A stretch of DNA of 64,000 nt from Aquimarina rhabdastrellae (GTDB lineage: Bacteria > Bacteroidota > Bacteroidia > Flavobacteriales > Flavobacteriaceae): NCBI GenBank assembly GCA_947387485.1, contig CANDNT010000011.1:1-64000 (forward strand), given 5' to 3'. Positions 1 through 64,000 of this stretch are shown piece after piece. The notes under the pieces are model-generated. The model was not told the DNA's origin, ran no database searches, and saw only the letters and a program-made list of their open reading frames with translations. The position numbers and the translations under genes were made by a program. How positions within the stretch are numbered: position 1 is the first letter of the stretch; each line of letters starts with the position of its first letter.

Positions 1-54
1 GTTATTTACCAAACTAAGGGAGTTATTCAATAAACGACGGCATTGGGCAATAGA

Positions 55-360
55 ATGGATTGTTTGGAAACTGAACCTGAAAACAGAGTCTTTATTTGGT
101 ACGATTGTCAAACTTTGATGAAAGAAAATAGAGAGTTGTTTAGTGAAATATTTGAATGCATGATAGTAGCAGGATATTTGAACTCAATAGGAGAAGCTAC
201 TCATAATTATAAGGTGAATCAGAAGAACATATTTATGTTTCGTGAAACTAAATTGGAGGAATTAACTGAAATGATAAATAAAGAGTATTACACACCGAAA
301 ATCACTCTAAATGAAGAGTTTTATATGAAACATGATTTTGAAATATTAGAAATAAAATAA
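55..360 (+). CDS. hypothetical protein, small acidic
   Basis: Short acidic soluble protein of about 101 residues that I do not recognise; no signal peptide or membrane segment. A TTG at 43 would add four residues, but it lies inside a GGCATTGGGCAAT motif that resembles the boundary motifs before other genes in this region, so I prefer the ATG at 55. An in-frame stop sits at 31-33, so the gene is complete at its 5' end. It is the first member of the plus-strand accessory gene run covering roughly 1-12 kb. Confidence 0.6.
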   Translation: MDCLETEPENRVFIWYDCQTLMKENRELFSEIFECMIVAGYLNSIGEATHNYKVNQKNIFMFRETKLEELTEMINKEYYTPKITLNEEFYMKHDFEILEIK

Positions 361-448
361 AGTAGATAACACTGTATATGAAATCATAGCCGCCTATCTG
401 GAGATTATGCTTCATATATTAAACGTTGCCAGTGATTTAAAGAAACCT

Positions 449-1180
449 TTGAAAAGCATATTAAGCATAACACTAATAATATTCCTTGTCAGCTGCGGAA
501 CAGATTCTGGAAAAAATCGAATAGAAAACAAAAATTTTGATTTAACGGGGACTTGGCGCTTTCTGGAATCGACTGATAAATATATTACTGATGACCATCG
601 AATTATAGTATTAGAAGATAGTACATATTATATCTTTTCAATAAGTAATGGTGGTGGATTAAGTGAAAAAGGAGTTTTATCAAAAAATGATTCACTTATA
701 GATGAGCGCAATTTCAAATACAGATTAAAAAAAATAGATACTAATAAAATCGAGATAGAAAATCACTATAGTTTCTTTGGAGATTTCACGAATACTTACA
801 AGAAAACTCATTATCGTAATTATAAAGATGAACTGAAAAAGTATTTAAAAATTGACTCAACGAGAAATAAAGTTCTTGGATGGTGGAAATTAAGCAAATC
901 TAAATTGCCTATTAAACTAGTTAATTATTCAGGGAGATTTGACAAATTCACAATGCAAATAAGTAGAGATGGAACTGCAACTTTTTATTTAGAAAATTAT
1001 TTGGATTCTATTGTCTATTATAGTTATCGAGTAAAAGAAAACGGAATTGACTTTATACGAGGAGATGTAATGGGTGGAGGAACTAAAATTTTCTTCGAAT
1101 CAGACACGATAATGAAAATGCTGATGAATAAAAGAAGTTTAGACACATTAGAGTTAAAAAAAATATACAAAATCAAATAA
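449..1180 (+). CDS. lipoprotein, lipocalin-like hypothetical
   Basis: Predicted lipoprotein of about 243 residues. A TTG start at 449 gives MKSILSIT followed by a hydrophobic run and a lipobox ending IFLVSC, a compact Bacteroidota signal peptide. The ATG at 407 would put a non-signal-like 14-residue prefix in front, and that prefix is encoded by a CGTTGCCAGTGATTTAAAG boundary motif (424-442) like those before other genes here. The mature part has DLTGTWRF near its start and again GWWKLSKSKLP in the middle, suggesting two lipocalin-like beta-rich halves. Function unknown. It lies alone, followed by an attC-like inverted motif pair at 1189-1240. Confidence 0.65.
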   Translation: MKSILSITLIIFLVSCGTDSGKNRIENKNFDLTGTWRFLESTDKYITDDHRIIVLEDSTYYIFSISNGGGLSEKGVLSKNDSLIDERNFKYRLKKIDTNKIEIENHYSFFGDFTNTYKKTHYRNYKDELKKYLKIDSTRNKVLGWWKLSKSKLPIKLVNYSGRFDKFTMQISRDGTATFYLENYLDSIVYYSYRVKENGIDFIRGDVMGGGTKIFFESDTIMKMLMNKRSLDTLELKKIYKIK

Positions 1181-1188
1181 AAACTATT

Positions 1189-1240
1189 CAACAAGTTATG
1201 AAAATGTATTAAAACGCATTTTATGTTTACCGTTGGTAAC
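1189..1240 (+). repeat. attC-like inverted boundary between two genes
   Basis: The gap between two unrelated lone genes contains a CAACAAG motif (1189-1195), an imperfect inverted pair ATGAAAATG / CATTTTAT, then ACCGTTGG (1229-1236). CAAC on the left and GTTG on the right are complementary, as expected of single-strand-folded cassette sites. It is similar in layout to motifs before genes at 449, 6309, 7421 and 10076. A functional recombination role is inferred. Confidence 0.35.
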
Positions 1241-1260
1241 AAACAAGAGAACAGACAAAT

Positions 1261-2152
1261 GAAATCTAATTATTTAATTATATCAATATTTTTGACTTTT
1301 AACTTTTGTAAAGCACAATCGACTAATATTACTCTTACAGATAAAAACTTTGAAAATGATTTTTTGAATTATAAACCCTTACAAAAAAAAGGGATTTCTG
1401 ATAAAGACTATGAATGGGCACAGTTTGTGATTTCTGAAACTAAAAAATCTATACGAGAAAAAGACGGAAACTACAATGTTACTCATTATTGGAATATTAT
1501 TTCCGCTTTTGATAAGCTTAACCTAGATAAAGTCACTTTAGAGATAGTATTTATTAAATTAGCAAATTCAAATGGAGGCTGTGATTACATCACATCTTTT
1601 AAAGATAAAGTTCAATTTGATGACAAAATTCCAAATCTATATAATCAATATTATGATCGTTGTCTAAATAAAGAAATTAAAACAAATCGTTTTAATATTG
1701 AAGACTATATACTCAAAAATAATCTGAACGGAAGTTTGTTGAAACTCATTAGTAAAATTGATTATGACGACCAAAAGTATAGAAGTTCTGATGAACAGAC
1801 TTTTAAAACAAAACAACCAGCAGTAGACAAAAAAAATCAAATTCTTATAGACTCATTATATAATATTCACAAACAGTATATTGGAAAATCCTTAGTTGGA
1901 AAAAAGTTTGAATATGTTATGTGGTCAGTAATTCAGCATTCAAATCCTGAAATGATGGAAAAATACTTACCTATTGTTCACCAAGCTGTTGAAAATAACG
2001 AGTTAGACAAAACAACTTTAAAGATGTTAATTGACCGTTTTTATGGATTGAAATATGGATATCAGGTTTTTGGTTCTCAGATGGGAACAGATTATAAAAT
2101 AGCTAATGAAAAAACTAGAAAAAAAATAATGAAAAAATACGGAATGAAATAA
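1261..2152 (+). CDS. secreted DUF6624-like protein
   Basis: A protein of 296 residues with an N-terminal signal peptide (MKSNYLIISIFLTFNFCKAQ; start ATG 1261 chosen because the upstream extension encodes a cassette boundary motif). The C-terminal half carries the pattern I associate with DUF6624: DDQKYR..., VDKKNQILIDSLY, MWSVIQHSNPE, LPIVHQAVENNE, LIDRFYGLKYGYQVFGSQ. The N-terminal half (DYEWAQFVISETKK...) is not recognised. Role unknown; probably exported to the periplasm or surface. It stands alone, without an operon partner. Confidence 0.65.
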
Positions 2153-2223
2153 AAGCTAATTGCTAGTCGAATAGGAAAAGGAGAATTTTACTCCTAAACC
2201 TCTTCAATTCATACGACTTTCAT

Positions 2224-2319
2224 TATGATTCAATTCCATTAGTTAGTAAAAGAGCCTATTATAATAATAAATATGTTGAGTATTTAGACCAGTTTGAACG
2301 AGTAGAAATACAAGATTAG
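2224..2319 (+). pseudogene. C-terminal gene fragment
   Basis: An open frame of 31 codons without its own start, ending VEYLDQFERVEIQD and a TAG at 2317. It looks like the tail of a lost small-protein gene. Its stop codon lies at the first bases of an intergenic repeat (2312-2381). No identity can be assigned. Confidence 0.3.
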
Positions 2320-2381
2320 AAACTAATTTAGTGTAAACACTTAATCTTTAACTTGTGTAAACTACGTATCTTAACGAACAT
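2312..2381 (+). repeat. intergenic repeat family A, copy 1
   Basis: About 70 bp starting AAGATTAGAAACTAATTTAG and ending CTTAACGAACAT, found again at 3591-3660 and, in shortened form, at 5357-5401. Each copy lies 12-120 bp before a plus-strand gene. An internal TGTAAAC is present twice; copy 3 lacks the DNA between these, as expected from slippage or recombination between short direct repeats. Confidence 0.7.
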
Positions 2382-2432
2382 GTAACAAAACAGTCCGCAA
2401 TTCGTCATCCTTAAAGCTAATCTAAAGAGTAA

Positions 2433-3287
2433 ATGAGGAAAACGTCATTAGAAACTAAAGAAACTTGGAAAACAATTTTTATTTTCTTAGCAATTGTTAC
2501 AATTTTAAGTTCAATTTTTCACTATGCAATTGTTAATATATATCCTTCAAGGATATATATTGGCGGGCTTATGTGGTGTCCTTCAATTGCTACTATAATA
2601 ACACTCAAACTAAAAGGACGTTCCATTTCTTCTCTAAATTGGAATTGGGGAAATTGGAAATATATTCGACTATCTTACTTTGTTCCTGCTCTATATGGTT
2701 TAATTAATTATATACTAATCTGGATTTTTGGGTTTGGAAATTTAGTAAATGAAGAAGTGATTATTGAATGGGCTAAAGAACTTGGTTTGGTCGGAATTGG
2801 AACATTAAATTCAACATCTATAATAATTATTGCTATAATCCTATTAGGAACTGTAGAAGTAATAAGGTCATCAGCCACAACATTAGGAGAAGAAATTGGG
2901 TGGAGAGGTTTTTTCATTTACGAATTAAGAAAAATTCTTTCTTTTACAAGTGTGTCAATTTTCAGTGGTGTTATTTGGGCATCTTGGCATTGGCCACTAA
3001 TTGTTTATTATGGAAACAATGTAGTTTTGGAATTAACAACATTTTATATTGTCATTATATCAATGTCTTTTATGATGACTTATTACACTTTTAAATCTAA
3101 AAGTCTTTGGCCTGCAGTGATTTTTCACGCAGTGAGTAATGTATATATTCAGAAGATATTACCTGAATTGACAATTAAAAATAAAGGAGCAGAGCATTGG
3201 CTCGGAGAATACGGAATTATGTTTGCAATCGTGACTTTCGTTTTTGGAGTTTACTATTGGAGAAAAGCTCTTAAGGAAAAAATATAA
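2433..3287 (+). CDS. CPBP family intramembrane metalloprotease
   Basis: Integral membrane protein of 284 residues with about seven to eight hydrophobic segments and the three CPBP (CAAX protease and bacteriocin-processing, Abi) motifs: EEIGWRGFF near residue 153, ASWHWPL near 190 and FHAVSN near 230. The glutamates and histidines are all present, so an active Rce1-like peptidase is likely. Substrate unknown; members of the family act in prenyl-protein processing, bacteriocin self-immunity or signalling. It stands alone 52 bp after a repeat-family-A copy. A second CPBP gene lies at 45966-46742. Confidence 0.85.
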   Translation: MRKTSLETKETWKTIFIFLAIVTILSSIFHYAIVNIYPSRIYIGGLMWCPSIATIITLKLKGRSISSLNWNWGNWKYIRLSYFVPALYGLINYILIWIFGFGNLVNEEVIIEWAKELGLVGIGTLNSTSIIIIAIILLGTVEVIRSSATTLGEEIGWRGFFIYELRKILSFTSVSIFSGVIWASWHWPLIVYYGNNVVLELTTFYIVIISMSFMMTYYTFKSKSLWPAVIFHAVSNVYIQKILPELTIKNKGAEHWLGEYGIMFAIVTFVFGVYYWRKALKEKI

Positions 3288-3308
3288 CTAAAAAAGCAAA
3301 GTGGCCAA

Positions 3309-3581
3309 TTGAGTAGACGAACCTCTTCTTTAAAGAAGAGATTGCACCTCTCATACCACCGTACGTACGAGTCTCATATACAGTGGTTCATTATATCAGA
3401 ACTTTACTTTTTGAAAATATCCTAACATACTTTGACACCCTTTTTTCGTTAGGCGCTTTTCTGTTATTATCGTTCGTAAAATAGGACTTTGAGCTACTGT
3501 CCATCTTCGATAAATGAGTTTTAGTCTCTCTAAGCGTTCACTACTTATCGATATTGGTAAAGTTTTCTTGGTGATGTACAT
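3309..3581 (-). mobile_element. group II intron 3'-end remnant
   Basis: On the minus strand the segment ends CTACTCAAT at 3309, the usual 3' terminus of bacterial group II introns. It is preceded by a hairpin CTCTTCTTTAAAGAAGAG resembling domain VI and by a stem ACCACTGTA...TACGGTGGT with internal CGTACGTAC (about 3355-3390) resembling domain V. Just upstream is a 61-codon frame (3396-3581) with LERLKLIYRRWTVAQSPIL that may be the end of the intron-encoded protein or another fragment. No reverse-transcriptase YADD motif and no 5' end (GTGCG) are present, so only the 3' end survives, butting onto repeat copy 3591-3660. Confidence 0.55.
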
Positions 3582-3590
3582 GCAATCAAC

Positions 3591-3660
3591 AAAATTAGAA
3601 ACTAATTTAGTGTGAACACCTAACCTTTAACTTGTATAAACTAGGTATCTTAACGAACAT
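3591..3660 (+). repeat. intergenic repeat family A, copy 2
   Basis: Second copy of the 70-bp element, about 90% identical by eye to 2312-2381, with the same CTTAACGAACAT end. It lies between the group II intron remnant and the lipoprotein gene at 3777. Confidence 0.7.
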
Positions 3661-3776
3661 TTAAGAACTACATCAGAAAACCAAGTTAACTAATTGAAAA
3701 GTATGTTTTACTCATTATAGTTTTTAGAACTCAATACACCTTCATAGATTTGAAAACTACCAAGTAAATCCATAGA

Positions 3777-4745
3777 ATGAAAAAGTATTATCTCTACATC
3801 TTAACCATTTTAATTTTGGCCTCTTGTTCATCATTAAAGAACAACACTTCTAACAAAAATGAAAAATTAGATATAATTACGTTTAATAAAGGTGTTACTA
3901 TTTTTGAAATGGTCGATAAATTAAGTATTGATTGGGAATTAAAAAGACTTGATACTTTAAAACAAGACGAAAAAGTCAAGTACGATATTTTAAAAAATGA
4001 AAAGGAAGAAATTCTCGAATTAGCTCTTGACCAATTTGGAAAAGTTATACAAGATTATCGGAACTCTGAACTTTATCACAAAACTCTTTACAATCTTGCT
4101 CATATTAGTTCTTTGTTGGACTATGAAGAAGAAGAAATTAAATATCTTGAAATGATTTTAAGCAGTAATGCGAACGACAGAGAAAATAGCGGTAGAAGTG
4201 GAATAATGGCAAATCCATATGCAAACTTTAAAAATGAAGCAAGTAAAAGGCTCACCGAAATTTATATCAAAAAAAGAGATTATAAATCTGCTTTAGAATA
4301 TAAAAAGCTCAATGAAAAATATCCATTACAACATTTTTGTGGAAATGCTTTTGCAGCCGATGAAATATACAATGCAAAACAGTATGCTAAAATCTATAAT
4401 GGAATTGGAGAAAATAAAACAGCTTTAAACTATCTATTACCTCACATATTCAATAACGGTTTAGCAAATAATTCAGGATTAATCGATTTAACAATAGAAT
4501 CATTGAAAAAAAACTTTGACCAATCTCTAGTAAAGAAAGATTTTGAAAAATCAATTAGTGAAATTTATTCAAAAATTGAGAAAGATGGGAAAGAAGAGTG
4601 GACAAGATATTTTATAAAATATTTTGATATTGAAATTGAAATACCAAGTTGGACTTTAAGTTTTGAAAGCGATAGTGAAAAAATAAAATCTGAATTAAGA
4701 AAATCAATTAGAGGATCTGAATTTTATAAGAAATTAAACAAATAA
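3777..4745 (+). CDS. TPR-like lipoprotein
   Basis: Lipoprotein of 322 residues: signal peptide MKKYYLYILTILILASC with lipobox LASC at residue 17. The mature protein is mostly helical, with segments such as LALDQFGKVIQDYRNSELYH and KRDYKSALEYKKLNEKYP that fit tetratricopeptide-like repeats, so it probably mediates protein contacts in the periplasm or outer membrane. No catalytic motif. Not in an operon. It is followed directly by a GGCACACAACAG boundary motif (4751-4761) and by an RDD gene fragment. Confidence 0.65.
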   Translation: MKKYYLYILTILILASCSSLKNNTSNKNEKLDIITFNKGVTIFEMVDKLSIDWELKRLDTLKQDEKVKYDILKNEKEEILELALDQFGKVIQDYRNSELYHKTLYNLAHISSLLDYEEEEIKYLEMILSSNANDRENSGRSGIMANPYANFKNEASKRLTEIYIKKRDYKSALEYKKLNEKYPLQHFCGNAFAADEIYNAKQYAKIYNGIGENKTALNYLLPHIFNNGLANNSGLIDLTIESLKKNFDQSLVKKDFEKSISEIYSKIEKDGKEEWTRYFIKYFDIEIEIPSWTLSFESDSEKIKSELRKSIRGSEFYKKLNK

Positions 4746-4750
4746 AAACG

Positions 4751-4796
4751 GCACACAACAGCGGTAACTATTGCACAAATCAATAATTATTAAATA
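4751..4796 (+). repeat. 3'-boundary repeat with CACACAACAG motif
   Basis: GGCACACAACAGCGGTAAC followed by TATTGCACAAATCAATAATTAT. Related sequence (GTAACT, then CAATAATTATAAAATA) follows the genes ending at 6800 and 8179 and recurs at about 11,655. CACACAACAG is the near-exact reverse complement of CTGTTGTGCG at 6284-6293, the motif before the gene at 6309. Confidence 0.5.
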
Positions 4797-4807
4797 AAAA
4801 TATTTCT

Positions 4808-4945
4808 ATGAAAAAAAATGAATACCCAGGTCTCTTTTTAAGAGTCAAATCAACTGTGATTGATAGTATCATTATAGTGATTTTTATGGTAATTACTACT
4901 GATATATTTTCAAATTTTGAGAATGTACCAAACTATATTATTTGA
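4808..4945 (+). pseudogene. truncated RDD-family membrane protein
   Basis: An ORF of 45 codons starting MKKNEYPGLFLRVKS followed by a hydrophobic segment (VIDSIIIVIFMVITTDIF) and FENVPNY. This is the N-terminal signature of RDD-family membrane proteins: conserved Arg, then Asp in the first TM helix. Complete RDD proteins have about 130-160 residues and three TM helices; this one stops after the first and runs into unrelated sequence, so it is a truncated remnant. Confidence 0.5.
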
Positions 4946-5159
4946 AGGATATCTGACAGTAACTGGAAAAACAAAAGCATTATATGGAATTAAACATTTA
5001 ATGCAAATAGATAACGCCTATATTGGTCTAATTTCTTTGCTTCTTTCAATAATTTCGATTTTTAAAAAAGAAAAAGTAGAAACAATAATTTTGACCTTAA
5101 GTTTATCTATTTTATCAATATTGCTCTTAGTTTTAGAAATATGGAAGTTTTTCTTATAA
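4923..5159 (+). CDS. small membrane protein, possibly a C-terminal fragment
   Basis: A frame of 78 codons (ATG 4923) overlapping the end of the RDD fragment in another frame. After FEGYLTVTGKTKALYGIKHL there are two hydrophobic segments separated by FKKEKVE. It resembles the C-terminal part of a larger small-membrane-protein gene fused at its 5' end to RDD-derived DNA, so it may be a remnant rather than a functional gene. Function unknown. Confidence 0.35.
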   Translation: MYQTILFEGYLTVTGKTKALYGIKHLMQIDNAYIGLISLLLSIISIFKKEKVETIILTLSLSILSILLLVLEIWKFFL

Positions 5160-5356
5160 GAAGCATTTTACAATAATATTTATGAGTATAATTGACCAGT
5201 GATAATAGATTGGTTCACGCATATTTACGATGGTATAGCAAATTTAATAGGGAATAAAATATAAAATCTGTGCATGAATGTTCAAAATCAGATAGCATTT
5301 TGAGCAACTACAAAGTATATGTTAGGAAAAATATCTGAGAAAATAAGAACAATCAC

Positions 5357-5401
5357 AAGATTAGAAACTAATTTAGTCTAAACTATGTACCTTAACGAAC
5401 A
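5357..5401 (+). repeat. intergenic repeat family A, copy 3 (internally deleted)
   Basis: Starts AAGATTAGAAACTAATTTAG and ends CCTTAACGAACA like the other copies, but lacks about 24 bp between the two internal TGTAAAC-like repeats. It ends 12 bp before the gene at 5414, so it also supplies that gene's leader. The preceding 5160-5356 shows no supported gene. Confidence 0.65.
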
Positions 5402-5413
5402 GCTGAATACAAA

Positions 5414-6259
5414 ATGAAATTAATCTCGAAAATACAAGTTTGTAATAGTTTGGAAGATATTCCAGACTTCAAATCAATCAAATCACTTGATAGAGGAGTT
5501 AAATGGAAAATTGTTTTTGGAAACAAGATTAAATCCAAAAGAGAAAAGATTGGAAATCAATGGGAATTTGAACATCCTGAATTTCAAATAGCAGTTCACA
5601 CTATAGAACCTGAAATTAATATTGTCAAATTAATTACAAACAAAGAAATTGATGAACACCAAGGCTTCTTTGAAAAATGTGCAAAAGATTATCGGAATTT
5701 AGCAACTGAATTGATAAACAGATTTGCTAAAAAGCATAATTTGGATATTGACTCTGATTATCCTATGAATAATTTAAATCCATCAGAACAGTTTGGTTAT
5801 AAACAGGTCGGAAAAATGGATAATTGGCGTTATGCATTTCACGGATTTCACTGTGCATTTACTAACCTTAAAAGTGGGCAACATATAGAAGTTCCTCTTA
5901 TGTGTGGACTGGAGTTTGGAGAATTAGATCCTTACTTTTTTTCGGGATTTATTAAATCAACGGAAGAATATAGACCAAGACCAATTGAAATTTATGATGA
6001 TTATTCGGAAGGTAAGAGAATATTGGATAGAATGGTTGAATTAGGGAAATTTGAAGAGATACAATCTAATTGGCCAAATCGAAAAGGAATTGTTGTAACT
6101 GACAGAGATAAAGTTAAAGTAGAAATTTACAATCCAGAAATTGAATTAGAAAGGGATAGCTTACACAGAACAAAGTATAGAAATAATCGTGAGAGTGATT
6201 TCAAAACAAACATTAATAAAAACAAACTATGGTCTAAATTGAAAAATTTGTGGTCTTAA
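5414..6259 (+). CDS. DUF6896-like hypothetical protein
   Basis: Soluble protein of 281 residues. The segment from about residue 130 to 235 (WRYAFHGFHCAFTNLKSGQ, IEVPLMCGLEFGELDPYFF, GFIKSTEEYRP, DDYSEGKRILDRMVELGKF, GIVVTDRD) matches the pattern I associate with DUF6896, a family common beside polymorphic-toxin and immunity loci. The N-terminal 100 residues form a separate unknown domain. No secretion signal. It is a lone gene between repeats and may be an orphan immunity-type protein, which is an inference from family context. Confidence 0.55.
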   Translation: MKLISKIQVCNSLEDIPDFKSIKSLDRGVKWKIVFGNKIKSKREKIGNQWEFEHPEFQIAVHTIEPEINIVKLITNKEIDEHQGFFEKCAKDYRNLATELINRFAKKHNLDIDSDYPMNNLNPSEQFGYKQVGKMDNWRYAFHGFHCAFTNLKSGQHIEVPLMCGLEFGELDPYFFSGFIKSTEEYRPRPIEIYDDYSEGKRILDRMVELGKFEEIQSNWPNRKGIVVTDRDKVKVEIYNPEIELERDSLHRTKYRNNRESDFKTNINKNKLWSKLKNLWS

Positions 6260-6283
6260 AGCTTCTATTATTCTTATACTAAA

Positions 6284-6300
6284 CTGTTGTGCGTAATTTG
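6284..6300 (+). repeat. 5'-boundary motif CTGTTGTGCG-TAATTTG
   Basis: CTGTTGTGCG followed by TAATTTG, 8 bp before the next start codon. Related GTTG-N4-TAATT motifs precede the genes at 449, 7421 and 10076. It is complementary to CACACAACAG at 4752-4761, so the two could pair if the intervening single strand folded, as attC sites do. Confidence 0.45.
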
Positions 6301-6308
6301 AAAAAAAT

Positions 6309-6800
6309 ATGAGTCAATATTATAAAGTTGTTAATCTAGATAAAAAACAATTCTTTTCACCTGACATTTTTAATGATGGAGTGAAACTAGGAGCTATAAT
6401 GAACGGAATACATCTTTATGTGATTGGGCGACTTTTATTGGCTAACTTTAACTTATCTTTAGAAAAGTTCCAGATAGGATATTGGTCTGGTGATAAAATT
6501 GCTATTGTAGGTGATGAAAGCACAAATGAATTTACTGACCGGCAAGAAGAATTTGAAAATATCGGAGCCGAACTATTATTCTCTTTTATTAGTGACGAGA
6601 ACTTCCAAGAATTGATTTTAAACCAACTTAAAACTGACAATCAATATTATGCTCGAATTGGATTTTTAGTCCATAAATATCCTGATAAAACTAAGGTATT
6701 AAAAAGGTTTCTCATTAGGAATTTTGGTAATGATTGGGAGAAAAAAGCTAAAGAAGTTTGGGAAGATAAAAAAAATATATTTATCGAACTGAATGTATAA
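6309..6800 (+). CDS. hypothetical protein, DUF-type soluble domain
   Basis: Protein of 163 residues starting MSQYYKVVNLDKKQFFSPDIF, with GVKLGAIM and the pattern IGYWSGDKIAIVGDE. This reminds me of a family of small bacterial proteins in which a lysine-rich start is followed by a GxKLxE segment and GxWxGDRIxxVGD. I cannot name it with certainty. No signal peptide or membrane segment; probably cytosolic. It starts 15 bp after the CTGTTGTGCG boundary motif and is followed by repeat-type sequence rather than an operon partner. Confidence 0.5.
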   Translation: MSQYYKVVNLDKKQFFSPDIFNDGVKLGAIMNGIHLYVIGRLLLANFNLSLEKFQIGYWSGDKIAIVGDESTNEFTDRQEEFENIGAELLFSFISDENFQELILNQLKTDNQYYARIGFLVHKYPDKTKVLKRFLIRNFGNDWEKKAKEVWEDKKNIFIELNV

Positions 6801-7420
6801 AAAACTATGTAAAAACATTAGTAACTATTGTACTTGTCATTAATTATAAAATATAAATAAGGAGAAAAGCCTTTTAAAGAACTAATCTCATCCATTAAAG
6901 ATGATCAGACAATAAAATTAGTTAATTAAAAGAGGTACGATATATCCTTAATTCAACATATAGAAATTTATAAATAAGTATCTTGATTTTGACAATACTC
7001 TTTCACAATTTTTAGAGAATTTAAGGTGTTTTTTGAGATTATACACAATAGAGTAAGGTACTAATGTTTTACTAATCAAAGACAATAATTTTTGCTACTC
7101 CTATTAATTAGACTAATATTCTAAGAATACAGCTCTTGTTCAAGATTATAGTGCTTGAAACTTTTGAAATTACCATCTAACTATTAATAATCAAAAAGCC
7201 CCTTCCCTGACCGCTAATTATTCATTCACTTATTCATAGAGCAATATAGATTTAAGATATACTTATATTTTGATGAGACATGGTAGCATAAGCAACAGAA
7301 ATTTATACACAAGTTTATCTAAATAATTTTAAATCAATTAGAAATCTACTAGATTTGGAAAAAATATAATGGAAATATGTGTTCCGGTACACATATTCAA
7401 TTGTTGTAGCTAATTAAAAG
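6801..7420 (+). repeat. 620-bp non-coding stretch made of repeat modules
   Basis: No credible gene. It holds a 3'-boundary repeat (about 6818-6870: GTAACTATTG, ATTAATTATAAAATATAAA), a module X (6966-7075, also at 11469-11557: ATTTATAAATAAG...TTTTGAGATTATAC) and a module Y (about 7095-7265, also at about 10375-10581: TCAAAAAGCCCCTTCCCT, TTCATTCACTTATTCA). It ends with TTGTTGTAGCTAATTAAAAG directly before the ATG at 7421. Confidence 0.6.
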
Positions 7421-8179
7421 ATGACAATTAAAGAAATATTAAATACCTCTAATCATAGACCTTGGAAAATGCCTTCTAGTGAGTGGAAATTTTACCAAGA
7501 GTGGAATAATGCAATATTTCTTCATTACCAAGTTAACATTAAGGAGTTAAAAAAAATCGTTCCTAAAGAGTTAGAAATAGACCTTTATGAAGGTAAACCT
7601 TGGGTTTCAGTTGTGGCCTTTACAATGGAAAAAATACGGCCTAAAAATTTACCTGCATTTTCGCCAATTTCAGATTTTGATGAGATAAATATTCGGACTT
7701 ACGTAAAATCAAATAATAAAACAGGAGTTTACTTTTTAAGCATTGAGGGTGGAAAAAGTTTGTCCTGTAAAATTGCAAAAGGAATTTCTGAACTTCCTTA
7801 TAGACTTTCAAAAATTAAACGGACTGACAAAAGGTATCAATCTAAGAATCTTGAATTCAACGATAAACTTGAAATTGAATTCACAGTTGGAGAGAACGTG
7901 AAAGAAAAAACGGAATTGGACAAATGGTTGACTGAAAGATATGCTCTTTTCCAAGATACAAACAATTCAATTAACGAATTTGAAATCCATCATTTGGAAT
8001 GGCCTATTGATGAAATTGACTTCAAAAAACTAGAGATTGACTATCCAAGATTTAAAAAACTCATTAACAAAAACCCCAATAAATCTCAATACTCAAAAGG
8101 AGTAAAAGTAATAGCTTGGGGAATGAATAAAAAAGAAAAAACTAGCGACAACACTAGTAACTGTTCCACAAGTCAATAA
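7421..8179 (+). CDS. DUF2071 (YqjF-like) protein
   Basis: Protein of 252 residues matching the DUF2071/YqjF family, structurally related to acetoacetate decarboxylase: WKFYQEWNNAIFLHYQVN, LKKIVPKELEIDLYEGKPWVSVVAF, FDEINIRTYV, GVYFLSIEGG and PYRLSKIK. The enzymatic role of this family is not established. The last residues (about KTSDNTSNCSTSQ) are encoded by DNA identical in type to the boundary repeat after other genes here, so the original stop was probably lost on insertion of, or fusion to, that repeat. A paralogue lies at 62303-63028. Confidence 0.75.
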   Translation: MTIKEILNTSNHRPWKMPSSEWKFYQEWNNAIFLHYQVNIKELKKIVPKELEIDLYEGKPWVSVVAFTMEKIRPKNLPAFSPISDFDEINIRTYVKSNNKTGVYFLSIEGGKSLSCKIAKGISELPYRLSKIKRTDKRYQSKNLEFNDKLEIEFTVGENVKEKTELDKWLTERYALFQDTNNSINEFEIHHLEWPIDEIDFKKLEIDYPRFKKLINKNPNKSQYSKGVKVIAWGMNKKEKTSDNTSNCSTSQ

Positions 8180-8241
8180 TTATAAAATATAAAAAAGAAG
8201 AAAAGTTTTTCTTATTAGATTAGGATATTAAATTGATAAAA

Positions 8242-8888
8242 TTAAAGCTCTTTAAAAGAGATAATATCAGGATCTGTAGTACTATAATGTGTTTTATTGC
8301 TTGTATAGCGACTTCTCTTATTATTGTAACCTTGACGTTGATTTTGATCTTTAGCCCATTTATTATTTCTAGCTGTTATACTATTTAATTCTTTGGTATT
8401 AGCTGTGATTGTTCTTTGCTGTTGAATAGCTTTATTTTTTTTAGCTTTTATGGGAGCTGAGTCTATGGCTTGAGTATGTCCGCTGACCATACCCTTGTCC
8501 ACTCACAAGGTAAGTATATGAGTAAAGACTTGCTCAAAAACTGCTTCAGGAAAAGCTGTCGAGTGCGACTGATAGTAGAATGCCAAGGAAGCTGTTCATC
8601 TAGATCATAATCTAAAAAGTAAAGAATATCCAATCGCATGCTACAATGCTCGATAAGCTTGCGATCACTAATGATATTTTCTAAATAACCTACTAAACAT
8701 AACTTAAAAAATACCACGGGATCAATACTTTTTTGACCACTATTACCATAAAACTTTTTAGTACTGTCATATAAAAAATCTAAGTGGATAACTTCTTTTA
8801 ATCGACGATAGAAATTTGCTTTGGCTATACGGTCACTCAATTGAAAATGAGTGAATAGTTTTTTTTGATAAATCTTCTTGCCTTGCAT
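8242..8888 (-). pseudogene. IS1182-family transposase remnant
   Basis: Two overlapping minus-strand frames together make a degraded transposase. The upstream piece (8888 to 8463) has the DUF772-type N-terminus: FYRRLKEVIHLDFLY, SIDPVVFFKLCLVGYLE, CSMRLDILYFLDYDLDEQLPWHSTISRTRQ. The downstream piece (8502 to 8242) continues with the IS1182 hallmark GMVSGHTQAIDSAPIKA and ends at THYSTTDPD, where the catalytic domain should continue. A frameshift near 8463-8502 and loss of the C-terminal half make it inactive. The broken end abuts cassette-type repeat DNA at about 8200-8240. Confidence 0.8.
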
Positions 8889-8926
8889 ACATCAATTTAC
8901 GAAATAATACTATTTTATCTAATACT

Positions 8927-9090
8927 TGTGCAACAGGACACAGGTTATAATTCATTATGGCGGATTTTTCTAATCGAAAAATCCTTGTATATTTACAAAG
9001 ATTGCTGCTATGGCAGAAAAACCTTGATGGTTTTCCCGTAACAAATCATACACAAATACATTAGCAAACATTATAACCAAGATTCATCTA
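8927..9090 (+). repeat. structured attC-like intergenic element
   Basis: Outer inverted pair GGTTATAAT (8943-8951) and ATTATAACC (9070-9078) encloses two hairpins: GGATTTTT/AAAAATCC (8962-8984), and AGAAAAACC/GGTTTTCCC (about 9014-9038). It is preceded by TGCAACAGG. A roughly 136-bp imperfect palindrome between unrelated genes fits an attC-like or repeat-type folding element. It is followed by the lipoprotein gene at 9121. Confidence 0.45.
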
Positions 9091-9120
9091 TTTAATTAAC
9101 ATTTTAAAATCAATACTATT

Positions 9121-9915
9121 ATGAAAAAAAACAATTATCTAATCTTTCTTGTAGTCCTTACAATGATATTTTCTTGCGAAACAGATAATTCTGAATTTGA
9201 AAATACTCAATCCGAGGAAATTTTTACGATTGGAGAAATTAAAAGTTCAAATGCTAAAAGTAGTCGTGGTAACCAAATTGGAATCGGCATAGATTTACTT
9301 GATTGTGCGATAGCTGGACCAAAATGTGCTTCCAAAAACCAAACACTATCTTATACATATTTCTCACCAGATATTAATCCTACTATTATATGGACTGTAG
9401 ATAGTAGTATTACAATAATTAGCGGTCAAGGAACTAACACATTAACTATCGCTACCGGAAATAACTTTAATGGAGGTCATATTTCAGTTGAAGGAGTTGG
9501 GCCGATAAATTGTGTTGCTTCTAGAAACATTCCTTTGTGCGGAGATCCTGTACCAGTTGACGATTGTGAATATTCTCTTGGAATACTTGATGAATATATT
9601 GATGGTACTCAAAGTGGTGCAAATGTAGTCTACCTAAATGCTGGAGGTAATTTTCCAACTGGAACAACATATGAATGGGAAATTAGACGACAAGATGGAA
9701 CGACACAATTTTATTCACCTTCAACTAGTAACCCTCGATTGATTTCTGCCTCAATAAACAATAGAATAACTCGAGCTACTGTTACTGCCAAATTTGAAGA
9801 CTGTGAAAAAACCGAAACTGAAACTTTTATGTGTGCCATTCCAAATGTTGATATCAATGGTAATTTGTTCCCAGAATGTGGAGAAAATGGAAACGGAGGT
9901 TTAGGCTTTAATTAA
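9121..9915 (+). CDS. cell-surface lipoprotein with Ig/PKD-like segments
   Basis: Lipoprotein of 264 residues: MKKNNYLIFLVVLTMIFSC with the lipidated Cys at residue 19. The mature region has two beta-rich units, one with SYTYFSPDINPTIIWTVDSSITIISGQGTNTLTIATG and one with TYEWEIRRQDGTTQFY, each resembling PKD/Ig-like folds seen in surface proteins of Bacteroidota, plus paired cysteines. Ends in a Gly-rich tail. Function unknown; likely surface-exposed. It is followed by a strong terminator and stands alone. Confidence 0.65.
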   Translation: MKKNNYLIFLVVLTMIFSCETDNSEFENTQSEEIFTIGEIKSSNAKSSRGNQIGIGIDLLDCAIAGPKCASKNQTLSYTYFSPDINPTIIWTVDSSITIISGQGTNTLTIATGNNFNGGHISVEGVGPINCVASRNIPLCGDPVPVDDCEYSLGILDEYIDGTQSGANVVYLNAGGNFPTGTTYEWEIRRQDGTTQFYSPSTSNPRLISASINNRITRATVTAKFEDCEKTETETFMCAIPNVDINGNLFPECGENGNGGLGFN

Positions 9916-9942
9916 CATTAACGTTTGCAAACAAAGTATATA

Positions 9943-9995
9943 AAAAATAGCAGTTTAGAGCTAAACTCAAGATTTTGTTCTTTTCTGCTATTTTT
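9943..9995 (+). terminator. rho-independent terminator
   Basis: Stem AAAAATAGCAG / CTGCTATTTTT enclosing a smaller GTTTAG/CTAAAC hairpin, 28 bp after the lipoprotein stop, with a T run on the 3' side. Confidence 0.7.
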
Positions 9996-10075
9996 ATTTC
10001 TTAACCAAAAATAAGCACATATAAACCTGCTACTTTCCATATACCAACACGTTGTGGTTAATTTAAAAAAATGGA

Positions 10076-10198
10076 ATGAATAAAGAAAATATCTTATTAG
10101 TATTATGGATAATCTTCGGATTTGTGTTTGTTATTGCCGTTGAATTAAGGATAACTCCATTAGGATTATCAATAATTCAATACCCTATAACTTGCTAA
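10076..10198 (+). CDS. 40-aa single-pass membrane peptide ORF
   Basis: MNKENILLVLWIIFGFVFVIAVELRIT... encodes one hydrophobic helix and stops after 40 codons. It starts 17 bp after the boundary motif CGTTGTGGTTAATTTAAAA (10050-10068), the same position genes take elsewhere in this array. It could be a truncated cassette gene or a real micro-protein; nothing else distinguishes these. Confidence 0.35.
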   Translation: MNKENILLVLWIIFGFVFVIAVELRITPLGLSIIQYPITC

Positions 10199-10698
10199 GC
10201 ATCCTATATCTGATACACTCTTTTGGTGTTCACCAGCATCTGTATGATTTTAAGCTATAGTACAATCTGTCACTTGCTAACCGATGTGATTATCTAGATA
10301 TAGATATCACCTACATTGTTTTGTGATCTGATTGTTGCTTCTTGTTGAGATTTTTTATTTTTTACTTTTACTCTATTACTCCTATTTGATAAGGTACCTT
10401 GGCTTTAATTACAGCCAGTGTTCGACTTTGTAGCTTTTCAAGTTACCATTACGATTGCTTTTATTGTTCACTAGAATAATAAGTAATAGGATAAAACATC
10501 AATATTTTATTAATCAAAAAGCCCCTTCCCTAACCTATAACCATTCATTCACTTATTCAAAGAGCATTATGGATTTAAGATATATATCTAGATGGTTATT
10601 AATAATTTTAAGTTCATTAAAAATCCTTTAGATTTGTAGTTAATCACATAAAAATATTTGGTTACTCTGATAACTATATATTATTGTTATACACAAAC
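10199..10698 (+). repeat. 500-bp non-coding stretch with repeat module Y
   Basis: 10199-10374 shows nothing recognisable. About 10375-10581 is the second copy of module Y (compare 7095-7265), with TCAAAAAGCCCCTTCCCT and TTCATTCACTTATTCA near its end. It lies upstream of the SDR gene just as the first copy lies upstream of the DUF2071 gene. Confidence 0.55.
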
Positions 10699-11403
10699 AT
10701 GAAAAAAATGAAAAATTCAAATAAAACAATTTTGATTACAGGCGTTAGCAAAGGGATTGGAAATGGTTTAGCAAAAGAGTTTATTCGTTTAGGCTATAAT
10801 GTTATTGGGACAACAAGAGATAAAACGTCTATTAAAGGATTAAAAACCATTTATAAATTAGACATAAACGATAATAAAAGTATTAGTGATATAAAAGAAT
10901 TATTAATTTTAAATAAAATAAAAATAGATATTCTTATAAATAATGCGGGTATAGGTTCAGATTATTATAGTGAATTAAGTCTAGAAAACAATTTTGAGAT
11001 GAGATTTAGAACACATCTATTTGGCACTTTCTATTTTACCGAAACAATATTACCATTAATAAAAAACTCTGGAAAAATAATTAATATCAGTTCAAAACTT
11101 TCTTCATTTAATGAAATTGATAAGGTTGATAAAACAAAATTAACATCAACAAAGATGGCATACATTATCTCTAAATGTTCTTTAAATATGTACACTAAAT
11201 TATTAGCCAATAGGCTCAAAGATGAAAACATTGAAGTATTGAGTATACATCCAGGTTGGGTGAAAACAAGTTTATCTAAAACTAATGAGCATGCACCTTT
11301 GAATATCGATGAATCAGTCATGGGAATAATTAAAATATTAAAAGAAAAAAGACCAAGTGGTACTTTTTGGGATGCAACAAATCAACTTCAATTAAATTGG
11401 TAG
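10699..11403 (+). CDS. short-chain dehydrogenase/reductase
   Basis: SDR oxidoreductase of 234 residues. NAD(P)-binding motif TGVSKGIGNG near residues 14-23, structural NNAG (LINNAG), catalytic Ser in NISSKLSS, and YxxxK as YIISKCSLNMY. The PGWVKTSLSK segment after the active site is typical of carbonyl-reductase-like SDRs. All catalytic residues are intact; substrate unknown. Start ATG 10699 is chosen because upstream codons 10684-10698 are not conserved in SDRs; ATG 10708 is also possible. A lone gene flanked by modules Y and X. Confidence 0.85.
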   Translation: MKKMKNSNKTILITGVSKGIGNGLAKEFIRLGYNVIGTTRDKTSIKGLKTIYKLDINDNKSISDIKELLILNKIKIDILINNAGIGSDYYSELSLENNFEMRFRTHLFGTFYFTETILPLIKNSGKIINISSKLSSFNEIDKVDKTKLTSTKMAYIISKCSLNMYTKLLANRLKDENIEVLSIHPGWVKTSLSKTNEHAPLNIDESVMGIIKILKEKRPSGTFWDATNQLQLNW

Positions 11404-11956
11404 TATAAAAATATATGCATAAATAAAGAACTGAATTAAAAAACAAGAGATTAATTTAACATCTAGCGATTTATAAATAAGAATCTTGATTTTTGCAATA
11501 CTCTTGATCAGATATTTTGAGATTATACTTAATAACAGAAAGCATCATCACTTTACTGATTTATTGTATACCTATAGTATGGATCTTTCTCAACTCCATA
11601 AATTGAGTTAGCTTTCAATAATTATTCTTCCTGCTTATATTTTTATTTGTTGTCAAAAGGCAATAATTATAAAAGAAGAAAAACTCTTAAAAAGAGCTTT
11701 TTGTAAGAATAAGAAAATTAGTTTATAAAATTAAATATTTTGAAGATTAGACTTTTAGATGTTTCTTATTTTTTTACTTCTTTAATTTGTCTGATTTTTG
11801 CAATCAAAATAGTTTTTTATCAATCACATAACATTTAATATTGATTAGCGTTTCATAAATTAAAACTTTCATTTTTTAACTAATCGTATAATTAATATAT
11901 TTAAAGTAAAGAGAATCGTAATGGCTAAAATTATAGGTATTAAAACGTCTTAAGTT
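11404..11956 (+). repeat. non-coding stretch with module X and boundary repeat
   Basis: 11469-11557 repeats module X (compare 6966-7075). About 11655-11700 repeats the 3'-boundary sequence (CAATAATTATAAAAGAAGAAAA) and continues with CTCTTAAAAAGAG, similar to 8200-8255. An 11-codon frame (11921-11953, MAKIIGIKTS then stop) ends 3 bp before the BLUF start; it may be a leader peptide or chance. Confidence 0.5.
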
Positions 11957-12370
11957 ATGTTCTTAACGATAAGTTATATTAGTAGTGCTTCTGAAAAATT
12001 ATCCATTGAAGATATTGAAACGCTTATGATGGATACCAAATTATTTAACAATCAAAATAATATTAAGGGGATACTCATATACGTAAATCAAACATTTTTT
12101 CAGGTTATAGAAGGTGAATATCATATAATCAAAGCTCTTTTTAAAAGAATCGAACAAGACTATAGACATTATAATATTTTAAAAATTTTAGAAAAAAAGT
12201 CTAGTGTTTCTCGATACGATAGGTTTAGTGGTAATTATATAACCTATTATAGTGAAAAAGCTTCTGAAGAACTTTTAAAATTTCTTGAACTGAATTGTGA
12301 AGATATGCCTGATCAAAAATTGCATGATTTTATCATATATCAATCTAAAGTCTTATTAAATACATATTGA
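11957..12370 (+). CDS. BLUF-domain blue-light photoreceptor
   Basis: A 137-residue, single-domain BLUF (sensor of blue light using FAD) protein. The flavin-site residues are recognisable: Tyr7 (ISYIS), Asn31/Asn32 (FNNQNNIKGILIY) and Gln49 (FFQVIEG), matching the Tyr8/Asn32/Gln50 triad of PixD/AppA types, plus the D-x-RH motif (EQDYRHYNILK). There is a short C-terminal helical cap and no fused output domain, so it must signal through a partner. The convergent neighbours (an HTH regulator and a STAS-like protein at 12421-13657) are candidate partners by position only. Confidence 0.85.
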   Translation: MFLTISYISSASEKLSIEDIETLMMDTKLFNNQNNIKGILIYVNQTFFQVIEGEYHIIKALFKRIEQDYRHYNILKILEKKSSVSRYDRFSGNYITYYSEKASEELLKFLELNCEDMPDQKLHDFIIYQSKVLLNTY

Positions 12371-12420
12371 TTCTTATATATTTTTTACAAATGTCCTCTT
12401 AGTATTTTGCTCTTTTTTCT

Positions 12421-13275
12421 TTATGATTCTATTGTGAACAAATATTGTCTTAATGATGTTTTAGGAGATAGTTTTAACTTTATTCTTAAACGCTGTATGG
12501 CTTTTTTGACTCCGGCCATAGATATTCCCATAAAAAAGGAAATCTCTGAATTATTAAAATTCATTTTAAGAAAAGAAGCTAATTTGAGATCATTATGAGT
12601 TAACTTCTTATTAGTAGCTAATAATCTTTTAAAAAACATAGGATGTACTTCTTCAAAATGTGCTTGAAATAATTGATAATGATATCCTTTCCTTAAATTA
12701 TGTTCAATCTTATCATTCAATTTTATTAACTGTTTTTGCACTTCTAACCTTGCTAGTTCACTTATTTGTTTTATTTGTTTTTGAGATGACTCTAAACATT
12801 CATTTTTTGCATCTAATACTAGGTAATTAGTTGATAATACTCTGTTCAATTGATTGTTTTCAATTAAAGCTTTATTTAATTTTTTCCAATATTTAACAGT
12901 TGACATAAGTAATTGAAGTATTGCATCTGAATCTTTATAATACGCTAACACATAATTTTTATCTCTACTGAGGAGCATCTCTTCTAATTTTATTTTATTT
13001 TGATTTAATACAATAATTGGGATTTCTTTATAAGCTTCATTTTCCTGAAGTAAAGCTAACTGTTTTTCCCAATCAGGATAACCCCTATTATCAATTATAA
13101 TCGTATCTGGAATAGCTTCCCAAAAAACATCGTTATTAGGAAATATGTCAAACACATGAAATTTAAAATTATATGTAGATAATACCTTTATAAATTCTAA
13201 TTGTAAATCTTTGGTAATTACAGCAACATTAATTTCTTCAGGAATATTAGTATATATTGCATCTGTATTAATCAT
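12421..13275 (-). CDS. LuxR-like HTH regulator with degenerate receiver-like N-terminus
   Basis: A protein of 284 residues. The N-terminal part (INVAVITKDLQLEFIKVLSTYNFKFHVFDIFP, DTIIIDNRGYPDWEKQLALLQ, IPIIVLNQ) looks like a receiver fold, but the usual phospho-Asp/Lys context is not clear. A coiled-coil linker (about 145-200) follows, and a C-terminal HTH (KLTHNDLKLASFLKMNFNNSE, FFMGISMAGVKKAIQRLRIKL) of the LuxR-like type used by Bacteroidota membrane sensors. Its start overlaps the end of the STAS-like gene by 8 bp, so the two are translated together. Likely a DNA-binding output module. Confidence 0.7.
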   Translation of the reverse strand: MINTDAIYTNIPEEINVAVITKDLQLEFIKVLSTYNFKFHVFDIFPNNDVFWEAIPDTIIIDNRGYPDWEKQLALLQENEAYKEIPIIVLNQNKIKLEEMLLSRDKNYVLAYYKDSDAILQLLMSTVKYWKKLNKALIENNQLNRVLSTNYLVLDAKNECLESSQKQIKQISELARLEVQKQLIKLNDKIEHNLRKGYHYQLFQAHFEEVHPMFFKRLLATNKKLTHNDLKLASFLKMNFNNSEISFFMGISMAGVKKAIQRLRIKLKLSPKTSLRQYLFTIES

Positions 13276-13657
13276 TTACTAAATATTTTATTGCTGTTTC
13301 TTCATCTGTAAAGAATTTAATTTTGCTTCCAGTATAATTAATATAGATTTTCATGAGTAGCGATACAATACCTACAGAGCCTACCAAAGCTGATTTTTTT
13401 AGTTTAGGTTGTACCTGTTTTCCCAATTTTTTAATAGTTCTCATTGCCAAAGGACTTGTTTTTATCCCTTTGGCATTAACTAATGCTCTAACAGATTTAT
13501 CTTGCCTTTGTAACCCCATCTCTGATGCTTCATGTACACACCTAATAATGTCTTCATCTGTTTGCAAGTTTCTAAAATCAATTTCGATATATTCTACATT
13601 TCTATAATGTTTCCATGTTGGTCGTATATATACTTCGTAAAAATCATCTATAATCAT
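13268..13657 (-). CDS. STAS/SpoIIAA-like regulatory protein
   Basis: Small 129-residue alpha/beta protein: VEYIEIDFRNLQTDEDIIRCVHEA, SVRALVNAKGIKTSPLAMRTIKKLG, SALVGSVGIVSLLMKIYINYTG and IKFFTDEETAIKYL. This alternation and the final FxDxExAxxYL element match the SpoIIAA-like/STAS domain family found beside Bacteroidota sensors. No catalytic residues. It is the first gene of a two-gene operon with the HTH regulator and may act as its switch or anchor. GGGGGAC direct repeats lie about 150 bp upstream. Confidence 0.6.
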   Translation of the reverse strand: MIIDDFYEVYIRPTWKHYRNVEYIEIDFRNLQTDEDIIRCVHEASEMGLQRQDKSVRALVNAKGIKTSPLAMRTIKKLGKQVQPKLKKSALVGSVGIVSLLMKIYINYTGSKIKFFTDEETAIKYLVND

Positions 13658-13804
13658 ACTTGTTTAAATTCTTCATTCTTCTGTCTATCCTCTTTCTTTT
13701 CATTTAATCATATCACTCGAAATACGATTGAAATAGATAGCATAAAAATCCTATTAGACTTATTGCTAAATAACAATCTATAGCTCTAAAAAAGAAAAAA
13801 ACAA

Positions 13805-13823
13805 GGGGGACAAGACGGGGGAC
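13805..13823 (-). promoter_or_regulatory. GGGGGAC direct repeats, 12-bp period
   Basis: Two perfect GGGGGAC heptamers start at 13805 and 13817, one helical turn apart. On the minus strand they read TGTCCCCC twice and are followed immediately by TTG (13804-13802), then about 19 bp later by TATAGATTG, a plausible -33/-7 pair for the STAS-HTH operon. Similar GGGnGAC repeats precede the adhesin gene (18841-18882). Probable activator operator. Confidence 0.5.
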
Positions 13824-13830
13824 AAAAACA

Positions 13831-13875
13831 CAAAAAACTATGAATCAAAAAACTATGAATCAAAAAACTATAAAA
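13831..13875 (+). repeat. 15-bp tandem repeat CAAAAAACTATGAAT
   Basis: About three head-to-tail copies of CAAAAAACTATGAAT between the operator repeats and the end of the 7TM-DISM gene. Probably a slippage-prone spacer; no gene spans it. Confidence 0.6.
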
Positions 13876-13928
13876 CCAATTATAGCCCATCAATTTTTAT
13901 AATTTAAACAATCTTATAACGACCAAAG

Positions 13929-15644
13929 TCAAATTGATTTTAAATATTCTTCTAAATCTACTTCTTCAGATAGTTGCATTTTTTTACGTAAACGGTTTCT
14001 TGATTTCTTTACTGCATCTAATGACGTAAATCGTAATCGTGCAATTTCTTTTCGACTTAGCGACATACGAAGGTATGTACATATTTCTAGATCAGTTTTG
14101 GTTAAATTAGCATGAGTCATTTTAAGCTTTCTAGCAAATTCCTGATTCAACGCTTCGATATCATTTTTAATCAATATCAATTGAGAATCTTCTAACAATT
14201 CTGATCTAAGGTCTGCAATAAGATTTTGAATGGAAATAGAAGTATCATTAGATGCTACTTTTTTCATATTTTCAACTAGTTTTTCTTTGGACTTTAATTG
14301 TTGAAAAATTTCGGAACGTAGCTCAGTAATTTCTTCTTCTCTTTTGTTAATTCGATCAGACATAGTTTCAATATCTGAAGACAACTTAACCAATCGTTTC
14401 TCTGTTTGCAGTTGAATTCTATTATTCAAAATAATTTGAAAAGCAACATAAAATAAGAATCCATATGTAATTATATATGCTGTTTCTATAATCATCATCG
14501 CATTCAATAAATCATTTGCCAACAAGGTACATGTGATTCCCATACTAATCAACATTCCTTTTGCATATGGTTTTTTATCTCTTACCGCCAAGATCATTTG
14601 ATAACATCCCATAATGATGACCAATAATCCAAATATTTGAAAAAAAGGAGCGCTATACGTACTATAAAATACAGGTGTAATGACTACATATAATACACCT
14701 AATATCGAAATCAGAACACTTGCTTGAATTATTTTTTTAGGTATGTACCCTGGAAACATTCTATCATGATACAAAATTACTGATGCTAAACCTCCATAAT
14801 ATCCTATGTATCTCATTTTTTGAACAATATCAAATGAGATTTCAGGAAAAAAATAATATACCAACCCTTCTCCTACAAATAATTGCCTTGAAACCCCCAA
14901 TAAGCAGAACATCCCGAAATACAAAAAATAGGAATATTTAGGAAAACTAAAGAAATGTAAAATTTGGTATGCTCCAAAAAGTAAAATCAAAAATGTAACA
15001 ACTCCTTCAATTAATATATTTGCTTTATTATGACGCATAAAATACGTCTTTTCTAGAAGCGCTGTCTTTATAGCAAAGCCTCCTCCTAATCTATGTTTAT
15101 GATTCGATATCAAAAACATTATATCTAAATCACGTTCATTAGGTAATTCAAATCGTAAAGGGCGGCCATCAATTTCTTCGTCTTCTGCTATCTTAGAAAT
15201 TTGTCCATGAGAATATATTTCTTTTCCATTAATCCAGATTTGTACGGCAGCAAGACTCCTCGCTATATTCAACATTACCGATTTCTGGGGATTTTTTCTT
15301 TTTATAAAAAACCTAAACGTTCCATAACCTTGTCCTTCTTTTATTTTTTGAGTCCATATTGCTGTTGGCCAAGTGATCGTATCAGCAATTTTTAATGCTT
15401 CAGGTTTAAAGTTTTTATGCTCATCTATAGGCCATTGTTTCCAATAAAAAAAACTCTCTCCTTGAACAGAAATCTCAGGATGTTGTCCAAAATTCCAATT
15501 AGTAAGATCTATAGTAGCATCTTTCATAATTAGACTTTCTTCTTCTGGAGTACATCCTATTTGAACAATTAAAAGAACACTAAAAAGTAATCTCCTTAAT
15601 AGTTTTTTTATTAATACTATTCTTGATTTTTTTAATCGCTTCAT
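13929..15644 (-). CDS. 7TM-DISM sensor with LuxR-like HTH output
   Basis: A 571-residue one-component membrane regulator. Order: lipoprotein-like signal ending LLIVQIGC; periplasmic 7TMR-DISMED2-type jelly-roll domain (about 30-180: GTFRFFIKRKNPQ, VQIWINGKEIYSHG); seven TM helices (about 200-410); a coiled coil (about 415-480); and a C-terminal HTH (ANLTKTDLEICTYLRMSLSRKEIARLRFTSLDAVKKSRNR cut in two halves). DISMED2 domains bind carbohydrate-like ligands. The ATG at 15644 is preferred over the TTG at 15671 because that TTG lies inside a promoter box. The DNA target may be the GGGnGAC repeats, by inference. Confidence 0.8.
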   Translation of the reverse strand: MKRLKKSRIVLIKKLLRRLLFSVLLIVQIGCTPEEESLIMKDATIDLTNWNFGQHPEISVQGESFFYWKQWPIDEHKNFKPEALKIADTITWPTAIWTQKIKEGQGYGTFRFFIKRKNPQKSVMLNIARSLAAVQIWINGKEIYSHGQISKIAEDEEIDGRPLRFELPNERDLDIMFLISNHKHRLGGGFAIKTALLEKTYFMRHNKANILIEGVVTFLILLFGAYQILHFFSFPKYSYFLYFGMFCLLGVSRQLFVGEGLVYYFFPEISFDIVQKMRYIGYYGGLASVILYHDRMFPGYIPKKIIQASVLISILGVLYVVITPVFYSTYSAPFFQIFGLLVIIMGCYQMILAVRDKKPYAKGMLISMGITCTLLANDLLNAMMIIETAYIITYGFLFYVAFQIILNNRIQLQTEKRLVKLSSDIETMSDRINKREEEITELRSEIFQQLKSKEKLVENMKKVASNDTSISIQNLIADLRSELLEDSQLILIKNDIEALNQEFARKLKMTHANLTKTDLEICTYLRMSLSRKEIARLRFTSLDAVKKSRNRLRKKMQLSEEVDLEEYLKSI

Positions 15645-15668
15645 TGAGTTAATAGAGTAATGCTTGTC

Positions 15669-15676
15669 CAAATATA
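15669..15676 (-). promoter_or_regulatory. -7 promoter box TATATTTG
   Basis: Minus-strand TATATTTG fits the Bacteroidota -7 consensus TAnnTTTG. Transcription would start at about 15661, upstream of ATG 15644 but not of TTG 15671, which decides the start of the 7TM-DISM gene. No clear -33 TTG. Confidence 0.45.
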
Positions 15677-15727
15677 ATCCAAAATACTATTAAGGTTTTC
15701 ATTTTAAATTACAATATATGAAACAAT

Positions 15728-15752
15728 AAAAGCTTCATAAATTGAAGCTTTT
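15728..15752 (-). terminator. rho-independent terminator of adhesin gene
   Basis: Stem AAAAGCTTCA / TGAAGCTTTT with a 5-nt loop, 28 bp past the adhesin stop codon. Symmetric, so it could also work in the other direction. Confidence 0.7.
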
Positions 15753-15779
15753 ATATTATAGTTTTGCTATTTATTACAT

Positions 15780-18764
15780 TTATTCAATAATCATTTTTTT
15801 AGTATCTATCTTATGTCCATTTATAAATAATGTGTAAAAATAAACTCCAGATGCTAGTCCATCTCTATTAATATTTAATTCATTTTCTCCTCTTTTATCC
15901 AAAGATATTGAAGAAACAATCTGTCCAGAAGTATTACTAAAAACCATATCTGCTTGAGCTATTCCTATCGGGATATAATACTTAATAGCTGAAGTTCCAT
16001 TAAAAGGATTAGGTATATTTTGATATAAAATCGCTTGATTAGGGGGATTAGTAGTCAAATCATCTACAGATAATGTACATGCACAATCCTCTAATACTTC
16101 TATACGACTAATTAAATCATTTATTTGTTGTTGTTGCGCTACTATCGTGTTTTGTTGATTTGTATTCATTTCAATAATAGCGGTCAACATAGGACTCAAA
16201 TCTACAGATACAGAAGTTCCGTTTTCTATACCTATAGTAAGATCTGTATCTGATAAATTTGCAGATGTTAAATTTTGATCATCTGCACTTACATAAGAAG
16301 AAAAATCTATTGTATTTGTTCCTCCAGAAATACTTAATATATTATTAGAAAATGACAATTCCTGATTATCTGTATTGTCTAGATATCCTGATAAATCAAC
16401 TGTTCCTACTCCTCCACTTATACCTAAAATATTTGTAGTCAAACTCAATTCTTGATTATCTGTATTGTCTAGATATCCTGATAAATCTACTGTTCCTGCT
16501 CCTCCACTTATACCTAAAGTATTTGTAGTCAAACTCAATTCCTGATTGTCTGTATTGTCTAGATATCCTGATAAATCTACTGTTCCTGTTCCTCCACTTA
16601 TACCTAAAGTATTCGTAGTCAAACTCAATTCCTGATTGTCTGTATTGTCTAGATATCCTGATAAATCTACTGTTCCTGTTCCTCCACTTATACCTAAGGT
16701 ATTTGTTGTTAATGATAATTCTTGATTATCTATTTGAGTAGTCCAAGATAAACTCCCTGCACCATCTGAAACTAACACTTGATTTGCTGCTCCATCTGTT
16801 ATAGGGAATTCATAATTCCCACCTATATTAAGGCCACTAGCTAATTGCAATTTTCCTTTATTATCCAAAGCTGCAATAGGTCTTTCATTAGTTACTCCCC
16901 AAACCCATCCAGCTCCGGTACTAGAACTTGTATTAAATTTAACAATAGCGTGATTATTCCCAAAAGCATCTTTAACTGTTCCGTATTCATAAAGATAATT
17001 TCCTTTACGATCATCTACAGTTATACTAAAATCATTAGAATTAGAATTGAAATAGATCCCATTATAATTATCAGAATTCAGGTATATGTTCTTAATACTC
17101 GTAATATTTTTATTATTCATCCCCAAATTAGTTGTTGCCTTATGATTACCTAGATTATCTCCTGTAGAGGTTACTTGAGTCCAAGCATCTCCATTCCAAG
17201 TATATACCATATCATCTTCTGTATCATATACCATCAAACCTTCATTAGCTGAACCTGGTTTTAACGACGATCGTTGTGAGTTAGTTAATCTATTCAACAA
17301 CAACCCTTTATCGGTATCTGCAAGCTCCAAAGATGCCTTATTACTAGGAGTATCTGTACCTATTCCTACACTTACAGGATTTACAACACCTCCTAGAACC
17401 ATAGTATTAGAGTTCGTGGCTGTAGCTCCGTTTCCTATAGCAATAGCATTTTCTGCACTTACTACTGCGTTATAACCTATAGCTATATTATTGGTTGCAT
17501 CTCCACTTGAATTATCATTTATATCATTTGATTGTGCTCCTGTTCCTATTACAATTGCTCCATTATTTTGAACAACTGTATTGGCTCCTATACCTATAGC
17601 TTCTATATTATCTATAGTTACATTACTTCCTATCCCTATAGAATATGATTGCGCTATATTCGCCTGATATCCCAGTCCTACCGAATAATCTGAATTATCT
17701 GTTGTTTCAAAGTTATGCCCTATAACAATTGCTCCAACAGCATTTTGCATATTTCCTTCATTCCCTATACCTATAGCATATTGTCCCTCGTTATAAGAAT
17801 AATAACCCATAGTTATAACATCATTTTGAGCAGCTATAGCTTGTGATCCAAAAAATGTAGTTCTACTTCTATTTATATTTCCATTAAAATGTGTGAATTC
17901 ATCATCCTCTGCAGTTGTACTGTTTGCTCGACCATATCCTGAATAAGCTCCAAAACCGGCATTATCTTCTCCATCTCTATTAGAAGCTCCTGACAAAAAA
18001 CCTACGTATGTATTTCGATTAGCATTAGTTGTACTATTAGTTCTATTATTATCCCAACCAGCCATAGCACCAATAAAAGTATTAAAATCTGCATATTCTA
18101 TAGCTACTCCAGCTGCTGCTCCAATCACTGTATTATATAATCCTTTACCTAAATCTATAGCAGATGAATCTCCCACTGCGGTATTATGATGTCCCTCATC
18201 AATATCTCGCAAAGATTTGTTCCCAACACCTGTATTACGGTAGCCCGTATCAGAATCAGAACCAGATTCATTACCTATAAAAGTATTTTTATACCCTGTT
18301 GTATTTTCTAAACCTGCATCCTCACCTATAAAAGTATTTTCATATCCTGTAGTATTCAAAGTTCCTGATTCTTCTCCATAAAATGTATTATCATATCCTG
18401 TAGTATTATTTTCGCCAGATTCTGCTCCTATAAAAGTATTATCTCCTCCATTTGTATTTAAACGACCTGCTTCCATTCCTATAAAGGTATTGTCAAATCC
18501 TGTCGTATTTGTATAACCAGTGTTGTAACCTATAAATACATTTTCTGATGCCCTATTATGTCTTCCTGCACGGTAACCAATCAACGTATTATAGTGTTGA
18601 GAAGTAACCGCTGTTCCTGTACTGTCACCAAACATGGTATTAAAATCACCTGTAGTAATATTTATTCCTGATCCAGTACCAGAAAGTTCATTTAAGGTTT
18701 GTCCATGAATTGCAAAAGAAATACTACATAAAAGCACAATTGCTAAGAATAGTTTTTTACTCAT
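15780..18764 (-). CDS. trimeric-adhesin-like T9SS surface protein
   Basis: A 994-residue secreted protein. Signal peptide MSKKLFLAIVLLCSISFAIHG; then about ten Gly/Asn repeats of the form NTTGYDNTFIGxESG (about 40-230), resembling YadA-like head repeats; more head-type repeats with AIGIGxxA (about 310-450); a connector with KASLELADTDKGLLLNR (about 480-530), common in Bacteroidota trimeric tail or adhesin proteins; five 30-residue repeats (about 680-830); a short coiled coil rich in Gln; and a C-terminal T9SS type A sorting domain (LYQNIPNPFNGTSAIKYYIP ... ASGVYFYTL). Likely a trimerising fibre exported by T9SS instead of an autotransporter barrel. Confidence 0.8.
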   Translation of the reverse strand: MSKKLFLAIVLLCSISFAIHGQTLNELSGTGSGINITTGDFNTMFGDSTGTAVTSQHYNTLIGYRAGRHNRASENVFIGYNTGYTNTTGFDNTFIGMEAGRLNTNGGDNTFIGAESGENNTTGYDNTFYGEESGTLNTTGYENTFIGEDAGLENTTGYKNTFIGNESGSDSDTGYRNTGVGNKSLRDIDEGHHNTAVGDSSAIDLGKGLYNTVIGAAAGVAIEYADFNTFIGAMAGWDNNRTNSTTNANRNTYVGFLSGASNRDGEDNAGFGAYSGYGRANSTTAEDDEFTHFNGNINRSRTTFFGSQAIAAQNDVITMGYYSYNEGQYAIGIGNEGNMQNAVGAIVIGHNFETTDNSDYSVGLGYQANIAQSYSIGIGSNVTIDNIEAIGIGANTVVQNNGAIVIGTGAQSNDINDNSSGDATNNIAIGYNAVVSAENAIAIGNGATATNSNTMVLGGVVNPVSVGIGTDTPSNKASLELADTDKGLLLNRLTNSQRSSLKPGSANEGLMVYDTEDDMVYTWNGDAWTQVTSTGDNLGNHKATTNLGMNNKNITSIKNIYLNSDNYNGIYFNSNSNDFSITVDDRKGNYLYEYGTVKDAFGNNHAIVKFNTSSSTGAGWVWGVTNERPIAALDNKGKLQLASGLNIGGNYEFPITDGAANQVLVSDGAGSLSWTTQIDNQELSLTTNTLGISGGTGTVDLSGYLDNTDNQELSLTTNTLGISGGTGTVDLSGYLDNTDNQELSLTTNTLGISGGAGTVDLSGYLDNTDNQELSLTTNILGISGGVGTVDLSGYLDNTDNQELSFSNNILSISGGTNTIDFSSYVSADDQNLTSANLSDTDLTIGIENGTSVSVDLSPMLTAIIEMNTNQQNTIVAQQQQINDLISRIEVLEDCACTLSVDDLTTNPPNQAILYQNIPNPFNGTSAIKYYIPIGIAQADMVFSNTSGQIVSSISLDKRGENELNINRDGLASGVYFYTLFINGHKIDTKKMIIE
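16350..16740 (-). repeat. 90-bp in-frame tandem repeats in the adhesin
   Basis: At least four near-identical 90-bp units (the motif AGATATCCTG recurs at 16381, 16471, 16561 and 16651) plus degenerate ends, encoding DNQELSLTTNTLGISGG and GTVDLSGYLDNT as a 30-residue unit. The near identity suggests recent expansion; copy number may vary between strains. Confidence 0.9.
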
Positions 18765-18801
18765 AATCTAATTAGGTTAAAGAATTCTTTTTTGGTTCTT
18801 T

Positions 18802-18809
18802 CAAAATTA
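18802..18809 (-). promoter_or_regulatory. -7 promoter box TAATTTTG for adhesin
   Basis: Minus-strand TAATTTTG fits TAnnTTTG, about 38 bp before the adhesin ATG. The direct repeats at 18841-18882 lie just upstream of where -33 would be, an activator position. Confidence 0.45.
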
Positions 18810-18840
18810 TGGTAACAATTCAGGATTTTTGCATCTTTAA

Positions 18841-18882
18841 GGGAGACTTCTAGGAGACTTAAAGGGGTACATTTAGGGTGAC
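18841..18882 (-). promoter_or_regulatory. four GGGnGAC-like direct repeats, 11-12 bp period
   Basis: GGGAGAC (18841), AGGAGAC (18852), GGGGTAC (18864) and GGGTGAC (18876) are spaced by one helical turn upstream of the adhesin promoter. The same heptamer type at the same spacing lies upstream of the STAS-HTH operon (13805-13823). This points to one oligomeric activator controlling both; a LuxR-like regulator encoded here is the obvious candidate. Confidence 0.5.
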
Positions 18883-19016
18883 AAACACTTCTAATTTAAA
18901 GCCTCTTAAAATATCTTTTCATATGTCAATCATTTTATTAGGACTCAATTTACCATTGCATTTATTTAAGTATATTGCTAGATATTTAATCAATTATTTC
19001 TAATTATTATTCTGGA

Positions 19017-19499
19017 GTGATTCAAATAGGAAAAATATATCTTGAATTTCAACTCAATGCTATTACTGAGTTAGAATTAATTCATAAAGTCAAAGAATAT
19101 ATTGACACTACTAATAAGCGTTCTAATCTGTTGATAAAAATTATACGATTAAATACAAAAACTAAGGAACATCTTATAGCTCCTGAATTATTAAAAGAAT
19201 TCATTGAGTTACATGTTGACAATTATATAAATCTAAGAGAACACTTTGCTTTAATCATCTTAAAAGAACATTGTGAGTTATTAATCAACAAACAAACTAC
19301 TCCATACAAATTGTGGAGCATAACTAAATCTATCGAAGAACAATTTGATTTTCCAGAATGGTTAGGTGCATTATACGATGCATTAGATTGGTCTGAACCT
19401 GATACCCAAATAGAAAGCTATATGATTAAAGAAGCCCAACAAAGAGTCGCTGCAATTAATCATTTATTGTCTAGTCAATATATGAAGGTAGTTAAATAA
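19017..19499 (+). CDS. hypothetical protein, first gene of PP2C operon
   Basis: Soluble, mostly helical, 160 residues, starting at GTG 19017 after a GGAG-like stretch. It contains LINKQTTPYKLWSITKSIEEQFDFPEW and YDALDWSEPDTQIESYM; I do not recognise the family. It lies 3 bp before a PP2C-type phosphatase and a third gene, all co-directional, so the three are almost surely one operon. Possibly a target, adaptor or immunity-type partner of the phosphatase. No signal peptide. Confidence 0.6.
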   Translation: MIQIGKIYLEFQLNAITELELIHKVKEYIDTTNKRSNLLIKIIRLNTKTKEHLIAPELLKEFIELHVDNYINLREHFALIILKEHCELLINKQTTPYKLWSITKSIEEQFDFPEWLGALYDALDWSEPDTQIESYMIKEAQQRVAAINHLLSSQYMKVVK

Positions 19500-19502
19500 A
19501 AT

Positions 19503-20231
19503 ATGAATATATATACAACATTACATATTGGTGAATTTCACACAAATCATTGTGAAGATTTTCTAATTGTTGAACAAATTGGAACAAATGAAAAATTAAT
19601 TGCTGTTTTGGATGGTTGCACTATGGGTAAAGAATCCGTTTTTGCATCAATTCTTTTTGGGAAAATCTTACGGAATATAGCTAAAAAGAAATTTTATGAA
19701 GAGTTTGTTTCAAATACACCTATAACACTTGAAGAGGTTCTTAAGTTATTAATTAACGAAATTAAAATACTCAAAAACCATCTTGGACTTGAGACTAATG
19801 AACTACTTTCAACCTTGATTATTGGTATTATTAATAGTAATGAATCTCGTGCTGATTTTTTAACCATTGGAGATGGCTTAATTTGTATAGATGGAGAACT
19901 CACAGAATATGAACAAAATGATAAACCTGATTATTTGGGATATCACTTAACAGATGATTTTGATACTTGGTTTAATCATCAAAAACAAAAATTATCTATT
20001 TCTAGTTTTAAAGATTTATCCATTGCAACCGATGGAATCTTCACTTTTAAAAATTTTAAAGATAAGTCTAATCAGAAATCTGAATACGAAATCATTAAAC
20101 ATTTATTGATAGATAATGAAGGAACAGAATTTGATAATTTTCTCGATAGAAAAATCAATTTCTTAAAAGATCAAGAAAATCACATAGTCACAGATGATTT
20201 AGCAATAATTAGAGTTAAAAATGATATTTAA
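19503..20231 (+). CDS. PP2C-family serine/threonine phosphatase
   Basis: A 242-residue, single-domain metal-dependent phosphatase (PPM/PP2C). Metal-site motifs in order: NHCEDF near residue 17-22, AVLDGCTMG near 34, STLIIGII near 103, TIGDGLICIDG near 121, SIATDGIFTF near 177, and TDDLAIIRV at the C-terminus. All key aspartates are present, so it is likely active. No transmembrane or sensor domain. It is sandwiched between two small unknown genes with 2-3 bp spacing, suggesting a dedicated three-protein signalling module. Confidence 0.8.
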   Translation: MNIYTTLHIGEFHTNHCEDFLIVEQIGTNEKLIAVLDGCTMGKESVFASILFGKILRNIAKKKFYEEFVSNTPITLEEVLKLLINEIKILKNHLGLETNELLSTLIIGIINSNESRADFLTIGDGLICIDGELTEYEQNDKPDYLGYHLTDDFDTWFNHQKQKLSISSFKDLSIATDGIFTFKNFKDKSNQKSEYEIIKHLLIDNEGTEFDNFLDRKINFLKDQENHIVTDDLAIIRVKNDI

Positions 20232-20233
20232 TT

Positions 20234-20671
20234 TTGACAAAAAACAAGCCTCTATATCGTATTCCTACTCGATTTACAACTGTTCTTTATGAAACTAATC
20301 AATTGAGATTAGAACACGAATTTGAGTATACTTATCTTATAAATAAATCGAATAATCATATTTTGATGGAAGATGATTTCTATGGAGAACCTCAATGTTG
20401 TTTAATCGATAATAATAATACATGGGCTATTGTAGCTGGCATTCATTTGACCCTTTGGACGCCCAATTCAACACAAAAATATTATACAGATACTTTTAAA
20501 TGGATACACGCTATTAGGCTTAAAAACAATTACACTGTTGAAATTCTAATTGATCCTTGGAGTTCATACGCTTCTATATGGGAACTTTGCTTACCTACTA
20601 AAAAGTTATCCAAAATTTCTAACTTTAAAAAATATCAAAACAAAATACATTCTGATATCATACATTGGTAA
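20234..20671 (+). CDS. hypothetical protein, third gene of PP2C operon
   Basis: A 145-residue beta-rich protein with a TTG start at 20234, 2 bp after the phosphatase stop. Segments such as NNTWAIVAGIHLTLWT, FKWIHAIRLKNNYTVEILIDPWSSYASIWEL and the Trp/Tyr-rich strands suggest a compact beta-propeller-blade or beta-barrel unit. Family not recognised. Coupling to the phosphatase suggests shared function. Confidence 0.55.
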   Translation: MTKNKPLYRIPTRFTTVLYETNQLRLEHEFEYTYLINKSNNHILMEDDFYGEPQCCLIDNNNTWAIVAGIHLTLWTPNSTQKYYTDTFKWIHAIRLKNNYTVEILIDPWSSYASIWELCLPTKKLSKISNFKKYQNKIHSDIIHW

Positions 20672-20701
20672 ATTTAAAAACCACATATCTAACAATAATA
20701 T

Positions 20702-21610
20702 ATGAAAACACATCAATCATTAATACTATTTATTTTTATACTACTCAATCAAATAACGATCGCTCAAGAACATCACAAAACCACAACTGATACCATTCCG
20801 TTTGAACTAACAAAACATAATAATATAGCTATAAAAGCTATCTTAAACGGTACTGATAAGGTTAATTTGATGTTTCATACTGCAACTAGCGGAATTACAT
20901 TGATAAAAGAAGTAACCGATAAATTTACTAGTATGCAATGGTCTCAAGGAGATCATGTAAAAAGTTGGGGAGGTGAGAATAAATCTAGATTTAGCAAAAA
21001 CAATACACTACAAATAGGTAATTTTAAATGGTCTAACCTGTCTATTTGGGAAAACAAAAACTCTGGTCCTACAACAGATGGTAAATTTGGCCCTAATTTA
21101 TTTAAAGACAGAATAATCGAAATCGATTTTGATAATCGTATCCTAATCCTTCATCAAACACTACCTAATAAAATAGCTGCTTATCAAAAACTAGCACTAC
21201 AGTTTGAAAATGATTTTATGTTTATTAACGGAATAAGCAAGGTAGGCGATCAAAATTATCCTAACAAATTTTTAATTCATTCTGGTTTTGGAGGTACAAT
21301 TCTATATGATGATGAGTTTGTACAGAAAACTAAAATTGGTAATCAAATAACAATAATAGACCAACAAGAATTAAAAGATTCTTATGGTAATGTTCTTAAA
21401 ACTAAAAAGGGTATTTTATCACAATTTAAACTAGGAAAAGAAGCATTTGAAAATATCCCCGTAGGCTTTTTTGAAGGTGCCATTGGTAGACAAAAGATGA
21501 GTGTTATAGGTGGTAATTTATTAAAGCGATTTAATTTGATTATTGATGCTAAAAGAACTCATATTTATATCAAATCTAATCAGTTAAAAGATTCACCTTA
21601 CAAAGGTTAG
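20702..21610 (+). CDS. pepsin-like (aspartyl protease fold) protein lacking catalytic Asp
   Basis: Secreted protein of 302 residues, signal peptide MKTHQSLILFIFILLNQITIAQ. The fold matches bacterial retropepsin/pepsin-like proteases: beta hairpins, FHTATSGITLI in place of the first xxDTGAxxxxI, and LIHSGFGGTILYDD in place of the second xxDSGxxGxxL. In both active-site triads the Asp is replaced by His, so hydrolysis by the normal mechanism should be lost. It also keeps the late VIGGNLLKRFNLIID element. Probably a binding or scavenging protein, or a divergent enzyme. Confidence 0.65.
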   Translation: MKTHQSLILFIFILLNQITIAQEHHKTTTDTIPFELTKHNNIAIKAILNGTDKVNLMFHTATSGITLIKEVTDKFTSMQWSQGDHVKSWGGENKSRFSKNNTLQIGNFKWSNLSIWENKNSGPTTDGKFGPNLFKDRIIEIDFDNRILILHQTLPNKIAAYQKLALQFENDFMFINGISKVGDQNYPNKFLIHSGFGGTILYDDEFVQKTKIGNQITIIDQQELKDSYGNVLKTKKGILSQFKLGKEAFENIPVGFFEGAIGRQKMSVIGGNLLKRFNLIIDAKRTHIYIKSNQLKDSPYKG

Positions 21611-21653
21611 TGCTGTTTTTGTAATTTATATAATTGTAAACTTATAAGATCTC

Positions 21654-21911
21654 ATGAAAGAAATCATAAATCAAAAATATCAAGAATTACTTGATTACTT
21701 CGATCCTAAACACTTAAAGATTGATGTTAAATATGAATCAATTAACGTATCAACTTCTGAAACAAAAGATAATACATCAGATAAAATACCTTATGCAAAA
21801 GTAAGAGTTACGCATTTACCTTCTGGAAAGGTAACTTTTGGAACGACTCATACCAGCCAAATCGATAATGCCATTGAAGCCTTAGAAAAATTAAAACATG
21901 AACTGATTTAA
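21654..21911 (+). CDS. small hypothetical protein
   Basis: Soluble 85-residue protein starting MKEIINQKYQELLDYF, with a central beta region (YAKVRVTHLPSGKVTFGTTH) and a C-terminal helix (NAIEALEKLKHELI). Family not recognised. Lies 58 bp before the methyltransferase gene on the same strand. Confidence 0.5.
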   Translation: MKEIINQKYQELLDYFDPKHLKIDVKYESINVSTSETKDNTSDKIPYAKVRVTHLPSGKVTFGTTHTSQIDNAIEALEKLKHELI

Positions 21912-21969
21912 CTAAAGGTTTTGATACTGAAAAATTAAACGAAGCAATACGTATTCTTAAAAGATTAAA

Positions 21970-22599
21970 ATGAGTATAGATAAAGCATATAATTCTTGGG
22001 CTGGACAGTACGATACTAATGAGAATAAAACACGAGATTTAGATAAAACCTCAACTATTGAAACTTTATCTAAATATAATTTTAAAAATGTACTAGAATT
22101 AGGGTGCGGAACTGGTAAAAATACCGAATGGTTAATACCTAAAGCTAAGCGCATTATTGGATTAGATTTTTCTGTAGAAATGTTAGAAATTGCTAAAAAG
22201 AAAATATTAAACCCAAAAGTTAAATTTATAAAGGCTGATCTTACCAAAGATTGGGAAATCAAAAATCAATATGTCGATTTAATAACCTCAAGTTTAACTC
22301 TTGAACATATCGATGATTTAAATCATATATTCCATCAAGCAAATCAAAAACTCACAGATGAGGGTATCTTTTTTATAAGTGAATTGCATCCTTTTAAACA
22401 ATATTCAGGAAGTAAAGCACGATATGAAACCGAAAATGGAATTGAAGAATTACAAGTTTTTACGCATCATATTTCTGATTATATAGAAAATGCCGAAAAT
22501 AACGGATTCATTTTATTAGAAATTAAAGAATGGTTTGATCATAAATCAAAAAAAGAAATTCCGAGACTTATTTCCTTTGTTTTTCAAAAGAAGAAATAA
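21970..22599 (+). CDS. class I SAM-dependent methyltransferase
   Basis: A 209-residue methyltransferase of the UbiE/BioC-like type. SAM motif I VLELGCGTGKNTEWL (about 39-53), acidic end of strand 2 in IIGLDFSVEMLEIAKKK, motif II FIKADLTKDW, motif III DLITSSLTLEHIDDLNHIF, then a C-terminal SELHPFKQYSGSKARYE lid. N-terminal AYNSWAGQYD is the usual start of this family. Substrate unknown, probably a small molecule. Co-directional with the small upstream gene. Confidence 0.85.
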   Translation: MSIDKAYNSWAGQYDTNENKTRDLDKTSTIETLSKYNFKNVLELGCGTGKNTEWLIPKAKRIIGLDFSVEMLEIAKKKILNPKVKFIKADLTKDWEIKNQYVDLITSSLTLEHIDDLNHIFHQANQKLTDEGIFFISELHPFKQYSGSKARYETENGIEELQVFTHHISDYIENAENNGFILLEIKEWFDHKSKKEIPRLISFVFQKKK

Positions 22600-22694
22600 T
22601 AATCCTCAAAGAATGAGCATTGACTAGAACCTTAATACTTTACAACATCAACGCTTAATTTTCGTTATAACTATATAACTATCAACTTATTTTA

Positions 22695-22714
22695 GTACTA
22701 CTCAATTGTAGTAC
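22695..22714. promoter_or_regulatory. inverted repeat GTACTAC-N6-GTAGTAC
   Basis: A perfect 7-bp inverted repeat with a 6-nt spacer, 33 bp upstream of the lipoprotein gene, followed by TTCTTTTAT. It may be an operator or a weak terminator of the methyltransferase transcript; the sequence does not decide. Confidence 0.35.
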
Positions 22715-22746
22715 AATTCTTTTATACTTAACTAAACCATACGATC

Positions 22747-23628
22747 ATGTTTCCTAATAAAGTTATTTTCTTCTGTCTCGGTATTCTATTATGTTATAGT
22801 TCTTGTAAAAGTGATAATCAAACTGAAGAACCTACCAATGCTCCTAAATTGATCTTAAAATTTAAATTTGATCCTACTCAGGAACGATTGGGTAATTTTG
22901 GAGAACCTCAAACTATACCTGATGGTCATGCTGCTCAAACTCCAACATTTAATACTATGGGAGTTCATTTTATAGAGTTATCCAGAGCAAATGATATTCC
23001 TGCTTATAATGGTACTCAATTGTACGAAAGTCCTACCACTACTCAAGGAGGAGGAACTGCTATTGATTTTGATCAAGCTTTATATGGCGGTAATGGAGAT
23101 ACGTTTTTTGAAATACCACTTAATCAAATAACTCCTGATACCTATAAATATTTAAGAATATCGCTTTCTTATCAGAATTACACTATCGATTTTAGAGCAC
23201 AAAACACCGACTTAAAAGGTACTATAGCTTCTTTTATAGGTGCTAATACTTACATCAATTCTTATAAAATCAAAAACGAATCTGTAATCGTCAACGGTAA
23301 TAAGTTGCAAGGTTACTGGGGATTTGAAACTCACCCGCCTCATGTTCAAGTATCAGAAGGACAAGCTCCTCCTGGAGCTACTACTGTACCTAATCCTATT
23401 TTTGAGAACTCTCCTATTCCTGCTGGCTCTTGTCTTGTTACAGGAACATTCAATACTCCACTAGTAATACGTGGAAACGAAACCAGTGATATCGTTATTA
23501 CATGCTCCATTTCTATTAATAAGAGCTTTGAATGGGAAGATCCTAATCAAAACGGAACTTATGAACCTCTAGAAGGTGATACAGTAGTAGATATGGGAGT
23601 ACGTGGTCTAATACCCATTGTTCAATAA
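22747..23628 (+). CDS. lipoprotein, unknown function
   Basis: Lipoprotein of 293 residues: MFPNKVIFFCLGILLCYSSC with Cys at residue 20. The mature part is a single beta-rich domain with KLILKFKFDPTQERLGNFGEP and GGTAIDFDQALYGGNGDTFFEIPL and a Trp/acidic C-terminus (FEWEDPNQNGTYEPLEG). Similar lipoproteins occur widely in Flavobacteriia with no assigned role. It converges with the isoprenoid cluster, ending 2 bp from the stop of the 1219-residue gene, so each may read into the other. Confidence 0.65.
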   Translation: MFPNKVIFFCLGILLCYSSCKSDNQTEEPTNAPKLILKFKFDPTQERLGNFGEPQTIPDGHAAQTPTFNTMGVHFIELSRANDIPAYNGTQLYESPTTTQGGGTAIDFDQALYGGNGDTFFEIPLNQITPDTYKYLRISLSYQNYTIDFRAQNTDLKGTIASFIGANTYINSYKIKNESVIVNGNKLQGYWGFETHPPHVQVSEGQAPPGATTVPNPIFENSPIPAGSCLVTGTFNTPLVIRGNETSDIVITCSISINKSFEWEDPNQNGTYEPLEGDTVVDMGVRGLIPIVQ

Positions 23629-23630
23629 CA

Positions 23631-26600
23631 TTATATTAGTTTAATCCTTCTTTTTACGTTATCACTACTTAATGTAGTATGATGTTGATTATTCATATCT
23701 TTTATGTTTGCATTTTTTATCCCCTTTAAAGATAAACACAAACATATGGATACTAATGCAGCTTCATAATCTCCACCACTTATCTTTAGTCCGTTCATAT
23801 TGGTAACTTCCCAAGTAATCGTTTTTGTTTCATTATAAATTAACTCATCTTTCACTGCCAATACCTCTTCTTCATATAAAGCTTCCAGTTTTATAAGCCT
23901 TCCTGCATGATTCGTAATCGTTATGGTTACTTTATCTACTACTTCAGGAAAACGAATATGCATTCCTGTAGGGGCAAATCCCAACTTAGTTTGGCCTTGT
24001 GGTGCTCCTAACTGAGTCGTAAACAACTTATCTTGAATTGGAGTAAATAATAAATTTTTATATTGAAATGCTGTTGTTATCTCTATTCTTGGACGCATGT
24101 CTGCGAAATCAATACAGGTTTCTTCACACTTAGTTGCTACACAATGCGGCTGAATCTGATATAAATGAGCTTCGTCCCAATAAATAGTATGTTTTACTGA
24201 AGAACGCTGTAATCCTCCTAAAAAAACTGTAATCTTTTCAGCTCTAGCTGTAGTTCTTACCGTAATATTATCCCATTGTAACTTTGGTTTTGCTTCTCTC
24301 CAAATTATAGAAGATGCATCGGGATCTGTACCTCCTAATGGATCTATACCTATTCTACTTACAGCTTCACTACGTATTGCTACATGAAAATTAGCAGTAA
24401 ACTCATAATCCCATCCTTTATTAACTTCTATGTGTTGCATAATACCAACTTGTATAGCTCCTTGCATTGCTATCTTTTGAGAGCGTTGTCCTTCTGAAAC
24501 TACACCTATTTCGTATTGGTATTCTAAATTTACTGATCCTTGATTAGGTTTATCTGGTATGCTTTCTACTAAAGCCGCAAAAGGAATCCAATGATTTGCT
24601 ATAGTCAATAGTTGTTGATCTCTAGCTTCAACAGTATAGAAACCATCTTCAAAAAAATTATTCTTTAAATGATTTACCTTTATTAGCATCTGGTCTTGAC
24701 CCATTCCTCCATCATCATCCGTTATGGTAAGTGCTGTTTGATATGTTCCACAATGCTCATATGCATGCGCTACTTTTGCAGTCCCTTTTGCTTTAGGAGA
24801 AGTATTTGTTTCTTCTATAAAAGCATTACGAATAGTACAATCTCCTAAGTCCCATTCTCCTGTATGTGTATCGCACCATCCCTGATCTTCAAAATATCCT
24901 TCTAGATGTATACATTGTCCTTGTAAAGTATACATTTTATCTTCGAGATAAACTACAGGAGCTACATTTTCTACAGTAATAGTCATTTCTCCTATACCTA
25001 TTCCTCCTGCATCATCTCTCACTATAACTCGTACTTGATATTGTCCGTTATCACAATATGCATGACAGGCAAATAATTGTCCTTGTGCCTGTGGCGGATT
25101 ATTAGTTTCTGTCACAACCAAATCTTCTGGAGCAGTGTTATCTCCCCAATAAATAGTTGCCGTATGAGTATCTAGCCAGTTATTATCTGTAAAACTTATC
25201 TGTAAGGGTATCTCCTCTCCTTCTTTGGCCGTAATATTAGAAGGCATAATAACTTGCGGAATCACATTTTTTATACTAACCTTAGTAAAATTACGTGTAG
25301 TAACTCCACCTTCTTCTTCAACCGCTATACGGAATTTAGCAATATATAATCCACTTTTCCCATAGATATGACTTGGACTTCTTAAGATAGATGAATTACC
25401 ATCATCAAAATCCCAGAACAATTGAGATGTAGCATTTTCTATCCCACCATTAAACATTAAGGCTTGATTCCCTACTGCTAGATATGGTCCGTTTGCATTT
25501 GCAAAATCCTCTGTTGTCAAAGAATGCATACTTGTTATCAACATATTTCCAGAAAACATAATCCCTTGAGTATCGATAACTATAGGGTTTTCAAATCTTG
25601 CAGTAACTTCTCCTATAGCTGTTAATGTCTGTGGCCAAGCTCCAATACCTGTTAGCTGATCATTTACATCATCTTTAATAATCGAAGATCCTATACTTTC
25701 AGCTAGATTTTCTGCTAAGGTCATTACCACAGCTACAATAATGATTCCTACGATACCAAAAGTAATAAAGCCAATTAAAAATGAAAGTATCCATGCTAAT
25801 AAAGATAAATCAACATCTGGTTCTCCTATAACAAAAGGTTCTATAATTTGTCCTCCTTCGGGTCCATCAATCCATTGTAATCCAGAATCTGCATCAAAAT
25901 CTGCATCTACATCTATACTACCCAAAATAGCATCTACAACAGTTACATTTCCTTTTATATTTATAGCTCCATTTTTTAAACTAATATTCAAATCATTCAA
26001 CTTCACTGTTTTGCCTTCAACTTTATCATCTAGAGTTGTTGGGAGATCACCAAATTCCTCATGTACAGCTTTATCTATTTCTTCTAATACTTTATTCCTA
26101 GATATAGCTGTTGCGAAATCTCTATCATTAGGAACAAAAAAACTTAATGCATCTGCATTAGCACTATCAGATTTATTCATAGCTATTGCCAAACCTTCAT
26201 TAAGTGCCTTAATAGTTACATCTTCTATGGTCACATCTACTCCATCTGGTGGTGCTGGTTCCCATATCAAAATCTGCTTTCTAGTTGCTAATTCTTTACG
26301 AATTTCTTCTTCAATAAATGTTTCTATAGTCGTTATAGAAGGAACCATTTCTGATACATCTCCTATTTTTTGAAGTTCTGTTACCGCTATACTATTAAAT
26401 CCAGAAACTATACTAGTTTCTACAAGTCCACCACTTACATTGTTCGTTAATGTATAATTAGCTCCTCCTTGTCCTGGTGCTGGTGTTATAGCTGTTAACT
26501 CCACATTTGCCTCACTTAATTTGGCTTCTACTATATCATTTTCAATTTTAAACGGTGCGATCATTTCTATGACTCCAAGTATCTCAATTGGTGAAGGTAC

Positions 26601-27290
26601 TGGTACACCAGAAAACGTTCCTTGAATGTCATAAAAACTCATAAAACACGGTATAGCTACTTTTACTTTATTAGGTTCTGGGTAGCTAACTGTAGCTGTT
26701 TTTGATGGATTACTTTCATCATCATAAAGTTCTAATCGTCCTGTACCTGTAACTGTTCCAAAACCCAATGGAATATCATCATAAATTTTAGGAAAGAGCG
26801 GATCATGTCTCAACTTTTCATGAATATACTCTTCTACCATAGCTTCTGTAATAGGTCCTATGGGATCTCCACTTGTTATTGTTACTGCTATAGCATCTGC
26901 AGGAAGATTATCCAATTTAACTCCTACATTAATATCTCCATCTAGCGTTGTAACTGGTGTTTTAATAACTACATCTGCTGTAAGATCAAATAATGTTGCA
27001 GATGGTATAGGCGGATTATCTATTTCTACTTGAACAATGGTTCCTAATTTTATTTCAACACCATTTATGCTAGTTTCCATTTCTAATCCCAATTCTTCTT
27101 TGGGAATTTGTACTGTACCTTCTTTTACCTGATATGGTCCAAAAGCGAGTCCTGGTGGTATTTCAATTTTTTCTGGAATAACCCCTTCTCCACTATCATC
27201 ATCTCCAGATTTCCAAGCTGCCCTAAGTAACTGTCTTAATACATCAACAGTGACTTCTGATACGATCTCAAATCCTTGTGTATTTGGCAT
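23631..27290 (-). CDS. 1219-aa PKD-repeat protein with internal membrane segment
   Basis: Large unknown protein without an N-terminal signal peptide (starts MPNTQGFEIVSEVTVD). Residues 1-490 are beta-rich with repeating units reminiscent of lipid-binding TULIP-like folds; about 495-530 is a strong hydrophobic segment (LLAWILSFLIGFITFGIVGI). Three PKD-type domains follow (about 620-660 FWDFDDGN, 708-763 IYWGDNTA, 810-866 GEWDLGDC), then a CBM-like jelly roll (about 895-1053) and a C-terminal beta domain (about 1095-1180, ISGGDYEAALVSIC) shared with the 31406 product. Last gene of the isoprenoid cluster, separated by 231 bp from the rest. Confidence 0.6.
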   Translation of the reverse strand: MPNTQGFEIVSEVTVDVLRQLLRAAWKSGDDDSGEGVIPEKIEIPPGLAFGPYQVKEGTVQIPKEELGLEMETSINGVEIKLGTIVQVEIDNPPIPSATLFDLTADVVIKTPVTTLDGDINVGVKLDNLPADAIAVTITSGDPIGPITEAMVEEYIHEKLRHDPLFPKIYDDIPLGFGTVTGTGRLELYDDESNPSKTATVSYPEPNKVKVAIPCFMSFYDIQGTFSGVPVPSPIEILGVIEMIAPFKIENDIVEAKLSEANVELTAITPAPGQGGANYTLTNNVSGGLVETSIVSGFNSIAVTELQKIGDVSEMVPSITTIETFIEEEIRKELATRKQILIWEPAPPDGVDVTIEDVTIKALNEGLAIAMNKSDSANADALSFFVPNDRDFATAISRNKVLEEIDKAVHEEFGDLPTTLDDKVEGKTVKLNDLNISLKNGAINIKGNVTVVDAILGSIDVDADFDADSGLQWIDGPEGGQIIEPFVIGEPDVDLSLLAWILSFLIGFITFGIVGIIIVAVVMTLAENLAESIGSSIIKDDVNDQLTGIGAWPQTLTAIGEVTARFENPIVIDTQGIMFSGNMLITSMHSLTTEDFANANGPYLAVGNQALMFNGGIENATSQLFWDFDDGNSSILRSPSHIYGKSGLYIAKFRIAVEEEGGVTTRNFTKVSIKNVIPQVIMPSNITAKEGEEIPLQISFTDNNWLDTHTATIYWGDNTAPEDLVVTETNNPPQAQGQLFACHAYCDNGQYQVRVIVRDDAGGIGIGEMTITVENVAPVVYLEDKMYTLQGQCIHLEGYFEDQGWCDTHTGEWDLGDCTIRNAFIEETNTSPKAKGTAKVAHAYEHCGTYQTALTITDDDGGMGQDQMLIKVNHLKNNFFEDGFYTVEARDQQLLTIANHWIPFAALVESIPDKPNQGSVNLEYQYEIGVVSEGQRSQKIAMQGAIQVGIMQHIEVNKGWDYEFTANFHVAIRSEAVSRIGIDPLGGTDPDASSIIWREAKPKLQWDNITVRTTARAEKITVFLGGLQRSSVKHTIYWDEAHLYQIQPHCVATKCEETCIDFADMRPRIEITTAFQYKNLLFTPIQDKLFTTQLGAPQGQTKLGFAPTGMHIRFPEVVDKVTITITNHAGRLIKLEALYEEEVLAVKDELIYNETKTITWEVTNMNGLKISGGDYEAALVSICLCLSLKGIKNANIKDMNNQHHTTLSSDNVKRRIKLI

Positions 27291-27521
27291 GTCGTTAATT
27301 TTAATATTATCTATTTAAGCGGGGGTATAGGTATGGGGAGTCTTCTTGAATGCTAAAAAATTATTTATTTTGTTCAAGAAACAAATCCGCTACATCATAT
27401 AGTTCAGAAGTATGATTTATATGGTAGGAATGAAAAGATCTTTTTCTAAAAGTTCTACTATTGCAGTACTATTCAGTTTTTATTTTTTATTTGGTATAAT
27501 TATTACTAGGATACGCCGTGA

Positions 27522-28142
27522 TTATGCGATTTTTCTTTTATTTCTATCTTGTAATCTAAACTTCACATTAGAAAACTTTATTCCTTTTGTATCAGTTGAA
27601 TTTTTTAATATTTCATTAAATACTTTAATAGAAGCTAATGCTGGTATTCTTGCTTGTAAAGCACGGTACTCTAAAAGCATAGGAATTAGTTTATGGCTTT
27701 TTTCAAATCGTTGTAATGGATCTATTACTGACCCTTTCTTGTTAAAAAAAGCTATTGTTTTAGGTCTTTCTATTATACTTTTCTTCAATTCTGAAAAAGG
27801 GATTATTTTGTTATCTATTATAAGTTCTTCTTTTAATTCCTTTTTAAGAAAATTGGTAATTACCGTATTCGATTCTAAATCGAAATCTCTACCTGTCAAT
27901 TTATTAACCTTTGTTTGTATTTTTTGAATCTTATCTCCTGTTTCGGTTCCAAAACGTGCTCGGCTCTCCACTTCTTCTGCAACTTTAGGTGTTAATTTTA
28001 TCCCTATATGTTCTAATGCCAATATTGGGTTTGCCATTGCAGCTTTCACCAAATGTTGTTCTTCTCCATACTTTTCTAATAACCGAGGCATCATTTTTTG
28101 AAGCTCAGTTAAATTCTTTATAGTTTTTATATTTTCTGCCAT
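27522..28142 (-). CDS. hypothetical protein in isoprenoid cluster
   Basis: Basic, helical, 206 residues. The N-terminal third (LTELQKMMPRLLEKYGEE, VKAAMANPILALEHIGIKL, TPKVAEEVESRARFG) resembles the NHLP/Nif11-like leader pattern in which a NPxxALExxGxxLxP motif ends a small helical domain; the rest is charged helices. It may be an adaptor or a substrate-like protein rather than an enzyme. It lies 4 bp after the geranylgeranyl reductase gene and is clearly co-transcribed with it. Confidence 0.55.
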   Translation of the reverse strand: MAENIKTIKNLTELQKMMPRLLEKYGEEQHLVKAAMANPILALEHIGIKLTPKVAEEVESRARFGTETGDKIQKIQTKVNKLTGRDFDLESNTVITNFLKKELKEELIIDNKIIPFSELKKSIIERPKTIAFFNKKGSVIDPLQRFEKSHKLIPMLLEYRALQARIPALASIKVFNEILKNSTDTKGIKFSNVKFRLQDRNKRKIA

Positions 28143-28146
28143 TTTC

Positions 28147-29631
28147 TTACTTGGTATTTATATATTGTTTTTTAATATCTTTCCAGATATGGTCAGAAAT
28201 TTTAATTCCGTTAGTCGTCAATCCCTGTAACCATTCTTTATATTCTTTAGGGTTTTCTTTTGCTTCTTTAATAATCTCTTTAACATGTGCTACTGTTGAT
28301 TTACCTGTACTCATCCAGTGTTCTGGTCCTTTTAATACTTCTTTAGCTCCTTTTACGCCAAAATGCATAGCACCTTGTACTAGTGTTTTTGTAATAAATG
28401 CTGGGTGTACTGCCTTATTTGCAGGTTGCATTCCGGCCAGAATTCCTCCAGCTATTTCTGCATAAGATTTATCAATACGAGCTCTACTTACCATGATACT
28501 CAATAATTCCATCCAAAAAGGATTTAATTTCCGATTACGAATACATTGAATTATCATATTGCTTAAAGTGAGATCATAGGCTAATTCTTCTTCTATTTTC
28601 TTCTTATATGATGTTAATGATACTGTAGAAAAATCATCGTTTTGTACACTCGATATAATTGTATCTGCTGCCCATCTTGCACTAAGTAATGCATATTGAA
28701 TTCCTTCTCCATTAAGAGAGTTAATCAATCCTGCAGCATCTCCTAATAATAACAAACGGTTTCCTATAATCTTCTTTTTTGCATTATACGTTGCCAAAGG
28801 CCATCCTTGAATTTTCCCTTTAATTTGTCCATTTCCAACTCGAGCAGAAAGGCTTTTGTCTTTTTGAATTAACGCAGTTAATAACTCTTTTAAATGGGTA
28901 TCGTTTTGTGGTAGTGTCTTTAGCACCATACCTACACCTATATTTGCATTTCCGTTTCCTGTTGGAAACAACCAATAATACCCAGGAAAACTCTCTTCTG
29001 TAAAAAAAAGATCACATCTATCTTGAGGTCCTTCTATACCTTCGTAATATGCTCTTACTGCCAAAATACGATCAAAATCTGACGGTTTTTGTCCATGAAA
29101 AATTCTAGCTACTGTAGAACTACTACCATCTGCTCCTATAATCATCTTGGCAATAATCGTTTTACTTTTTCCATTTTGAGAAATCTCTGCAACTACTTTG
29201 TCTGGATAAACTGTATAGTTCTTTAACCTTGTTTTTTCTTTGGTTATCGCACCTTTTTTCTGTGCATACTCAAAAATCCAATGATCCAAAGTTATTCTTG
29301 GAATTACTCTTCCATAATATGGAATTCCTTCTAATCTCGGAATTGCTTGATTTATAATTTCTTCTCCATCAAGAAAAACAGATGCTTCATTAATTCTATT
29401 TGCCTTAGGAAAATCTTCTAATCCTGCTATACCTAATTTTTGTAATTCTGCTATCGCAACTGGTCCTACAAAATCTCCACAAACCTTATCTCTAGGAAAT
29501 TCCTGGGATTCTATCAATATCGTGCAGATTCCATTTTGAGCTAATCTTCCTGCCAAAGCGCTACCTCCTGGTCCTGCTCCAATTATTAACACTTCACAAT
29601 CATAATTAGGTATAGGTGATATTTTTATCAT
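28147..29631 (-). CDS. geranylgeranyl reductase family FAD-dependent oxidoreductase
   Basis: A 494-residue flavoprotein. N-terminal dinucleotide motif VLIIGAGPGGSALAGRLAQ (about 12-30), the family motif PRDKVCGDFVGP near residue 46, the GADGSSSTVAR segment near 166, and LLLGDAAGLINSLNGEGI near 295, which contacts FAD. This group reduces double bonds in polyprenyl chains (geranylgeranyl lipids, menaquinone side chains) or oxidises aromatics; the adjacent polyprenyl synthase favours a prenyl substrate. Somewhat longer at the C-terminus than typical (about 400). Membrane-associated at most. Confidence 0.85.
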   Translation of the reverse strand: MIKISPIPNYDCEVLIIGAGPGGSALAGRLAQNGICTILIESQEFPRDKVCGDFVGPVAIAELQKLGIAGLEDFPKANRINEASVFLDGEEIINQAIPRLEGIPYYGRVIPRITLDHWIFEYAQKKGAITKEKTRLKNYTVYPDKVVAEISQNGKSKTIIAKMIIGADGSSSTVARIFHGQKPSDFDRILAVRAYYEGIEGPQDRCDLFFTEESFPGYYWLFPTGNGNANIGVGMVLKTLPQNDTHLKELLTALIQKDKSLSARVGNGQIKGKIQGWPLATYNAKKKIIGNRLLLLGDAAGLINSLNGEGIQYALLSARWAADTIISSVQNDDFSTVSLTSYKKKIEEELAYDLTLSNMIIQCIRNRKLNPFWMELLSIMVSRARIDKSYAEIAGGILAGMQPANKAVHPAFITKTLVQGAMHFGVKGAKEVLKGPEHWMSTGKSTVAHVKEIIKEAKENPKEYKEWLQGLTTNGIKISDHIWKDIKKQYINTK

Positions 29632-29637
29632 AACTTT

Positions 29638-30666
29638 TTAATAATCTCTGTTTACCATATACATTATAATAGACTCTAGTATGCTTTTGTCTTTTGATGC
29701 AGGAACTTCTCTAAATGCTGAGTAAAACTCTTTTAAAGCTGCTCCTGCCATATTCTTTGCTACATTACGTGTGTATTCTATACTCCCGTAATGTTCCATT
29801 CTTTCCATTACCCAATGTGCTGTTTCTAAACTTTCTTCTGCTCTACAGTTTTCTAGGTATTCTTCTAATCTTTTTCGCTCTTGAGCTGAGCAATTATTTA
29901 AAAGATGTATTAGCATTAATGTTCGCTTACCTTCTAGAATATCTCCTCCAATTTCTTTTCCATAAGCTTTTTCATCACCTACCAAGTTTAATATGTCATC
30001 TTGTATCTGGAAAGCTGTTCCCATAAAGTATCCAAATCGATTAAATCTATCTGGATTCACTTCTCCTTGACTACCTATAATTGCTCCTATTCTTATGGGA
30101 TGTATCGTAGTATACCAACATGTTTTTTTTAAGATCATTCGCATATAATCATCGTCTGTAAGCGTACAACAATTTTCTTTACGCCATCCCAATTCCATAG
30201 CTTGTCCTTCTACAGATTGTCTAACCATATGCTCTATTTCTGAAAATACTTGCCAGGTTAGTTCTGGCCCTAGTACTTCCATATTCATCATAAGTGGTTT
30301 GATACTCAATACATTCATAGCATCCCCTACATTAATTGCAATACCTATATTATTGTATTCATGCATGGTAGGTTTATTGCGCCTAAATTCACTTCCATCT
30401 TCTATATCATCATGAACCAAAAAAGCATTGTGAAAAAGCTCTAATGAAGTTGCCGAGTTAATCACCATTTCTTCTGTACCTCCCCAAGCTTTACAGGCTG
30501 CTATACAAAGCCCTGGTCTAAATCCTTTTCCGCCTCTATTGGGATAATCCAAAACGAGATCATAAAGGTATTTTTTAGGCTCGCACTTAGGAGTATAATG
30601 ATGGATTCCTTGTATTGCTAGATCTCTATATTCTAGCAATGCAGATTTTAATGATGCTGTTTTCAC
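29638..30666 (-). CDS. polyprenyl diphosphate synthase
   Basis: A 342-residue trans-isoprenyl diphosphate synthase. First Asp-rich motif LVHDDIED (D86, D87, D90), with GGKGFRPGL substrate-binding residues before it; second motif QIQDDILN (D223, D224, with Asn at the last position of DDxxD). Length and motifs fit farnesyl/geranylgeranyl or longer-chain synthases (IspA/IspB type); product length cannot be set from this. It lies 6 bp upstream of the reductase, so it probably makes that enzyme's substrate. Likely a second, specialised synthase. Confidence 0.85.
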   Translation of the reverse strand: MKTASLKSALLEYRDLAIQGIHHYTPKCEPKKYLYDLVLDYPNRGGKGFRPGLCIAACKAWGGTEEMVINSATSLELFHNAFLVHDDIEDGSEFRRNKPTMHEYNNIGIAINVGDAMNVLSIKPLMMNMEVLGPELTWQVFSEIEHMVRQSVEGQAMELGWRKENCCTLTDDDYMRMILKKTCWYTTIHPIRIGAIIGSQGEVNPDRFNRFGYFMGTAFQIQDDILNLVGDEKAYGKEIGGDILEGKRTLMLIHLLNNCSAQERKRLEEYLENCRAEESLETAHWVMERMEHYGSIEYTRNVAKNMAGAALKEFYSAFREVPASKDKSILESIIMYMVNRDY

Positions 30667-30674
30667 CTGTATTA

Positions 30675-31376
30675 TTAATTAACTTCTACAGAAACCAGTG
30701 CTTGTAAATTTTCTATGGTTTTATCTTGTAATAATCCCGAATACTTCCCTGATTTTGTGTTTTGAGGAACTTTTATTTTAATCGTAACTGCTTTTTTCTC
30801 TCCCGGTTTAAGTGTTACCGTTTTAGGACTCACAGTAATATTTCTAGCGAGTATCTTACCTCCAGAAGGTGCAACCAAATCTGTATCAGAAAGTGCTACT
30901 TTCATTACATTCTCTTTATGATCATTTTGAAGTTGCATTTTTATTGCTGTTTCACTACCTGGATCTAGTGGCTTCTCTGCTTTAAGGACAGGCACTTGAT
31001 AAGCTACTTCATCTTTATCATTTGAAGTATCTGGAATGATATTTACTACTTTATTAGATAATGTTTCTATCTGGGTAGAAGCTACGCTAACTACATCCAT
31101 CAATATATCAACAATCTCATGTGCATCACTCCTAAAACGAGTAAAAATATGGTCTTTGTCTTTGTCTCTTACCTTGTCAACATCTATCACCTTTTTTTCT
31201 ATCTCTTTGGCTGCTATAATACCAGCCGCAATTTCTTCTTCGAGAATATTAGTAGCTAAACCTACAATTCGTTGAGCCTCGCCAACAACTTTTTTAGGTG
31301 ATAAATCTTTTAATCTTGATTTAGGTGTATTTGTTCTATCGTCAAATTTTTCTGAAGATTCTGTTGTATTTTCCAT
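30675..31376 (-). CDS. hypothetical protein with NEW3/Ig-like C-terminal domain
   Basis: A 233-residue protein without signal peptide. The N-terminal half is long helical and Ala/Ile rich (KKVVGEAQRIVGLATNILEEE, AHEIVDILMDVVSVASTQIE), possibly an oligomerising or membrane-surface helix. The C-terminal half is an Ig-like domain with KILARNITVSPKTVTLKPGE and KAVTIKIKVPQNTKSGKYSG, like NEW3/COG1470-type domains. Lies 8 bp before the polyprenyl synthase. Role unknown. Confidence 0.55.
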   Translation of the reverse strand: MENTTESSEKFDDRTNTPKSRLKDLSPKKVVGEAQRIVGLATNILEEEIAAGIIAAKEIEKKVIDVDKVRDKDKDHIFTRFRSDAHEIVDILMDVVSVASTQIETLSNKVVNIIPDTSNDKDEVAYQVPVLKAEKPLDPGSETAIKMQLQNDHKENVMKVALSDTDLVAPSGGKILARNITVSPKTVTLKPGEKKAVTIKIKVPQNTKSGKYSGLLQDKTIENLQALVSVEVN

Positions 31377-31405
31377 CTATGATTTGTGCTAAGTGAATTT
31401 TATTA

Positions 31406-32164
31406 TTAGGGTACTGGATTTATAGGAGCTCTTTCATAACATACATCTACTAAAGCTGCTTCATTAGAACCTCCTTTTATTTCTATGGCCGAAAAGATTT
31501 TGTCTTCAATTTTAATCGATGTCGTCGTATTATTAATCATTTCGGATTGACTTACTACCATCATTGAATTTAAAAATCCATTGATTTGAATTACTGGATT
31601 TCCGAAATTTACTATAGTTAATTCTACATTTTTTACTGCAGTAGGAAAATCCAAACGAAGCCCTTCATTAGGGATACTCATTTTTAATTGATTTATAGGT
31701 GCTCCCATAGTGGTATAATCTATATGAGTTTGATCTCCTAAATATGTAAATTGAATTTTATCTATAGTTACTGGTTCTTTTGCTCCTTTGGGGTTTTGAC
31801 CTATAAAATTAGTACACATACGTGGCACTGGATCATCATCTTTACAATGTGCTATTTTAGTTTTTCCTTTGAGTCTGATGTTTGCTATTGATTGTCCCAA
31901 AAATTCAATTCCCACAGAATAATCACTTACAGCACAGATAGGCTCGCAAATTTTTATACAAACAGGAATATCTTCTTTAGCTTTTAAATTCATATCCATA
32001 TTGACATGAAAAGGACGCTCTTTTGAATTATTAATATTTAGATTAGCTGGTTTATCATCAAAGTGAATTGAAACTGGACATGGTTTATCTAATTGAAAAT
32101 AATGTTCAAGTGTAGCCTTTTGCTTAGGCCAAGCTGTAATTTTGATTTCTTTTTGATCAGGCAT
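31406..32164 (-). CDS. beta-rich hypothetical protein, first gene of isoprenoid cluster
   Basis: A 252-residue beta-sandwich-type protein. No signal peptide. Several cysteines (CIKICEPICA, VPRMCTNF). The C-terminal 85 residues (LRLDFPTAVKNVELTIVNFG ... AIEIKGGSNEAALVDVCYE) align by eye with the C-terminus of the 1219-residue protein (MHIRFPEVVDKVTITITNHAG ... GLKISGGDYEAALVSICLC), including the GGxxEAALVxxC block. It opens the gene run with 29-bp spacing to the next gene. Role unknown; shared domains suggest the two proteins assemble together or bind the same ligand. Confidence 0.6.
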   Translation of the reverse strand: MPDQKEIKITAWPKQKATLEHYFQLDKPCPVSIHFDDKPANLNINNSKERPFHVNMDMNLKAKEDIPVCIKICEPICAVSDYSVGIEFLGQSIANIRLKGKTKIAHCKDDDPVPRMCTNFIGQNPKGAKEPVTIDKIQFTYLGDQTHIDYTTMGAPINQLKMSIPNEGLRLDFPTAVKNVELTIVNFGNPVIQINGFLNSMMVVSQSEMINNTTTSIKIEDKIFSAIEIKGGSNEAALVDVCYERAPINPVP

Positions 32165-32318
32165 AATAATTATTTTTTTGCCTTTTACCTATTGTTATAT
32201 CAATAAAGAAAGATTTTGCAACAGGTATATAATAAAGACGGTTTAAAGAGTTTTTTAGATTACTATAAAAATAATTAAAAACCTACTAAACAACACATTA
32301 CACCGTTTAAAAACATTA

Positions 32319-32346
32319 AAAAAAGGGGTTAAAACCCCTTAAAAAA
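32319..32346 (-). terminator. rho-independent terminator
   Basis: AAGGGGTT / AACCCCTT stem-loop flanked by A and T runs, downstream of the ABC exporter operon and upstream of the isoprenoid cluster. Confidence 0.75.
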
Positions 32347-32380
32347 GTACGATATTTAGTACATTAAAATTATTTTTTCT

Positions 32381-33061
32381 TTAAACTATCTCCATCTTAT
32401 CTATTTTATCTCCTATAGAAAAAGTTTTCATTGCTGTTTCTAATTGATCAAAATCATCTTTTAAAACACTCTTGACAAATGTGCCTTCTTTTAATAAATG
32501 AATTTCGTCACATGTAGTTGCTAGTGTAGAAAAAATATGTGAAGAAATTAAAATTGTTTTTCCTAGCTCTTTTAATTTATTTATCAATTCAATGATCATT
32601 ATATTACCTTGAATATCTACTCCATTAAAGGGTTCATCAAGAATAAAACAATCATTTTTCTGGATTAAAATTGCAGTCAATGCTAATTTTTTCTTCATTC
32701 CTGTAGAATAACTTGAAGCGTATTGATCTAATGGCAAATCAAAAATATTTTTGTCTTCAATATTATCTAATTTTACTTGTCTAGCATTAGCTAATAATTG
32801 AATATATTCCTTTCCTGTTATTTTATCCATTAAATATGGATTTGTCCATAACAATCCTAAATGATTCTTAAGTATATCAAAATTTGACGTAATACTTCCT
32901 TTAAAAGATTCTAAATCTGCAATACATCTAAACAAGGTCGTTTTTCCTGCTCCATTTTGTCCTACAATTCCGTAAACCTTACCTTTTTCAAAAGAAACGT
33001 TTATATCTTTTAAAACTTGTTTTTTACCATAGTTTTTGGAAAGTTCTTTAATATAAATCAT
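32381..33061 (-). CDS. ABC transporter ATP-binding protein
   Basis: A 226-residue ATPase subunit. Walker A GQNGAGKTT (about 34-42), signature YSTGMKKKLALTAIL, Walker B CFILDEPFNGVDI, H-loop ISSHIF. The FSTLATTCDEIHLL ending is typical of exporters of the ABC-2/CcmA-like class. Its start overlaps the end of the permease gene by 4 bp, so the two make one exporter. Substrate unknown. Confidence 0.9.
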   Translation of the reverse strand: MIYIKELSKNYGKKQVLKDINVSFEKGKVYGIVGQNGAGKTTLFRCIADLESFKGSITSNFDILKNHLGLLWTNPYLMDKITGKEYIQLLANARQVKLDNIEDKNIFDLPLDQYASSYSTGMKKKLALTAILIQKNDCFILDEPFNGVDIQGNIMIIELINKLKELGKTILISSHIFSTLATTCDEIHLLKEGTFVKSVLKDDFDQLETAMKTFSIGDKIDKMEIV

Positions 33062-33975
33062 TGTATATATATATTGAGTTTTTTAATGGCTTTTGCATAA
33101 AACCACGGAATGATTCCTGCTAAAATGGGAGGAAATAACACACTCATAATGATTAACACCATATGAGGTAAATTCATCTCTTTAGGATAATCTGCATATT
33201 TTGCAACAATTATTGTGATCAAATATACATAGCATAATAGATTAAAGAGTATTATCACTATCATTTGGTCATAAAAAAAGATACTCAATGCTATTAAAAT
33301 AGGTAGGTTTAATCCCGTTAAATAGCGTATTCCTGTTTTTATCTTTTGCATTAAAAATGCTTTAGCCGACAGCCTAAAAGACCATACATAATATTCATCT
33401 TCTGGTCTACTGTAAAACGTTAATGTTACAACTGTGATTAACCCTATCGCAAAAACACCTAGGTTAAAGTTATCTACAGTAATCGCCATAAAAGTTAAAA
33501 AATACGCCAACGGAAAAACCAAATAGCCTTTTCTAAATCCTCTAGTAAACTCAAATGGTCTTTTCCCAAAAGGTGTCGGAATCGTTAAATAAAATCCTGT
33601 ATTAAACTTTATAAAACTTATTATTATTGCTCCTACACTAATAGGTAGTAACATTAGAAACTCCTGCTTATACGTTAAAAAACAAACAAATGGGAATACT
33701 AAACCAAAGTTCTCTATCTCTCTTATTATTCGATATTGTTTTTTATTAAAAATAGTATTTAAAAAATCATTTCTATCCTGCGCACTTAATTTTAAAACAG
33801 ATATTAACGCTAATGCTGTATATATATACACAGCATATGGTGTTCTAGAGAATATATAGACAGAAACACCTATAAACACTACTAATAGTAACGGATACCC
33901 TATTAATAGCGGTAATCCAAATGCAATTAATTTTCTATTAAGTATTTTAAATTGTAAAACGAAATATGCTTTCAT
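33058..33975 (-). CDS. ABC transporter permease-like membrane protein
   Basis: Integral membrane protein of 305 residues with about eight hydrophobic helices in pairs; starts MKAYFVLQFKILNRKL. It has no family-diagnostic motif I can name but sits 4 bp-overlapped with the ATPase gene, so it is the transmembrane half of that ABC exporter. Substrate unknown. The operon starts here, with a terminator of the neighbouring PepSY gene just upstream. Confidence 0.75.
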   Translation of the reverse strand: MKAYFVLQFKILNRKLIAFGLPLLIGYPLLLVVFIGVSVYIFSRTPYAVYIYTALALISVLKLSAQDRNDFLNTIFNKKQYRIIREIENFGLVFPFVCFLTYKQEFLMLLPISVGAIIISFIKFNTGFYLTIPTPFGKRPFEFTRGFRKGYLVFPLAYFLTFMAITVDNFNLGVFAIGLITVVTLTFYSRPEDEYYVWSFRLSAKAFLMQKIKTGIRYLTGLNLPILIALSIFFYDQMIVIILFNLLCYVYLITIIVAKYADYPKEMNLPHMVLIIMSVLFPPILAGIIPWFYAKAIKKLNIYIQ

Positions 33976-34041
33976 CGCTTATTGTGATCTATTTTATATC
34001 ACACTATATGATACGCTTAATTGCGTTATCTGTTACAAATT

Positions 34042-34092
34042 TAATCATACAAAAATACCTCGTAATATATACGAGGTATTTTTGTATGATTA
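34042..34092 (-). terminator. long-stem terminator
   Basis: A nearly perfect 22-bp stem (AATCATACAAAAATACCTCG / CGAGGTATTTTTGTATGATT) with a short A/T loop, 25 bp past the PepSY-TM gene stop. Bidirectional by symmetry. Confidence 0.75.
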
Positions 34093-34116
34093 ACAAATTA
34101 ATCTTATCTCATAGTT

Positions 34117-34668
34117 TTATCGAATCAAAAACAAAAAGATAAACGGAAAAACAAGTCCGATAGTGGCTAACCACCATCCTCGTTGTTTAAAGCTGTATTT
34201 TCCTTTAGAAATAAACATTCCCGATATTGCTATAACTAGCATTGCTACTCCAAAAATATCTGAGAACCATATCCACCATACATTGGTTGTTTTATGTAAA
34301 ATTGTCATCTGTCCTAGTACCGGAATTGTTCTTACAAATTCTATTTCTCCTTTACCTGTTTTAGGATCTACACTTGCAAAAGCATCCTTATAATATAATC
34401 TGATACTATTTCCTCTTTTTCTAAAACCTCTATAGGTCTCCTCTGTAAATTGTTTTGAAGCTTCTCTAAAAAAATCATCATTCAACTCTTTTCCTTCCAA
34501 TACGGGCAATTGAATAGCTTCTGTTTTTACTGTGTATTCCTGTGGATCAAAACTTGTACGATGATTTAATGCTATTCCAGATATAGAAAATGCAATAATC
34601 AATCCCACATAAAAATATCCAACATCTCTATGCCAGTTTCTAAATAAATTACGTGTACTTTTTTTCAT
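34117..34668 (-). CDS. PepSY-associated TM helix protein
   Basis: A 183-residue PepSY_TM-type membrane protein: N-terminal LFRNWHRDVGYFYVGLIIAFSISGIALNH, a soluble loop (38-125), then WWIWFSDIFGVAMLVIAISGM and a last TM helix. Conserved His in the first helix and the W-x-W-x2-D start of the second helix match the family, often next to siderophore or heme TonB receptors and thought to be ferric reductase-like. It lies 170 bp downstream of a TonB-dependent receptor on the same strand, supporting an iron-uptake role. Confidence 0.8.
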   Translation of the reverse strand: MKKSTRNLFRNWHRDVGYFYVGLIIAFSISGIALNHRTSFDPQEYTVKTEAIQLPVLEGKELNDDFFREASKQFTEETYRGFRKRGNSIRLYYKDAFASVDPKTGKGEIEFVRTIPVLGQMTILHKTTNVWWIWFSDIFGVAMLVIAISGMFISKGKYSFKQRGWWLATIGLVFPFIFLFLIR

Positions 34669-34837
34669 TCTTCAGTTCTATTTTAAGCTTTTATTATACA
34701 TACCCATTTAATGTTATAAGATGAAGTGCTCCTGAGTATCTAATGGGGGTTATATTTATGATGTTTTTGTTTTTGATACTCAGAATAACACTTCAAGCAA
34801 TTATATACAAATGAGATAAAAGTTTATAATTTTCATA

Positions 34838-37222
34838 TTAAAATCTTTTGTGTCCAGAAAATTCCATTGCCTCTCCTTTACCAAAACCATAACTAAATCC
34901 TAGTACTACAAATCTTCCGCTTTTTTGATAGTTTGTAATGTTAAAATCTAGTTGATCGTTAACACTTGAAAATCTTCTTGATGCAAATACGTCTCGTATA
35001 CTCAGATTCAATACTCCACGCCCTTTTAATATTTTCTTTTTAACTCCTAAATCCATAAAAAAGTTATCTGCTATTACCGATTGCACAGTTTCTTGCTCTG
35101 ATCGATACCTCATACTAATTTGTGTATCAAAATTCCACGGCAATTTAATTTTTGAAGTTGCTCTAGCAGTCCATTGATCACTACTAAAATCAAAACTTGT
35201 ACCTTGATAGCTTCCTATACGGTCAAAATAAAACCAATTAAGATCTGTAGTTAATGTCATCCATGATAGTGGTTGATACTTAGCGTTTAGTTCTACTCCT
35301 GTACTGTTATTTTTTCCAATATTTTGAGGTGCATTGATGTATAAATCATTTTCAAATCGTACTACACGCTCAATCACATCTTTTGTTCTACGGTGATACA
35401 CTCCCCAGTTTACTGAAGCTTTACCAATCTTATGTAATGAAGTAAGTTCAAAAGCATCTGTAAATTCTGGTTGTAAATTAGGGTTCCCTTCAGATCTATT
35501 AAAGTTATCACGTATCGATTGAAAAGGGTTTAAGTGCCATAATCTAGGTCTAAAAATTCGTCTAGAATATCCCATTTGCAATGAAAAATTTTCTGTGAAT
35601 TTATAAGAAGTATGTGCGCTAGGAAACCAATTCACATAATCTTGATCATTAGTCTCGCTTGTATTTTCTAATTCTGTAGTTAAATCTGTGTGTTCTACTC
35701 TTAGCCCTCCCTTGATACCAAATTTATCTCCTTCATATCCATAAGTCATATATCCACCTAATACCTTTTGATTAAAAGAGAATATATTACTTAAATTCGG
35801 ATCTACTTCAAATGCACTACCAGTAAAATTTTCTATTGCGTAATCATTAGAAATATCACTCAGTTCATATTTTGCTCCTGTTTCTATAATATGCTTTTCG
35901 CCAAAAGGATGTACATAATCTGCTTGAAATGTATTCTCTAGTTCTTCAAAATCAGTTCCTACACGTTGTAATGCTTCTGTAACATTTCCACTTATTCTTG
36001 AATCTTCAAATATTGATTCTTGATCTTTTCCAAAATAAGATCCTATAGCACTTATTAAGAAACTGTGATCTTCATGATCTTCAAAGTCTTTTTTGTATTG
36101 CAATTCATATTGCCATTTTGGATTTGTTGCTTCTGTATCTTCATTTCTCAACAAGCTGCTTACTAAATTTCCCGTAGCTTCTGTAGTATTAAAAGTAGCG
36201 TCAGAAGTTTCGTCTTCTATTTCATAGGCATAATGACCAGAAAGTGTTATTACATTAAGATCATTAATATGATAATCTGCTCCTAAAACCACATTATAAA
36301 ACTGCTCTCTTTTTTCGCTATCTCCTACTCTATTGATCGTTGTAGCATCAATATTATTAGTAATTGATCGTCTAAAATCTTGAGGCATTTCTCTTATTCC
36401 TACTCCAAACTGACTAAATAAATTAAATTTTTCTGTTCGTTTATTTAAACTCAACCCAATACTATGATTGTCTGGTATACCTCCATTTAAGGTTACAGAA
36501 CCATTTAAACCTCTTTTCTTATTTTTCTTTAAAACAATATTGATAATTCCTGAAGTTCCTTCTGCATCATATTTTGCCGATGGATTAGTGATTACTTCTA
36601 CTTTTTCAATAGCTTCGGCAGTAATGGTACCTAAGGTATTACTTGTACCACTAGTCATTACAGATGGTTTTCCATTAATTAAAATCTGTACTCCTGCATT
36701 TCCTCTTAAACTCACTGCTCCTTCTATACTTACATCTACAGATGGTACATTATTTAATACTTCAAGAGCACTTGCTCCTGCTGTACTTAAATCTTTTCCT
36801 ACATTAAAAACTCTTTTATCTAGTTTAAATTCTGTTTGTGATTTCTCTGCTCTAATTGTGATTTCATCAAGGCTTTCTAAATCTGGTTGTAGTGCTATTG
36901 TTCCTAAATCTATTTTTTCTCCCGCTACAGTATACTTTTCAATTCTTTTTTTCTGGAAACCTATAAAACTTACCTCAACATAAAAGTTTTGTTTTTTGGT
37001 AAACATACTAAAGCTTCCGTCTTGTATAGTAGTTGTTCCTGTAATTGCTTCACCACTTTCTTTATCTGCAATAAAAACCGTAGCAAACTCAATCGGATTC
37101 TTACTTTGTTGATCGACTACTTTTCCTGTAATTTCGATTTTAGATTGTCCTTGAACGGTACTTCCTATTGTACTCCATAAAATTAAGAAGAGTATAAAAC
37201 ATCCTTTGTATAGACTTTTCAT
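34838..37222 (-). CDS. TonB-dependent outer-membrane receptor
   Basis: A 794-residue receptor. Signal peptide MKSLYKGCFILFLILWSTIGSTVQG; carboxypeptidase-regulatory-like domain at about 28-115 (GKVVDQQSKNPIEFATVFI); plug domain around 120-225 (ASALEVLNNVPSVDVSIEGAVSLRGNAGVQILINGKPS cut as two parts, VEVITNPSAKYDAEGTSGI); then the outer-membrane beta-barrel family 3 region to the end. The Leu-Arg-Gly, VEVITNPSA and GTSGIINIVL blocks are typical of OMP_b-brl_3 receptors. With the PepSY-TM gene downstream, iron or siderophore uptake is likely. Divergent from the LytS/LytR pair. Confidence 0.85.
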   Translation of the reverse strand: MKSLYKGCFILFLILWSTIGSTVQGQSKIEITGKVVDQQSKNPIEFATVFIADKESGEAITGTTTIQDGSFSMFTKKQNFYVEVSFIGFQKKRIEKYTVAGEKIDLGTIALQPDLESLDEITIRAEKSQTEFKLDKRVFNVGKDLSTAGASALEVLNNVPSVDVSIEGAVSLRGNAGVQILINGKPSVMTSGTSNTLGTITAEAIEKVEVITNPSAKYDAEGTSGIINIVLKKNKKRGLNGSVTLNGGIPDNHSIGLSLNKRTEKFNLFSQFGVGIREMPQDFRRSITNNIDATTINRVGDSEKREQFYNVVLGADYHINDLNVITLSGHYAYEIEDETSDATFNTTEATGNLVSSLLRNEDTEATNPKWQYELQYKKDFEDHEDHSFLISAIGSYFGKDQESIFEDSRISGNVTEALQRVGTDFEELENTFQADYVHPFGEKHIIETGAKYELSDISNDYAIENFTGSAFEVDPNLSNIFSFNQKVLGGYMTYGYEGDKFGIKGGLRVEHTDLTTELENTSETNDQDYVNWFPSAHTSYKFTENFSLQMGYSRRIFRPRLWHLNPFQSIRDNFNRSEGNPNLQPEFTDAFELTSLHKIGKASVNWGVYHRRTKDVIERVVRFENDLYINAPQNIGKNNSTGVELNAKYQPLSWMTLTTDLNWFYFDRIGSYQGTSFDFSSDQWTARATSKIKLPWNFDTQISMRYRSEQETVQSVIADNFFMDLGVKKKILKGRGVLNLSIRDVFASRRFSSVNDQLDFNITNYQKSGRFVVLGFSYGFGKGEAMEFSGHKRF

Positions 37223-37421
37223 TATTATGCTGCTTTTTTTAGTTGCAGGTCAAAAGTGCTTCTTTTACTAAAAAACGAAAAAAACAATCTGTAAACATCA
37301 CAATTAATCTGGTCAACAGTAAATAAAGTTTTCTCCACTAAGTTTTGTTGTTCACCCAAGAAAAACTGTCGATGACAACTTTTATCCTCATTGCAATAAT
37401 CTAATACTGTAATTTTACTTT

Positions 37422-38453
37422 ATGATAAAAAATAAGTTTTCGTCAAACATCACTATTAAAGAATTACTTTTTCAAGTAATACTCACTGTATTGCTTTGTT
37501 TGGCTACTTGTCTAGATCGAAAGACTTATAGTATACACCTTACAAGTTCTATTTTTTTTCTTTCGTATACCTTAGCAGCATTATTTATCAATTACCATTT
37601 ATTACCTCTTTACTTTTATAAGAAAAGATATTTTACTTTTTATAGCTTCACTTTTATTACCATTATACTTTTAATAATAGTAGAAGAGTTTATCTTAGAG
37701 CGTATTTTTTATCCCGATAGCAGAGGTAAGGATTATTCTGGATGCTTTTATGCCTTATTTAATATTATTCCTATCTTATTTATCTATGTAGGGTGCAAAT
37801 TTGCATGGGATGCTCATCATAAACAACATGAATTAAATACTTTAAAGAATATTGCAAAAGAAAGTGAATTACAGTTTTTAAAGTCTCAGGTTAATCCTCA
37901 TTTTCTTTTTAATAATCTCAATAATTTATATTCTTATGCCATTGCTAACTCGCCAAAAACACCTTCTATAATCCTAGAGTTATCTGCAGTATTACGATAT
38001 ATGCTTTATGAATGTCAAGAAGATAATGTTCCTTTATCCAAAGAATTTGCTCATCTTAAAAGTTTTATTGAGTTAAACTCTTTACAAATAGAAGACCGCG
38101 GTGTTATTGATTTTGATTTTGAATGTGACACTTCTCAGTTTACAATTGCACCGTTAATTCTTATTGTATTTATAGAAAATGCTTTTAAACATAGCACTGC
38201 CAGTCAATCTGATACCATTTCTATAAAAATTAACTTATCAGTTTCTAAAGATGGTTTACTCCAATTTGTATGTAAAAACAGTTATCAATCTGCTACTAAT
38301 ACAGACGACCTTAGTAAAGGTATTGGCCTCATAAATGTAAAAAAACGTTTACATTTGTTATATCCTGATACACATCAATTGACCCTTAATAAAACACCTT
38401 CTTTATACGAAGTTCATTTACAATTACAACTAAATCCTATATCACATGCATAG
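37422..38453 (+). CDS. LytS-type sensor histidine kinase
   Basis: A 343-residue membrane histidine kinase of the LytS/YehU class: four N-terminal TM helices (about 13-130), a coiled linker, the His_kinase motif VNPHFLFNNLNNLY with the phospho-accepting His near residue 158, and a C-terminal ATPase domain with LIVFIENAFKHS (N box) and SKGIGLINVKKRL (G box). It overlaps the response regulator gene by 8 bp. Typical of Bacteroidota two-component systems; the signal is unknown. Divergent neighbour is the TonB-dependent receptor, which it may regulate. Confidence 0.9.
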   Translation: MIKNKFSSNITIKELLFQVILTVLLCLATCLDRKTYSIHLTSSIFFLSYTLAALFINYHLLPLYFYKKRYFTFYSFTFITIILLIIVEEFILERIFYPDSRGKDYSGCFYALFNIIPILFIYVGCKFAWDAHHKQHELNTLKNIAKESELQFLKSQVNPHFLFNNLNNLYSYAIANSPKTPSIILELSAVLRYMLYECQEDNVPLSKEFAHLKSFIELNSLQIEDRGVIDFDFECDTSQFTIAPLILIVFIENAFKHSTASQSDTISIKINLSVSKDGLLQFVCKNSYQSATNTDDLSKGIGLINVKKRLHLLYPDTHQLTLNKTPSLYEVHLQLQLNPISHA

Positions 38454-39165
38454 CTGTATTATAATAGAAGATCAACCACCTGCACAACGTATTTTACAAA
38501 AATACATCAGCGATATGGGAACCCTTGAACTCAAAAGTACGTTTGCCGATGCTTTATCTGCGTTGAGTTTTCTTAAATCAGAAAAAGTAGATATTATTTT
38601 TCTAGATGTACATTTGCCTAAAATTTCTGGTATAGATTTTTTATCTGTAATTCCTTATCAACCTAAGGTTATTCTTACTACAGCATTTTCAGATTACGCT
38701 TTACAAGGTTATGAATTAGATATCATAGACTATCTTTTAAAACCATTTTCTTTTCAACGTTTTGTAAAAGCTGTTTCTAAAGCTACTACAGCTATGATTT
38801 TACCAAAAGAAGAATCTACTACTACTACTATTACTCCTAAATCATCTCCTGAGGTTATTTTTATCAAATCAGGATACGATCATATTAAGATTGATTTATC
38901 TCAGGTTTGTTATATCAAATCAGAATCTGATTATACTGAGATTTATACTTTATCAAAAAAGCATTTGGCTTCGTATTCCTTAAAATATTGGTTAGGAAAA
39001 TTAAGTGATTCTGATTTTTGCCAAATTCACAAATCTTATATTGTTAATGTACATTATATTAACAAAGTTTCTGGAAATCAAATTCATCTAGACAATCAAA
39101 TTTGTCTTCCTATAGGTAGGGCTTATAAAGAAACTTTTAATGAACGTTATTTAAAAAGTCTTTAA
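38446..39165 (+). CDS. LytTR-family response regulator
   Basis: A 239-residue response regulator: receiver domain 1-115 with phosphorylated Asp54 (IIFLDVHLPK), acidic pair ED at 8-9 and Lys in LLKPFS; LytTR DNA-binding domain 130-239 (EVIFIKSGYDHIKIDLSQVCYI, SLKYWLGKLSDSDFCQIHKSY, ICLPIGRAYKE). Forms a pair with the overlapping kinase. LytTR regulators bind direct-repeat sites; no target is obvious in the divergent 37223-37421 region. Confidence 0.9.
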   Translation: MHSCIIIEDQPPAQRILQKYISDMGTLELKSTFADALSALSFLKSEKVDIIFLDVHLPKISGIDFLSVIPYQPKVILTTAFSDYALQGYELDIIDYLLKPFSFQRFVKAVSKATTAMILPKEESTTTTITPKSSPEVIFIKSGYDHIKIDLSQVCYIKSESDYTEIYTLSKKHLASYSLKYWLGKLSDSDFCQIHKSYIVNVHYINKVSGNQIHLDNQICLPIGRAYKETFNERYLKSL

Positions 39166-39246
39166 TACTCCAGTTTGCTATTCATCTTGAGGTACGCCAC
39201 AAAGTAAAAGTTATGGTTTAGACTTTACTTTGGTATAGAATAATAG

Positions 39247-39254
39247 TATTTTTG
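39247..39254 (+). promoter_or_regulatory. -7 promoter box TATTTTTG for mcrBC
   Basis: TATTTTTG fits TAnnTTTG. It overlaps the alternative TTG start at 39252, so transcription beginning at about 39261 favours ATG 39282 as the McrB start. Confidence 0.4.
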
Positions 39255-39281
39255 TTGCTCGAACCATCAAAATCATTCCCC

Positions 39282-40997
39282 ATGCCAATTGAAACTGATA
39301 CACATATTATATCAGAGCAATTAGATTTTATATTTTTGGATCTAATCCAACAATACAAAAAACGTATTAGTATATACGGTTTGGGAAGTGAATTAGATAA
39401 ATGGAATCTTATACAACAGTATAAAAACAAACCTGATCTTACTACCTATGATTTTGCCGAAGAATTGGGTACTATTAAATACAAAAGTTTTATCTATCAT
39501 GGAGCAAAACAGGTTATAGATCATATCCTTAAAGAACAACCTGAAGCTTATAAGCAACATTTTCAGTTTCTGTTTGACGAATCCTATCCGCTTACAGAAC
39601 GTATCAATAGTTTTGGTAATGATATTGCAAAACTCTATGGTCAACTTGAAGAAAAATACACACATCATCACGATGAACGTACTATAGCTACTTTTCTTGT
39701 ATTTTATAATCCCGAAAAATATACACTTTATAAGAATTCTTTTTATAAAGAGTTATGTGATCGTGCAGGTATTACGCCCAAGCCTAAAGGGGAAAAATAC
39801 GTGCATTATCTACAATTAATCGATGTTTTTATAAAACATTATATTATTAAGGATGAAGCACTATTAGCTTTAGTAGAACAAGTACTTCCGGTAGATGCTT
39901 ATCAAGATCCTACACATACGCTTCTGGCACAGGATATTTTATACACGACTTTAGAAAAAGAAGAAACGCTTACACCATATACTCAAAATTTAGAGCCAGA
40001 ACAGCTAGAAGAAACTACTTCTACATATACTTCTCCGCTCAATCAAATACTATATGGTCCTCCAGGTACTGGTAAAACTTATCATACCATCTATAAGGCT
40101 TTAAGTATTATTGAAGAAAAAGATGAAAGTGATTTAAAACATGAGGAAGAACATCTTATAAAACAACGTTTTGATACTTATACTACTCAAGAGCAAATTA
40201 CTTTTACTACATTTCATCAAAGTATGAGTTATGAGGATTTTATAGAAGGAATCAAGCCCGTATTACATCAAGAAACCAAGCAACTCTCTTATATTATAGC
40301 TCAAGGAGTTTTTAAGCGTATTGCTACATTAGCTCATGAAAATACAGATCAATCTTATGTATTGATTATAGACGAAATCAATCGTGGAAATGTTTCTCAA
40401 ATCTTTGGAGAACTCATTACTGCCATAGAAGCCGATAAACGTTTTGGTCATAAGGATGCATTATCCATTACCTTACCTTATTCAAAAGAAGCTTTTACAG
40501 TACCCAAAAACTTATATATCATAGGTACTATGAATACTGCCGATCGTTCTATTGAAGCATTGGATACAGCTTTGCGCAGACGTTTTGCTTTTATAGAAAT
40601 GATGCCAGAATTAGCACCTATAGCACAAACTTCTACGCTTAGGTTTCAGCAAGATAAAACTTTGGCTGATGTATTAGATATCATGAATAAACGTATAGCG
40701 GTATTATTGGATCGCGATCATATGTTAGGTCATTCTTATCTTATGCATATTGAGACCACCGAAGCATTGGCGGCTACTTTTAAAAACAATATTATTCCTC
40801 TATTACAAGAATATTTTTATAATGACTACGGAAAAATAGGTCTTGTTTTAGGAAAAGGTTTTGTACAAAAAGTCACTTTACAACCTCATTTTTCTTTTGA
40901 TTATGAAGGCAAGGAAGATTTTGATAAAACAGCATATACCCTTCAACCCATTCACTCAGAAATGATTATTCAAGCTATCAATTGGTTATTAGACTAA
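39282..40997 (+). CDS. mcrB: McrB-like AAA+ GTPase of a modification-dependent restriction system
   Basis: A 571-residue motor subunit. The C-terminal AAA+ GTPase domain has Walker A LYGPPGTGKT (about 259), TFHQSMSYEDFIEGIKPVL, Walker B VLIIDEINRGNVSQIFGEL, the McrB signature MNTADRS (417) and LDTALRRRFAFIEMMPE. The N-terminal 230 residues, where the modified-DNA-binding domain sits, are not recognisable and probably set the substrate specificity. Directly followed by McrC with 0 bp spacing. Together they cleave DNA with modified bases such as methylcytosine or phage hypermodified bases. Defence role by family knowledge. Confidence 0.9.
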   Translation: MPIETDTHIISEQLDFIFLDLIQQYKKRISIYGLGSELDKWNLIQQYKNKPDLTTYDFAEELGTIKYKSFIYHGAKQVIDHILKEQPEAYKQHFQFLFDESYPLTERINSFGNDIAKLYGQLEEKYTHHHDERTIATFLVFYNPEKYTLYKNSFYKELCDRAGITPKPKGEKYVHYLQLIDVFIKHYIIKDEALLALVEQVLPVDAYQDPTHTLLAQDILYTTLEKEETLTPYTQNLEPEQLEETTSTYTSPLNQILYGPPGTGKTYHTIYKALSIIEEKDESDLKHEEEHLIKQRFDTYTTQEQITFTTFHQSMSYEDFIEGIKPVLHQETKQLSYIIAQGVFKRIATLAHENTDQSYVLIIDEINRGNVSQIFGELITAIEADKRFGHKDALSITLPYSKEAFTVPKNLYIIGTMNTADRSIEALDTALRRRFAFIEMMPELAPIAQTSTLRFQQDKTLADVLDIMNKRIAVLLDRDHMLGHSYLMHIETTEALAATFKNNIIPLLQEYFYNDYGKIGLVLGKGFVQKVTLQPHFSFDYEGKEDFDKTAYTLQPIHSEMIIQAINWLLD

Positions 40998-42215
40998 ATG
41001 GCGATTATACAAAAATATGAGCACGATAAATTATTGATTAACGAAAGTGGCTTTACTCACGCTCACTGGAAAGCTTTTGTTAAACTCAATACGCTTCATG
41101 GTGGTAAATATTTTGAAGTCTTACATAACGGACTCAAGTTTAATCAATATGTTGGAGTCATTCAAGTAGATGATCTTTTGGTCGAAATCTGTCCAAAAGC
41201 TGATCGTCATGGTGATCATTCTAGATGGCAACATATGCTAATTCCTATGCTTAAAGCTTGTAATAAAATTAAAACTTATAGTCATGGTTTTGCTCAAGTA
41301 AGTCAGCAAAATCTTAATCTATTAGAGCTTTACTTTGAACTCTTTCTTAAAAATATAGAAAAACTACTTCGTTTAGGATTAATCAAAAAATATCATTTAC
41401 ATACACAAAATACTAAAGTATTAAAAGGTAAGTTACAATTTGCAAAACATCTACAACACAATCTAATACACCAAGAACGGTTTTATACTACACATCAAGT
41501 ATATGACAATGAACACTTATTGCATCAAGTTCTTTATAAAGCACTTACTATTGTTAAACAATATACTCATGGTACTCGATTACATGCCTTGACACATCGT
41601 ATTGCTATTGCTTTTCCTATTATTACATTAGAATCAACACTTAATGAAAAACTGTTCGATACATTTACATTTAATCGTAAAACAGCACCTTATCAAGATG
41701 CTTTTGAACTTGCAAAATTGATCATTCTTAACCATTCGCCAAACATCAAGGGAGGTAAAGAACGTATGATTTCTTTACTTTTTGATATGAATCAGTTATG
41801 GGAAGAATATATCTTCTTACAACTCAAAAAACATTTGGTTAACATTCCTGATTATAGTGTTAAACGTCAACCTTCTAAAGCTTTTTGGAAATCAAAAGTA
41901 GTACGTCCTGATATTGTTATTACCAACAATGCTCGGCAAACCACTTATATTATTGATACAAAATGGAAGCTTCCTATCCATCATAATGCTTCTATAGCAG
42001 ATTTAAGGCAAATGTATAGCTATACTCGTTTATGGAATGCTCAAAAAGCATTATTACTCTATCCTGGAGAAGTTGCATCTAATTCATTTCATCCTTTTAA
42101 GCCCAAAGATATTTATACACATTATTGTAAAATAGGCTTTGCTACTGTTATGAATACTCAACAGCAATTAGATACTACTATAGCTGCACAAATTATGAAT
42201 CAATTAGTTAGCTAA
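40998..42215 (+). CDS. mcrC: McrC-like endonuclease subunit
   Basis: A 405-residue nuclease subunit. N-terminal beta domain (KAFVKLNTLHGGKYFEVLHNGLKF, GVIQVDDLLVEICPKAD), then a helical region, and C-terminal PD-(D/E)xK nuclease motif: RPDIVI (P304-D305) followed by YIIDTKWK (D320-x-K322). It starts immediately at the McrB stop, so both subunits are made from one message. Intact active site suggests a functional restriction enzyme. Confidence 0.9.
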   Translation: MAIIQKYEHDKLLINESGFTHAHWKAFVKLNTLHGGKYFEVLHNGLKFNQYVGVIQVDDLLVEICPKADRHGDHSRWQHMLIPMLKACNKIKTYSHGFAQVSQQNLNLLELYFELFLKNIEKLLRLGLIKKYHLHTQNTKVLKGKLQFAKHLQHNLIHQERFYTTHQVYDNEHLLHQVLYKALTIVKQYTHGTRLHALTHRIAIAFPIITLESTLNEKLFDTFTFNRKTAPYQDAFELAKLIILNHSPNIKGGKERMISLLFDMNQLWEEYIFLQLKKHLVNIPDYSVKRQPSKAFWKSKVVRPDIVITNNARQTTYIIDTKWKLPIHHNASIADLRQMYSYTRLWNAQKALLLYPGEVASNSFHPFKPKDIYTHYCKIGFATVMNTQQQLDTTIAAQIMNQLVS

Positions 42216-42294
42216 ACACATTACAACTAACCCCTATTTCTTCTTTTATTTTTTTAAGCTCTTATTGATTTTTATTTATTTTCGCTCTACAAAA

Positions 42295-42978
42295 TTGGAT
42301 ACTGTGGCTACGACTTCTCAAAACATTTTTTTGACAAAAAAAGAAAAACTTAAATGTTGTACTTGTGGGCGTTCTGTACCCAAAGGACATCCTTATGTAG
42401 CCGAAACAGAAAACCATAAAGGAACTTGTTTTTATTGTTCTCCTTTTACAAACTATACTTTACTAGCACCCGGAAATGCTGCAATGACACGTCGTTCAAA
42501 AAAACACTCAACACTTTGTGCTGTGTTATGGGAATGGAATGCACGTAGAAAACGTTTTCAACGCAAAGGGCAGTTTGTAGAAGATCAGGCTATAGAAAAA
42601 GCACGAATTGAGTGCGAACAAGATCAAGCCATTCGTGCCGAAAAAAATAAGAAAGCAGCCATTGTACGCGAACAAAAGGACAAAGAATATATAGTTCTTT
42701 TTGCTCATGCTATTCGCTATCGTTATCCTTATTGTCCAGAAAAAAGAGAATTTGAAATCGCATTACATGCATGCGAAAAATATAGTGGTCGTGTAGGACG
42801 CACTGCCAATGCAAAGGATTTTGATCCTAAAATGATAGATCTAGCAGTAGAAGCTCATATACGACATCTAGAGACAAATTATGATGATCAATTTGGAAAA
42901 GGAAAACGCAAAAAAGAAATCCGATCAGAAGTAAAAGGCGATATTTTACGTGTCCTAAAACAATGGAGAGGATTATAA
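42295..42978 (+). CDS. DUF2293 protein with zinc-ribbon N-terminus
   Basis: About 227 residues. N-terminal KKEKLKCCTCGRSVPKGH ... GTCFYCSPFT gives a Cys4-type zinc ribbon. A long basic helical middle follows, then the DUF2293 domain: ELKYPYCP-like IRYRYPYCPEKREFEIALHACEKYSGRVGRTANAKD and VEAHIRHLETNYD. DUF2293 function is unknown; the Zn ribbon and basic charge suggest nucleic-acid contact. No ATG is available near the front; TTG 42295 or GTG 42304 is likely rather than 42265. It may belong to the McrBC operon (79 bp spacing). Confidence 0.7.
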   Translation: MDTVATTSQNIFLTKKEKLKCCTCGRSVPKGHPYVAETENHKGTCFYCSPFTNYTLLAPGNAAMTRRSKKHSTLCAVLWEWNARRKRFQRKGQFVEDQAIEKARIECEQDQAIRAEKNKKAAIVREQKDKEYIVLFAHAIRYRYPYCPEKREFEIALHACEKYSGRVGRTANAKDFDPKMIDLAVEAHIRHLETNYDDQFGKGKRKKEIRSEVKGDILRVLKQWRGL

Positions 42979-42980
42979 AA

Positions 42981-43005
42981 AAGGGAATTGCTAAGCAATC
43001 CCCTT
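42981..43005. terminator. bidirectional terminator
   Basis: AAGGGAATTGC-TAA-GCAATCCCCTT hairpin between the converging DUF2293 and porin genes. A second copy lies at 43919-43948, where it ends the duplicate porin gene. Confidence 0.75.
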
Positions 43006-43016
43006 CTTTTAATATT

Positions 43017-43676
43017 TTAAAACTTATATCCCATAGAAAATTGTAGTATTTCATTTCTTCTTCCTTGTCCTAATTCAGGAATACGTGTATTATTACGGAT
43101 ATCATAAGTACTTGTACTAAATCTAGCTTGTACAAACATATTGTTTTTAAAATTATATGTTGCTCCTATATTAACACTCAAATCAAAATCATCATAATCT
43201 CTTTTTGAATCCCAAGAAAATGTTTCCGTCATTCCTTCATCATAAATTTTAGTTTCGTGATCAGCCCAAACCAAATACCCTAGTTCTGGTCCTAAATCTA
43301 TACTTAATCGATTATTGAGATAAAACTTCAGTAATACAGGTAATTTTATATATCCTAAACGCTCCGTAAACTTATAGTTTACTTCATTTTCTACATTATT
43401 ATAATGCCCTCTCCTTGCTTCTCTTTTACTTCCTATTTCTGTGTAAAACAATTCTGGTTGTAATGCGAATCGTTTACTTAGAGGTATCTCCATAACTCCT
43501 CCTACATGAAATCCAAATTTGGGAGATTCACTATCATAATTTTTTGAATCTGAAAATCTAGAAAAGTTAATTCCTCCTTTAACTCCAAAAGAAATTTTCT
43601 TGCTTTTTTGGGCATTAACAATTAGTCCCAGCATACAAAATGCCAGAAGACATACACATTTTTTTAAAGTAATCAT
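43017..43676 (-). CDS. PorT-like outer-membrane beta-barrel protein, copy 1
   Basis: A 219-residue barrel with signal peptide ending GLIVNAQ, strands such as KISFGVKGGINFSRFSD, FHVGGVMEIPLSKRFALQPELFYTEIGSK, LGYIKLPVLLKFYLNNRLSIDLGPELGYLVWAD and a terminal ILQFSMGYKF. These match the PorT/OMP_b-brl_2 family (8-stranded). Closely similar to the neighbour at 43959-44630, sharing the signal peptide and central strands; loops differ. Function not known. Confidence 0.85.
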   Translation of the reverse strand: MITLKKCVCLLAFCMLGLIVNAQKSKKISFGVKGGINFSRFSDSKNYDSESPKFGFHVGGVMEIPLSKRFALQPELFYTEIGSKREARRGHYNNVENEVNYKFTERLGYIKLPVLLKFYLNNRLSIDLGPELGYLVWADHETKIYDEGMTETFSWDSKRDYDDFDLSVNIGATYNFKNNMFVQARFSTSTYDIRNNTRIPELGQGRRNEILQFSMGYKF

Positions 43677-43918
43677 TGATTGAATTTTTAGGTTTTTAAA
43701 ATTGATTAATTACGAAACCTAGAGTACATAACAGTCTCATCTATGAAGGTGATATTGTACTTTATGATTCGTTCGTTTTTAATTCATGAAATAAAAAGAG
43801 TTATACTTCTTAAGAAAACTCAACATAAAAACTAGTAAAAAATATTGATGTTACATTCCTACTTAAAATTTATAAAAAGTAAACAACATCTTTTTTAAGA
43901 ACTAGAAGTTTATAAACT

Positions 43919-43948
43919 AAAAGAGGAATTGCTAAGCAATTCCTCTTT
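43919..43948. terminator. terminator, duplicate of 42981-43005
   Basis: AAAGAGGAATTGC-TAA-GCAATTCCTCTTT hairpin just past the second porin stop. Shares its core with the terminator of the first copy. Confidence 0.75.
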
Positions 43949-43958
43949 ATTATTCATT

Positions 43959-44630
43959 TTAAAATTTATATCCTGTAGAAAATTGTAATACCATATTTTT
44001 TCTTCCTGTTTCTATAACGTCAAAGAAATCATCATCAAAAATATCATAAGTACTCATACCAAATCTAGCTTGTATAAACATATTATTTTTAAAATTGTAT
44101 GTAGCTCCGATGTTAGCACTTACATCAAAATCATCATACTGTCTTTTACCATTACCAGATCCACTTGCCATCAATTCTCCTGCATTAGATTCATATTTAT
44201 AATCAGCCCAAACTAAATATCCAAGCTCTGGTCCCAAATCTATACTTAATCGATTATTGAGATAAAACTTCAGTAATACAGGTAATTTTATATATCCTAA
44301 ACGCTCGTTAAATCTATGATTGATTTCATCTACATATCCTAAATTAAAATCAAAAATATTATAATTCGTGATATCACTTTTACTTCCTATTTCGGTATAA
44401 AACAATTCTGGTTGTAACGCAAATCGTTTACTTAAAGGTATTTCCATAATTCCTCCCATATGAAATCCAAATTTAGGAGATTCATTATCTCGATATTCTG
44501 CATCTGAAAATTTAGAAAGGTTGATTCCTGCTTTAATTCCAAAAGAAATTTTCTCGCTTTTTTGGGCATTAATAATTAGTCCTAACATACAAAATGCTAG
44601 AAGACATACACTTTTTTTTAATGTAATCAT
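43959..44630 (-). CDS. PorT-like outer-membrane beta-barrel protein, copy 2
   Basis: A 223-residue barrel with signal peptide ending GLIINAQ and the same blocks as copy 1 (FHMGGIMEIPLSKRFALQPELFYTEIGSK, ERLGYIKLPVLLKFYLNN, LSIDLGPELGYLVWAD). Its upstream 200 bp (44631-44815) is also nearly identical to that of copy 1 (43677-43860), so gene, leader and terminator were duplicated together as a unit of about 940 bp. Loops have diverged, which is typical of surface selection. Confidence 0.85.
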   Translation of the reverse strand: MITLKKSVCLLAFCMLGLIINAQKSEKISFGIKAGINLSKFSDAEYRDNESPKFGFHMGGIMEIPLSKRFALQPELFYTEIGSKSDITNYNIFDFNLGYVDEINHRFNERLGYIKLPVLLKFYLNNRLSIDLGPELGYLVWADYKYESNAGELMASGSGNGKRQYDDFDVSANIGATYNFKNNMFIQARFGMSTYDIFDDDFFDVIETGRKNMVLQFSTGYKF

Positions 44631-44874
44631 TGATTGAATTTTTAGGTTTTTAAAACTGATTGATTACGAAACCTAGAGTACATAACAGTTTCATCCAAGA
44701 AGATGATATTGTACTTTATGATTCGTTCGTTTTTTAATTCATGAAATAAAAAGAGTTATACTTCTTAAGAAAACTCAACATAAAAACTTGTAAAAAATAT
44801 TAGTGTTGCATTTTTAATAAATCTTCTGTTGATGTTCTTTGTCAAAATTCATTACTTATTTTGTTTAAAAATTC

Positions 44875-44882
44875 TACTTTTG
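44875..44882 (+). promoter_or_regulatory. -7 promoter box TACTTTTG
   Basis: TACTTTTG fits TAnnTTTG, 19 bp before ATG 44901, so the longer frame from 44829 is not the protein start. Confidence 0.5.
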
Positions 44883-44900
44883 CGCCATAATTCTGTTATA

Positions 44901-45068
44901 ATGGCCAAAGCTGGGAAACAAAAAAACACACAAAACAAAGCTAAACATGCCAAACTCATGGCACGTAAAAAGAATAAGATTCGTCGTGAGAAAGAAGAAC
45001 GTGCTGCTCGTCTTAAAGCTTTAGTTCAAAAAATGCATCAACAACAAAAAGATCAAGAAAATGTCTAA
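44901..45068 (+). CDS. small basic coiled-coil protein
   Basis: A 55-residue protein, MAKAGKQKNTQNKAKHAKLMARKKNKIRREKEERAARLKA..., almost entirely Lys/Arg/Ala helix. Possibly nucleic-acid binding. It overlaps the following YchJ gene by 8 bp, so they are co-translated. Family not identified. The start is set by the promoter box at 44875. Confidence 0.6.
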   Translation: MAKAGKQKNTQNKAKHAKLMARKKNKIRREKEERAARLKALVQKMHQQQKDQENV

Positions 45069-45453
45069 TACCAATTGCCCTTGTGGACGTGATAATTCAT
45101 ATACGGATTGTTGTGGTCGTATTCATACAGCTATACATAAAGCCATTACTGCCGAGGATTTAATGCGATCTCGTTATACTGCTTTTACACAAGCTAATGG
45201 CAATTATCTAATGAAAAGTCACCATACTAGTACACGACCTATACATGAGAAAAAAGAAATCGTTCGCTGGGCAAAAGCCGTACAATGGGTTAAATTAGAA
45301 GTTTTAGGTCATACTGCTGGTCAATCACAAGATAAAGAAGGTACTGTTGAATTTAAAGCTTTCTTTTTTGAAAACGGTCAGCTACAAGTCATTCATGAAA
45401 ATTCTAAATTTGTAAAACAGCATAATCATTGGGTCTATATAGGTGAAGCTTGA
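45061..45453 (+). CDS. YchJ family protein (SEC-C motif)
   Basis: A 130-residue protein, about the usual YchJ length minus the C-terminal SEC-C. N-terminal zinc motif CPCGRDNSYTDCCGR, then the NTF2-like YchJ domain: AEDLMRSRYTAF, NYLMKSHHTSTRP, VKLEVLG, GTVEFKAFFFENG, NSKFVKQHNHWVYIG. Role unknown; related to the zinc-binding SEC-C motif of SecA. Confidence 0.85.
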   Translation: MSNTNCPCGRDNSYTDCCGRIHTAIHKAITAEDLMRSRYTAFTQANGNYLMKSHHTSTRPIHEKKEIVRWAKAVQWVKLEVLGHTAGQSQDKEGTVEFKAFFFENGQLQVIHENSKFVKQHNHWVYIGEA

Positions 45454-45511
45454 TTTTAATTAAATCCATTTTTAGCATAGTTTTTGATACTATAATGATA
45501 AAACACATTTT

Positions 45512-45919
45512 ATGAAAAAACTGATACTTTCTTTTGCTTTTTGTTTTGTTGCTTTATATGCACACTCCCAATTTCACACTTTATCAAATACTTCTACAGT
45601 ATTAAATCCTTTTTTACATCATACAAGTTCGAATACATCTTCATCACTTCAAGATATTGATACTTATATGAAATTGGTTAAATCAGCTTTTGAAGATCAA
45701 CATACCCAAACAATTTCAAATGCGGGACAAGGTATTATCATCGGACAATCATTAAGTCGTACTAAACGTACTATATTAGTTTCTACAGTAGAGCTAAAAT
45801 ATTCTGAAAAGCTTTTGACGTTCCCTCCTGCAACTCCATTAAAAAATAATGCTTATAAAGAATTATGGGGTGGTACTATAGATCATCCTATATACTCACA
45901 ACCCATCTACGAACAATAA
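45512..45919 (+). CDS. secreted hypothetical protein
   Basis: A 135-residue protein with a signal peptide (MKKLILSFAFCFVALYAHSQ). The mature part is Ser/Thr-rich, with no motif I recognise. Lies alone, 58 bp after the YchJ gene on the same strand. Confidence 0.5.
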   Translation: MKKLILSFAFCFVALYAHSQFHTLSNTSTVLNPFLHHTSSNTSSSLQDIDTYMKLVKSAFEDQHTQTISNAGQGIIIGQSLSRTKRTILVSTVELKYSEKLLTFPPATPLKNNAYKELWGGTIDHPIYSQPIYEQ

Positions 45920-45965
45920 TAAAACTATAACCGTTCATTAATCATTTTTTCTTAGCAGAACTTTA

Positions 45966-46742
45966 TTATTGAATTAACTTATGTTTTTTAATTAAAATTA
46001 ATCCATAGATTAAACACGGTAATACTAATAGTACTACTATAACACTATTTGCTATAGACATAGGATCTGTTATTGTTTTTTCTATAGGTATTCCTGCCGA
46101 ATCTAACTTGGCTACAAAATCAATAATTGCATGTATGATTATGATAGGATAAAGTCTTTTTGTTATTACTAATATCACACCAAACATGACTCCTATAAAT
46201 GTTGCAAAAAAGACCTGTGATAATTCTCCGTAGATTCCTTTATCAAATTTAAACAGATGTAATATTCCAAAGAATAATGAAGATACTATTATTGATAATA
46301 CTACATTCTTTTTTGTTGTTCCAAAAAACTTAATACTCCATGACTGTATAAAACCTCGTATACTCAATTCTTCTGCAAAACCAATAGAAATCACATACAA
46401 TATTAGTAATATCATATTAGAATATAACTTATTAGTATCAATTTCATCAAGAAATAAGCCATTTAAAAGTGTTAAATACACTAATGGAAAAATTAAATAT
46501 TTGATTCTATAAACACGTTTTCCTTTTAAGCCAGCGATCTCTAGAAGTCTATTTTTCTTGATATAAAATAAAGAAAGTACTATCAAAATAAGATTAGCTC
46601 CTATACCTACAAAAGTATGGTGTTGATATGAGTCTATATCCTTTTCTAGTAAGTAGTTTACTACATATTCCCTCAATAATAATACAGCTATTAATAAGAT
46701 TATAAAACTGATAAGTTCTTTCCAAAATGTCGTTTTTCTCAT
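45966..46742 (-). CDS. CPBP family intramembrane metalloprotease
   Basis: A 258-residue protein with about eight TM helices and CPBP motifs EELSIRGFI, FGILHLF and HAIIDFVAK in order. All expected Glu/His/Asn-type positions are present (third motif as HAIID). Function as for the gene at 2433; substrate unknown. Lies alone. Confidence 0.8.
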   Translation of the reverse strand: MRKTTFWKELISFIILLIAVLLLREYVVNYLLEKDIDSYQHHTFVGIGANLILIVLSLFYIKKNRLLEIAGLKGKRVYRIKYLIFPLVYLTLLNGLFLDEIDTNKLYSNMILLILYVISIGFAEELSIRGFIQSWSIKFFGTTKKNVVLSIIVSSLFFGILHLFKFDKGIYGELSQVFFATFIGVMFGVILVITKRLYPIIIIHAIIDFVAKLDSAGIPIEKTITDPMSIANSVIVVLLVLPCLIYGLILIKKHKLIQ

Positions 46743-46948
46743 GATGATTTTATTTAAAAATACAAGTCATTTATATATAAAGACGTAAAAAAGATCATTT
46801 TGGTTGCCTACCTAAAGTAAAACCTTTCTGTTTAATAATTTGAACCTGTCTATCATCTATAAAAGACATAAAAAACAAGTGAATTCTTATAAATATTTTA
46901 AAACCCCTATATTAATCGAGCTAAAACAATTAAAAAACAGCATATATT

Positions 46949-47449
46949 ATGATCTATGCATTTGATACTTATTATACAGTAACTACTGCAAAAACTGTTT
47001 GTCTTGGATTTAAGAATTGGACAGATGAAACCCCTGTTATTTCGCTACATGAAACTATATCAGAAATTAATGATTATGAAAGCGGAGCATTTTACAAACG
47101 TGAACTCCCTTGTATTTTGAGTATCCTTAAACAAGTAGTTTTACAAGACGGTGATATCTTAGTTATTGATGGCTATGTAGTTTTAGATGATCAAGCAAAA
47201 TTAGGTTTAGGTGGCTATCTCTATCATGAGTTTAAGCAAAAATATCCTGTTATAGGTGTTGCCAAAAATAATTTTACAGCTATTACTACTTTAAAACGTG
47301 CCGTATTACGTGGCGAAAGTAAAAAAGCTTTATACATTACTGCTTTAGGAATAGACCTAGATATTGCATCGTAACAAATACAACATATGAAAGGTGATTA
47401 TCGTATGCCTACACTTTTAAAACTTTTGGATTCTTTAAGTCGCAGTTAA
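46949..47449 (+). pseudogene. endonuclease V-like gene with internal stop
   Basis: The ORF up to the TAA at 47372-47374 encodes 141 residues of an endonuclease V fold: catalytic Asp in AFDTYY, Glu in KRELPCIL, Asp in VIDGYV, and VIGVAKNNF. Endonuclease V cleaves DNA or RNA beside inosine. Reading on in the same frame past the TAA gives QIQHMKGDYRMPTLLKLLDSLSRS up to a TAA at 47447-47449, which matches the expected C-terminal helix of this family (MxGDxRxPxLLxxxDxL). The terminator follows the second stop directly. A nonsense change (CAA to TAA) or readthrough are both possible; the shortened protein would lack only the last helix. Confidence 0.65.
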
Positions 47450-47452
47450 AAC

Positions 47453-47487
47453 AAAAACAGTCACAAGTTTATCTTGTAACTGTTTTT
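47453..47487 (+). terminator. rho-independent terminator
   Basis: AAAAACAGTCACAAG / CTTGTAACTGTTTTTTT hairpin, 4 bp beyond the second stop of the endonuclease V gene, supporting 47449 as the original end. Confidence 0.8.
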
Positions 47488-47934
47488 TTAGCAAATCATT
47501 AGAATCAAAAAATCATACAACTAATATATTAAAAGGCTTGTTAGGCTAGTGTGCCCTTATATTAGTTACTTATAAAGCTATAAAACCCTGTAGAAAATTC
47601 TCTAAAAATTGCCTCATAATACTTATGGCAAAAACCCTAATTTTTTAATCACATTGATTTTATTAATATGCCTTGATTTTTCTACAAAAACACTTATCAA
47701 AGTAATTCTTAACCTTAGCTATTGTAAGAAATAACTGTAATTTTTAATCTATTTTAACTTCTCTTATCTATTTTTTTTCTGTTTATACATCAATATTTTT
47801 TCAAAAAATAGTTTCTTCTCTACCTTCCCTTATCATCATTTTTAAGGATTATATATCATCAATATACCCGATACTCTGGTCTTTATAAGCAAACTACTTT
47901 TGTCATTAATCAAATATCATTAAAACAACCTATT
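47488..47934. other. 447-bp gene-free gap
   Basis: No open frame or repeat is supported between the endonuclease V terminator and the next gene. A -7 type TACTTTTG is present at 47895-47902, 33 bp before the next ATG. Confidence 0.5.
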
Positions 47935-48261
47935 ATGACTTGGCTATACATTACATTATTTATACTCTTAATCATTATTATCGTTTTCGTCTCGTATCAT
48001 CTAGATAAAGAAAAAAGAGAACGATTATTAAAAAAATATAAAGATCCTGATTTAGTCGAGCGTTTAATGCGTGGAGAATTTTGGATCGGTCAAACCGAAA
48101 GGCAATTATTAGATGCTTTAGGTACTCCAAAAGATATAAGCGAACAAGTTTTAAAAACTAAAACAAAAGAAACTTGGAAATACCATAAAACTGGAAATAA
48201 CCGGTATGCTTTAAAAATCAAGCTAGAAAATAATCATGTTGTAGGTTGGGATAAGAAATAA
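47935..48261 (+). CDS. small membrane-anchored protein, SmpA/OmlA-like
   Basis: A 108-residue protein: N-terminal TM segment (LYITLFILLIIIIVFVSYHL), a basic linker and a small domain with FWIGQTERQLLDALGTPKDISEQV and WKYHKTGNNRYALKIKLENNHVVGW, the fold pattern of the SmpA/OmlA or DUF2845 type that follows a membrane anchor. Function unknown. Lies alone, immediately before the QueC operon (139 bp). Confidence 0.6.
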   Translation: MTWLYITLFILLIIIIVFVSYHLDKEKRERLLKKYKDPDLVERLMRGEFWIGQTERQLLDALGTPKDISEQVLKTKTKETWKYHKTGNNRYALKIKLENNHVVGWDKK

Positions 48262-48308
48262 GTACTTATCATCAATATCATTTTTTTAACATAACATTAA
48301 TATAGTAA

Positions 48309-48324
48309 TTACGGAAAACCGTAA
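48309..48324. terminator. weak stem-loop TTACGG-AAAA-CCGTAA
   Basis: TTACGG/CCGTAA with an AAAA loop and a trailing A run, after the SmpA-like gene and 76 bp before the next start. It may be a terminator on the minus-strand side or a small operator of the following operon. Confidence 0.35.
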
Positions 48325-48399
48325 AAAAAGATAAATCATTTCCAATAAGTTTAGTTATTGATAAAAATCAAAAACACTTAAAAACAAATTTCAAATATT

Positions 48400-48723
48400 A
48401 TGTCAGGATCTTCAGGAGGAGGATATGTGCCTCCACAAAGCAATAGTTTCTTGGATTGTGAAACAGGAAAATTTAGTACATACGTATCATCAATTGATAT
48501 TGATGTTCTAAAAAATCTAAATATTGGTGATATTCTTGAAGTTGAATTATTATCCAATAAAATAATATTATCAAACAGTAATGGTGAAAATTTGGGTTCC
48601 ATAATAAATCAAAAAAACCAAAATCTTGAAAAATGTATTAATCAAGGTTTTGAATTTGAAGCAAAAATAATTTCCATTGACTCTCCAGCCTGTCAAGTTT
48701 TAATAAATTCTAAAAAATTATGA
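48400..48723 (+). CDS. small protein with Gly/Ser-rich N-terminus
   Basis: A 107-residue protein of unknown family. It starts MSGSSGGGYVPPQSNSF, an extended flexible tail, then DCETGKFSTYVSSIDIDVLKNLNIGDILEVELL, IILSNSNGENLGSI, LEKCINQGFEFEAKIISI and CQVLINSKKL, all strand-like and fitting a small beta-barrel or OB-like fold. Its stop overlaps the next gene's ATG (ATGA at 48720), so the two are coupled. I recall similar Gly-rich small proteins beside nucleotide enzymes in other genomes, but cannot name a family. It is a candidate scaffold or modification target of the operon. Confidence 0.6.
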   Translation: MSGSSGGGYVPPQSNSFLDCETGKFSTYVSSIDIDVLKNLNIGDILEVELLSNKIILSNSNGENLGSIINQKNQNLEKCINQGFEFEAKIISIDSPACQVLINSKKL

Positions 48724-49907
48724 TATCAATTATCGGAGGAACATATCAAGAAGTAAATTTAGAACATAATACTTTTGAGATATTTGGATCTGGTTTAAGA
48801 AGTTCCTATTTTTTTCTAGAAAATAAAATACCAGTTCATTTTCATACGTCTGGTAATTCTAAAATAAAAGATCTTTTAGAAGAATATAAAAAAGTCTATA
48901 ACAATTTTAATTATTCCTTGAAAGAAAGTGATTTGATTACATTCAAATATGACTTTCCCATTGACAATCCAAGAATCTTACCAAATCCATTAACTATTGA
49001 AAAAACAGCTCCTATAAATGTTATTGATGAAAACATCTTATGTTTTGGGATGTTAGAATCATCTTTTAAACTTAAAGCTCAAAAAGCGATTTACGATCCT
49101 CAAACATCAATCAATCCCATAAAGTTTAGCCAATTTGCTCAAAGTAAATCACTAATATATATAGTTAATTATAATGAAGCTAAATCCATTTCAAATTCAG
49201 ATAATCTTTCTGAAATAAAAAAATTCTTCTTTGAAAAAGAAAACGTTTATGCTTTAATCATAAAAAATGGTCCTTTTGGAGCCTTTCTATATTATAATAA
49301 TGAGGAATTTAAAATACCTTCATATATAACAAATAAAGTTACTAAAATAGGTTCTGGAGATATTTTTACATCAAGCTTTGCTTATTATTGGATGGTCAAA
49401 AAAAATTCACTTGAACAATCAGCTATAAAAGCCTCAAAATCAACCGCTATTTTTTGTGATAAAAATTGTTTCATAGATATTGATCACTATGAAAGTTTTG
49501 AATATCAAGAAAAAAAACATAAAGATCTATCTAATAAACAAATATATTTAGCATCTCCATTTTTTAGTTTATCAGAAAAAATTCTTGTAGAAAAAATCAG
49601 AGATTCTTTTCTCAATCTCAAAGTTAAAGTGTTTTCTCCTATGCATGATGTAGGTATTGGTAACTCTATTGATATTGCTATACAAGACTTAGAAGCATTA
49701 AATAACTCTGATATTATTTTTTGTGTATTTGATGGTTTAGATTCAGGTACTTTAATTGAGGCAGGAGTTTCAATGATTAAAGGAAAAAAAATAATTGCCT
49801 ATCATAGTAATATTAATCAAGAGTCATTATTAATGTTAAAACCATCGAATCTAAAATCTTTTAATGATTTAACAACTGCTATATATCACACTATATGGAA
49901 TTTATGA
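48720..49907 (+). CDS. PfkB-kinase / nucleoside 2-deoxyribosyltransferase fusion
   Basis: A 395-residue two-domain enzyme. Residues about 1-250 form a PfkB/ribokinase-type fold (MISIIGGTYQE start; LIIKNGPFGAFLY; KIGSGDIFTSSFAY, with the catalytic-base Asp214 of the GAGD motif as GSGD). Residues about 270-395 are a nucleoside 2-deoxyribosyltransferase-like domain: IYLASPFF, FSPMHDVGIG, DLEALNNSDIIFCVFDG, DSGTLIEAGVS with nucleophile Glu347. This predicts handling of a nucleoside, ribosyl phosphate or base. Overlapping both neighbours by 4 bp (ATGA). Confidence 0.75.
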   Translation: MISIIGGTYQEVNLEHNTFEIFGSGLRSSYFFLENKIPVHFHTSGNSKIKDLLEEYKKVYNNFNYSLKESDLITFKYDFPIDNPRILPNPLTIEKTAPINVIDENILCFGMLESSFKLKAQKAIYDPQTSINPIKFSQFAQSKSLIYIVNYNEAKSISNSDNLSEIKKFFFEKENVYALIIKNGPFGAFLYYNNEEFKIPSYITNKVTKIGSGDIFTSSFAYYWMVKKNSLEQSAIKASKSTAIFCDKNCFIDIDHYESFEYQEKKHKDLSNKQIYLASPFFSLSEKILVEKIRDSFLNLKVKVFSPMHDVGIGNSIDIAIQDLEALNNSDIIFCVFDGLDSGTLIEAGVSMIKGKKIIAYHSNINQESLLMLKPSNLKSFNDLTTAIYHTIWNL

Positions 49908-50497
49908 AAAAAGCTATATTATTATCAGGTGGTATAGATTCAATATGTCTTGCTTACAATATTAAGCCTGATATAGCATATACAATTGACTATGGACAAA
50001 GACCTGCAAAAAGAGAAATTTATGTTTCCAAATATATTTGTGAAGAGCTTAAAATAAAACATGAGATTATTAGTATTAATTGTAATAAATTAGGTTTTGG
50101 TAGTTTAGCTGGGAATCAAATAAAAAACCATAATTCACCATCCGAAGAATGGTGGCCATACAGAAATCAGCTGATAATAACTCTTGCTCTTATGAAATGT
50201 ATTCAAGATAAAGTAACTGAATTACATTTAGCATCAGTAAAATCTGATAATTTTCATAAAGATGGTACTAAAAAATTTTATCAGTTGATTAATGATTTAG
50301 TAAAATATCAAGAAGGTCATATAAAAATTAAATGTGAAACTACAGATTATTATAGTCATGAATTAGCTCAAATTTACTCAGTTCCAAAAAAGTTATTATT
50401 AATGGCTCATTCATGTCATATATCAAATACTTCTTGTGGTAAATGCTCTGGGTGTATAAAACAACAACGCGTTCGATACGAATTAAGCATAGAATAA
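49904..50497 (+). CDS. QueC-like ATP-dependent ligase
   Basis: A 198-residue QueC/ExsB-type protein. ATP pyrophosphatase PP-loop LLSGGIDSICL (SGGIDS at 8-13) at the N-terminus; TIDYGQRPAKREI; WWPYRNQLIITLALMKC; and a C-terminal Zn site HSCHISNTSCGKCSGC (C-x6-C-x2-C-x2-C). QueC converts 7-carboxy-7-deazaguanine to preQ0. No queD, queE or queF is nearby, so it is probably a diverged member, as in the defence proteins QatC and Cap9. ATG 49904 is chosen because it overlaps the upstream stop (ATGA). Confidence 0.8.
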   Translation: MKKAILLSGGIDSICLAYNIKPDIAYTIDYGQRPAKREIYVSKYICEELKIKHEIISINCNKLGFGSLAGNQIKNHNSPSEEWWPYRNQLIITLALMKCIQDKVTELHLASVKSDNFHKDGTKKFYQLINDLVKYQEGHIKIKCETTDYYSHELAQIYSVPKKLLLMAHSCHISNTSCGKCSGCIKQQRVRYELSIE

Positions 50498-50520
50498 GAT
50501 ATCAAAACATTAAAAAAAAC

Positions 50521-50684
50521 TTTGTAAGTATTTAAAACATGCTACGACTATATAATCGCTATGAAAAAGATACTATAGTTAGTTTACTCTAAAACAACTA
50601 TCTAACTATTTAAAATATAAGCAGTTTACTATATAACTGTTTGTTTTAATGAAAGAACTTTTAGTTTATTACTAAAGGTTCTTT
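50521..50684 (+). repeat. 164-nt structured element, copy 1, ending in a terminator
   Basis: Begins TTTGTAAGTATTTAAAA, has a hairpin ATAGTTAG/CTAACTAT (50575-50609) and CAGTT/AACTG, and ends in the terminator hairpin AAAGAAC-TTTTAGT / ACTAAAG-GTTCTTT (50652-50684). A second copy of exactly the same span lies at 51403-51566. Both follow a plus-strand gene's stop. It may be a 3' UTR element or an independent small RNA. Confidence 0.6.
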
Positions 50685-50866
50685 TGTTTTATAATATGTC
50701 CTCTTCAAAAATTGATATTGCAATTTCAAAAATCAGTTTTACTTATTCAGCAATTGTATTTCATCCATTTTTTATCCACTTAATAGTTTTGTATCAGTGT
50801 TATAACATAAGACGTTACCTGAAAAGTCTAAATAGAGTAAGGATCATATCATTAAAATCAATAATC

Positions 50867-51388
50867 ATGAAATCATTAAAAATCTTAGCATTATTAAGTC
50901 TTATTTTATGTTTTAGTTGTACAACAGAAAATGCTACAACAGATAGCATACAAAATACAATTGAAACAACTGATTTAAGTAAAGCCAACAAACCCAAAAA
51001 AGTACTTAAAATAGAAGTTCCTTTGGGTCGACCTAAACATGAATGTACTGGTTTTGGTATCTGTGCTTGGCCTACAATTTCTATAGGTTGTGTTGATGCT
51101 GAAGGTAATAGTATCCCTTGTGATACTGCCCAAGTTTCTCCTGCAGGAAATACTACAGCTACTACTACTGTTTTTTATACAGATCAAATAGGATATTATT
51201 TTGACTTAGCATTTGATGCTCCTGTGAGAGAATATGAACGTGAGGATTTAAATCTAGTTGTTGAAGAAAATTATACACTAGAAACAGAAGGAATTATTGG
51301 TCACGGACTTACTATAAAAAAGGCTCTTTATAAGTATAATTCTACTATAGGTAAGCATGGCGGAGTACGAGTACCGTTGGCTTATTAA
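50867..51388 (+). CDS. lipoprotein, unknown function
   Basis: A 173-residue lipoprotein: MKSLKILALLSLILCFSC with Cys at residue 18. The mature protein has a short linker, then CTGFGICAWPTISIGCVD, GYYFDLAFDAPVREYERE and ALYKYNSTIGKHGGVRV, a small disulfide-containing beta domain. Family not known. An upstream extension (from 50684) is non-signal-like and overlaps the structured element, so ATG 50867 is preferred. Framed on both sides by copies of the 164-nt element. Confidence 0.6.
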   Translation: MKSLKILALLSLILCFSCTTENATTDSIQNTIETTDLSKANKPKKVLKIEVPLGRPKHECTGFGICAWPTISIGCVDAEGNSIPCDTAQVSPAGNTTATTTVFYTDQIGYYFDLAFDAPVREYEREDLNLVVEENYTLETEGIIGHGLTIKKALYKYNSTIGKHGGVRVPLAY

Positions 51389-51402
51389 TATTTTTTAAAA
51401 TT

Positions 51403-51566
51403 TTTGTAAGTATTTAAAAAACGGAACGACTACTTAAATGCTATGAAAAAGATGTTATAGTTAGCTTGCTATAAAACAACAAGCTAACTATTTAAAATTT
51501 AACCAGTTTAACATATAACTGTTTGTTTTTAATAAAAAAACCTTTAGTCTCCCTCACTAAAGGTTT
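51403..51566 (+). repeat. 164-nt structured element, copy 2, ending in a terminator
   Basis: Same layout as 50521-50684: TTTGTAAGTATTTAAAA, an excellent hairpin ATAGTTAGCTTG/CAAGCTAACTAT (51457-51491, 11-nt loop), CAGTT...AACTG, and the terminator AAACCTTTAGT/ACTAAAGGTTT (51538-51566). Stems are kept by base pairing where the sequence differs. Confidence 0.65.
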
Positions 51567-51683
51567 CTTTATTTTAAGTAATTAATATACTACACATTAC
51601 CTGTTTTTTAAAAATCAAGTATTAACTTAAAAGCGGTCAACCCTATTAAGGAATATATAAATATAATTCGCTTATAACTTTTG

Positions 51684-52103
51684 TTATTGATTCTTAATTA
51701 TTCCTTTGTTGTTTTCACTAGGTTGTAATAAATCCCATTTATTTCCGTATAGATCTTCAAATACAGCAACTATACCATATTCAAATTCTTGTTGAGATCT
51801 AATAAACTTTATATTTCTTGCTTTAAGTTTTTTATAATCTCGCTCAAAATCATCGGTAAAAAGGATTAAAAAAACTCTTCCTCCTGCTTGATTTCCTATA
51901 CTTTGTATTTCTTCTTCGCTTGTTGCTTTTGCTAATAAAAGACTAGTTTCTTTTGCACCTGGTGGTGCAATTGTCACCCATCTTTTATCTGCGCTTAATT
52001 GCGTATCTTCTAGTAATTGAAAATCTAACTTATTGGTATAAAATTCAATTGCTTCGTCATAATCTTTTACAACTAATGCTATATGGGCTATTCTTTGATA
52101 CAT
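51684..52103 (-). CDS. VOC superfamily (glyoxalase-fold) protein
   Basis: A 139-residue single VOC domain: IAHIALVVKDYDEAIEFYTNKLDF, FLILFTDDFERDYKKLKARNI, GIVAVFEDLYGNKWDLLQ. The first metal-site His (H at residue 7) and late Glu (E near 116) are in place, so it may be metal-dependent. Family includes glyoxalase I, extradiol dioxygenases and resistance proteins; function cannot be narrowed further. Lone gene. Confidence 0.85.
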   Translation of the reverse strand: MYQRIAHIALVVKDYDEAIEFYTNKLDFQLLEDTQLSADKRWVTIAPPGAKETSLLLAKATSEEEIQSIGNQAGGRVFLILFTDDFERDYKKLKARNIKFIRSQQEFEYGIVAVFEDLYGNKWDLLQPSENNKGIIKNQ

Positions 52104-52203
52104 TGTTTTTACAATAGTCTTTTAATATTAATGCCTGAATATAAATTATAGTAACTGATATTACTCTTTATGGCGTCTATCTTTCTTTAACTTTTGATTT
52201 ACT

Positions 52204-52638
52204 TTATTGAAATGTATAATCTATCGTTTTTACTCCAGAGTTATTTTCGGTTATATTAAAAGTTGCTGTTTTTACCTTTTCGTTATTTACATAAATATTT
52301 AAAACAGCTTCATAATCTGTCCAACTTGTTTGTCCGTCTGAAGTGGCTATATATGAACCATCTTCTAGATAAGTTAGTTTAAGATATGTTCCATTGTTTA
52401 CTTCTACCTGCGTTTTTGAAGTATCAAAAGGCAAATTATTAATAGTTTCTGTTTGTGTATCGTTATCGATAGTTGTAGTAATTATTGCTTCAGAATTTCG
52501 AGAAGTAGTCACTTCGTATTTAATGTTTACCGTTTGAGGATATTCACTCGTTTCTACAGGATTACTATCATCGTCTGATGAGCAAGACGCTACTATTAAG
52601 CTCGAAATTACAAATGCAAATAATACGATTTTTTTCAT
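52204..52638 (-). CDS. lipoprotein, unknown function
   Basis: A 144-residue lipoprotein: MKKIVLFAFVISSLIVASC with the lipobox and the DDD linker typical of Bacteroidota (CSSDDDSNPV). Mature domain is beta-rich, with VNIKYEVTTSRNSEAIITTTIDN and TKTINIT-type strands. ATG 52638 is chosen over 52689 because the signal peptide begins there. Function unknown. Confidence 0.65.
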   Translation of the reverse strand: MKKIVLFAFVISSLIVASCSSDDDSNPVETSEYPQTVNIKYEVTTSRNSEAIITTTIDNDTQTETINNLPFDTSKTQVEVNNGTYLKLTYLEDGSYIATSDGQTSWTDYEAVLNIYVNNEKVKTATFNITENNSGVKTIDYTFQ

Positions 52639-52784
52639 GTTGTTTTTAAGTTTTGAATTTATGATTTGATTAGATTTTGCTTTTTGCACCTATCTCAAAT
52701 ATACTTGTTTATTCTATTTAACCAAAAACATTTAAAACCTTTCTATTTCATTATATGCATTTTACCTTTTGCTTTTTTTGAATA

Positions 52785-53441
52785 TTAAGCTTGATTTAAT
52801 CGATCAAGTAATTGCCCTATTTTGTCTTTCTTTTTGACTAATTCGGCACCAGTAATGTTTACTGTACTTATGTTTGATAAATTAGGAAATGTTAATCGTC
52901 CATTAGTAAGCGAATACATCCATATCAAATCAAGATAATTAAGTGTAATATTTAGTTTTTCTGCAAAAGAGGTTTCTTTGATTCTAAATCCCATCTTTTT
53001 GACACTTCTCTCACTCAAAAAATAAGAACTTCCTCTAACAATAATAGTATCTGATAGTTTTTGCGTTTCTATATCTTCTATAATATTATAAAGTGCTTTT
53101 AGATAAAAGCTTAGCATTTTCTTTTTCCACGGTATTCCTCTTTTTACCTTAGACATTTCTAATAGATAATCAAATGAAGTCCCATTATGCAAGTCTATCA
53201 CTCGTTTGTTATTACCAAATGTAACAACCATAGGTGCATAATAGGTATACCAGTTTAGTACAGTAAAAAGTGGTGTGATTAAAAATTGTATTAAAGGTAC
53301 CATTATAAAAATAAGTAACACCCATATCTTGTTTTCACTCACTTGTTCAATCCACCAACTCATTATTATAATGAGTACTCCTAAAAATAGTATGGAGATA
53401 AGCCATTGAAATAGTATTGGTAACCTTTTAAATCGTTTCAT
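52785..53441 (-). CDS. membrane protein, unknown function
   Basis: A 218-residue protein with two TM helices near the N-terminus (FQWLISILFLGVLIIIMSWWIEQ and IWVLLIFIMVPLIQFLITPLF) and a soluble C-terminal domain of about 140 residues (IDLHNGTSFDYLLEMSK, ITLNYLDLIWMYSLTNGRLTFPNL). Family not recognised. ATG 53441 (MKRFKRLPI) is preferred over 53516 as a membrane-anchor start. Alone. Confidence 0.5.
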   Translation of the reverse strand: MKRFKRLPILFQWLISILFLGVLIIIMSWWIEQVSENKIWVLLIFIMVPLIQFLITPLFTVLNWYTYYAPMVVTFGNNKRVIDLHNGTSFDYLLEMSKVKRGIPWKKKMLSFYLKALYNIIEDIETQKLSDTIIVRGSSYFLSERSVKKMGFRIKETSFAEKLNITLNYLDLIWMYSLTNGRLTFPNLSNISTVNITGAELVKKKDKIGQLLDRLNQA

Positions 53442-53553
53442 TTTCCTGTTTTCTATATTGCAGACACTAAGACACATTATATTAGTATACTCGCCATCAA
53501 AAAAATCACAGATCAATTAAAAAGTTTTAATTATCCTAATTAATACGGAGCTT

Positions 53554-54171
53554 TTAATTCAAATAATACCCAGTTTCTATAACTACATTATTTTTATGCG
53601 TTTCATCATCCATATCAACTGCTAAGTACCACTCGATATAATCGTGATTACTAAAGTTTATATATAGTCTGTTGTTTGTGATATCAACTTCGAAGCTTTT
53701 ATCCTGAATCATTTTTTCTAATGATGCATAATCTATTTCACTCAATATTCTTTTACTAATCCATCTACATTGTTCAAACCAATATGGTATCTCTTCTAGT
53801 GCATGTCCTGTTCTTTGTTGTATCCATTTCCCTGAGATTTCAAAGTGATCACAACCACCTCTTTTTAATAGGAGTTGTTCATTATTTTTAAGTAGAATGA
53901 TGCCTGTTTTAGCCTTGTCGTCCCATTTATAATTTGAAAATTCTGGGATTCTTTTGATAAAATCGTCGGTTTGTGTCTTTAAATCAAAAATACATTCTTC
54001 TATATCTTCTATGGATTGCTTTGTTTGCTCATTGTTTAATTCTATAGAGGTTTCTTCTTTTGTTATTACCGGATCTTGCTCTATTACTATTTCCTCTTCA
54101 TTTTTTATAGAAGAATTGCCACAACTTATAGTAACTGCTGCTAGGATTATTGTTTTAAGGAGTAATTTCAT
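53554..54171 (-). CDS. lipoprotein, unknown function
   Basis: A 205-residue lipoprotein: MKLLLKTIILAAVTISC, then an acidic linker. The mature domain has LLLKRGGCDHFEISGKWI and DMDDETHKNNVVIETGYYL. Not recognised. Stands before a metallophosphoesterase gene on the same strand. Confidence 0.55.
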   Translation of the reverse strand: MKLLLKTIILAAVTISCGNSSIKNEEEIVIEQDPVITKEETSIELNNEQTKQSIEDIEECIFDLKTQTDDFIKRIPEFSNYKWDDKAKTGIILLKNNEQLLLKRGGCDHFEISGKWIQQRTGHALEEIPYWFEQCRWISKRILSEIDYASLEKMIQDKSFEVDITNNRLYINFSNHDYIEWYLAVDMDDETHKNNVVIETGYYLN

Positions 54172-54212
54172 AATTGATATTATCTATTCTCATTACTTAA
54201 TACGAATACTTC

Positions 54213-55028
54213 TTAATCTTTTTTTATCTTCATCAATACTACTTTAGAATCAACATTGAGCACTTGACTATTATTATCAAATTCTACTAGAGAATTTTCC
54301 CAAAAACAATGTCCACAGCATATTCTAGACATCTTTGCTTGCTCAATACATTTTCTTATTTTACCATTACCAATTTCATTAAATTTTGGAAAATCAGGTG
54401 TTTCATGAATAAGTATAAAATCTAATTCTTGCTTAGTTAATACAGTTAAACTATTTAAAAAATCAGACTCTTCTATTCTATTAGACTTATCAACTCTTCC
54501 TATTATTCCACTAATACCACCAATCGACAATCCATCAATTTCAACCTTTTCTTTATGAAGTAAATAAATATTCTTTTGTAATTCAAACCGTTTCTTCTCT
54601 AAATCACTGCCAAAAGTATCATGATTTCCGGCAACACCTACAACCCAATCAAAATACTTATTAAACATGTCCCAAACATTTCTAACATCTCCGCTAGAGC
54701 CTCTTTTTTCTAATGAAGTAAATAAATCTCCACACAGTAAAACTCCTATTTTTTTACATTCGGGAAATTCTATTTCAATCAAAGTTTTTAAAAAAGCAGG
54801 AAGTTTTTCTCCTAATAAATATTGATCTCCTTTTTCTTCTGCTATCCCTTGTAAATCTGAAGTTATTATCAATAAATCAACATTAGTATTTTTGTTTTCA
54901 TATTCTGCTAGATAAACAGGAAGTTTTCTATGGAACACTTCTGGTGTATTATTTTGCCCTGTTATTCTGGATCCTACTTCTAAATATGGATATGTTTCTA
55001 TACTATTATTATTAATTGATATTTTCAT
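54213..55028 (-). CDS. metallophosphoesterase-fold protein with altered metal site
   Basis: A 271-residue calcineurin-like phosphoesterase. Expected motifs: DxH is SDLQG, so its His is Gln; GDxxD is CGDLFTS, so its second Asp is not obvious; GNHD is intact (AGNHDTFG); His in LIHETPDF is present; GHxH is CGHCFW with Phe for the last His. The fold is certain, but at least two metal-binding positions differ, so activity may be altered or lost. Confidence 0.75.
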   Translation of the reverse strand: MKISINNNSIETYPYLEVGSRITGQNNTPEVFHRKLPVYLAEYENKNTNVDLLIITSDLQGIAEEKGDQYLLGEKLPAFLKTLIEIEFPECKKIGVLLCGDLFTSLEKRGSSGDVRNVWDMFNKYFDWVVGVAGNHDTFGSDLEKKRFELQKNIYLLHKEKVEIDGLSIGGISGIIGRVDKSNRIEESDFLNSLTVLTKQELDFILIHETPDFPKFNEIGNGKIRKCIEQAKMSRICCGHCFWENSLVEFDNNSQVLNVDSKVVLMKIKKD

Positions 55029-55059
55029 TTTCCTAACTTAAATCTGAAGTCTATCTATT

Positions 55060-55476
55060 TTATTCCTTTTTACAATCTCTAAAAACTCGTCGTTTATCAA
55101 ATTTATTCCAAAACTCTTTTGATTCTTCTATAATTATATTTTCATCAATCAATTTAAGTTTGAGATTTCCTTCATTATTAATAAACTTCAATTCAATTTC
55201 ATTACTATTTATATATATTACTTCTGCTTCTGTTGGCTTTTTCCATTCTCCAAAAGTATCAAAGAATATTCTGTTATTTTTTATTTCCATTTTTCTCCAT
55301 TCAGACAACCTTATCCATTCATCATTTGAAGCTATTCTAATAGCATCTTTCTTTAAATATATCTCTATATATTTTCCTTTATGACAAGTTGAATAATTTC
55401 CCTCAAGACTTTTATTCTTTTGACAACCAACAAATAGTATTACTATCAAAAGTATATTTAGAATTATTTGCTTCAT
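55060..55476 (-). CDS. lipoprotein, unknown function
   Basis: A 138-residue lipoprotein: MKQIILNILLIVILFVGC with a lipidated Cys at residue 18. The mature domain has NDEWIRLSEWRKMEIKNNRIFFDTFGEWKKP, a small beta domain. Lies between the phosphoesterase and a small gene on the same strand. Not recognised. Confidence 0.55.
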   Translation of the reverse strand: MKQIILNILLIVILFVGCQKNKSLEGNYSTCHKGKYIEIYLKKDAIRIASNDEWIRLSEWRKMEIKNNRIFFDTFGEWKKPTEAEVIYINSNEIELKFINNEGNLKLKLIDENIIIEESKEFWNKFDKRRVFRDCKKE

Positions 55477-55486
55477 TTATATCAGT

Positions 55487-55852
55487 CTAAGGGTAAAATA
55501 TAACTTTTTCTTCTCTATATTCATCTGGTTCTTGATATGGTATTGCTGCTTTATACTCATAATATATTTCTAATTTCTTATTTTTTAAAATTATATCTCC
55601 ATCACCATAAATTACATGATCTTTACTAGTTTCAGGTATAGCTACTATAGTTATCAGTTTATTTTCTAATTCTTTACAAAATTTTGTTTTAGTTAACTTA
55701 TATCTATCTAAATAAAAATCTATTGTCCTTAAGCTCCCAATCCAACTTGGTCCTATATCCGATGTAACTTCCCATTCAACATAAAACTCCATGCTTTCCA
55801 TTTTATCTATAAGTTCTTCAAAGCTTTCTATAGTAATCGTTTTTTCGTTCAT
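55487..55852 (-). CDS. hypothetical protein, first in lipoprotein pair
   Basis: A 121-residue cytosolic acidic protein starting MNEKTITIESFEELIDKMESMEFYVEWEV. It has no motif I recognise; the length and acidity are like small immunity proteins, though no toxin is nearby. It lies 10 bp upstream of the lipoprotein gene at 55476-55060, so the two are probably co-transcribed. Confidence 0.5.
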   Translation of the reverse strand: MNEKTITIESFEELIDKMESMEFYVEWEVTSDIGPSWIGSLRTIDFYLDRYKLTKTKFCKELENKLITIVAIPETSKDHVIYGDGDIILKNKKLEIYYEYKAAIPYQEPDEYREEKVIFYP

Positions 55853-55900
55853 TATATTTTTTTAATAAAAGAGTTTCAGCTTCTCTTCTTTAACCACAAA

Positions 55901-55923
55901 AAAACGCACTTTAAGTGCGTTTT
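55901..55923 (-). terminator. rho-independent terminator
   Basis: Perfect palindrome AAAACGCACTT-T-AAGTGCGTTTT, 33 bp past the AraC gene stop. Symmetric, so it also insulates the next operon. Confidence 0.8.
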
Positions 55924-55956
55924 AATTTTTACTAATATACCTGTTTTTATGTTTTA

Positions 55957-56853
55957 TTAATTTAAAACACGATATTCACTAGGAGTCATTCCTGTTTTAG
56001 CTTTAAACATTTTACTAAAATGTTGCGGGTATTCAAAACCTAAATCATATGCAATTTCACTTACGCTATGTTTACTATTTAACAACACGTTTTTTGCCCT
56101 TTCTATAAGATGTAAATTTATATGTTCTTTGGCTGTTTTTCCTGTTTCAGATTTTAGCAAATCACTTAAATATCCCGGTGATAGATTTACTTGATCCGCT
56201 ATATATTTTACACTAGGCAATCCTTTCTTACTTAAATTTTCTTGACTGTAATATTCTTTAAGCAACGTCTCAACTCTAGATAATATATCTATATTTCTAG
56301 AGTGTCGGGTATTGAATTGTCTTTCGTAAAAACGATTACAAAAATTAAAGAAAAACTCCAATCCAGATGCTATTACTTCATTACTATGTTTATCAATACG
56401 TTCTTGAATTTCTTCATCGATCATATTAATACAATTAGTCACTGTATTTTGCTCTTGATCTGATAGATGTAATGCTTCATGAACATCATACTTAAAAAAG
56501 TTATAATGTTCCATTTTCTTCCCTAAAGTTGTATTGCGAATCAATTCTGGATGAAAAATAAGCATCCACCCATGTATCTTTTGATTGGGTTTTGTTGTGA
56601 TTCCGTACACCTGATTAGGAGCTATAAAACTCATTACTCCTTCTTGAAAATCATATGTATTTCGACCATATTCAAGTCCGCAGCTTTCATCTTTTAACGT
56701 TATCGTATATAGCTCACTAGTATACCTATTATCAATCCATTCATCCTTAACCTTAAACTGTTCCATATCCATAATACTAATCAATGGATTCTTAGGTTTT
56801 TCTAGTCCTAATGCGGTATGAATTTGAGAAATAGATTCTATATGAATTTGCAT
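55957..56853 (-). CDS. AraC-family transcriptional regulator
   Basis: A 298-residue regulator. N-terminal cupin-like sensing domain (YTITLKDESCGLEYGRNTYDF, GVMSFIAPNQVYGI). C-terminal double HTH (about 195-295): VKYIADQVNLSPGYLSDLLKSETGKTAKEH and VSEIAYDLGFEYPQHFSKMFKAKTGMTPSEYR. Typical size. It lies 91 bp before MipA, START-like and SDR-remnant genes on the same strand, which it may regulate by position. Confidence 0.85.
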   Translation of the reverse strand: MQIHIESISQIHTALGLEKPKNPLISIMDMEQFKVKDEWIDNRYTSELYTITLKDESCGLEYGRNTYDFQEGVMSFIAPNQVYGITTKPNQKIHGWMLIFHPELIRNTTLGKKMEHYNFFKYDVHEALHLSDQEQNTVTNCINMIDEEIQERIDKHSNEVIASGLEFFFNFCNRFYERQFNTRHSRNIDILSRVETLLKEYYSQENLSKKGLPSVKYIADQVNLSPGYLSDLLKSETGKTAKEHINLHLIERAKNVLLNSKHSVSEIAYDLGFEYPQHFSKMFKAKTGMTPSEYRVLN

Positions 56854-56944
56854 CTTCTTTATCTAATTTATTAATAGAAAGTTACTAAAACTAATTTTAT
56901 CTTATTAAAAAGCTGCTCAATATCTAATCTATCGAGTAGTTTTA

Positions 56945-57727
56945 TTAAAACCTATACATGGCTATTACTCCACCAGAAATCTGAGAAGTACTTCCTGCCT
57001 CTACTACAGGGCTATCTGCTACATCTCCCAATAAAAGGGTATAACCTAATTGAGTACTAAGCATCCATTTTTGATTTAAAATATAGGTAAGGTTTACAGT
57101 TGTTCCTATATCTTTAAATCCACTTTCTATAGCGTATAGCGGTAAATTACTACTTCCTCTATTTGCTGTAGTTACACCAAAATAGGTTTCTAAATATCCT
57201 GCTGTAGCATATGAAGTACTTGTAGAGAAACGTGTTATAAGACGTTTATTTCTCAACGTATATCCTAATTCAAAAGCAGCTACTCCTCCATCATTTACTC
57301 CAGAAATATCATGTGTATACGCCGTTTTAATATCAAAACCTTTGGCAAATTTATAGCGAGCAAAAAGTCCTGCTGCTGTTGCAAATTCGATTTCTTCCAT
57401 TGCACTTATCTCGCTGTCATCTACTATATCTTCATTACGTGCCAGTTTAAATCCTAGTTTAGGTCCAAACTCCCAATTAGCATCTGCCAAAACATTAGCT
57501 TCAATACCTAAACCTGATAACCTTATATATTGTCCTGTATTCCATTGAGCAGCAAAAGCTATTGCTGGCAATGCAAAAATATCACTAGCGCCTTCATATT
57601 GTGGTGTAAAGCCCAAACCTGCTCCTATAGTATAATTTACTTTTTTAGGGGTTGTTGTTTGTGCTATTGTATGGTGTATTGTAAAACCAAAACACACCAA
57701 CATGATGATTAATTGTATCTTTTTCAT
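56945..57727 (-). CDS. MipA/OmpV family outer-membrane protein
   Basis: A 260-residue barrel: signal peptide to IHHTIAQ, then VNYTIGAGLGFTPQYEGASDIFALPAIAFAAQW, WEFGPKLGFKLARNEDI, FELGYTLRNKRLI, and a C-terminal GGVIAMYRF ending in Phe, as barrel-insertion requires. MipA/OmpV proteins scaffold cell-wall enzymes or form small barrels; function here unknown. Confidence 0.85.
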   Translation of the reverse strand: MKKIQLIIMLVCFGFTIHHTIAQTTTPKKVNYTIGAGLGFTPQYEGASDIFALPAIAFAAQWNTGQYIRLSGLGIEANVLADANWEFGPKLGFKLARNEDIVDDSEISAMEEIEFATAAGLFARYKFAKGFDIKTAYTHDISGVNDGGVAAFELGYTLRNKRLITRFSTSTSYATAGYLETYFGVTTANRGSSNLPLYAIESGFKDIGTTVNLTYILNQKWMLSTQLGYTLLLGDVADSPVVEAGSTSQISGGVIAMYRF

Positions 57728-57740
57728 TGTATTTTTTTTT

Positions 57741-58325
57741 TTAATTAAACCTGCGTTCTACTTCGGCTTTTAACTCACTATTAAAGGTTTGGTAATCCAT
57801 TAGAAGTAAATTTGCCAGTCCTATTGCGGGTACATTTTCGTTATTCCCTACAAATTCATCTGTTTGGATAAATATAGTTTCACTACCGCAAGGTTCTATG
57901 GTATAAAAATGATTATCCACTATTCCTGGTAGCGTAAGAATTTCATCAGACCAACCAAAACGCAATCCTTCTTCATAAGTTAATTCATGCGGAAAACTAA
58001 GTACTTGTCCTTGATTTAAAAAGAGTGCGTTAATCTGTCCGCCATTTGTAATATCTCCCTCTAATCCTTGGAACGTTGAACTCCAATTAGGCATGGTTGT
58101 AAAATCCGTTAAAACTTCCCAAACTTGCCCTGGTGTAGCATTTATTACAATGGAGATATACACATGAGCTTCTGCATCGTTAATTGGAGTCACCGTTCCT
58201 GTTTCTAATATTGCAGTACAGGCAACAAAATCATTATTTTCTATCGTATCGTCATCATCACTACACGATACAATTAATACACTTATACTAACGGCAATAA
58301 ACAATGTTCTAAATTTTCTTAGCAT
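57741..58325 (-). CDS. START-like (SRPBCC) domain lipoprotein
   Basis: A 194-residue lipoprotein: MLRKFRTLFIAVSISVLIVSC, then an acidic linker. The mature domain fits the SRPBCC/polyketide-cyclase (START-like) fold: ISIVINATPGQVWEVLTDFTTMPNW at its start and NLLLMDYQTFNSELKAEVERR at its end, with FPHELTYEEGLRFGW in between. The ligand-binding cavity suggests a hydrophobic small molecule; none is named. 14 bp upstream of the MipA gene. Confidence 0.8.
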   Translation of the reverse strand: MLRKFRTLFIAVSISVLIVSCSDDDDTIENNDFVACTAILETGTVTPINDAEAHVYISIVINATPGQVWEVLTDFTTMPNWSSTFQGLEGDITNGGQINALFLNQGQVLSFPHELTYEEGLRFGWSDEILTLPGIVDNHFYTIEPCGSETIFIQTDEFVGNNENVPAIGLANLLLMDYQTFNSELKAEVERRFN

Positions 58326-58337
58326 TTTTTTTCTTTT

Positions 58338-58706
58338 TTAAAGTTGAAATTGATTTTTAATATTTTGGATAAAAACATCTTCACCCATAGTCTTTCTAGC
58401 ATCTAATAATTGATCTGTATCTTTGCTAATTCGTTAACTCATTTTATTTGTATTGTCTATGGCAGCATTGTAGATAACCTCGGCTACCACTTCTGGAATT
58501 GAAGCATTTTCACCAACACTCGCAAAGGCCTGAGGTACCTTTGTCACGATCTCTTGGTATTCGTACATAGTAGTGTCGCTTTGAAAATCAAAAGATCTTC
58601 CTATAAAAATTGTAGTTATCGTATTCCAATCTTGGGATTGAAATTTTTTGGCTGTAGTCTTGCCTATACCAGAACTTGTTCCTGTTGTACATAACGTTTT
58701 ATTCAT
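58338..58706 (-). pseudogene. short-chain dehydrogenase remnant with internal deletion and stop
   Basis: The start MNKTLCTTGTSSGIGKTTAKKFQSQDWNT is the SDR dinucleotide-binding motif, but after about residue 30 the sequence jumps to a C-terminal segment (GRSFDFQSDTTMYEY, SIPEVVAEVIYNAA), losing the catalytic Ser/Tyr/Lys region. After the TAA at 58434, the same frame continues as RISKDTDQLLDARKTMGEDVF... to a TAA at 58338-58340, the usual SDR C-terminal tail. A decayed gene. Adjacent to the START-like gene, suggesting a former shared pathway. Confidence 0.7.
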
Positions 58707-59084
58707 CCTCTTTCTTTACTATTTTTTCACATAGCAAAATTCTGAATGAATAGTTGTACGGATGTATATATTTTACGGAAGCTTGTATATATTTTGAAGA
58801 AAAGAGTTTTTTTGATAAGGTTTTTTACAGTATGTTATTTTATCTAATATAGTTAATTACTCTTTATACCATTTATCTTACCTCTAATAGCAAATTTATT
58901 ACTGTTTAGTATCTTATCTATAATCTACATTAGATAATTCTTCAATTTTGAAATGTCAAAAAGCTAATTAGACACTAAAAAACAACCTAAATAACCATAC
59001 GATTTTCATTTGATTAAGTAGCTACTTTCTTTGGTTATAAAGATGGAATCTAAATACTAATATTTAAAAAAAATAAAATTAATT
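58707..59084. other. 378-bp gene-free gap
   Basis: No gene or clear repeat between the divergent SDR remnant and the gene at 59085. The only supported feature is a divergent promoter region; a CTACTTTCTTTGG stretch at about 59021-59033 may be a -7 box. Confidence 0.4.
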
Positions 59085-59597
59085 ATGGCAAAAGTTTTCA
59101 CAACTCTTAATGAGCTCGGGGCAGAATACAGTTCTATTTATTATCTAGATACTGCTAGAAAATTACTTCTAAGATTTAAATATGCAAAAGGAAAAGTTTA
59201 TGTAGAAGATAATCCCAATGTATTATTTTTTGAAGGTGTTGAGGAACGTTCTAAGAAACAACCTTCAACTAAGACGCATTACTACCGAAAATCATCTACA
59301 AATGGTGATTATGTTGCTTATTCTAAAGCAAAAACATCTTCTACTCCTAAAAAAGGAGCAAAAGTAATTGAAGTTGATCATAACGATTATGTTGTGCATC
59401 CAGGTCATAAGGTTGACCAAGTTGATATTTCATTAAATAATTTTGAAACTCCAGTTATCGAAACTTATAAAAGTAAAGGAGGTAACGGAATTATTACAAT
59501 GAAAGATCTTAAATCTGGAAAGTCTTCTTTATCTAAAATCACAAGAGAAAATCAAAAAGGTGATCCTATCAAAAGATCTGATATCGTGAAAAATTAG
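59085..59597 (+). CDS. hypothetical protein
   Basis: A 170-residue basic protein starting MAKVFTTLNELGAEYSSIYYLDTARKLLLRFKYA. The N-terminal 50 residues look folded, and the rest is Lys/Ser-rich (TKTHYYRKSSTNGDYVAYSKAK) and probably extended. Family not recognised. It is followed by a terminator and converges with the DUF4304 gene. Confidence 0.5.
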   Translation: MAKVFTTLNELGAEYSSIYYLDTARKLLLRFKYAKGKVYVEDNPNVLFFEGVEERSKKQPSTKTHYYRKSSTNGDYVAYSKAKTSSTPKKGAKVIEVDHNDYVVHPGHKVDQVDISLNNFETPVIETYKSKGGNGIITMKDLKSGKSSLSKITRENQKGDPIKRSDIVKN

Positions 59598-59624
59598 ATT
59601 CATTATACGTTATATTTATCATAT

Positions 59625-59651
59625 TAATGCCTCTAGTTTATAGAGGCATTA
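59625..59651. terminator. bidirectional terminator
   Basis: TAATGCCTCTA-GTTTA-TAGAGGCATTA between converging genes; its right arm overlaps the last codon of the minus-strand DUF4304 gene. Confidence 0.75.
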
Positions 59652-60263
59652 GTTATTAAAATCTATTGTAAACACAGCTTTTTCTTCTTTGAGTATTGCC
59701 ATAAATTGCTGTTTAAAAAAGTTATTCCATCTTTTTTCGTCTATATTCTTTTTACATAGATCTACTATGTTTTTAGCTTCTTTAGTCAATTCTTTTTTTA
59801 CACAATATCTAAATACTTCTTCTTGTTTTAAGGTACCTTCTTTTGACATATGTAAAACGAATGAATTCGTATCTTTAATTGATTCAAAGTAACTCAACAC
59901 ATCATTGATCGATAATGTTATTTGTTTTTTTAAAGCTGCTAAATCAGTATCATGGTTAATCACAAATTTTTCCGAAGCATTATTAGATATACTTTCGATA
60001 CGTTTCCTAAAATGACATTCGTATTCTTTGGGTTGTGTTATTGTTTCTTCTTTTAAGACTTCTTCTATGTTATTTGAATGGATACAACAATTGATATAAA
60101 AACCGAGTTCCTGACTTGTATTGCCGTGACTTTTTTGGATATTAATCAAATAGACTAAATCATTTTCATTTTTATAGAAACTCAGTGTTTTCTTCTTAAA
60201 ACCAGCTGGTTTCATTATAGGTTTTACAACTTGGTTTATGATTTCTTTAAATGCATTTTCCAT
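59649..60263 (-). CDS. DUF4304 domain protein
   Basis: A 204-residue protein with the DUF4304 pattern: IINQVVKPIMKPAGFKKKTLSFYKNENDLVYLINIQKS, then ELGFYINCCIHS. C-terminal helical extension with DLCKKNIDEKRWNNFFKQQF. This family is known from polymorphic-toxin and immunity-rich loci, so an immunity-type role is possible. Last gene of the minus-strand group 59649-62196. Confidence 0.7.
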   Translation of the reverse strand: MENAFKEIINQVVKPIMKPAGFKKKTLSFYKNENDLVYLINIQKSHGNTSQELGFYINCCIHSNNIEEVLKEETITQPKEYECHFRKRIESISNNASEKFVINHDTDLAALKKQITLSINDVLSYFESIKDTNSFVLHMSKEGTLKQEEVFRYCVKKELTKEAKNIVDLCKKNIDEKRWNNFFKQQFMAILKEEKAVFTIDFNN

Positions 60264-60292
60264 GATATATTATTCGTTTTTTGATTTTTGGA

Positions 60293-60829
60293 TCAAGTCT
60301 TGTGTTCATTGCTAAGAATGCATTGTACTATCTCTTTTGCTCTAGCTAACTTAATTCCATTTTCTTGATCAAAAGTTAGTTGATGTCCTTCTTCTCCTAT
60401 TTCTATTTTAACAATCGAACCTACATGTTGTTCTATTGCTCTAGATTTAATATTAATTGTATTCTCATATGTTGGAATCTGGTTTTGTAACCAACCAAAA
60501 TATGGTTCATTCTCAATTCTTTTAGGATCATTCCAGTCCTCCTTTCTTTTTTCAAAGTTTTCTCGACTTATTGATGTCCAAATATCAAAACATAAATTCT
60601 CAGAATGATCTATTATAGGAATAGTTAATCTACCTCTATGAAAAAAATGTTTTTCATCTATAACACAGAGGCTTTTTTCAAGAATTATTCTTTCATCTCT
60701 TTCTTCAGGAGGAATTGAAAAATAATAATCAGGAAGAGTTGATCCAAAACACAATGGTATCTGATCATATTCAGTTCCACAACATTTACATTTAAACTTT
60801 TTCTTATTAAAAAAATTATTTAGTTTCAT
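60293..60829 (-). CDS. DUF2199 domain protein
   Basis: A 178-residue protein with the DUF2199 pattern: a Cys pair FKCKCCGTEYDQIPLCFG, FSIPPEERDERIIL, SLCVIDEKHFFHRGRL, FDIWTSISRENFEK, EPYFGWLQNQIPTYENT. Function of the family unknown. ATG 60829 is preferred to TTG 60844 because it makes an ATGA overlap with the stop of the upstream gene, i.e. translational coupling. Confidence 0.75.
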   Translation of the reverse strand: MKLNNFFNKKKFKCKCCGTEYDQIPLCFGSTLPDYYFSIPPEERDERIILEKSLCVIDEKHFFHRGRLTIPIIDHSENLCFDIWTSISRENFEKRKEDWNDPKRIENEPYFGWLQNQIPTYENTINIKSRAIEQHVGSIVKIEIGEEGHQLTFDQENGIKLARAKEIVQCILSNEHKT

Positions 60830-61077
60830 TTTATTTTCTTCCAATCAGGCTTGCCTTCATTTTTGTATTTTTCAAATGCTTCATTCCAATATTCTATCAT
60901 ACTATTGTCTGCAGGAACTTTAACTTTACTTCCATTCCAATCCATTGGTTCAATAAAACTTAACAAATCACTTATTTCTATTGTATTATTTGAAAGTTCA
61001 TAATGCTTTTGTAAAAAATTCTTCATTACCCAAAAAGCATCTTCTACAGTTAAATTCTCTTTTTTAAACTCAATCAT
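60826..61077 (-). CDS. small hypothetical protein, coupled to DUF2199 gene
   Basis: An 83-residue acidic protein, MIEFKKENLTVEDAFWVMKNFLQKHYELSNN..., ending MIEYWNEAFEKYKNEGKPDWKKIK. Stop overlaps the downstream ATG (ATGA). Resembles small immunity-type proteins in size and charge only. Family not recognised. Confidence 0.55.
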   Translation of the reverse strand: MIEFKKENLTVEDAFWVMKNFLQKHYELSNNTIEISDLLSFIEPMDWNGSKVKVPADNSMIEYWNEAFEKYKNEGKPDWKKIK

Positions 61078-61090
61078 TATATCTCTCTTA

Positions 61091-61615
61091 TTATATTTTA
61101 TCTATTATCCTCAAAAACGCAAATATTTCATTTTTATGAATTTCACCACAATCAGTTGCAATCTCTTGTACTTTATTTAAAAAGTCTTGGGTAAAAAATA
61201 GATCAATGAGGTATTCTTTTTTACTGGTCATGAATACCCCTTTTAATTCTTCTTTATAAAATAGAGCATTGGTGACCTTGTCTCTTCCTGAAGTTACAAA
61301 TCCAAAAGTAATTTTCTTAAGCGCTTCAAATGCTATTGCTATGGGTTCTGTTTTGATTATTTGGACTAACAATTCTAATTTTATTGCTATATAATCATCA
61401 TCATTAAGATTGATTTGCCCTACGATAAGTGACTTTATATTAGTTGATTTATCCTTATAGTGCTGTTGTATTAGTTTCCAATCGTTTTTGGTAAACTTTT
61501 GAACTATTTTTTTGTCTATATCTTGAGCTGCCCATTCTGCCCAATGCATATCATCTGTTCCTTGATCTTCGTATTTTTCTAATGCAGTAAAAAATTGTTT
61601 AATGATTGAATTCAT
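61091..61615 (-). CDS. hypothetical protein, immunity-like
   Basis: A 174-residue, helical acidic protein with MHWAEWAAQDIDKKIVQKFTKNDW, ITFGFVTSGRDKVTNALFY and SKKEYLIDLFFTQDFLNKVQ. HEAT-like helices are possible. I do not recognise the family. Lies 13 bp before the small coupled gene on the same strand. Confidence 0.55.
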   Translation of the reverse strand: MNSIIKQFFTALEKYEDQGTDDMHWAEWAAQDIDKKIVQKFTKNDWKLIQQHYKDKSTNIKSLIVGQINLNDDDYIAIKLELLVQIIKTEPIAIAFEALKKITFGFVTSGRDKVTNALFYKEELKGVFMTSKKEYLIDLFFTQDFLNKVQEIATDCGEIHKNEIFAFLRIIDKI

Positions 61616-61635
61616 GTTTTTGATGATGATTGTGT

Positions 61636-62196
61636 TTATTTCACTAATATATCTAATTTAAAAATTACTATATCATCAAAAAGTATTTCAAGTTTAAAAT
61701 CCTTTGTATATCTCATAAACCAACTACTTTGATTAAGGTCTTCACAAATCGCTTTTATATACTTTCCGATAACCATCATTAATACTACTTTTATTTCATT
61801 ATGATAAATATCAAAATTCGAAAAAATTCCCTGCATATTCCATTCTGTATTTTCATCCTTAGTTACATCAGGTTTATATTTCATATTAATACTATTTCTA
61901 TTTTTAGAATCATATATAACATCTATTAAAGCTTCATTAATATTAGTTTTGACATTAATTCTTGCTTTTTCGATGATTTCAGGCTCTTTTAAGAAAATAA
62001 CCCCTCCAGCAAATGTATTTTGAATCAAATATCTTCCTTTAATTTTAAAGGACTCAAAATCATTTTTAATTAACAACTTATGATCTTCTTTTATTTCTTT
62101 CAAAATCAATTTTAATATCTCATCTAACGCTAAAAAAAGTGTTTCTTTATCTCGAGTTAAATCGATCTCTTTTATTTCATCAATTAATTTTTTCAT
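61636..62196 (-). CDS. hypothetical protein, orphan
   Basis: About 186 residues (ATG 62196; a TTG at 62232 would add 12). A helical start, MKKLIDEIKEIDLTRDKETLFLALDEILKLILKEIKE, then a beta domain with NTFAGGVIFLKEPEIIEKARINVK, AICEDLNQSSWFMRYTKDFKLEILFDDI. Family not recognised. First gene of the co-directional run that ends with DUF4304. Confidence 0.5.
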   Translation of the reverse strand: MKKLIDEIKEIDLTRDKETLFLALDEILKLILKEIKEDHKLLIKNDFESFKIKGRYLIQNTFAGGVIFLKEPEIIEKARINVKTNINEALIDVIYDSKNRNSINMKYKPDVTKDENTEWNMQGIFSNFDIYHNEIKVVLMMVIGKYIKAICEDLNQSSWFMRYTKDFKLEILFDDIVIFKLDILVK

Positions 62197-62302
62197 AAAC
62201 ACATAAACTTCTCTATCTAATTTATAATCCAATGCATATAAAACTAATCAAACAACGCTTAACTATATTTTTATTAACATATTAATCCCTTATAAACGCT
62301 CT

Positions 62303-63028
62303 TTATTCATTCAACATATTCATCATTTTTCCCACCTTAATCCATTCATGTTTTATATTTTTCATCAAAAGCGCATTATCAAACTTTACTGACCCTTTGG
62401 GGAAAATATTTTCATTTTCAAAAAAACTCGATCGAACTGCTTTTACTTTTAATAATGATACATCCCAATTATAAGTTTTCAATTCTAAGCCTTCAAATCC
62501 ATTTTTATCAGGAGAAAATCCTATTGAGCCATTTTCAAAAAACTCAGAAACACAATCTAAATTTTCAAATACACTTTCATTATTCCATTCATTAGTTTTA
62601 ATTGCTTCTATAGCTAGAGAGGTATTATCATCACTTATAAACGAAACATTATATACCCCATTAGATTCCTTAACCGAAAAATTTGCTAAATGATGAATAC
62701 CTGGAAAAACACTGCCACCAGCCAATGAGTTTAATTTTGACGACGTATCTCTCCTTGGAATATATACACCTTCTCTTAAAACTCCATTTTCTAACCATTC
62801 TACAGCTATCCTATGTGCCCCATTTTCTGATGATATTCCTATTTGTTTTGGCAAACCTTTAGGTCTAATTTCTTTTAACCTAATCAAACAAATTCCTGCT
62901 ACTCCTTTTCCTTTAACTATTTTAGGCTTAAATGGCTTAGGCAAGTAATTTTCTAGAACTTCTTTTTCTATTTGATAATTGATTAAAATCCTTCGATCTA
63001 TTATTCCCTTAATCTTAGGTATTTTCAT
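62303..63028 (-). CDS. DUF2071 (YqjF-like) protein
   Basis: A 241-residue DUF2071 protein: INYQIEKEVLENYLPKPFKPKIV, GICLIRLKEIRPKGLPK, HRIAVEWLENGVLREGVYIPRRDTSS, LAGGSVFPGIHHLANFSV. Same superfamily as the 7421-8179 protein but a different subgroup. Acetoacetate-decarboxylase-like fold is expected; no activity is established for the family. Alone. Confidence 0.75.
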   Translation of the reverse strand: MKIPKIKGIIDRRILINYQIEKEVLENYLPKPFKPKIVKGKGVAGICLIRLKEIRPKGLPKQIGISSENGAHRIAVEWLENGVLREGVYIPRRDTSSKLNSLAGGSVFPGIHHLANFSVKESNGVYNVSFISDDNTSLAIEAIKTNEWNNESVFENLDCVSEFFENGSIGFSPDKNGFEGLELKTYNWDVSLLKVKAVRSSFFENENIFPKGSVKFDNALLMKNIKHEWIKVGKMMNMLNE

Positions 63029-63089
63029 TTTACGTATAGTATTACTAGTATCATAAAATTACTCAAATCTTTAATACCATCTCTTATCC

Positions 63090-64000
63090 CTACTTATTTT
63101 CTTTCTTTTCGATTAGCAATTCTGGATAATTTGCTAGCGTATTCATTAGATTTTTATCTGCGTTATTTAAATACTGATTAAAAAACGTCGTAATAAGTTT
63201 TGACGTAATTTCTATAGCTTTTTTAGGATTGATCGTTCCTGCTTCATTTAGCATAGACGAATTAATCATCAACGGAATATCCATAAAATTGGAATGTCCT
63301 GTTCCTTTTATTTTTACGATATACATATCATCAAGACTTCCTTTTTTGTATGCATAGGCATTAAAATCAGGATGCTCTTTAGGCCAGTCTGAAGAAACAT
63401 ATAAAAATGGTTTTGTAAACGGCAAATCCAATTTCTTTCCCCATTGTGTTCCGTCTAGATTAATCCCAGCACTGATTTTGGGATTATCCTCTAAAGCCAG
63501 ACCTGCAGCAGCTCCTCCCTGTGAATGCCCCAACACTCCGATTTTTGTAATATCTATATGATTTGATAAAAATGTAGTCGCATTCCAATGTTCGATTTGA
63601 TTTAGTACCATTTGGATATCATTTGCCCAACGTTCTGTGATAGTTGCTGCTATATAATTTTTTAAAGCATATGATACCGTAGCTTCTTTTTCTTTTTCGG
63701 TTATGGCATTCTTGTATTGCTGCATCGAAGTCCAAATCAATTGCGACATCTCCTTATTATTATGCTTTGCATTATATTCCCAATCATATAATTTAATCGC
63801 TCCTGAGGGAAATAATGAACCAACGCTCTCATATGTATGATTGATATTAAGTACGACAAATCCATGACTTACCACCTCTTCTATTAACGCATAATATCCC
63901 GTAGCATTAGCTTGATATCCATGAGAAAAGATCAGTATCGGAAACTTTCTGTTGGCTATAGCAGGTTTCACATAAGTATGAGTATCGACCTGATCTAAAT
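63090..64000 (-). CDS. alpha/beta hydrolase, 5' end beyond window
   Basis: Partial. FPILIFSHGYQANATGYYALIEEVVSHGFVVLNINH and the nucleophile elbow VLGHSQGGAA (Ser in GHSQGG) mark a dienelactone/PAF-acetylhydrolase-type alpha/beta hydrolase; the acid Asp is likely in FLYVSSDWPKEHPD and the His in GTGHSNFMDIP. The frame stays open past the GTG at 63971 (LDQVDTHTYVK precedes it), so the true start and signal peptide lie upstream of the window edge. Confidence 0.8.
   Translation of the reverse strand, partial: LDQVDTHTYVKPAIANRKFPILIFSHGYQANATGYYALIEEVVSHGFVVLNINHTYESVGSLFPSGAIKLYDWEYNAKHNNKEMSQLIWTSMQQYKNAITEKEKEATVSYALKNYIAATITERWANDIQMVLNQIEHWNATTFLSNHIDITKIGVLGHSQGGAAAGLALEDNPKISAGINLDGTQWGKKLDLPFTKPFLYVSSDWPKEHPDFNAYAYKKGSLDDMYIVKIKGTGHSNFMDIPLMINSSMLNEAGTINPKKAIEITSKLITTFFNQYLNNADKNLMNTLANYPELLIEKKENK

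What the first reader, a model, noticed from the sequence alone, without database searches (positions are those of the whole stretch)
48400..50497. Coupled operon: Gly-rich small protein, PfkB-NDT fusion and QueC-like ligase
Seen: three genes joined by two ATGA overlaps, with intact PP-loop and Zn motif in the QueC-like protein, and both a GSGD motif and a DSGTLIEAG motif in the fusion. Known: QueC makes preQ0 from 7-carboxy-7-deazaguanine and needs QueD/QueE, which are not nearby. QueC relatives QatC and Cap9 work in phage defence; from memory, Cap9 is reported to attach a deazaguanine to a protein N-terminus. Inference: the small protein may be the carrier or target, and the kinase/deoxyribosyltransferase may prepare a nucleobase or nucleotide, giving a new nucleobase-protein conjugation or antiphage pathway. 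It sits in a defence-flavoured region with McrBC.
Basis: partly seen in the sequence, partly recalled or inferred. Interest (0 to 1): 0.9.

Follow-up and report, generated by a model that had tools for sequence, protein, structure and literature searches.

The report
Likely nucleobase-tagging defence operon
Three joined genes, found together across distant bacteria and archaea, look like a machine that attaches a DNA-letter-like base to the loose tail of a small protein with a DNA-binding-type fold, probably as part of a mobile defence against viruses.

Summary
In detail: a 107-aa protein, a PfkB-nucleoside-deoxyribosyltransferase fusion and a QueC-like ligase, joined by two ATGA overlaps. The association is conserved: of 80 loci collected by the QueC-like gene alone, 79 carry the fusion and 76 the small protein (the other four are truncated or broken). 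The small protein is a low-confidence (probably disordered), near-invariant Met-Ser-Gly tail on a HIRAN-fold domain (Z 13.0 to lp_0118; 9.4-10 to HLTF HIRAN). The QueC-like model resembles Cap9, the type IV CBASS deazaguanine-protein ligase, most (Z 21.8; QueC 18.8; QatC 15.3) and keeps Cap9's guanine-reading Asp (109/109). Fuller operons add an Ogg-type glycosylase, a SagB-type oxidase, an adenine methylase and a dGTPase; many lie on plasmids or islands, in one tested case beside Gabija. The QueC-PfkB pairing is in print (PF06508 'Cluster 4', Libby 2026, guessed as purine salvage); my searches found no report of the HIRAN-fold partner or the full operon. Best reading: a new nucleobase-protein conjugation module, probably anti-phage. 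The conjugate, the base and the defence role are inferred. Gly at position 2 never co-occurs with the oxidase (0/8, against 76/97 for Ser/Thr), hinting at an N-terminal azole; this is not significant once kinship is considered.

The parts
48400..48723 (+). small protein S: MSG tail plus HIRAN-fold domain (107 aa)
   Evidence: model pLDDT 87.4, residues 1-20 at 61-66; HIRAN fold by Foldseek and VIA
48400..48459 (+). N-terminal tail starting Met-Ser-Gly, probably flexible, proposed acceptor of the base
   Evidence: start-[S/G/T/C]-G in 88 of 89 starts chosen by motif; 23 of 24 when only one start codon is possible
48460..48720 (+). HIRAN-fold domain, residues 21-107
   Evidence: VIA Z 13.0 to 3k2y, 9.4-10.0 to HLTF HIRAN
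48720..48723 (+). ATGA stop/start overlap S-F
   Evidence: sequence
48720..49907 (+). PfkB-NDT fusion protein F (395 aa)
   Evidence: Pfam PF00294 and PF05014
48720..49541 (+). PfkB-type kinase half; GSGD catalytic Asp at 49359-49361
   Evidence: Asp 109/109
49542..49904 (+). nucleoside 2'-deoxyribosyltransferase half; nucleophile Glu of DSGTLIEAG at 49758-49760
   Evidence: Glu 108/109
49904..49907 (+). ATGA stop/start overlap F-Q
   Evidence: sequence
49904..50497 (+). QueC-like ATP-dependent ligase Q (197 aa from this start)
   Evidence: PF06508 1e-18; model pLDDT 94.1; Cap9 Z 21.8
49925..49942 (+). PP-loop SGGIDS
50255..50263 (+). His-x-Asp (H118, D120), the place of Cap9 Tyr115/Asp117 that hold the deazaguanine
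   Evidence: alignment to 9nto and 2pg3; D 109/109, H 104/109; role of Y115/D117 from PMC13279940
50414..50455 (+). Zn-binding Cys cluster of the CH(x)5CxxCxGCxK type
   Evidence: four Cys 109/109; motif of Libby 2026 Cluster 4

Best explanation
The operon is the minimal form of a mobile nucleobase-protein conjugation module. Shown by sequence and models: a QueC-like PP-loop enzyme, nearest in fold to Cap9, is encoded (in every intact locus examined) with a HIRAN-fold protein that has a near-invariant Met-Ser-Gly start on a variable linker, and with a PfkB-NDT fusion. Inferred: (1) the initiator Met is removed; (2) the QueC-like enzyme adenylates the carboxylate of a guanine-like base, most likely 7-carboxy-7-deazaguanine (CDG) made by the host's QueD/QueE, and joins it to the N-terminal amine of the HIRAN-fold protein, as Cap9 does to its CD-NTase; (3) the PfkB-NDT enzyme acts on the (deoxy)nucleoside side, moving deoxyribose between bases and phosphorylating the nucleoside, either to free or supply the base or to put a sugar-phosphate on the tagged one; (4) the HIRAN-fold domain brings the tagged protein to exposed DNA ends, giving an anti-phage response. 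Fuller versions add an oxidase, an Ogg-type glycosylase/AP lyase, an adenine methylase and a dGTPase. Step 2 is the best supported of the inferred steps; steps 3 and 4 are weak.
For: Of 80 loci picked by the QueC-like gene only, 79 have the fusion and 76 the small protein. The small protein's N-terminus is conserved while the linker varies. Confident HIRAN-fold model with a low-confidence N-terminal tail. The QueC-like model is nearest to Cap9-CdnD (Z 21.8, rmsd 2.1, 174 aligned), then QueC 18.8 and 17.5, QatC 15.3. The residue at Cap9 Asp117 is Asp in 109/109. Acceptors MGGS (CD-NTase) and MGTS (QatB, proposed) are reported. Host CDG route: QueE-like hits in 48 of 50 and QueD-like in 43 of 50 genomes tested. 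Mobility and defence context: plasmids, E. coli chromosomes (22 of 5,426 genomes with a match; the three looked at are islands with integrases), Gabija beside one of them, dGTPase over the 'antiphage_dGTPase' cut-off in the Citrobacter copy. A variant locus joins PfkB, Ogg-HhH, Cap9-type QueC, a TIR-TGT fusion and further TIRs.
Against: No biochemistry is known to me for any member. Position 2 is Ser, not the Gly that Cap9 modifies, in 78 of 89. Cap9's stacking Tyr is His here. Two of 50 operon-bearing genomes gave no QueE-like hit and seven no QueD-like hit, so CDG may not be the base in all hosts. QueE is also universal in the sampled family (60 of 60), so its presence says little. No CD-NTase, TGT or obvious killing effector was seen among the window genes scanned. 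PADLOC has no family for the small protein (best 0.012) or the fusion, and none below E 0.02 for the Ogg-type proteins tested. Defence enrichment of the neighbourhoods was not tested against a control. The fusion's role is not explained by Cap9 chemistry.
Confidence: 0.55

Rival explanations
1. Small-molecule pathway: the QueC-like enzyme amidates or otherwise activates a free purine or 7-deazapurine, and PfkB-NDT salvages or remodels its nucleoside (the 'purine salvage' proposal). The HIRAN-fold protein is only a regulator or scaffold.
For: Published guess for Cluster 4. NDT and PfkB catalytic residues intact. The NDT half's profile matches named deoxyribosyltransferases. Neighbours include a dGTPase and a VUT-type transporter in two loci (Pfam-tested in one).
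Against: It does not explain why a protein with a fixed N-terminus and an unrelated fold is in every intact operon examined, nor the closer structural match to Cap9 than to QueC.
Confidence: 0.17
2. Modified-deoxynucleotide pathway: dGTPase yields deoxyguanosine, NDT swaps guanine for a QueC-made deazaguanine derivative, PfkB phosphorylates it, and the product poisons phage DNA synthesis or marks DNA that the Ogg-type glycosylase then attacks.
For: dGTPase family in 19 of the 80 loci and Ogg-type HhH in 59. Ogg catalytic Lys and Asp invariant in 19 aligned. dGTPase HD motifs kept in the consensus of 22. Deoxyribosyltransferases use deoxyguanosine (general knowledge).
Against: dGTPase is absent from most loci, and neither gene was found beside the window's operon. 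No kinase to triphosphate or polymerase recurs in the operon. The conserved N-terminus is unexplained.
Confidence: 0.15
3. A DNA-repair or oxidative-stress module (HIRAN fold, Ogg-type glycosylase, guanine nucleotide clean-up) that happens to ride on mobile elements, not a defence system.
For: HIRAN fold, Ogg2-type glycosylase/AP lyase, dGTPase. One E. coli copy sits next to a heat-resistance island.
Against: The minimal window version has no repair enzyme in the operon. QueC-like ligases are not known to me in base repair. Patchy and often plasmid-borne spread.
Confidence: 0.1
4. Ordinary queuosine metabolism: this is the genome's QueC making preQ0 for tRNA.
For: The genome has Tgt, QueE-like and QueD-like genes but no canonical-strength QueC.
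Against: In the window's family, of 60 sampled genomes only the window's own has a QueC hit of this type and one other (G617, 131 bits) a stronger one, yet QueE is in 60 of 60: the family does without this gene. In 33 of 50 operon genomes a canonical QueC (>180 bits) coexists. YPDC is replaced by HxDG.
Confidence: 0.03

Closest known systems
Cap9 of type IV CBASS (N-terminal deazaguanylation)
   Same: Minimal QueC fold, best structural match (Z 21.8), guanine-reading Asp, a G-x-G-[D/E/S/T]-L-x-G stretch aligned in both (window reads GFGSLAG), partner with a fixed N-terminus
   Different: Partner has a HIRAN fold and is not a CD-NTase; acceptor is Ser-Gly rather than Gly-Gly; Tyr to His; no TGT-family Cap10 among the recurring neighbours; a PfkB-NDT enzyme is always present
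QatB/QatC of qatABCD
   Same: QueC-family enzyme plus a partner with a disordered N-terminal tail and conserved first residues (MGTS)
   Different: QatC has N- and C-terminal extensions and Thr/Thr in place of Tyr/Asp; QatB is helical; QatA and QatD were not seen here
PF06508 'Cluster 4' (Libby et al. 2026, PMC13329287)
   Same: Exact Zn motif CH(x)5CxxCxGCxK and a PfkB-NDT neighbour in ~89%: this is the same QueC subfamily
   Different: That paper puts it under metabolic pathways/purine salvage; the words HIRAN, hypothetical, small protein, Ogg and dGTP do not occur in its main text (supplements not seen)
HIRAN domain proteins (HLTF, Rad5) and lp_0118
   Same: Fold: Z 13.0 lp_0118, 9.4-10.0 HLTF, 8.9 Rad5
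   Different: Stand-alone, with a conserved N-terminal tail; 13-17% identity in these rows; no sequence-profile match; DNA binding untested
Canonical QueC
   Same: PP-loop, Zn site, fold
   Different: HxDG in place of YPDC, below the QueC equivalog cut-off, coexists with canonical QueC in 33 of 50 genomes

Membership tests
PF06508 Cluster 4 (Libby 2026) | Zn motif CH(x)5CxxCxGCxK | tested here: met
   Window sequence; four Cys 109/109, His 105/109, Lys 108/109
PF06508 Cluster 4 (Libby 2026) | PfkB-NDT fusion neighbour in the operon | tested here: met
   Window; 79 of 80 loci
PF06508 Cluster 4 (Libby 2026) | YGQ(x)6E motif as printed | tested here: inconclusive
   Spacing is YGQ(x)5E here; Y and E 109/109, Q 106/109
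Type IV CBASS / Cap9 | QueC fold with Tyr/Asp nucleobase site | tested here: inconclusive
   Asp 109/109 but Tyr is His in 104/109; best fold match is Cap9
Type IV CBASS / Cap9 | CD-NTase partner in the operon | tested here: not met
   Partners are the HIRAN-fold protein and PfkB-NDT; no CD-NTase among the window genes scanned nor among the seven families that recur in 22 or more loci
Type IV CBASS / Cap9 | Acceptor N-terminal Gly at position 2 (MGGS) | tested here: not met
   Window has MSGSS; Ser in 78 of 89, Gly in 7
Type IV CBASS / Cap9 | Covalent 7-amido-7-deazaguanine on the partner | not testable with these tools
   Needs mass spectrometry
qatABCD | QatC extensions and QatA/QatD neighbours | tested here: not met
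   197-aa single QueC domain; no KAP ATPase or TatD in the three genes and the neighbours scanned
HIRAN domain | HIRAN fold over the whole domain | tested here: met
   Model residues 21-107: Z 13.0 to 3k2y, 9.4-10.0 to HLTF HIRAN entries, 85-87 residues aligned
HIRAN domain | Match to a HIRAN sequence profile | tested here: not met
   Window protein: only OB_cyt-4 at 0.077; scan of 77 members names no HIRAN family among the 25 shown of 28. Hence 'HIRAN-fold', not filed as a HIRAN family member by sequence
HIRAN domain | Binding of a free 3' end of single-stranded DNA | not testable with these tools
   Suggested for HIRAN in PMC4666394 (passages)
Canonical QueC | YPDC substrate motif and NCBIfam equivalog score | tested here: not met
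   HxDG; TIGR00364 63.3 bits against cut-off 150.3
Nucleoside 2'-deoxyribosyltransferase | YLAGPF-like and DxGTxxExG catalytic motifs | tested here: met
   Glu 108/109, Gly-Thr 109/109; window reads YLASPF; PF05014 43.9 bits, cut-off 28.8

The most novel reading that the evidence does not exclude
The ligase uses both QueC half-reactions on the protein. It first joins the base's carboxylate to the N-terminal Ser/Thr as an amide, then activates that amide, as QueC does on the way to the nitrile, so the side-chain hydroxyl closes an oxazoline. In fuller operons the SagB-type oxidase turns this into an oxazole. PfkB-NDT then builds a deoxyribose phosphate on the protein-borne base, giving a HIRAN-fold protein that carries a nucleotide-like head and is handed to DNA ends. 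This would be a new kind of protein modification: a nucleobase fused to a RiPP-like azole. Support: Gly at position 2 never occurs with the oxidase (0 of 8) while Ser/Thr does in 76 of 97. One lineage, L091, shows Gly and no oxidase (405 nt between its QueC and glycosylase ORFs) next to relatives L252 and L122 with Ser and oxidase. The window's own lineage lacks the oxidase, so there the product would be an amide or oxazoline.
Probability: 0.15. Interest if true: 0.95.

Novelty: new variant of a known kind. Interest (0 to 1): 0.8.

Why it matters
Nucleobase-protein conjugation has been reported for type IV CBASS (2025 preprint, abstract seen) and proposed for Qat (2026), where QatC's reaction is still unsolved. 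This would be a further, independently organised case, present in both bacteria and archaea. Its small single-domain partner and few extra enzymes make the chemistry directly testable in E. coli, in which 18 to 22 of 5,426 complete genomes carry it. It also turns a protein family currently filed as purine salvage into a testable defence and protein-modification hypothesis, and gives the HIRAN fold a possible new role.

Tried and rejected
Ordinary queuosine metabolism was rejected on active site, context and coexistence with canonical QueC. Chance adjacency was rejected by recurrence. Of 58 of 295 class genomes with a fusion hit, one is the window's own; the other best hits (E 2e-8 or weaker, mostly residues ~140-250) look like ordinary PfkB kinases. 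The 11 phage records hit hold only distant QueC-like genes, about 30% identity or less. In IMG/VR only 8 of the 80 kept loci are close (38-48% identity, one partial). The small protein has no Pfam or PDB sequence match of note; the HIRAN idea came from reading the alignment and was then tested by model and fold search. lp_0118, the best fold match, is not named HIRAN in its entry title.

HMMs: those for the small protein, fusion, QueC and HhH were built from window and plasmid copies, so they are independent of the 80 loci. Those for the oxidase, methylase and dGTPase were built from clustered members of all loci, the 80 included, so their counts are partly by construction.

Position-2/oxidase test: 109 rows. 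Dropped from the first set of 97: loci without a small-protein hit (L055, L056, L060, L061, L112, L135) and without a recognised start (L067, L132). Dropped from the second set: L146 (no small protein in the stretch), L148 (two copies), L152 (QueC cut), L226 (near copy of L227) and L244 (no recognised start). Two rows (L074, L128) had no downstream context. L122 was set by hand to Ser because its Shine-Dalgarno site fits MSG. Starts in the first set were picked by motif; those of the 20 second-set rows were read by eye. Fisher p 1.5e-5 ignores kinship. The tree is a quick one without a mixture model, with a long-branch warning that touches L150 (a Gly row); on its starred branches 4 independent pairs exist, of which on average 2.4 change in the expected direction, 0 in the other and 1.6 not at all, which cannot reach significance.

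Defence-gene enrichment of the flanks: 120 flank proteins were drawn but not scanned, because no matched control was available. HIRAN DNA-binding residues were not compared. PADLOC named no family for four of the five Ogg-type proteins (L055, L056, L070, L050) nor for that of L042; L087 gave only chance-level matches. So the recalled OGG/QueC/TGT ancillary set of type IV CBASS is confirmed by no call. Literature searches for prior reports; the library holds open-licence papers only. Papers: PMC13329287, parts 1-3 of 5 of the text and found passages; PMC13279940, parts 1-2 of 6 and found passages; PMC11996544, abstract (all that is held); PMC4666394, found passages.
Full report
Observation. The recurring 4-nt overlap with the fusion argues for a QueC-like start at 49904. 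McrBC lies at 39252-42215. The operon is somewhat AT-rich (26.4% GC against 29.8% for the window, about the 6th percentile), and the window has no tRNA.

Association. tblastn in 72,556 plasmids found the fusion in 39 records and the QueC-like gene in 28; the weakest include canonical queC genes and proteins that match only the PfkB half. In these 80, HMMs found the fusion in 79, the small protein in 76, an Ogg-type HhH protein in 59, a SagB-type oxidase in 58, a D12 adenine methylase in 27 and a dGTPase in 19 (maps). The four loci without the small protein are L060, L112 and L135, cut by the contig end, and L061, where the fusion is a fragment. The loci were chosen by QueC alone, so the fusion, small protein and HhH counts are independent evidence; the oxidase, methylase and dGTPase models were built partly from these loci. 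The window and its nearest relatives (L058, L059, L062-L066) are short forms: S-F-Q, in L058, L059 and L065 with a dGTPase.

Spread. Frequencies at E<=1e-30 are 7 of 395 genomes of the window's phylum including its own, 3 of 369 in the class of a Buttiauxella genome including that seed, and 2 of 372 in a Planctomycetota phylum sample including its seed. E. coli: 22 of 5,426 genomes have a match and 18 cover at least 80% of the query. Haloarchaeal plasmids carry it too. The pattern is sparse, cross-phylum and often on plasmids or integrase islands. In E. coli VREC0761 it sits beside GajA (847.7 bits) and GajB (501.3 bits), that is, Gabija. In E. coli H6 it sits between heat-resistance genes and tRNA-Sec with an integrase.

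The small protein. Starts chosen by motif give position 2 as Ser 78, Gly 7, Thr 3, Cys 1 and position 3 as Gly 88 of 89 (one of the seven Gly, L122, is better read as Ser). Without that choice, 23 of 24 sequences that offer only one start codon begin M[S/G/C]G; the exception, L067, is a partial ORF that contains an unknown residue. The linker varies: whole proteins run from 102 to 362 aa. Invariant residues in A3 are M1, C20, G66 and C79. AlphaFold2 with 65 sequences gives pLDDT 87.4, the first 20 residues at 61-66. Foldseek's first 14 hits are lp_0118 and HLTF HIRAN chains (E 5.7e-5 to 7.9e-3). VIA Z is 13.0 for lp_0118, 9.4-10.0 for HLTF HIRAN and 8.9 for Rad5; Hachiman HamB follows at 8.0-8.6 and SmpB at 7.0 and below. 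No Pfam or PDB sequence match supports it, so I call it HIRAN-fold. HIRAN is described as a domain suggested to recognise 3' ends of single-stranded DNA and found standing alone in bacteria (PMC4666394, passages). In two haloarchaeal copies the domain is in tandem (L045, L049).

The QueC-like enzyme. The profile matches QueC (2pg3, 1.1e-14) and Cap9 (9nto, 3.3e-14) about equally. The model (pLDDT 94.1) is nearest to Cap9-CdnD: Z 21.8, rmsd 2.1 over 174 residues, against 18.8 and 17.5 for QueC and 15.3 for QatC. In Cap9, Tyr115 stacks on the base and Asp117 reads its Watson-Crick edge, and QatC has Thr at both places (PMC13279940). Here the pair is His (104/109) and Asp (109/109). So a guanine-type base remains plausible, with a changed stacking face. 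A G-x-G-[D/E/S/T]-L-x-G stretch lines up with Cap9's GSGELVG and is not seen in the two QueC rows (both Gly 109/109; window GFGSLAG). This protein is Libby et al.'s Cluster 4 by its Zn motif and neighbour, apart from one-residue spacing in the YGQ motif.

The fusion. Both active sites are kept (GSGD Asp 109/109; NDT Glu 108/109). The NDT half's named PDB matches are deoxyribosyltransferases (best 6evs, 5.8e-10). Its role is the least explained. A kinase fused to a glycosyl-transfer domain could free a base from a nucleoside, or build a nucleotide on a new base.

Accessory genes. HH is Ogg2-type: PF22175, PDB 8-oxoguanine glycosylase/AP lyase 8.5e-19, with invariant Lys166 and Asp185 in 19 aligned. 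NTR is SagB-type: TIGR03605 1.6e-14, below its cut-off; PDB CyaGox and SagB-type dehydrogenase 7e-17, BmdC 1.3e-13. dGTPase: NF041026 558 bits, cut-off 400, in the Citrobacter copy; the Flavobacterium copy (L058) fits other dGTPase models better. A variant, L056, carries PfkB, a TIR-TGT fusion, an Ogg-HhH, a QueC that fits PADLOC's QueC better than the window's does (98.7 against 52.2 bits), and further TIRs. This suggests a link to Cap9/Cap10-like machinery.

Substrate supply. The own genome has a QueE-like gene (66.8 bits to TIGR03365; 107.7 to TIGR04322, below its cut-off), three PF01242 (QueD-like) genes and Tgt, but no canonical-strength QueC. Of 50 operon genomes, 48 have a QueE-like hit at E<=1e-3 (44 at E<=1e-9), 43 a PF01242 hit, and 33 a QueC hit above 180 bits. 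PF01242 also covers other pterin enzymes (general knowledge). The window's family has QueE in 60 of 60, and one genome besides the own with a QueC hit above 60 bits, so supply is plausible but not specific.

Position 2 and the oxidase. Gly 0 of 8, Cys 0 of 2, Ser/Thr 76 of 97 with the oxidase (including 20 loci gathered afterwards). This fits an azole-forming step, but the phylogenetic test has too few independent switches.

Verdict. A conserved, apparently uncharacterised nucleobase-ligase module with a HIRAN-fold partner. It works like Cap9 at the ligase step (inferred) and is not a member of type IV CBASS or Qat by the tests above. The pairing of QueC-like and PfkB-NDT is published. The HIRAN-fold acceptor, the extended operon and the conjugation reading were not found in print in the searches listed under Tried and rejected.

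Noticed in passing
own genome and 60 sampled genomes of its family: QueE-like genes are in 60 of 60 genomes, but besides the own operon only one genome (G617, 131 bits) has a QueC hit above 60 bits: the family seems to make CDG without a recognisable preQ0 synthase.
   Followed up: partly
L056 (Agrobacterium leguminum pTi plasmid): Variant operon: PfkB fusion with degenerate NDT, TIR-TGT fusion, Ogg-type HhH, Cap9-type QueC, then TIR, DUF4231, TIR; no CD-NTase annotated in the stretch.
   Followed up: partly
L044 8468-9043, L057 7504-8043: A VUT-type (queuosine-precursor salvage) transporter lies just downstream of the module on two rhodobacterial plasmids.
   Followed up: no
L052 1471-4279, L242 6491-8788: Multiubiquitin, ThiF-family and DUF6527 genes (a ubiquitin-like conjugation cassette) sit next to the module on two plasmids of unrelated hosts.
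   Followed up: no
L045, L049: Haloarchaeal small proteins carry two tandem HIRAN-like repeats; L049 also has a very long acidic linker.
   Followed up: no
L148, L123: A second small-protein plus fusion pair follows the QueC gene (order S-F-Q-S-F; L123 is cut at its start).
   Followed up: no
L053 6772-7491, L241 5585-6307: An Mrr-type restriction endonuclease takes the place directly after the QueC gene where other loci have the oxidase (Pfam-tested for L053, annotation only for L241).
   Followed up: no
window 46949-47374: 141-aa ORF with a weak partial Endonuclease V match (PF04493, 25.0 bits), perhaps a remnant.
   Followed up: no
L225 (E. coli H6): The full seven-gene module lies between a heat-resistance gene cluster and an integrase at tRNA-Sec.
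   Followed up: no
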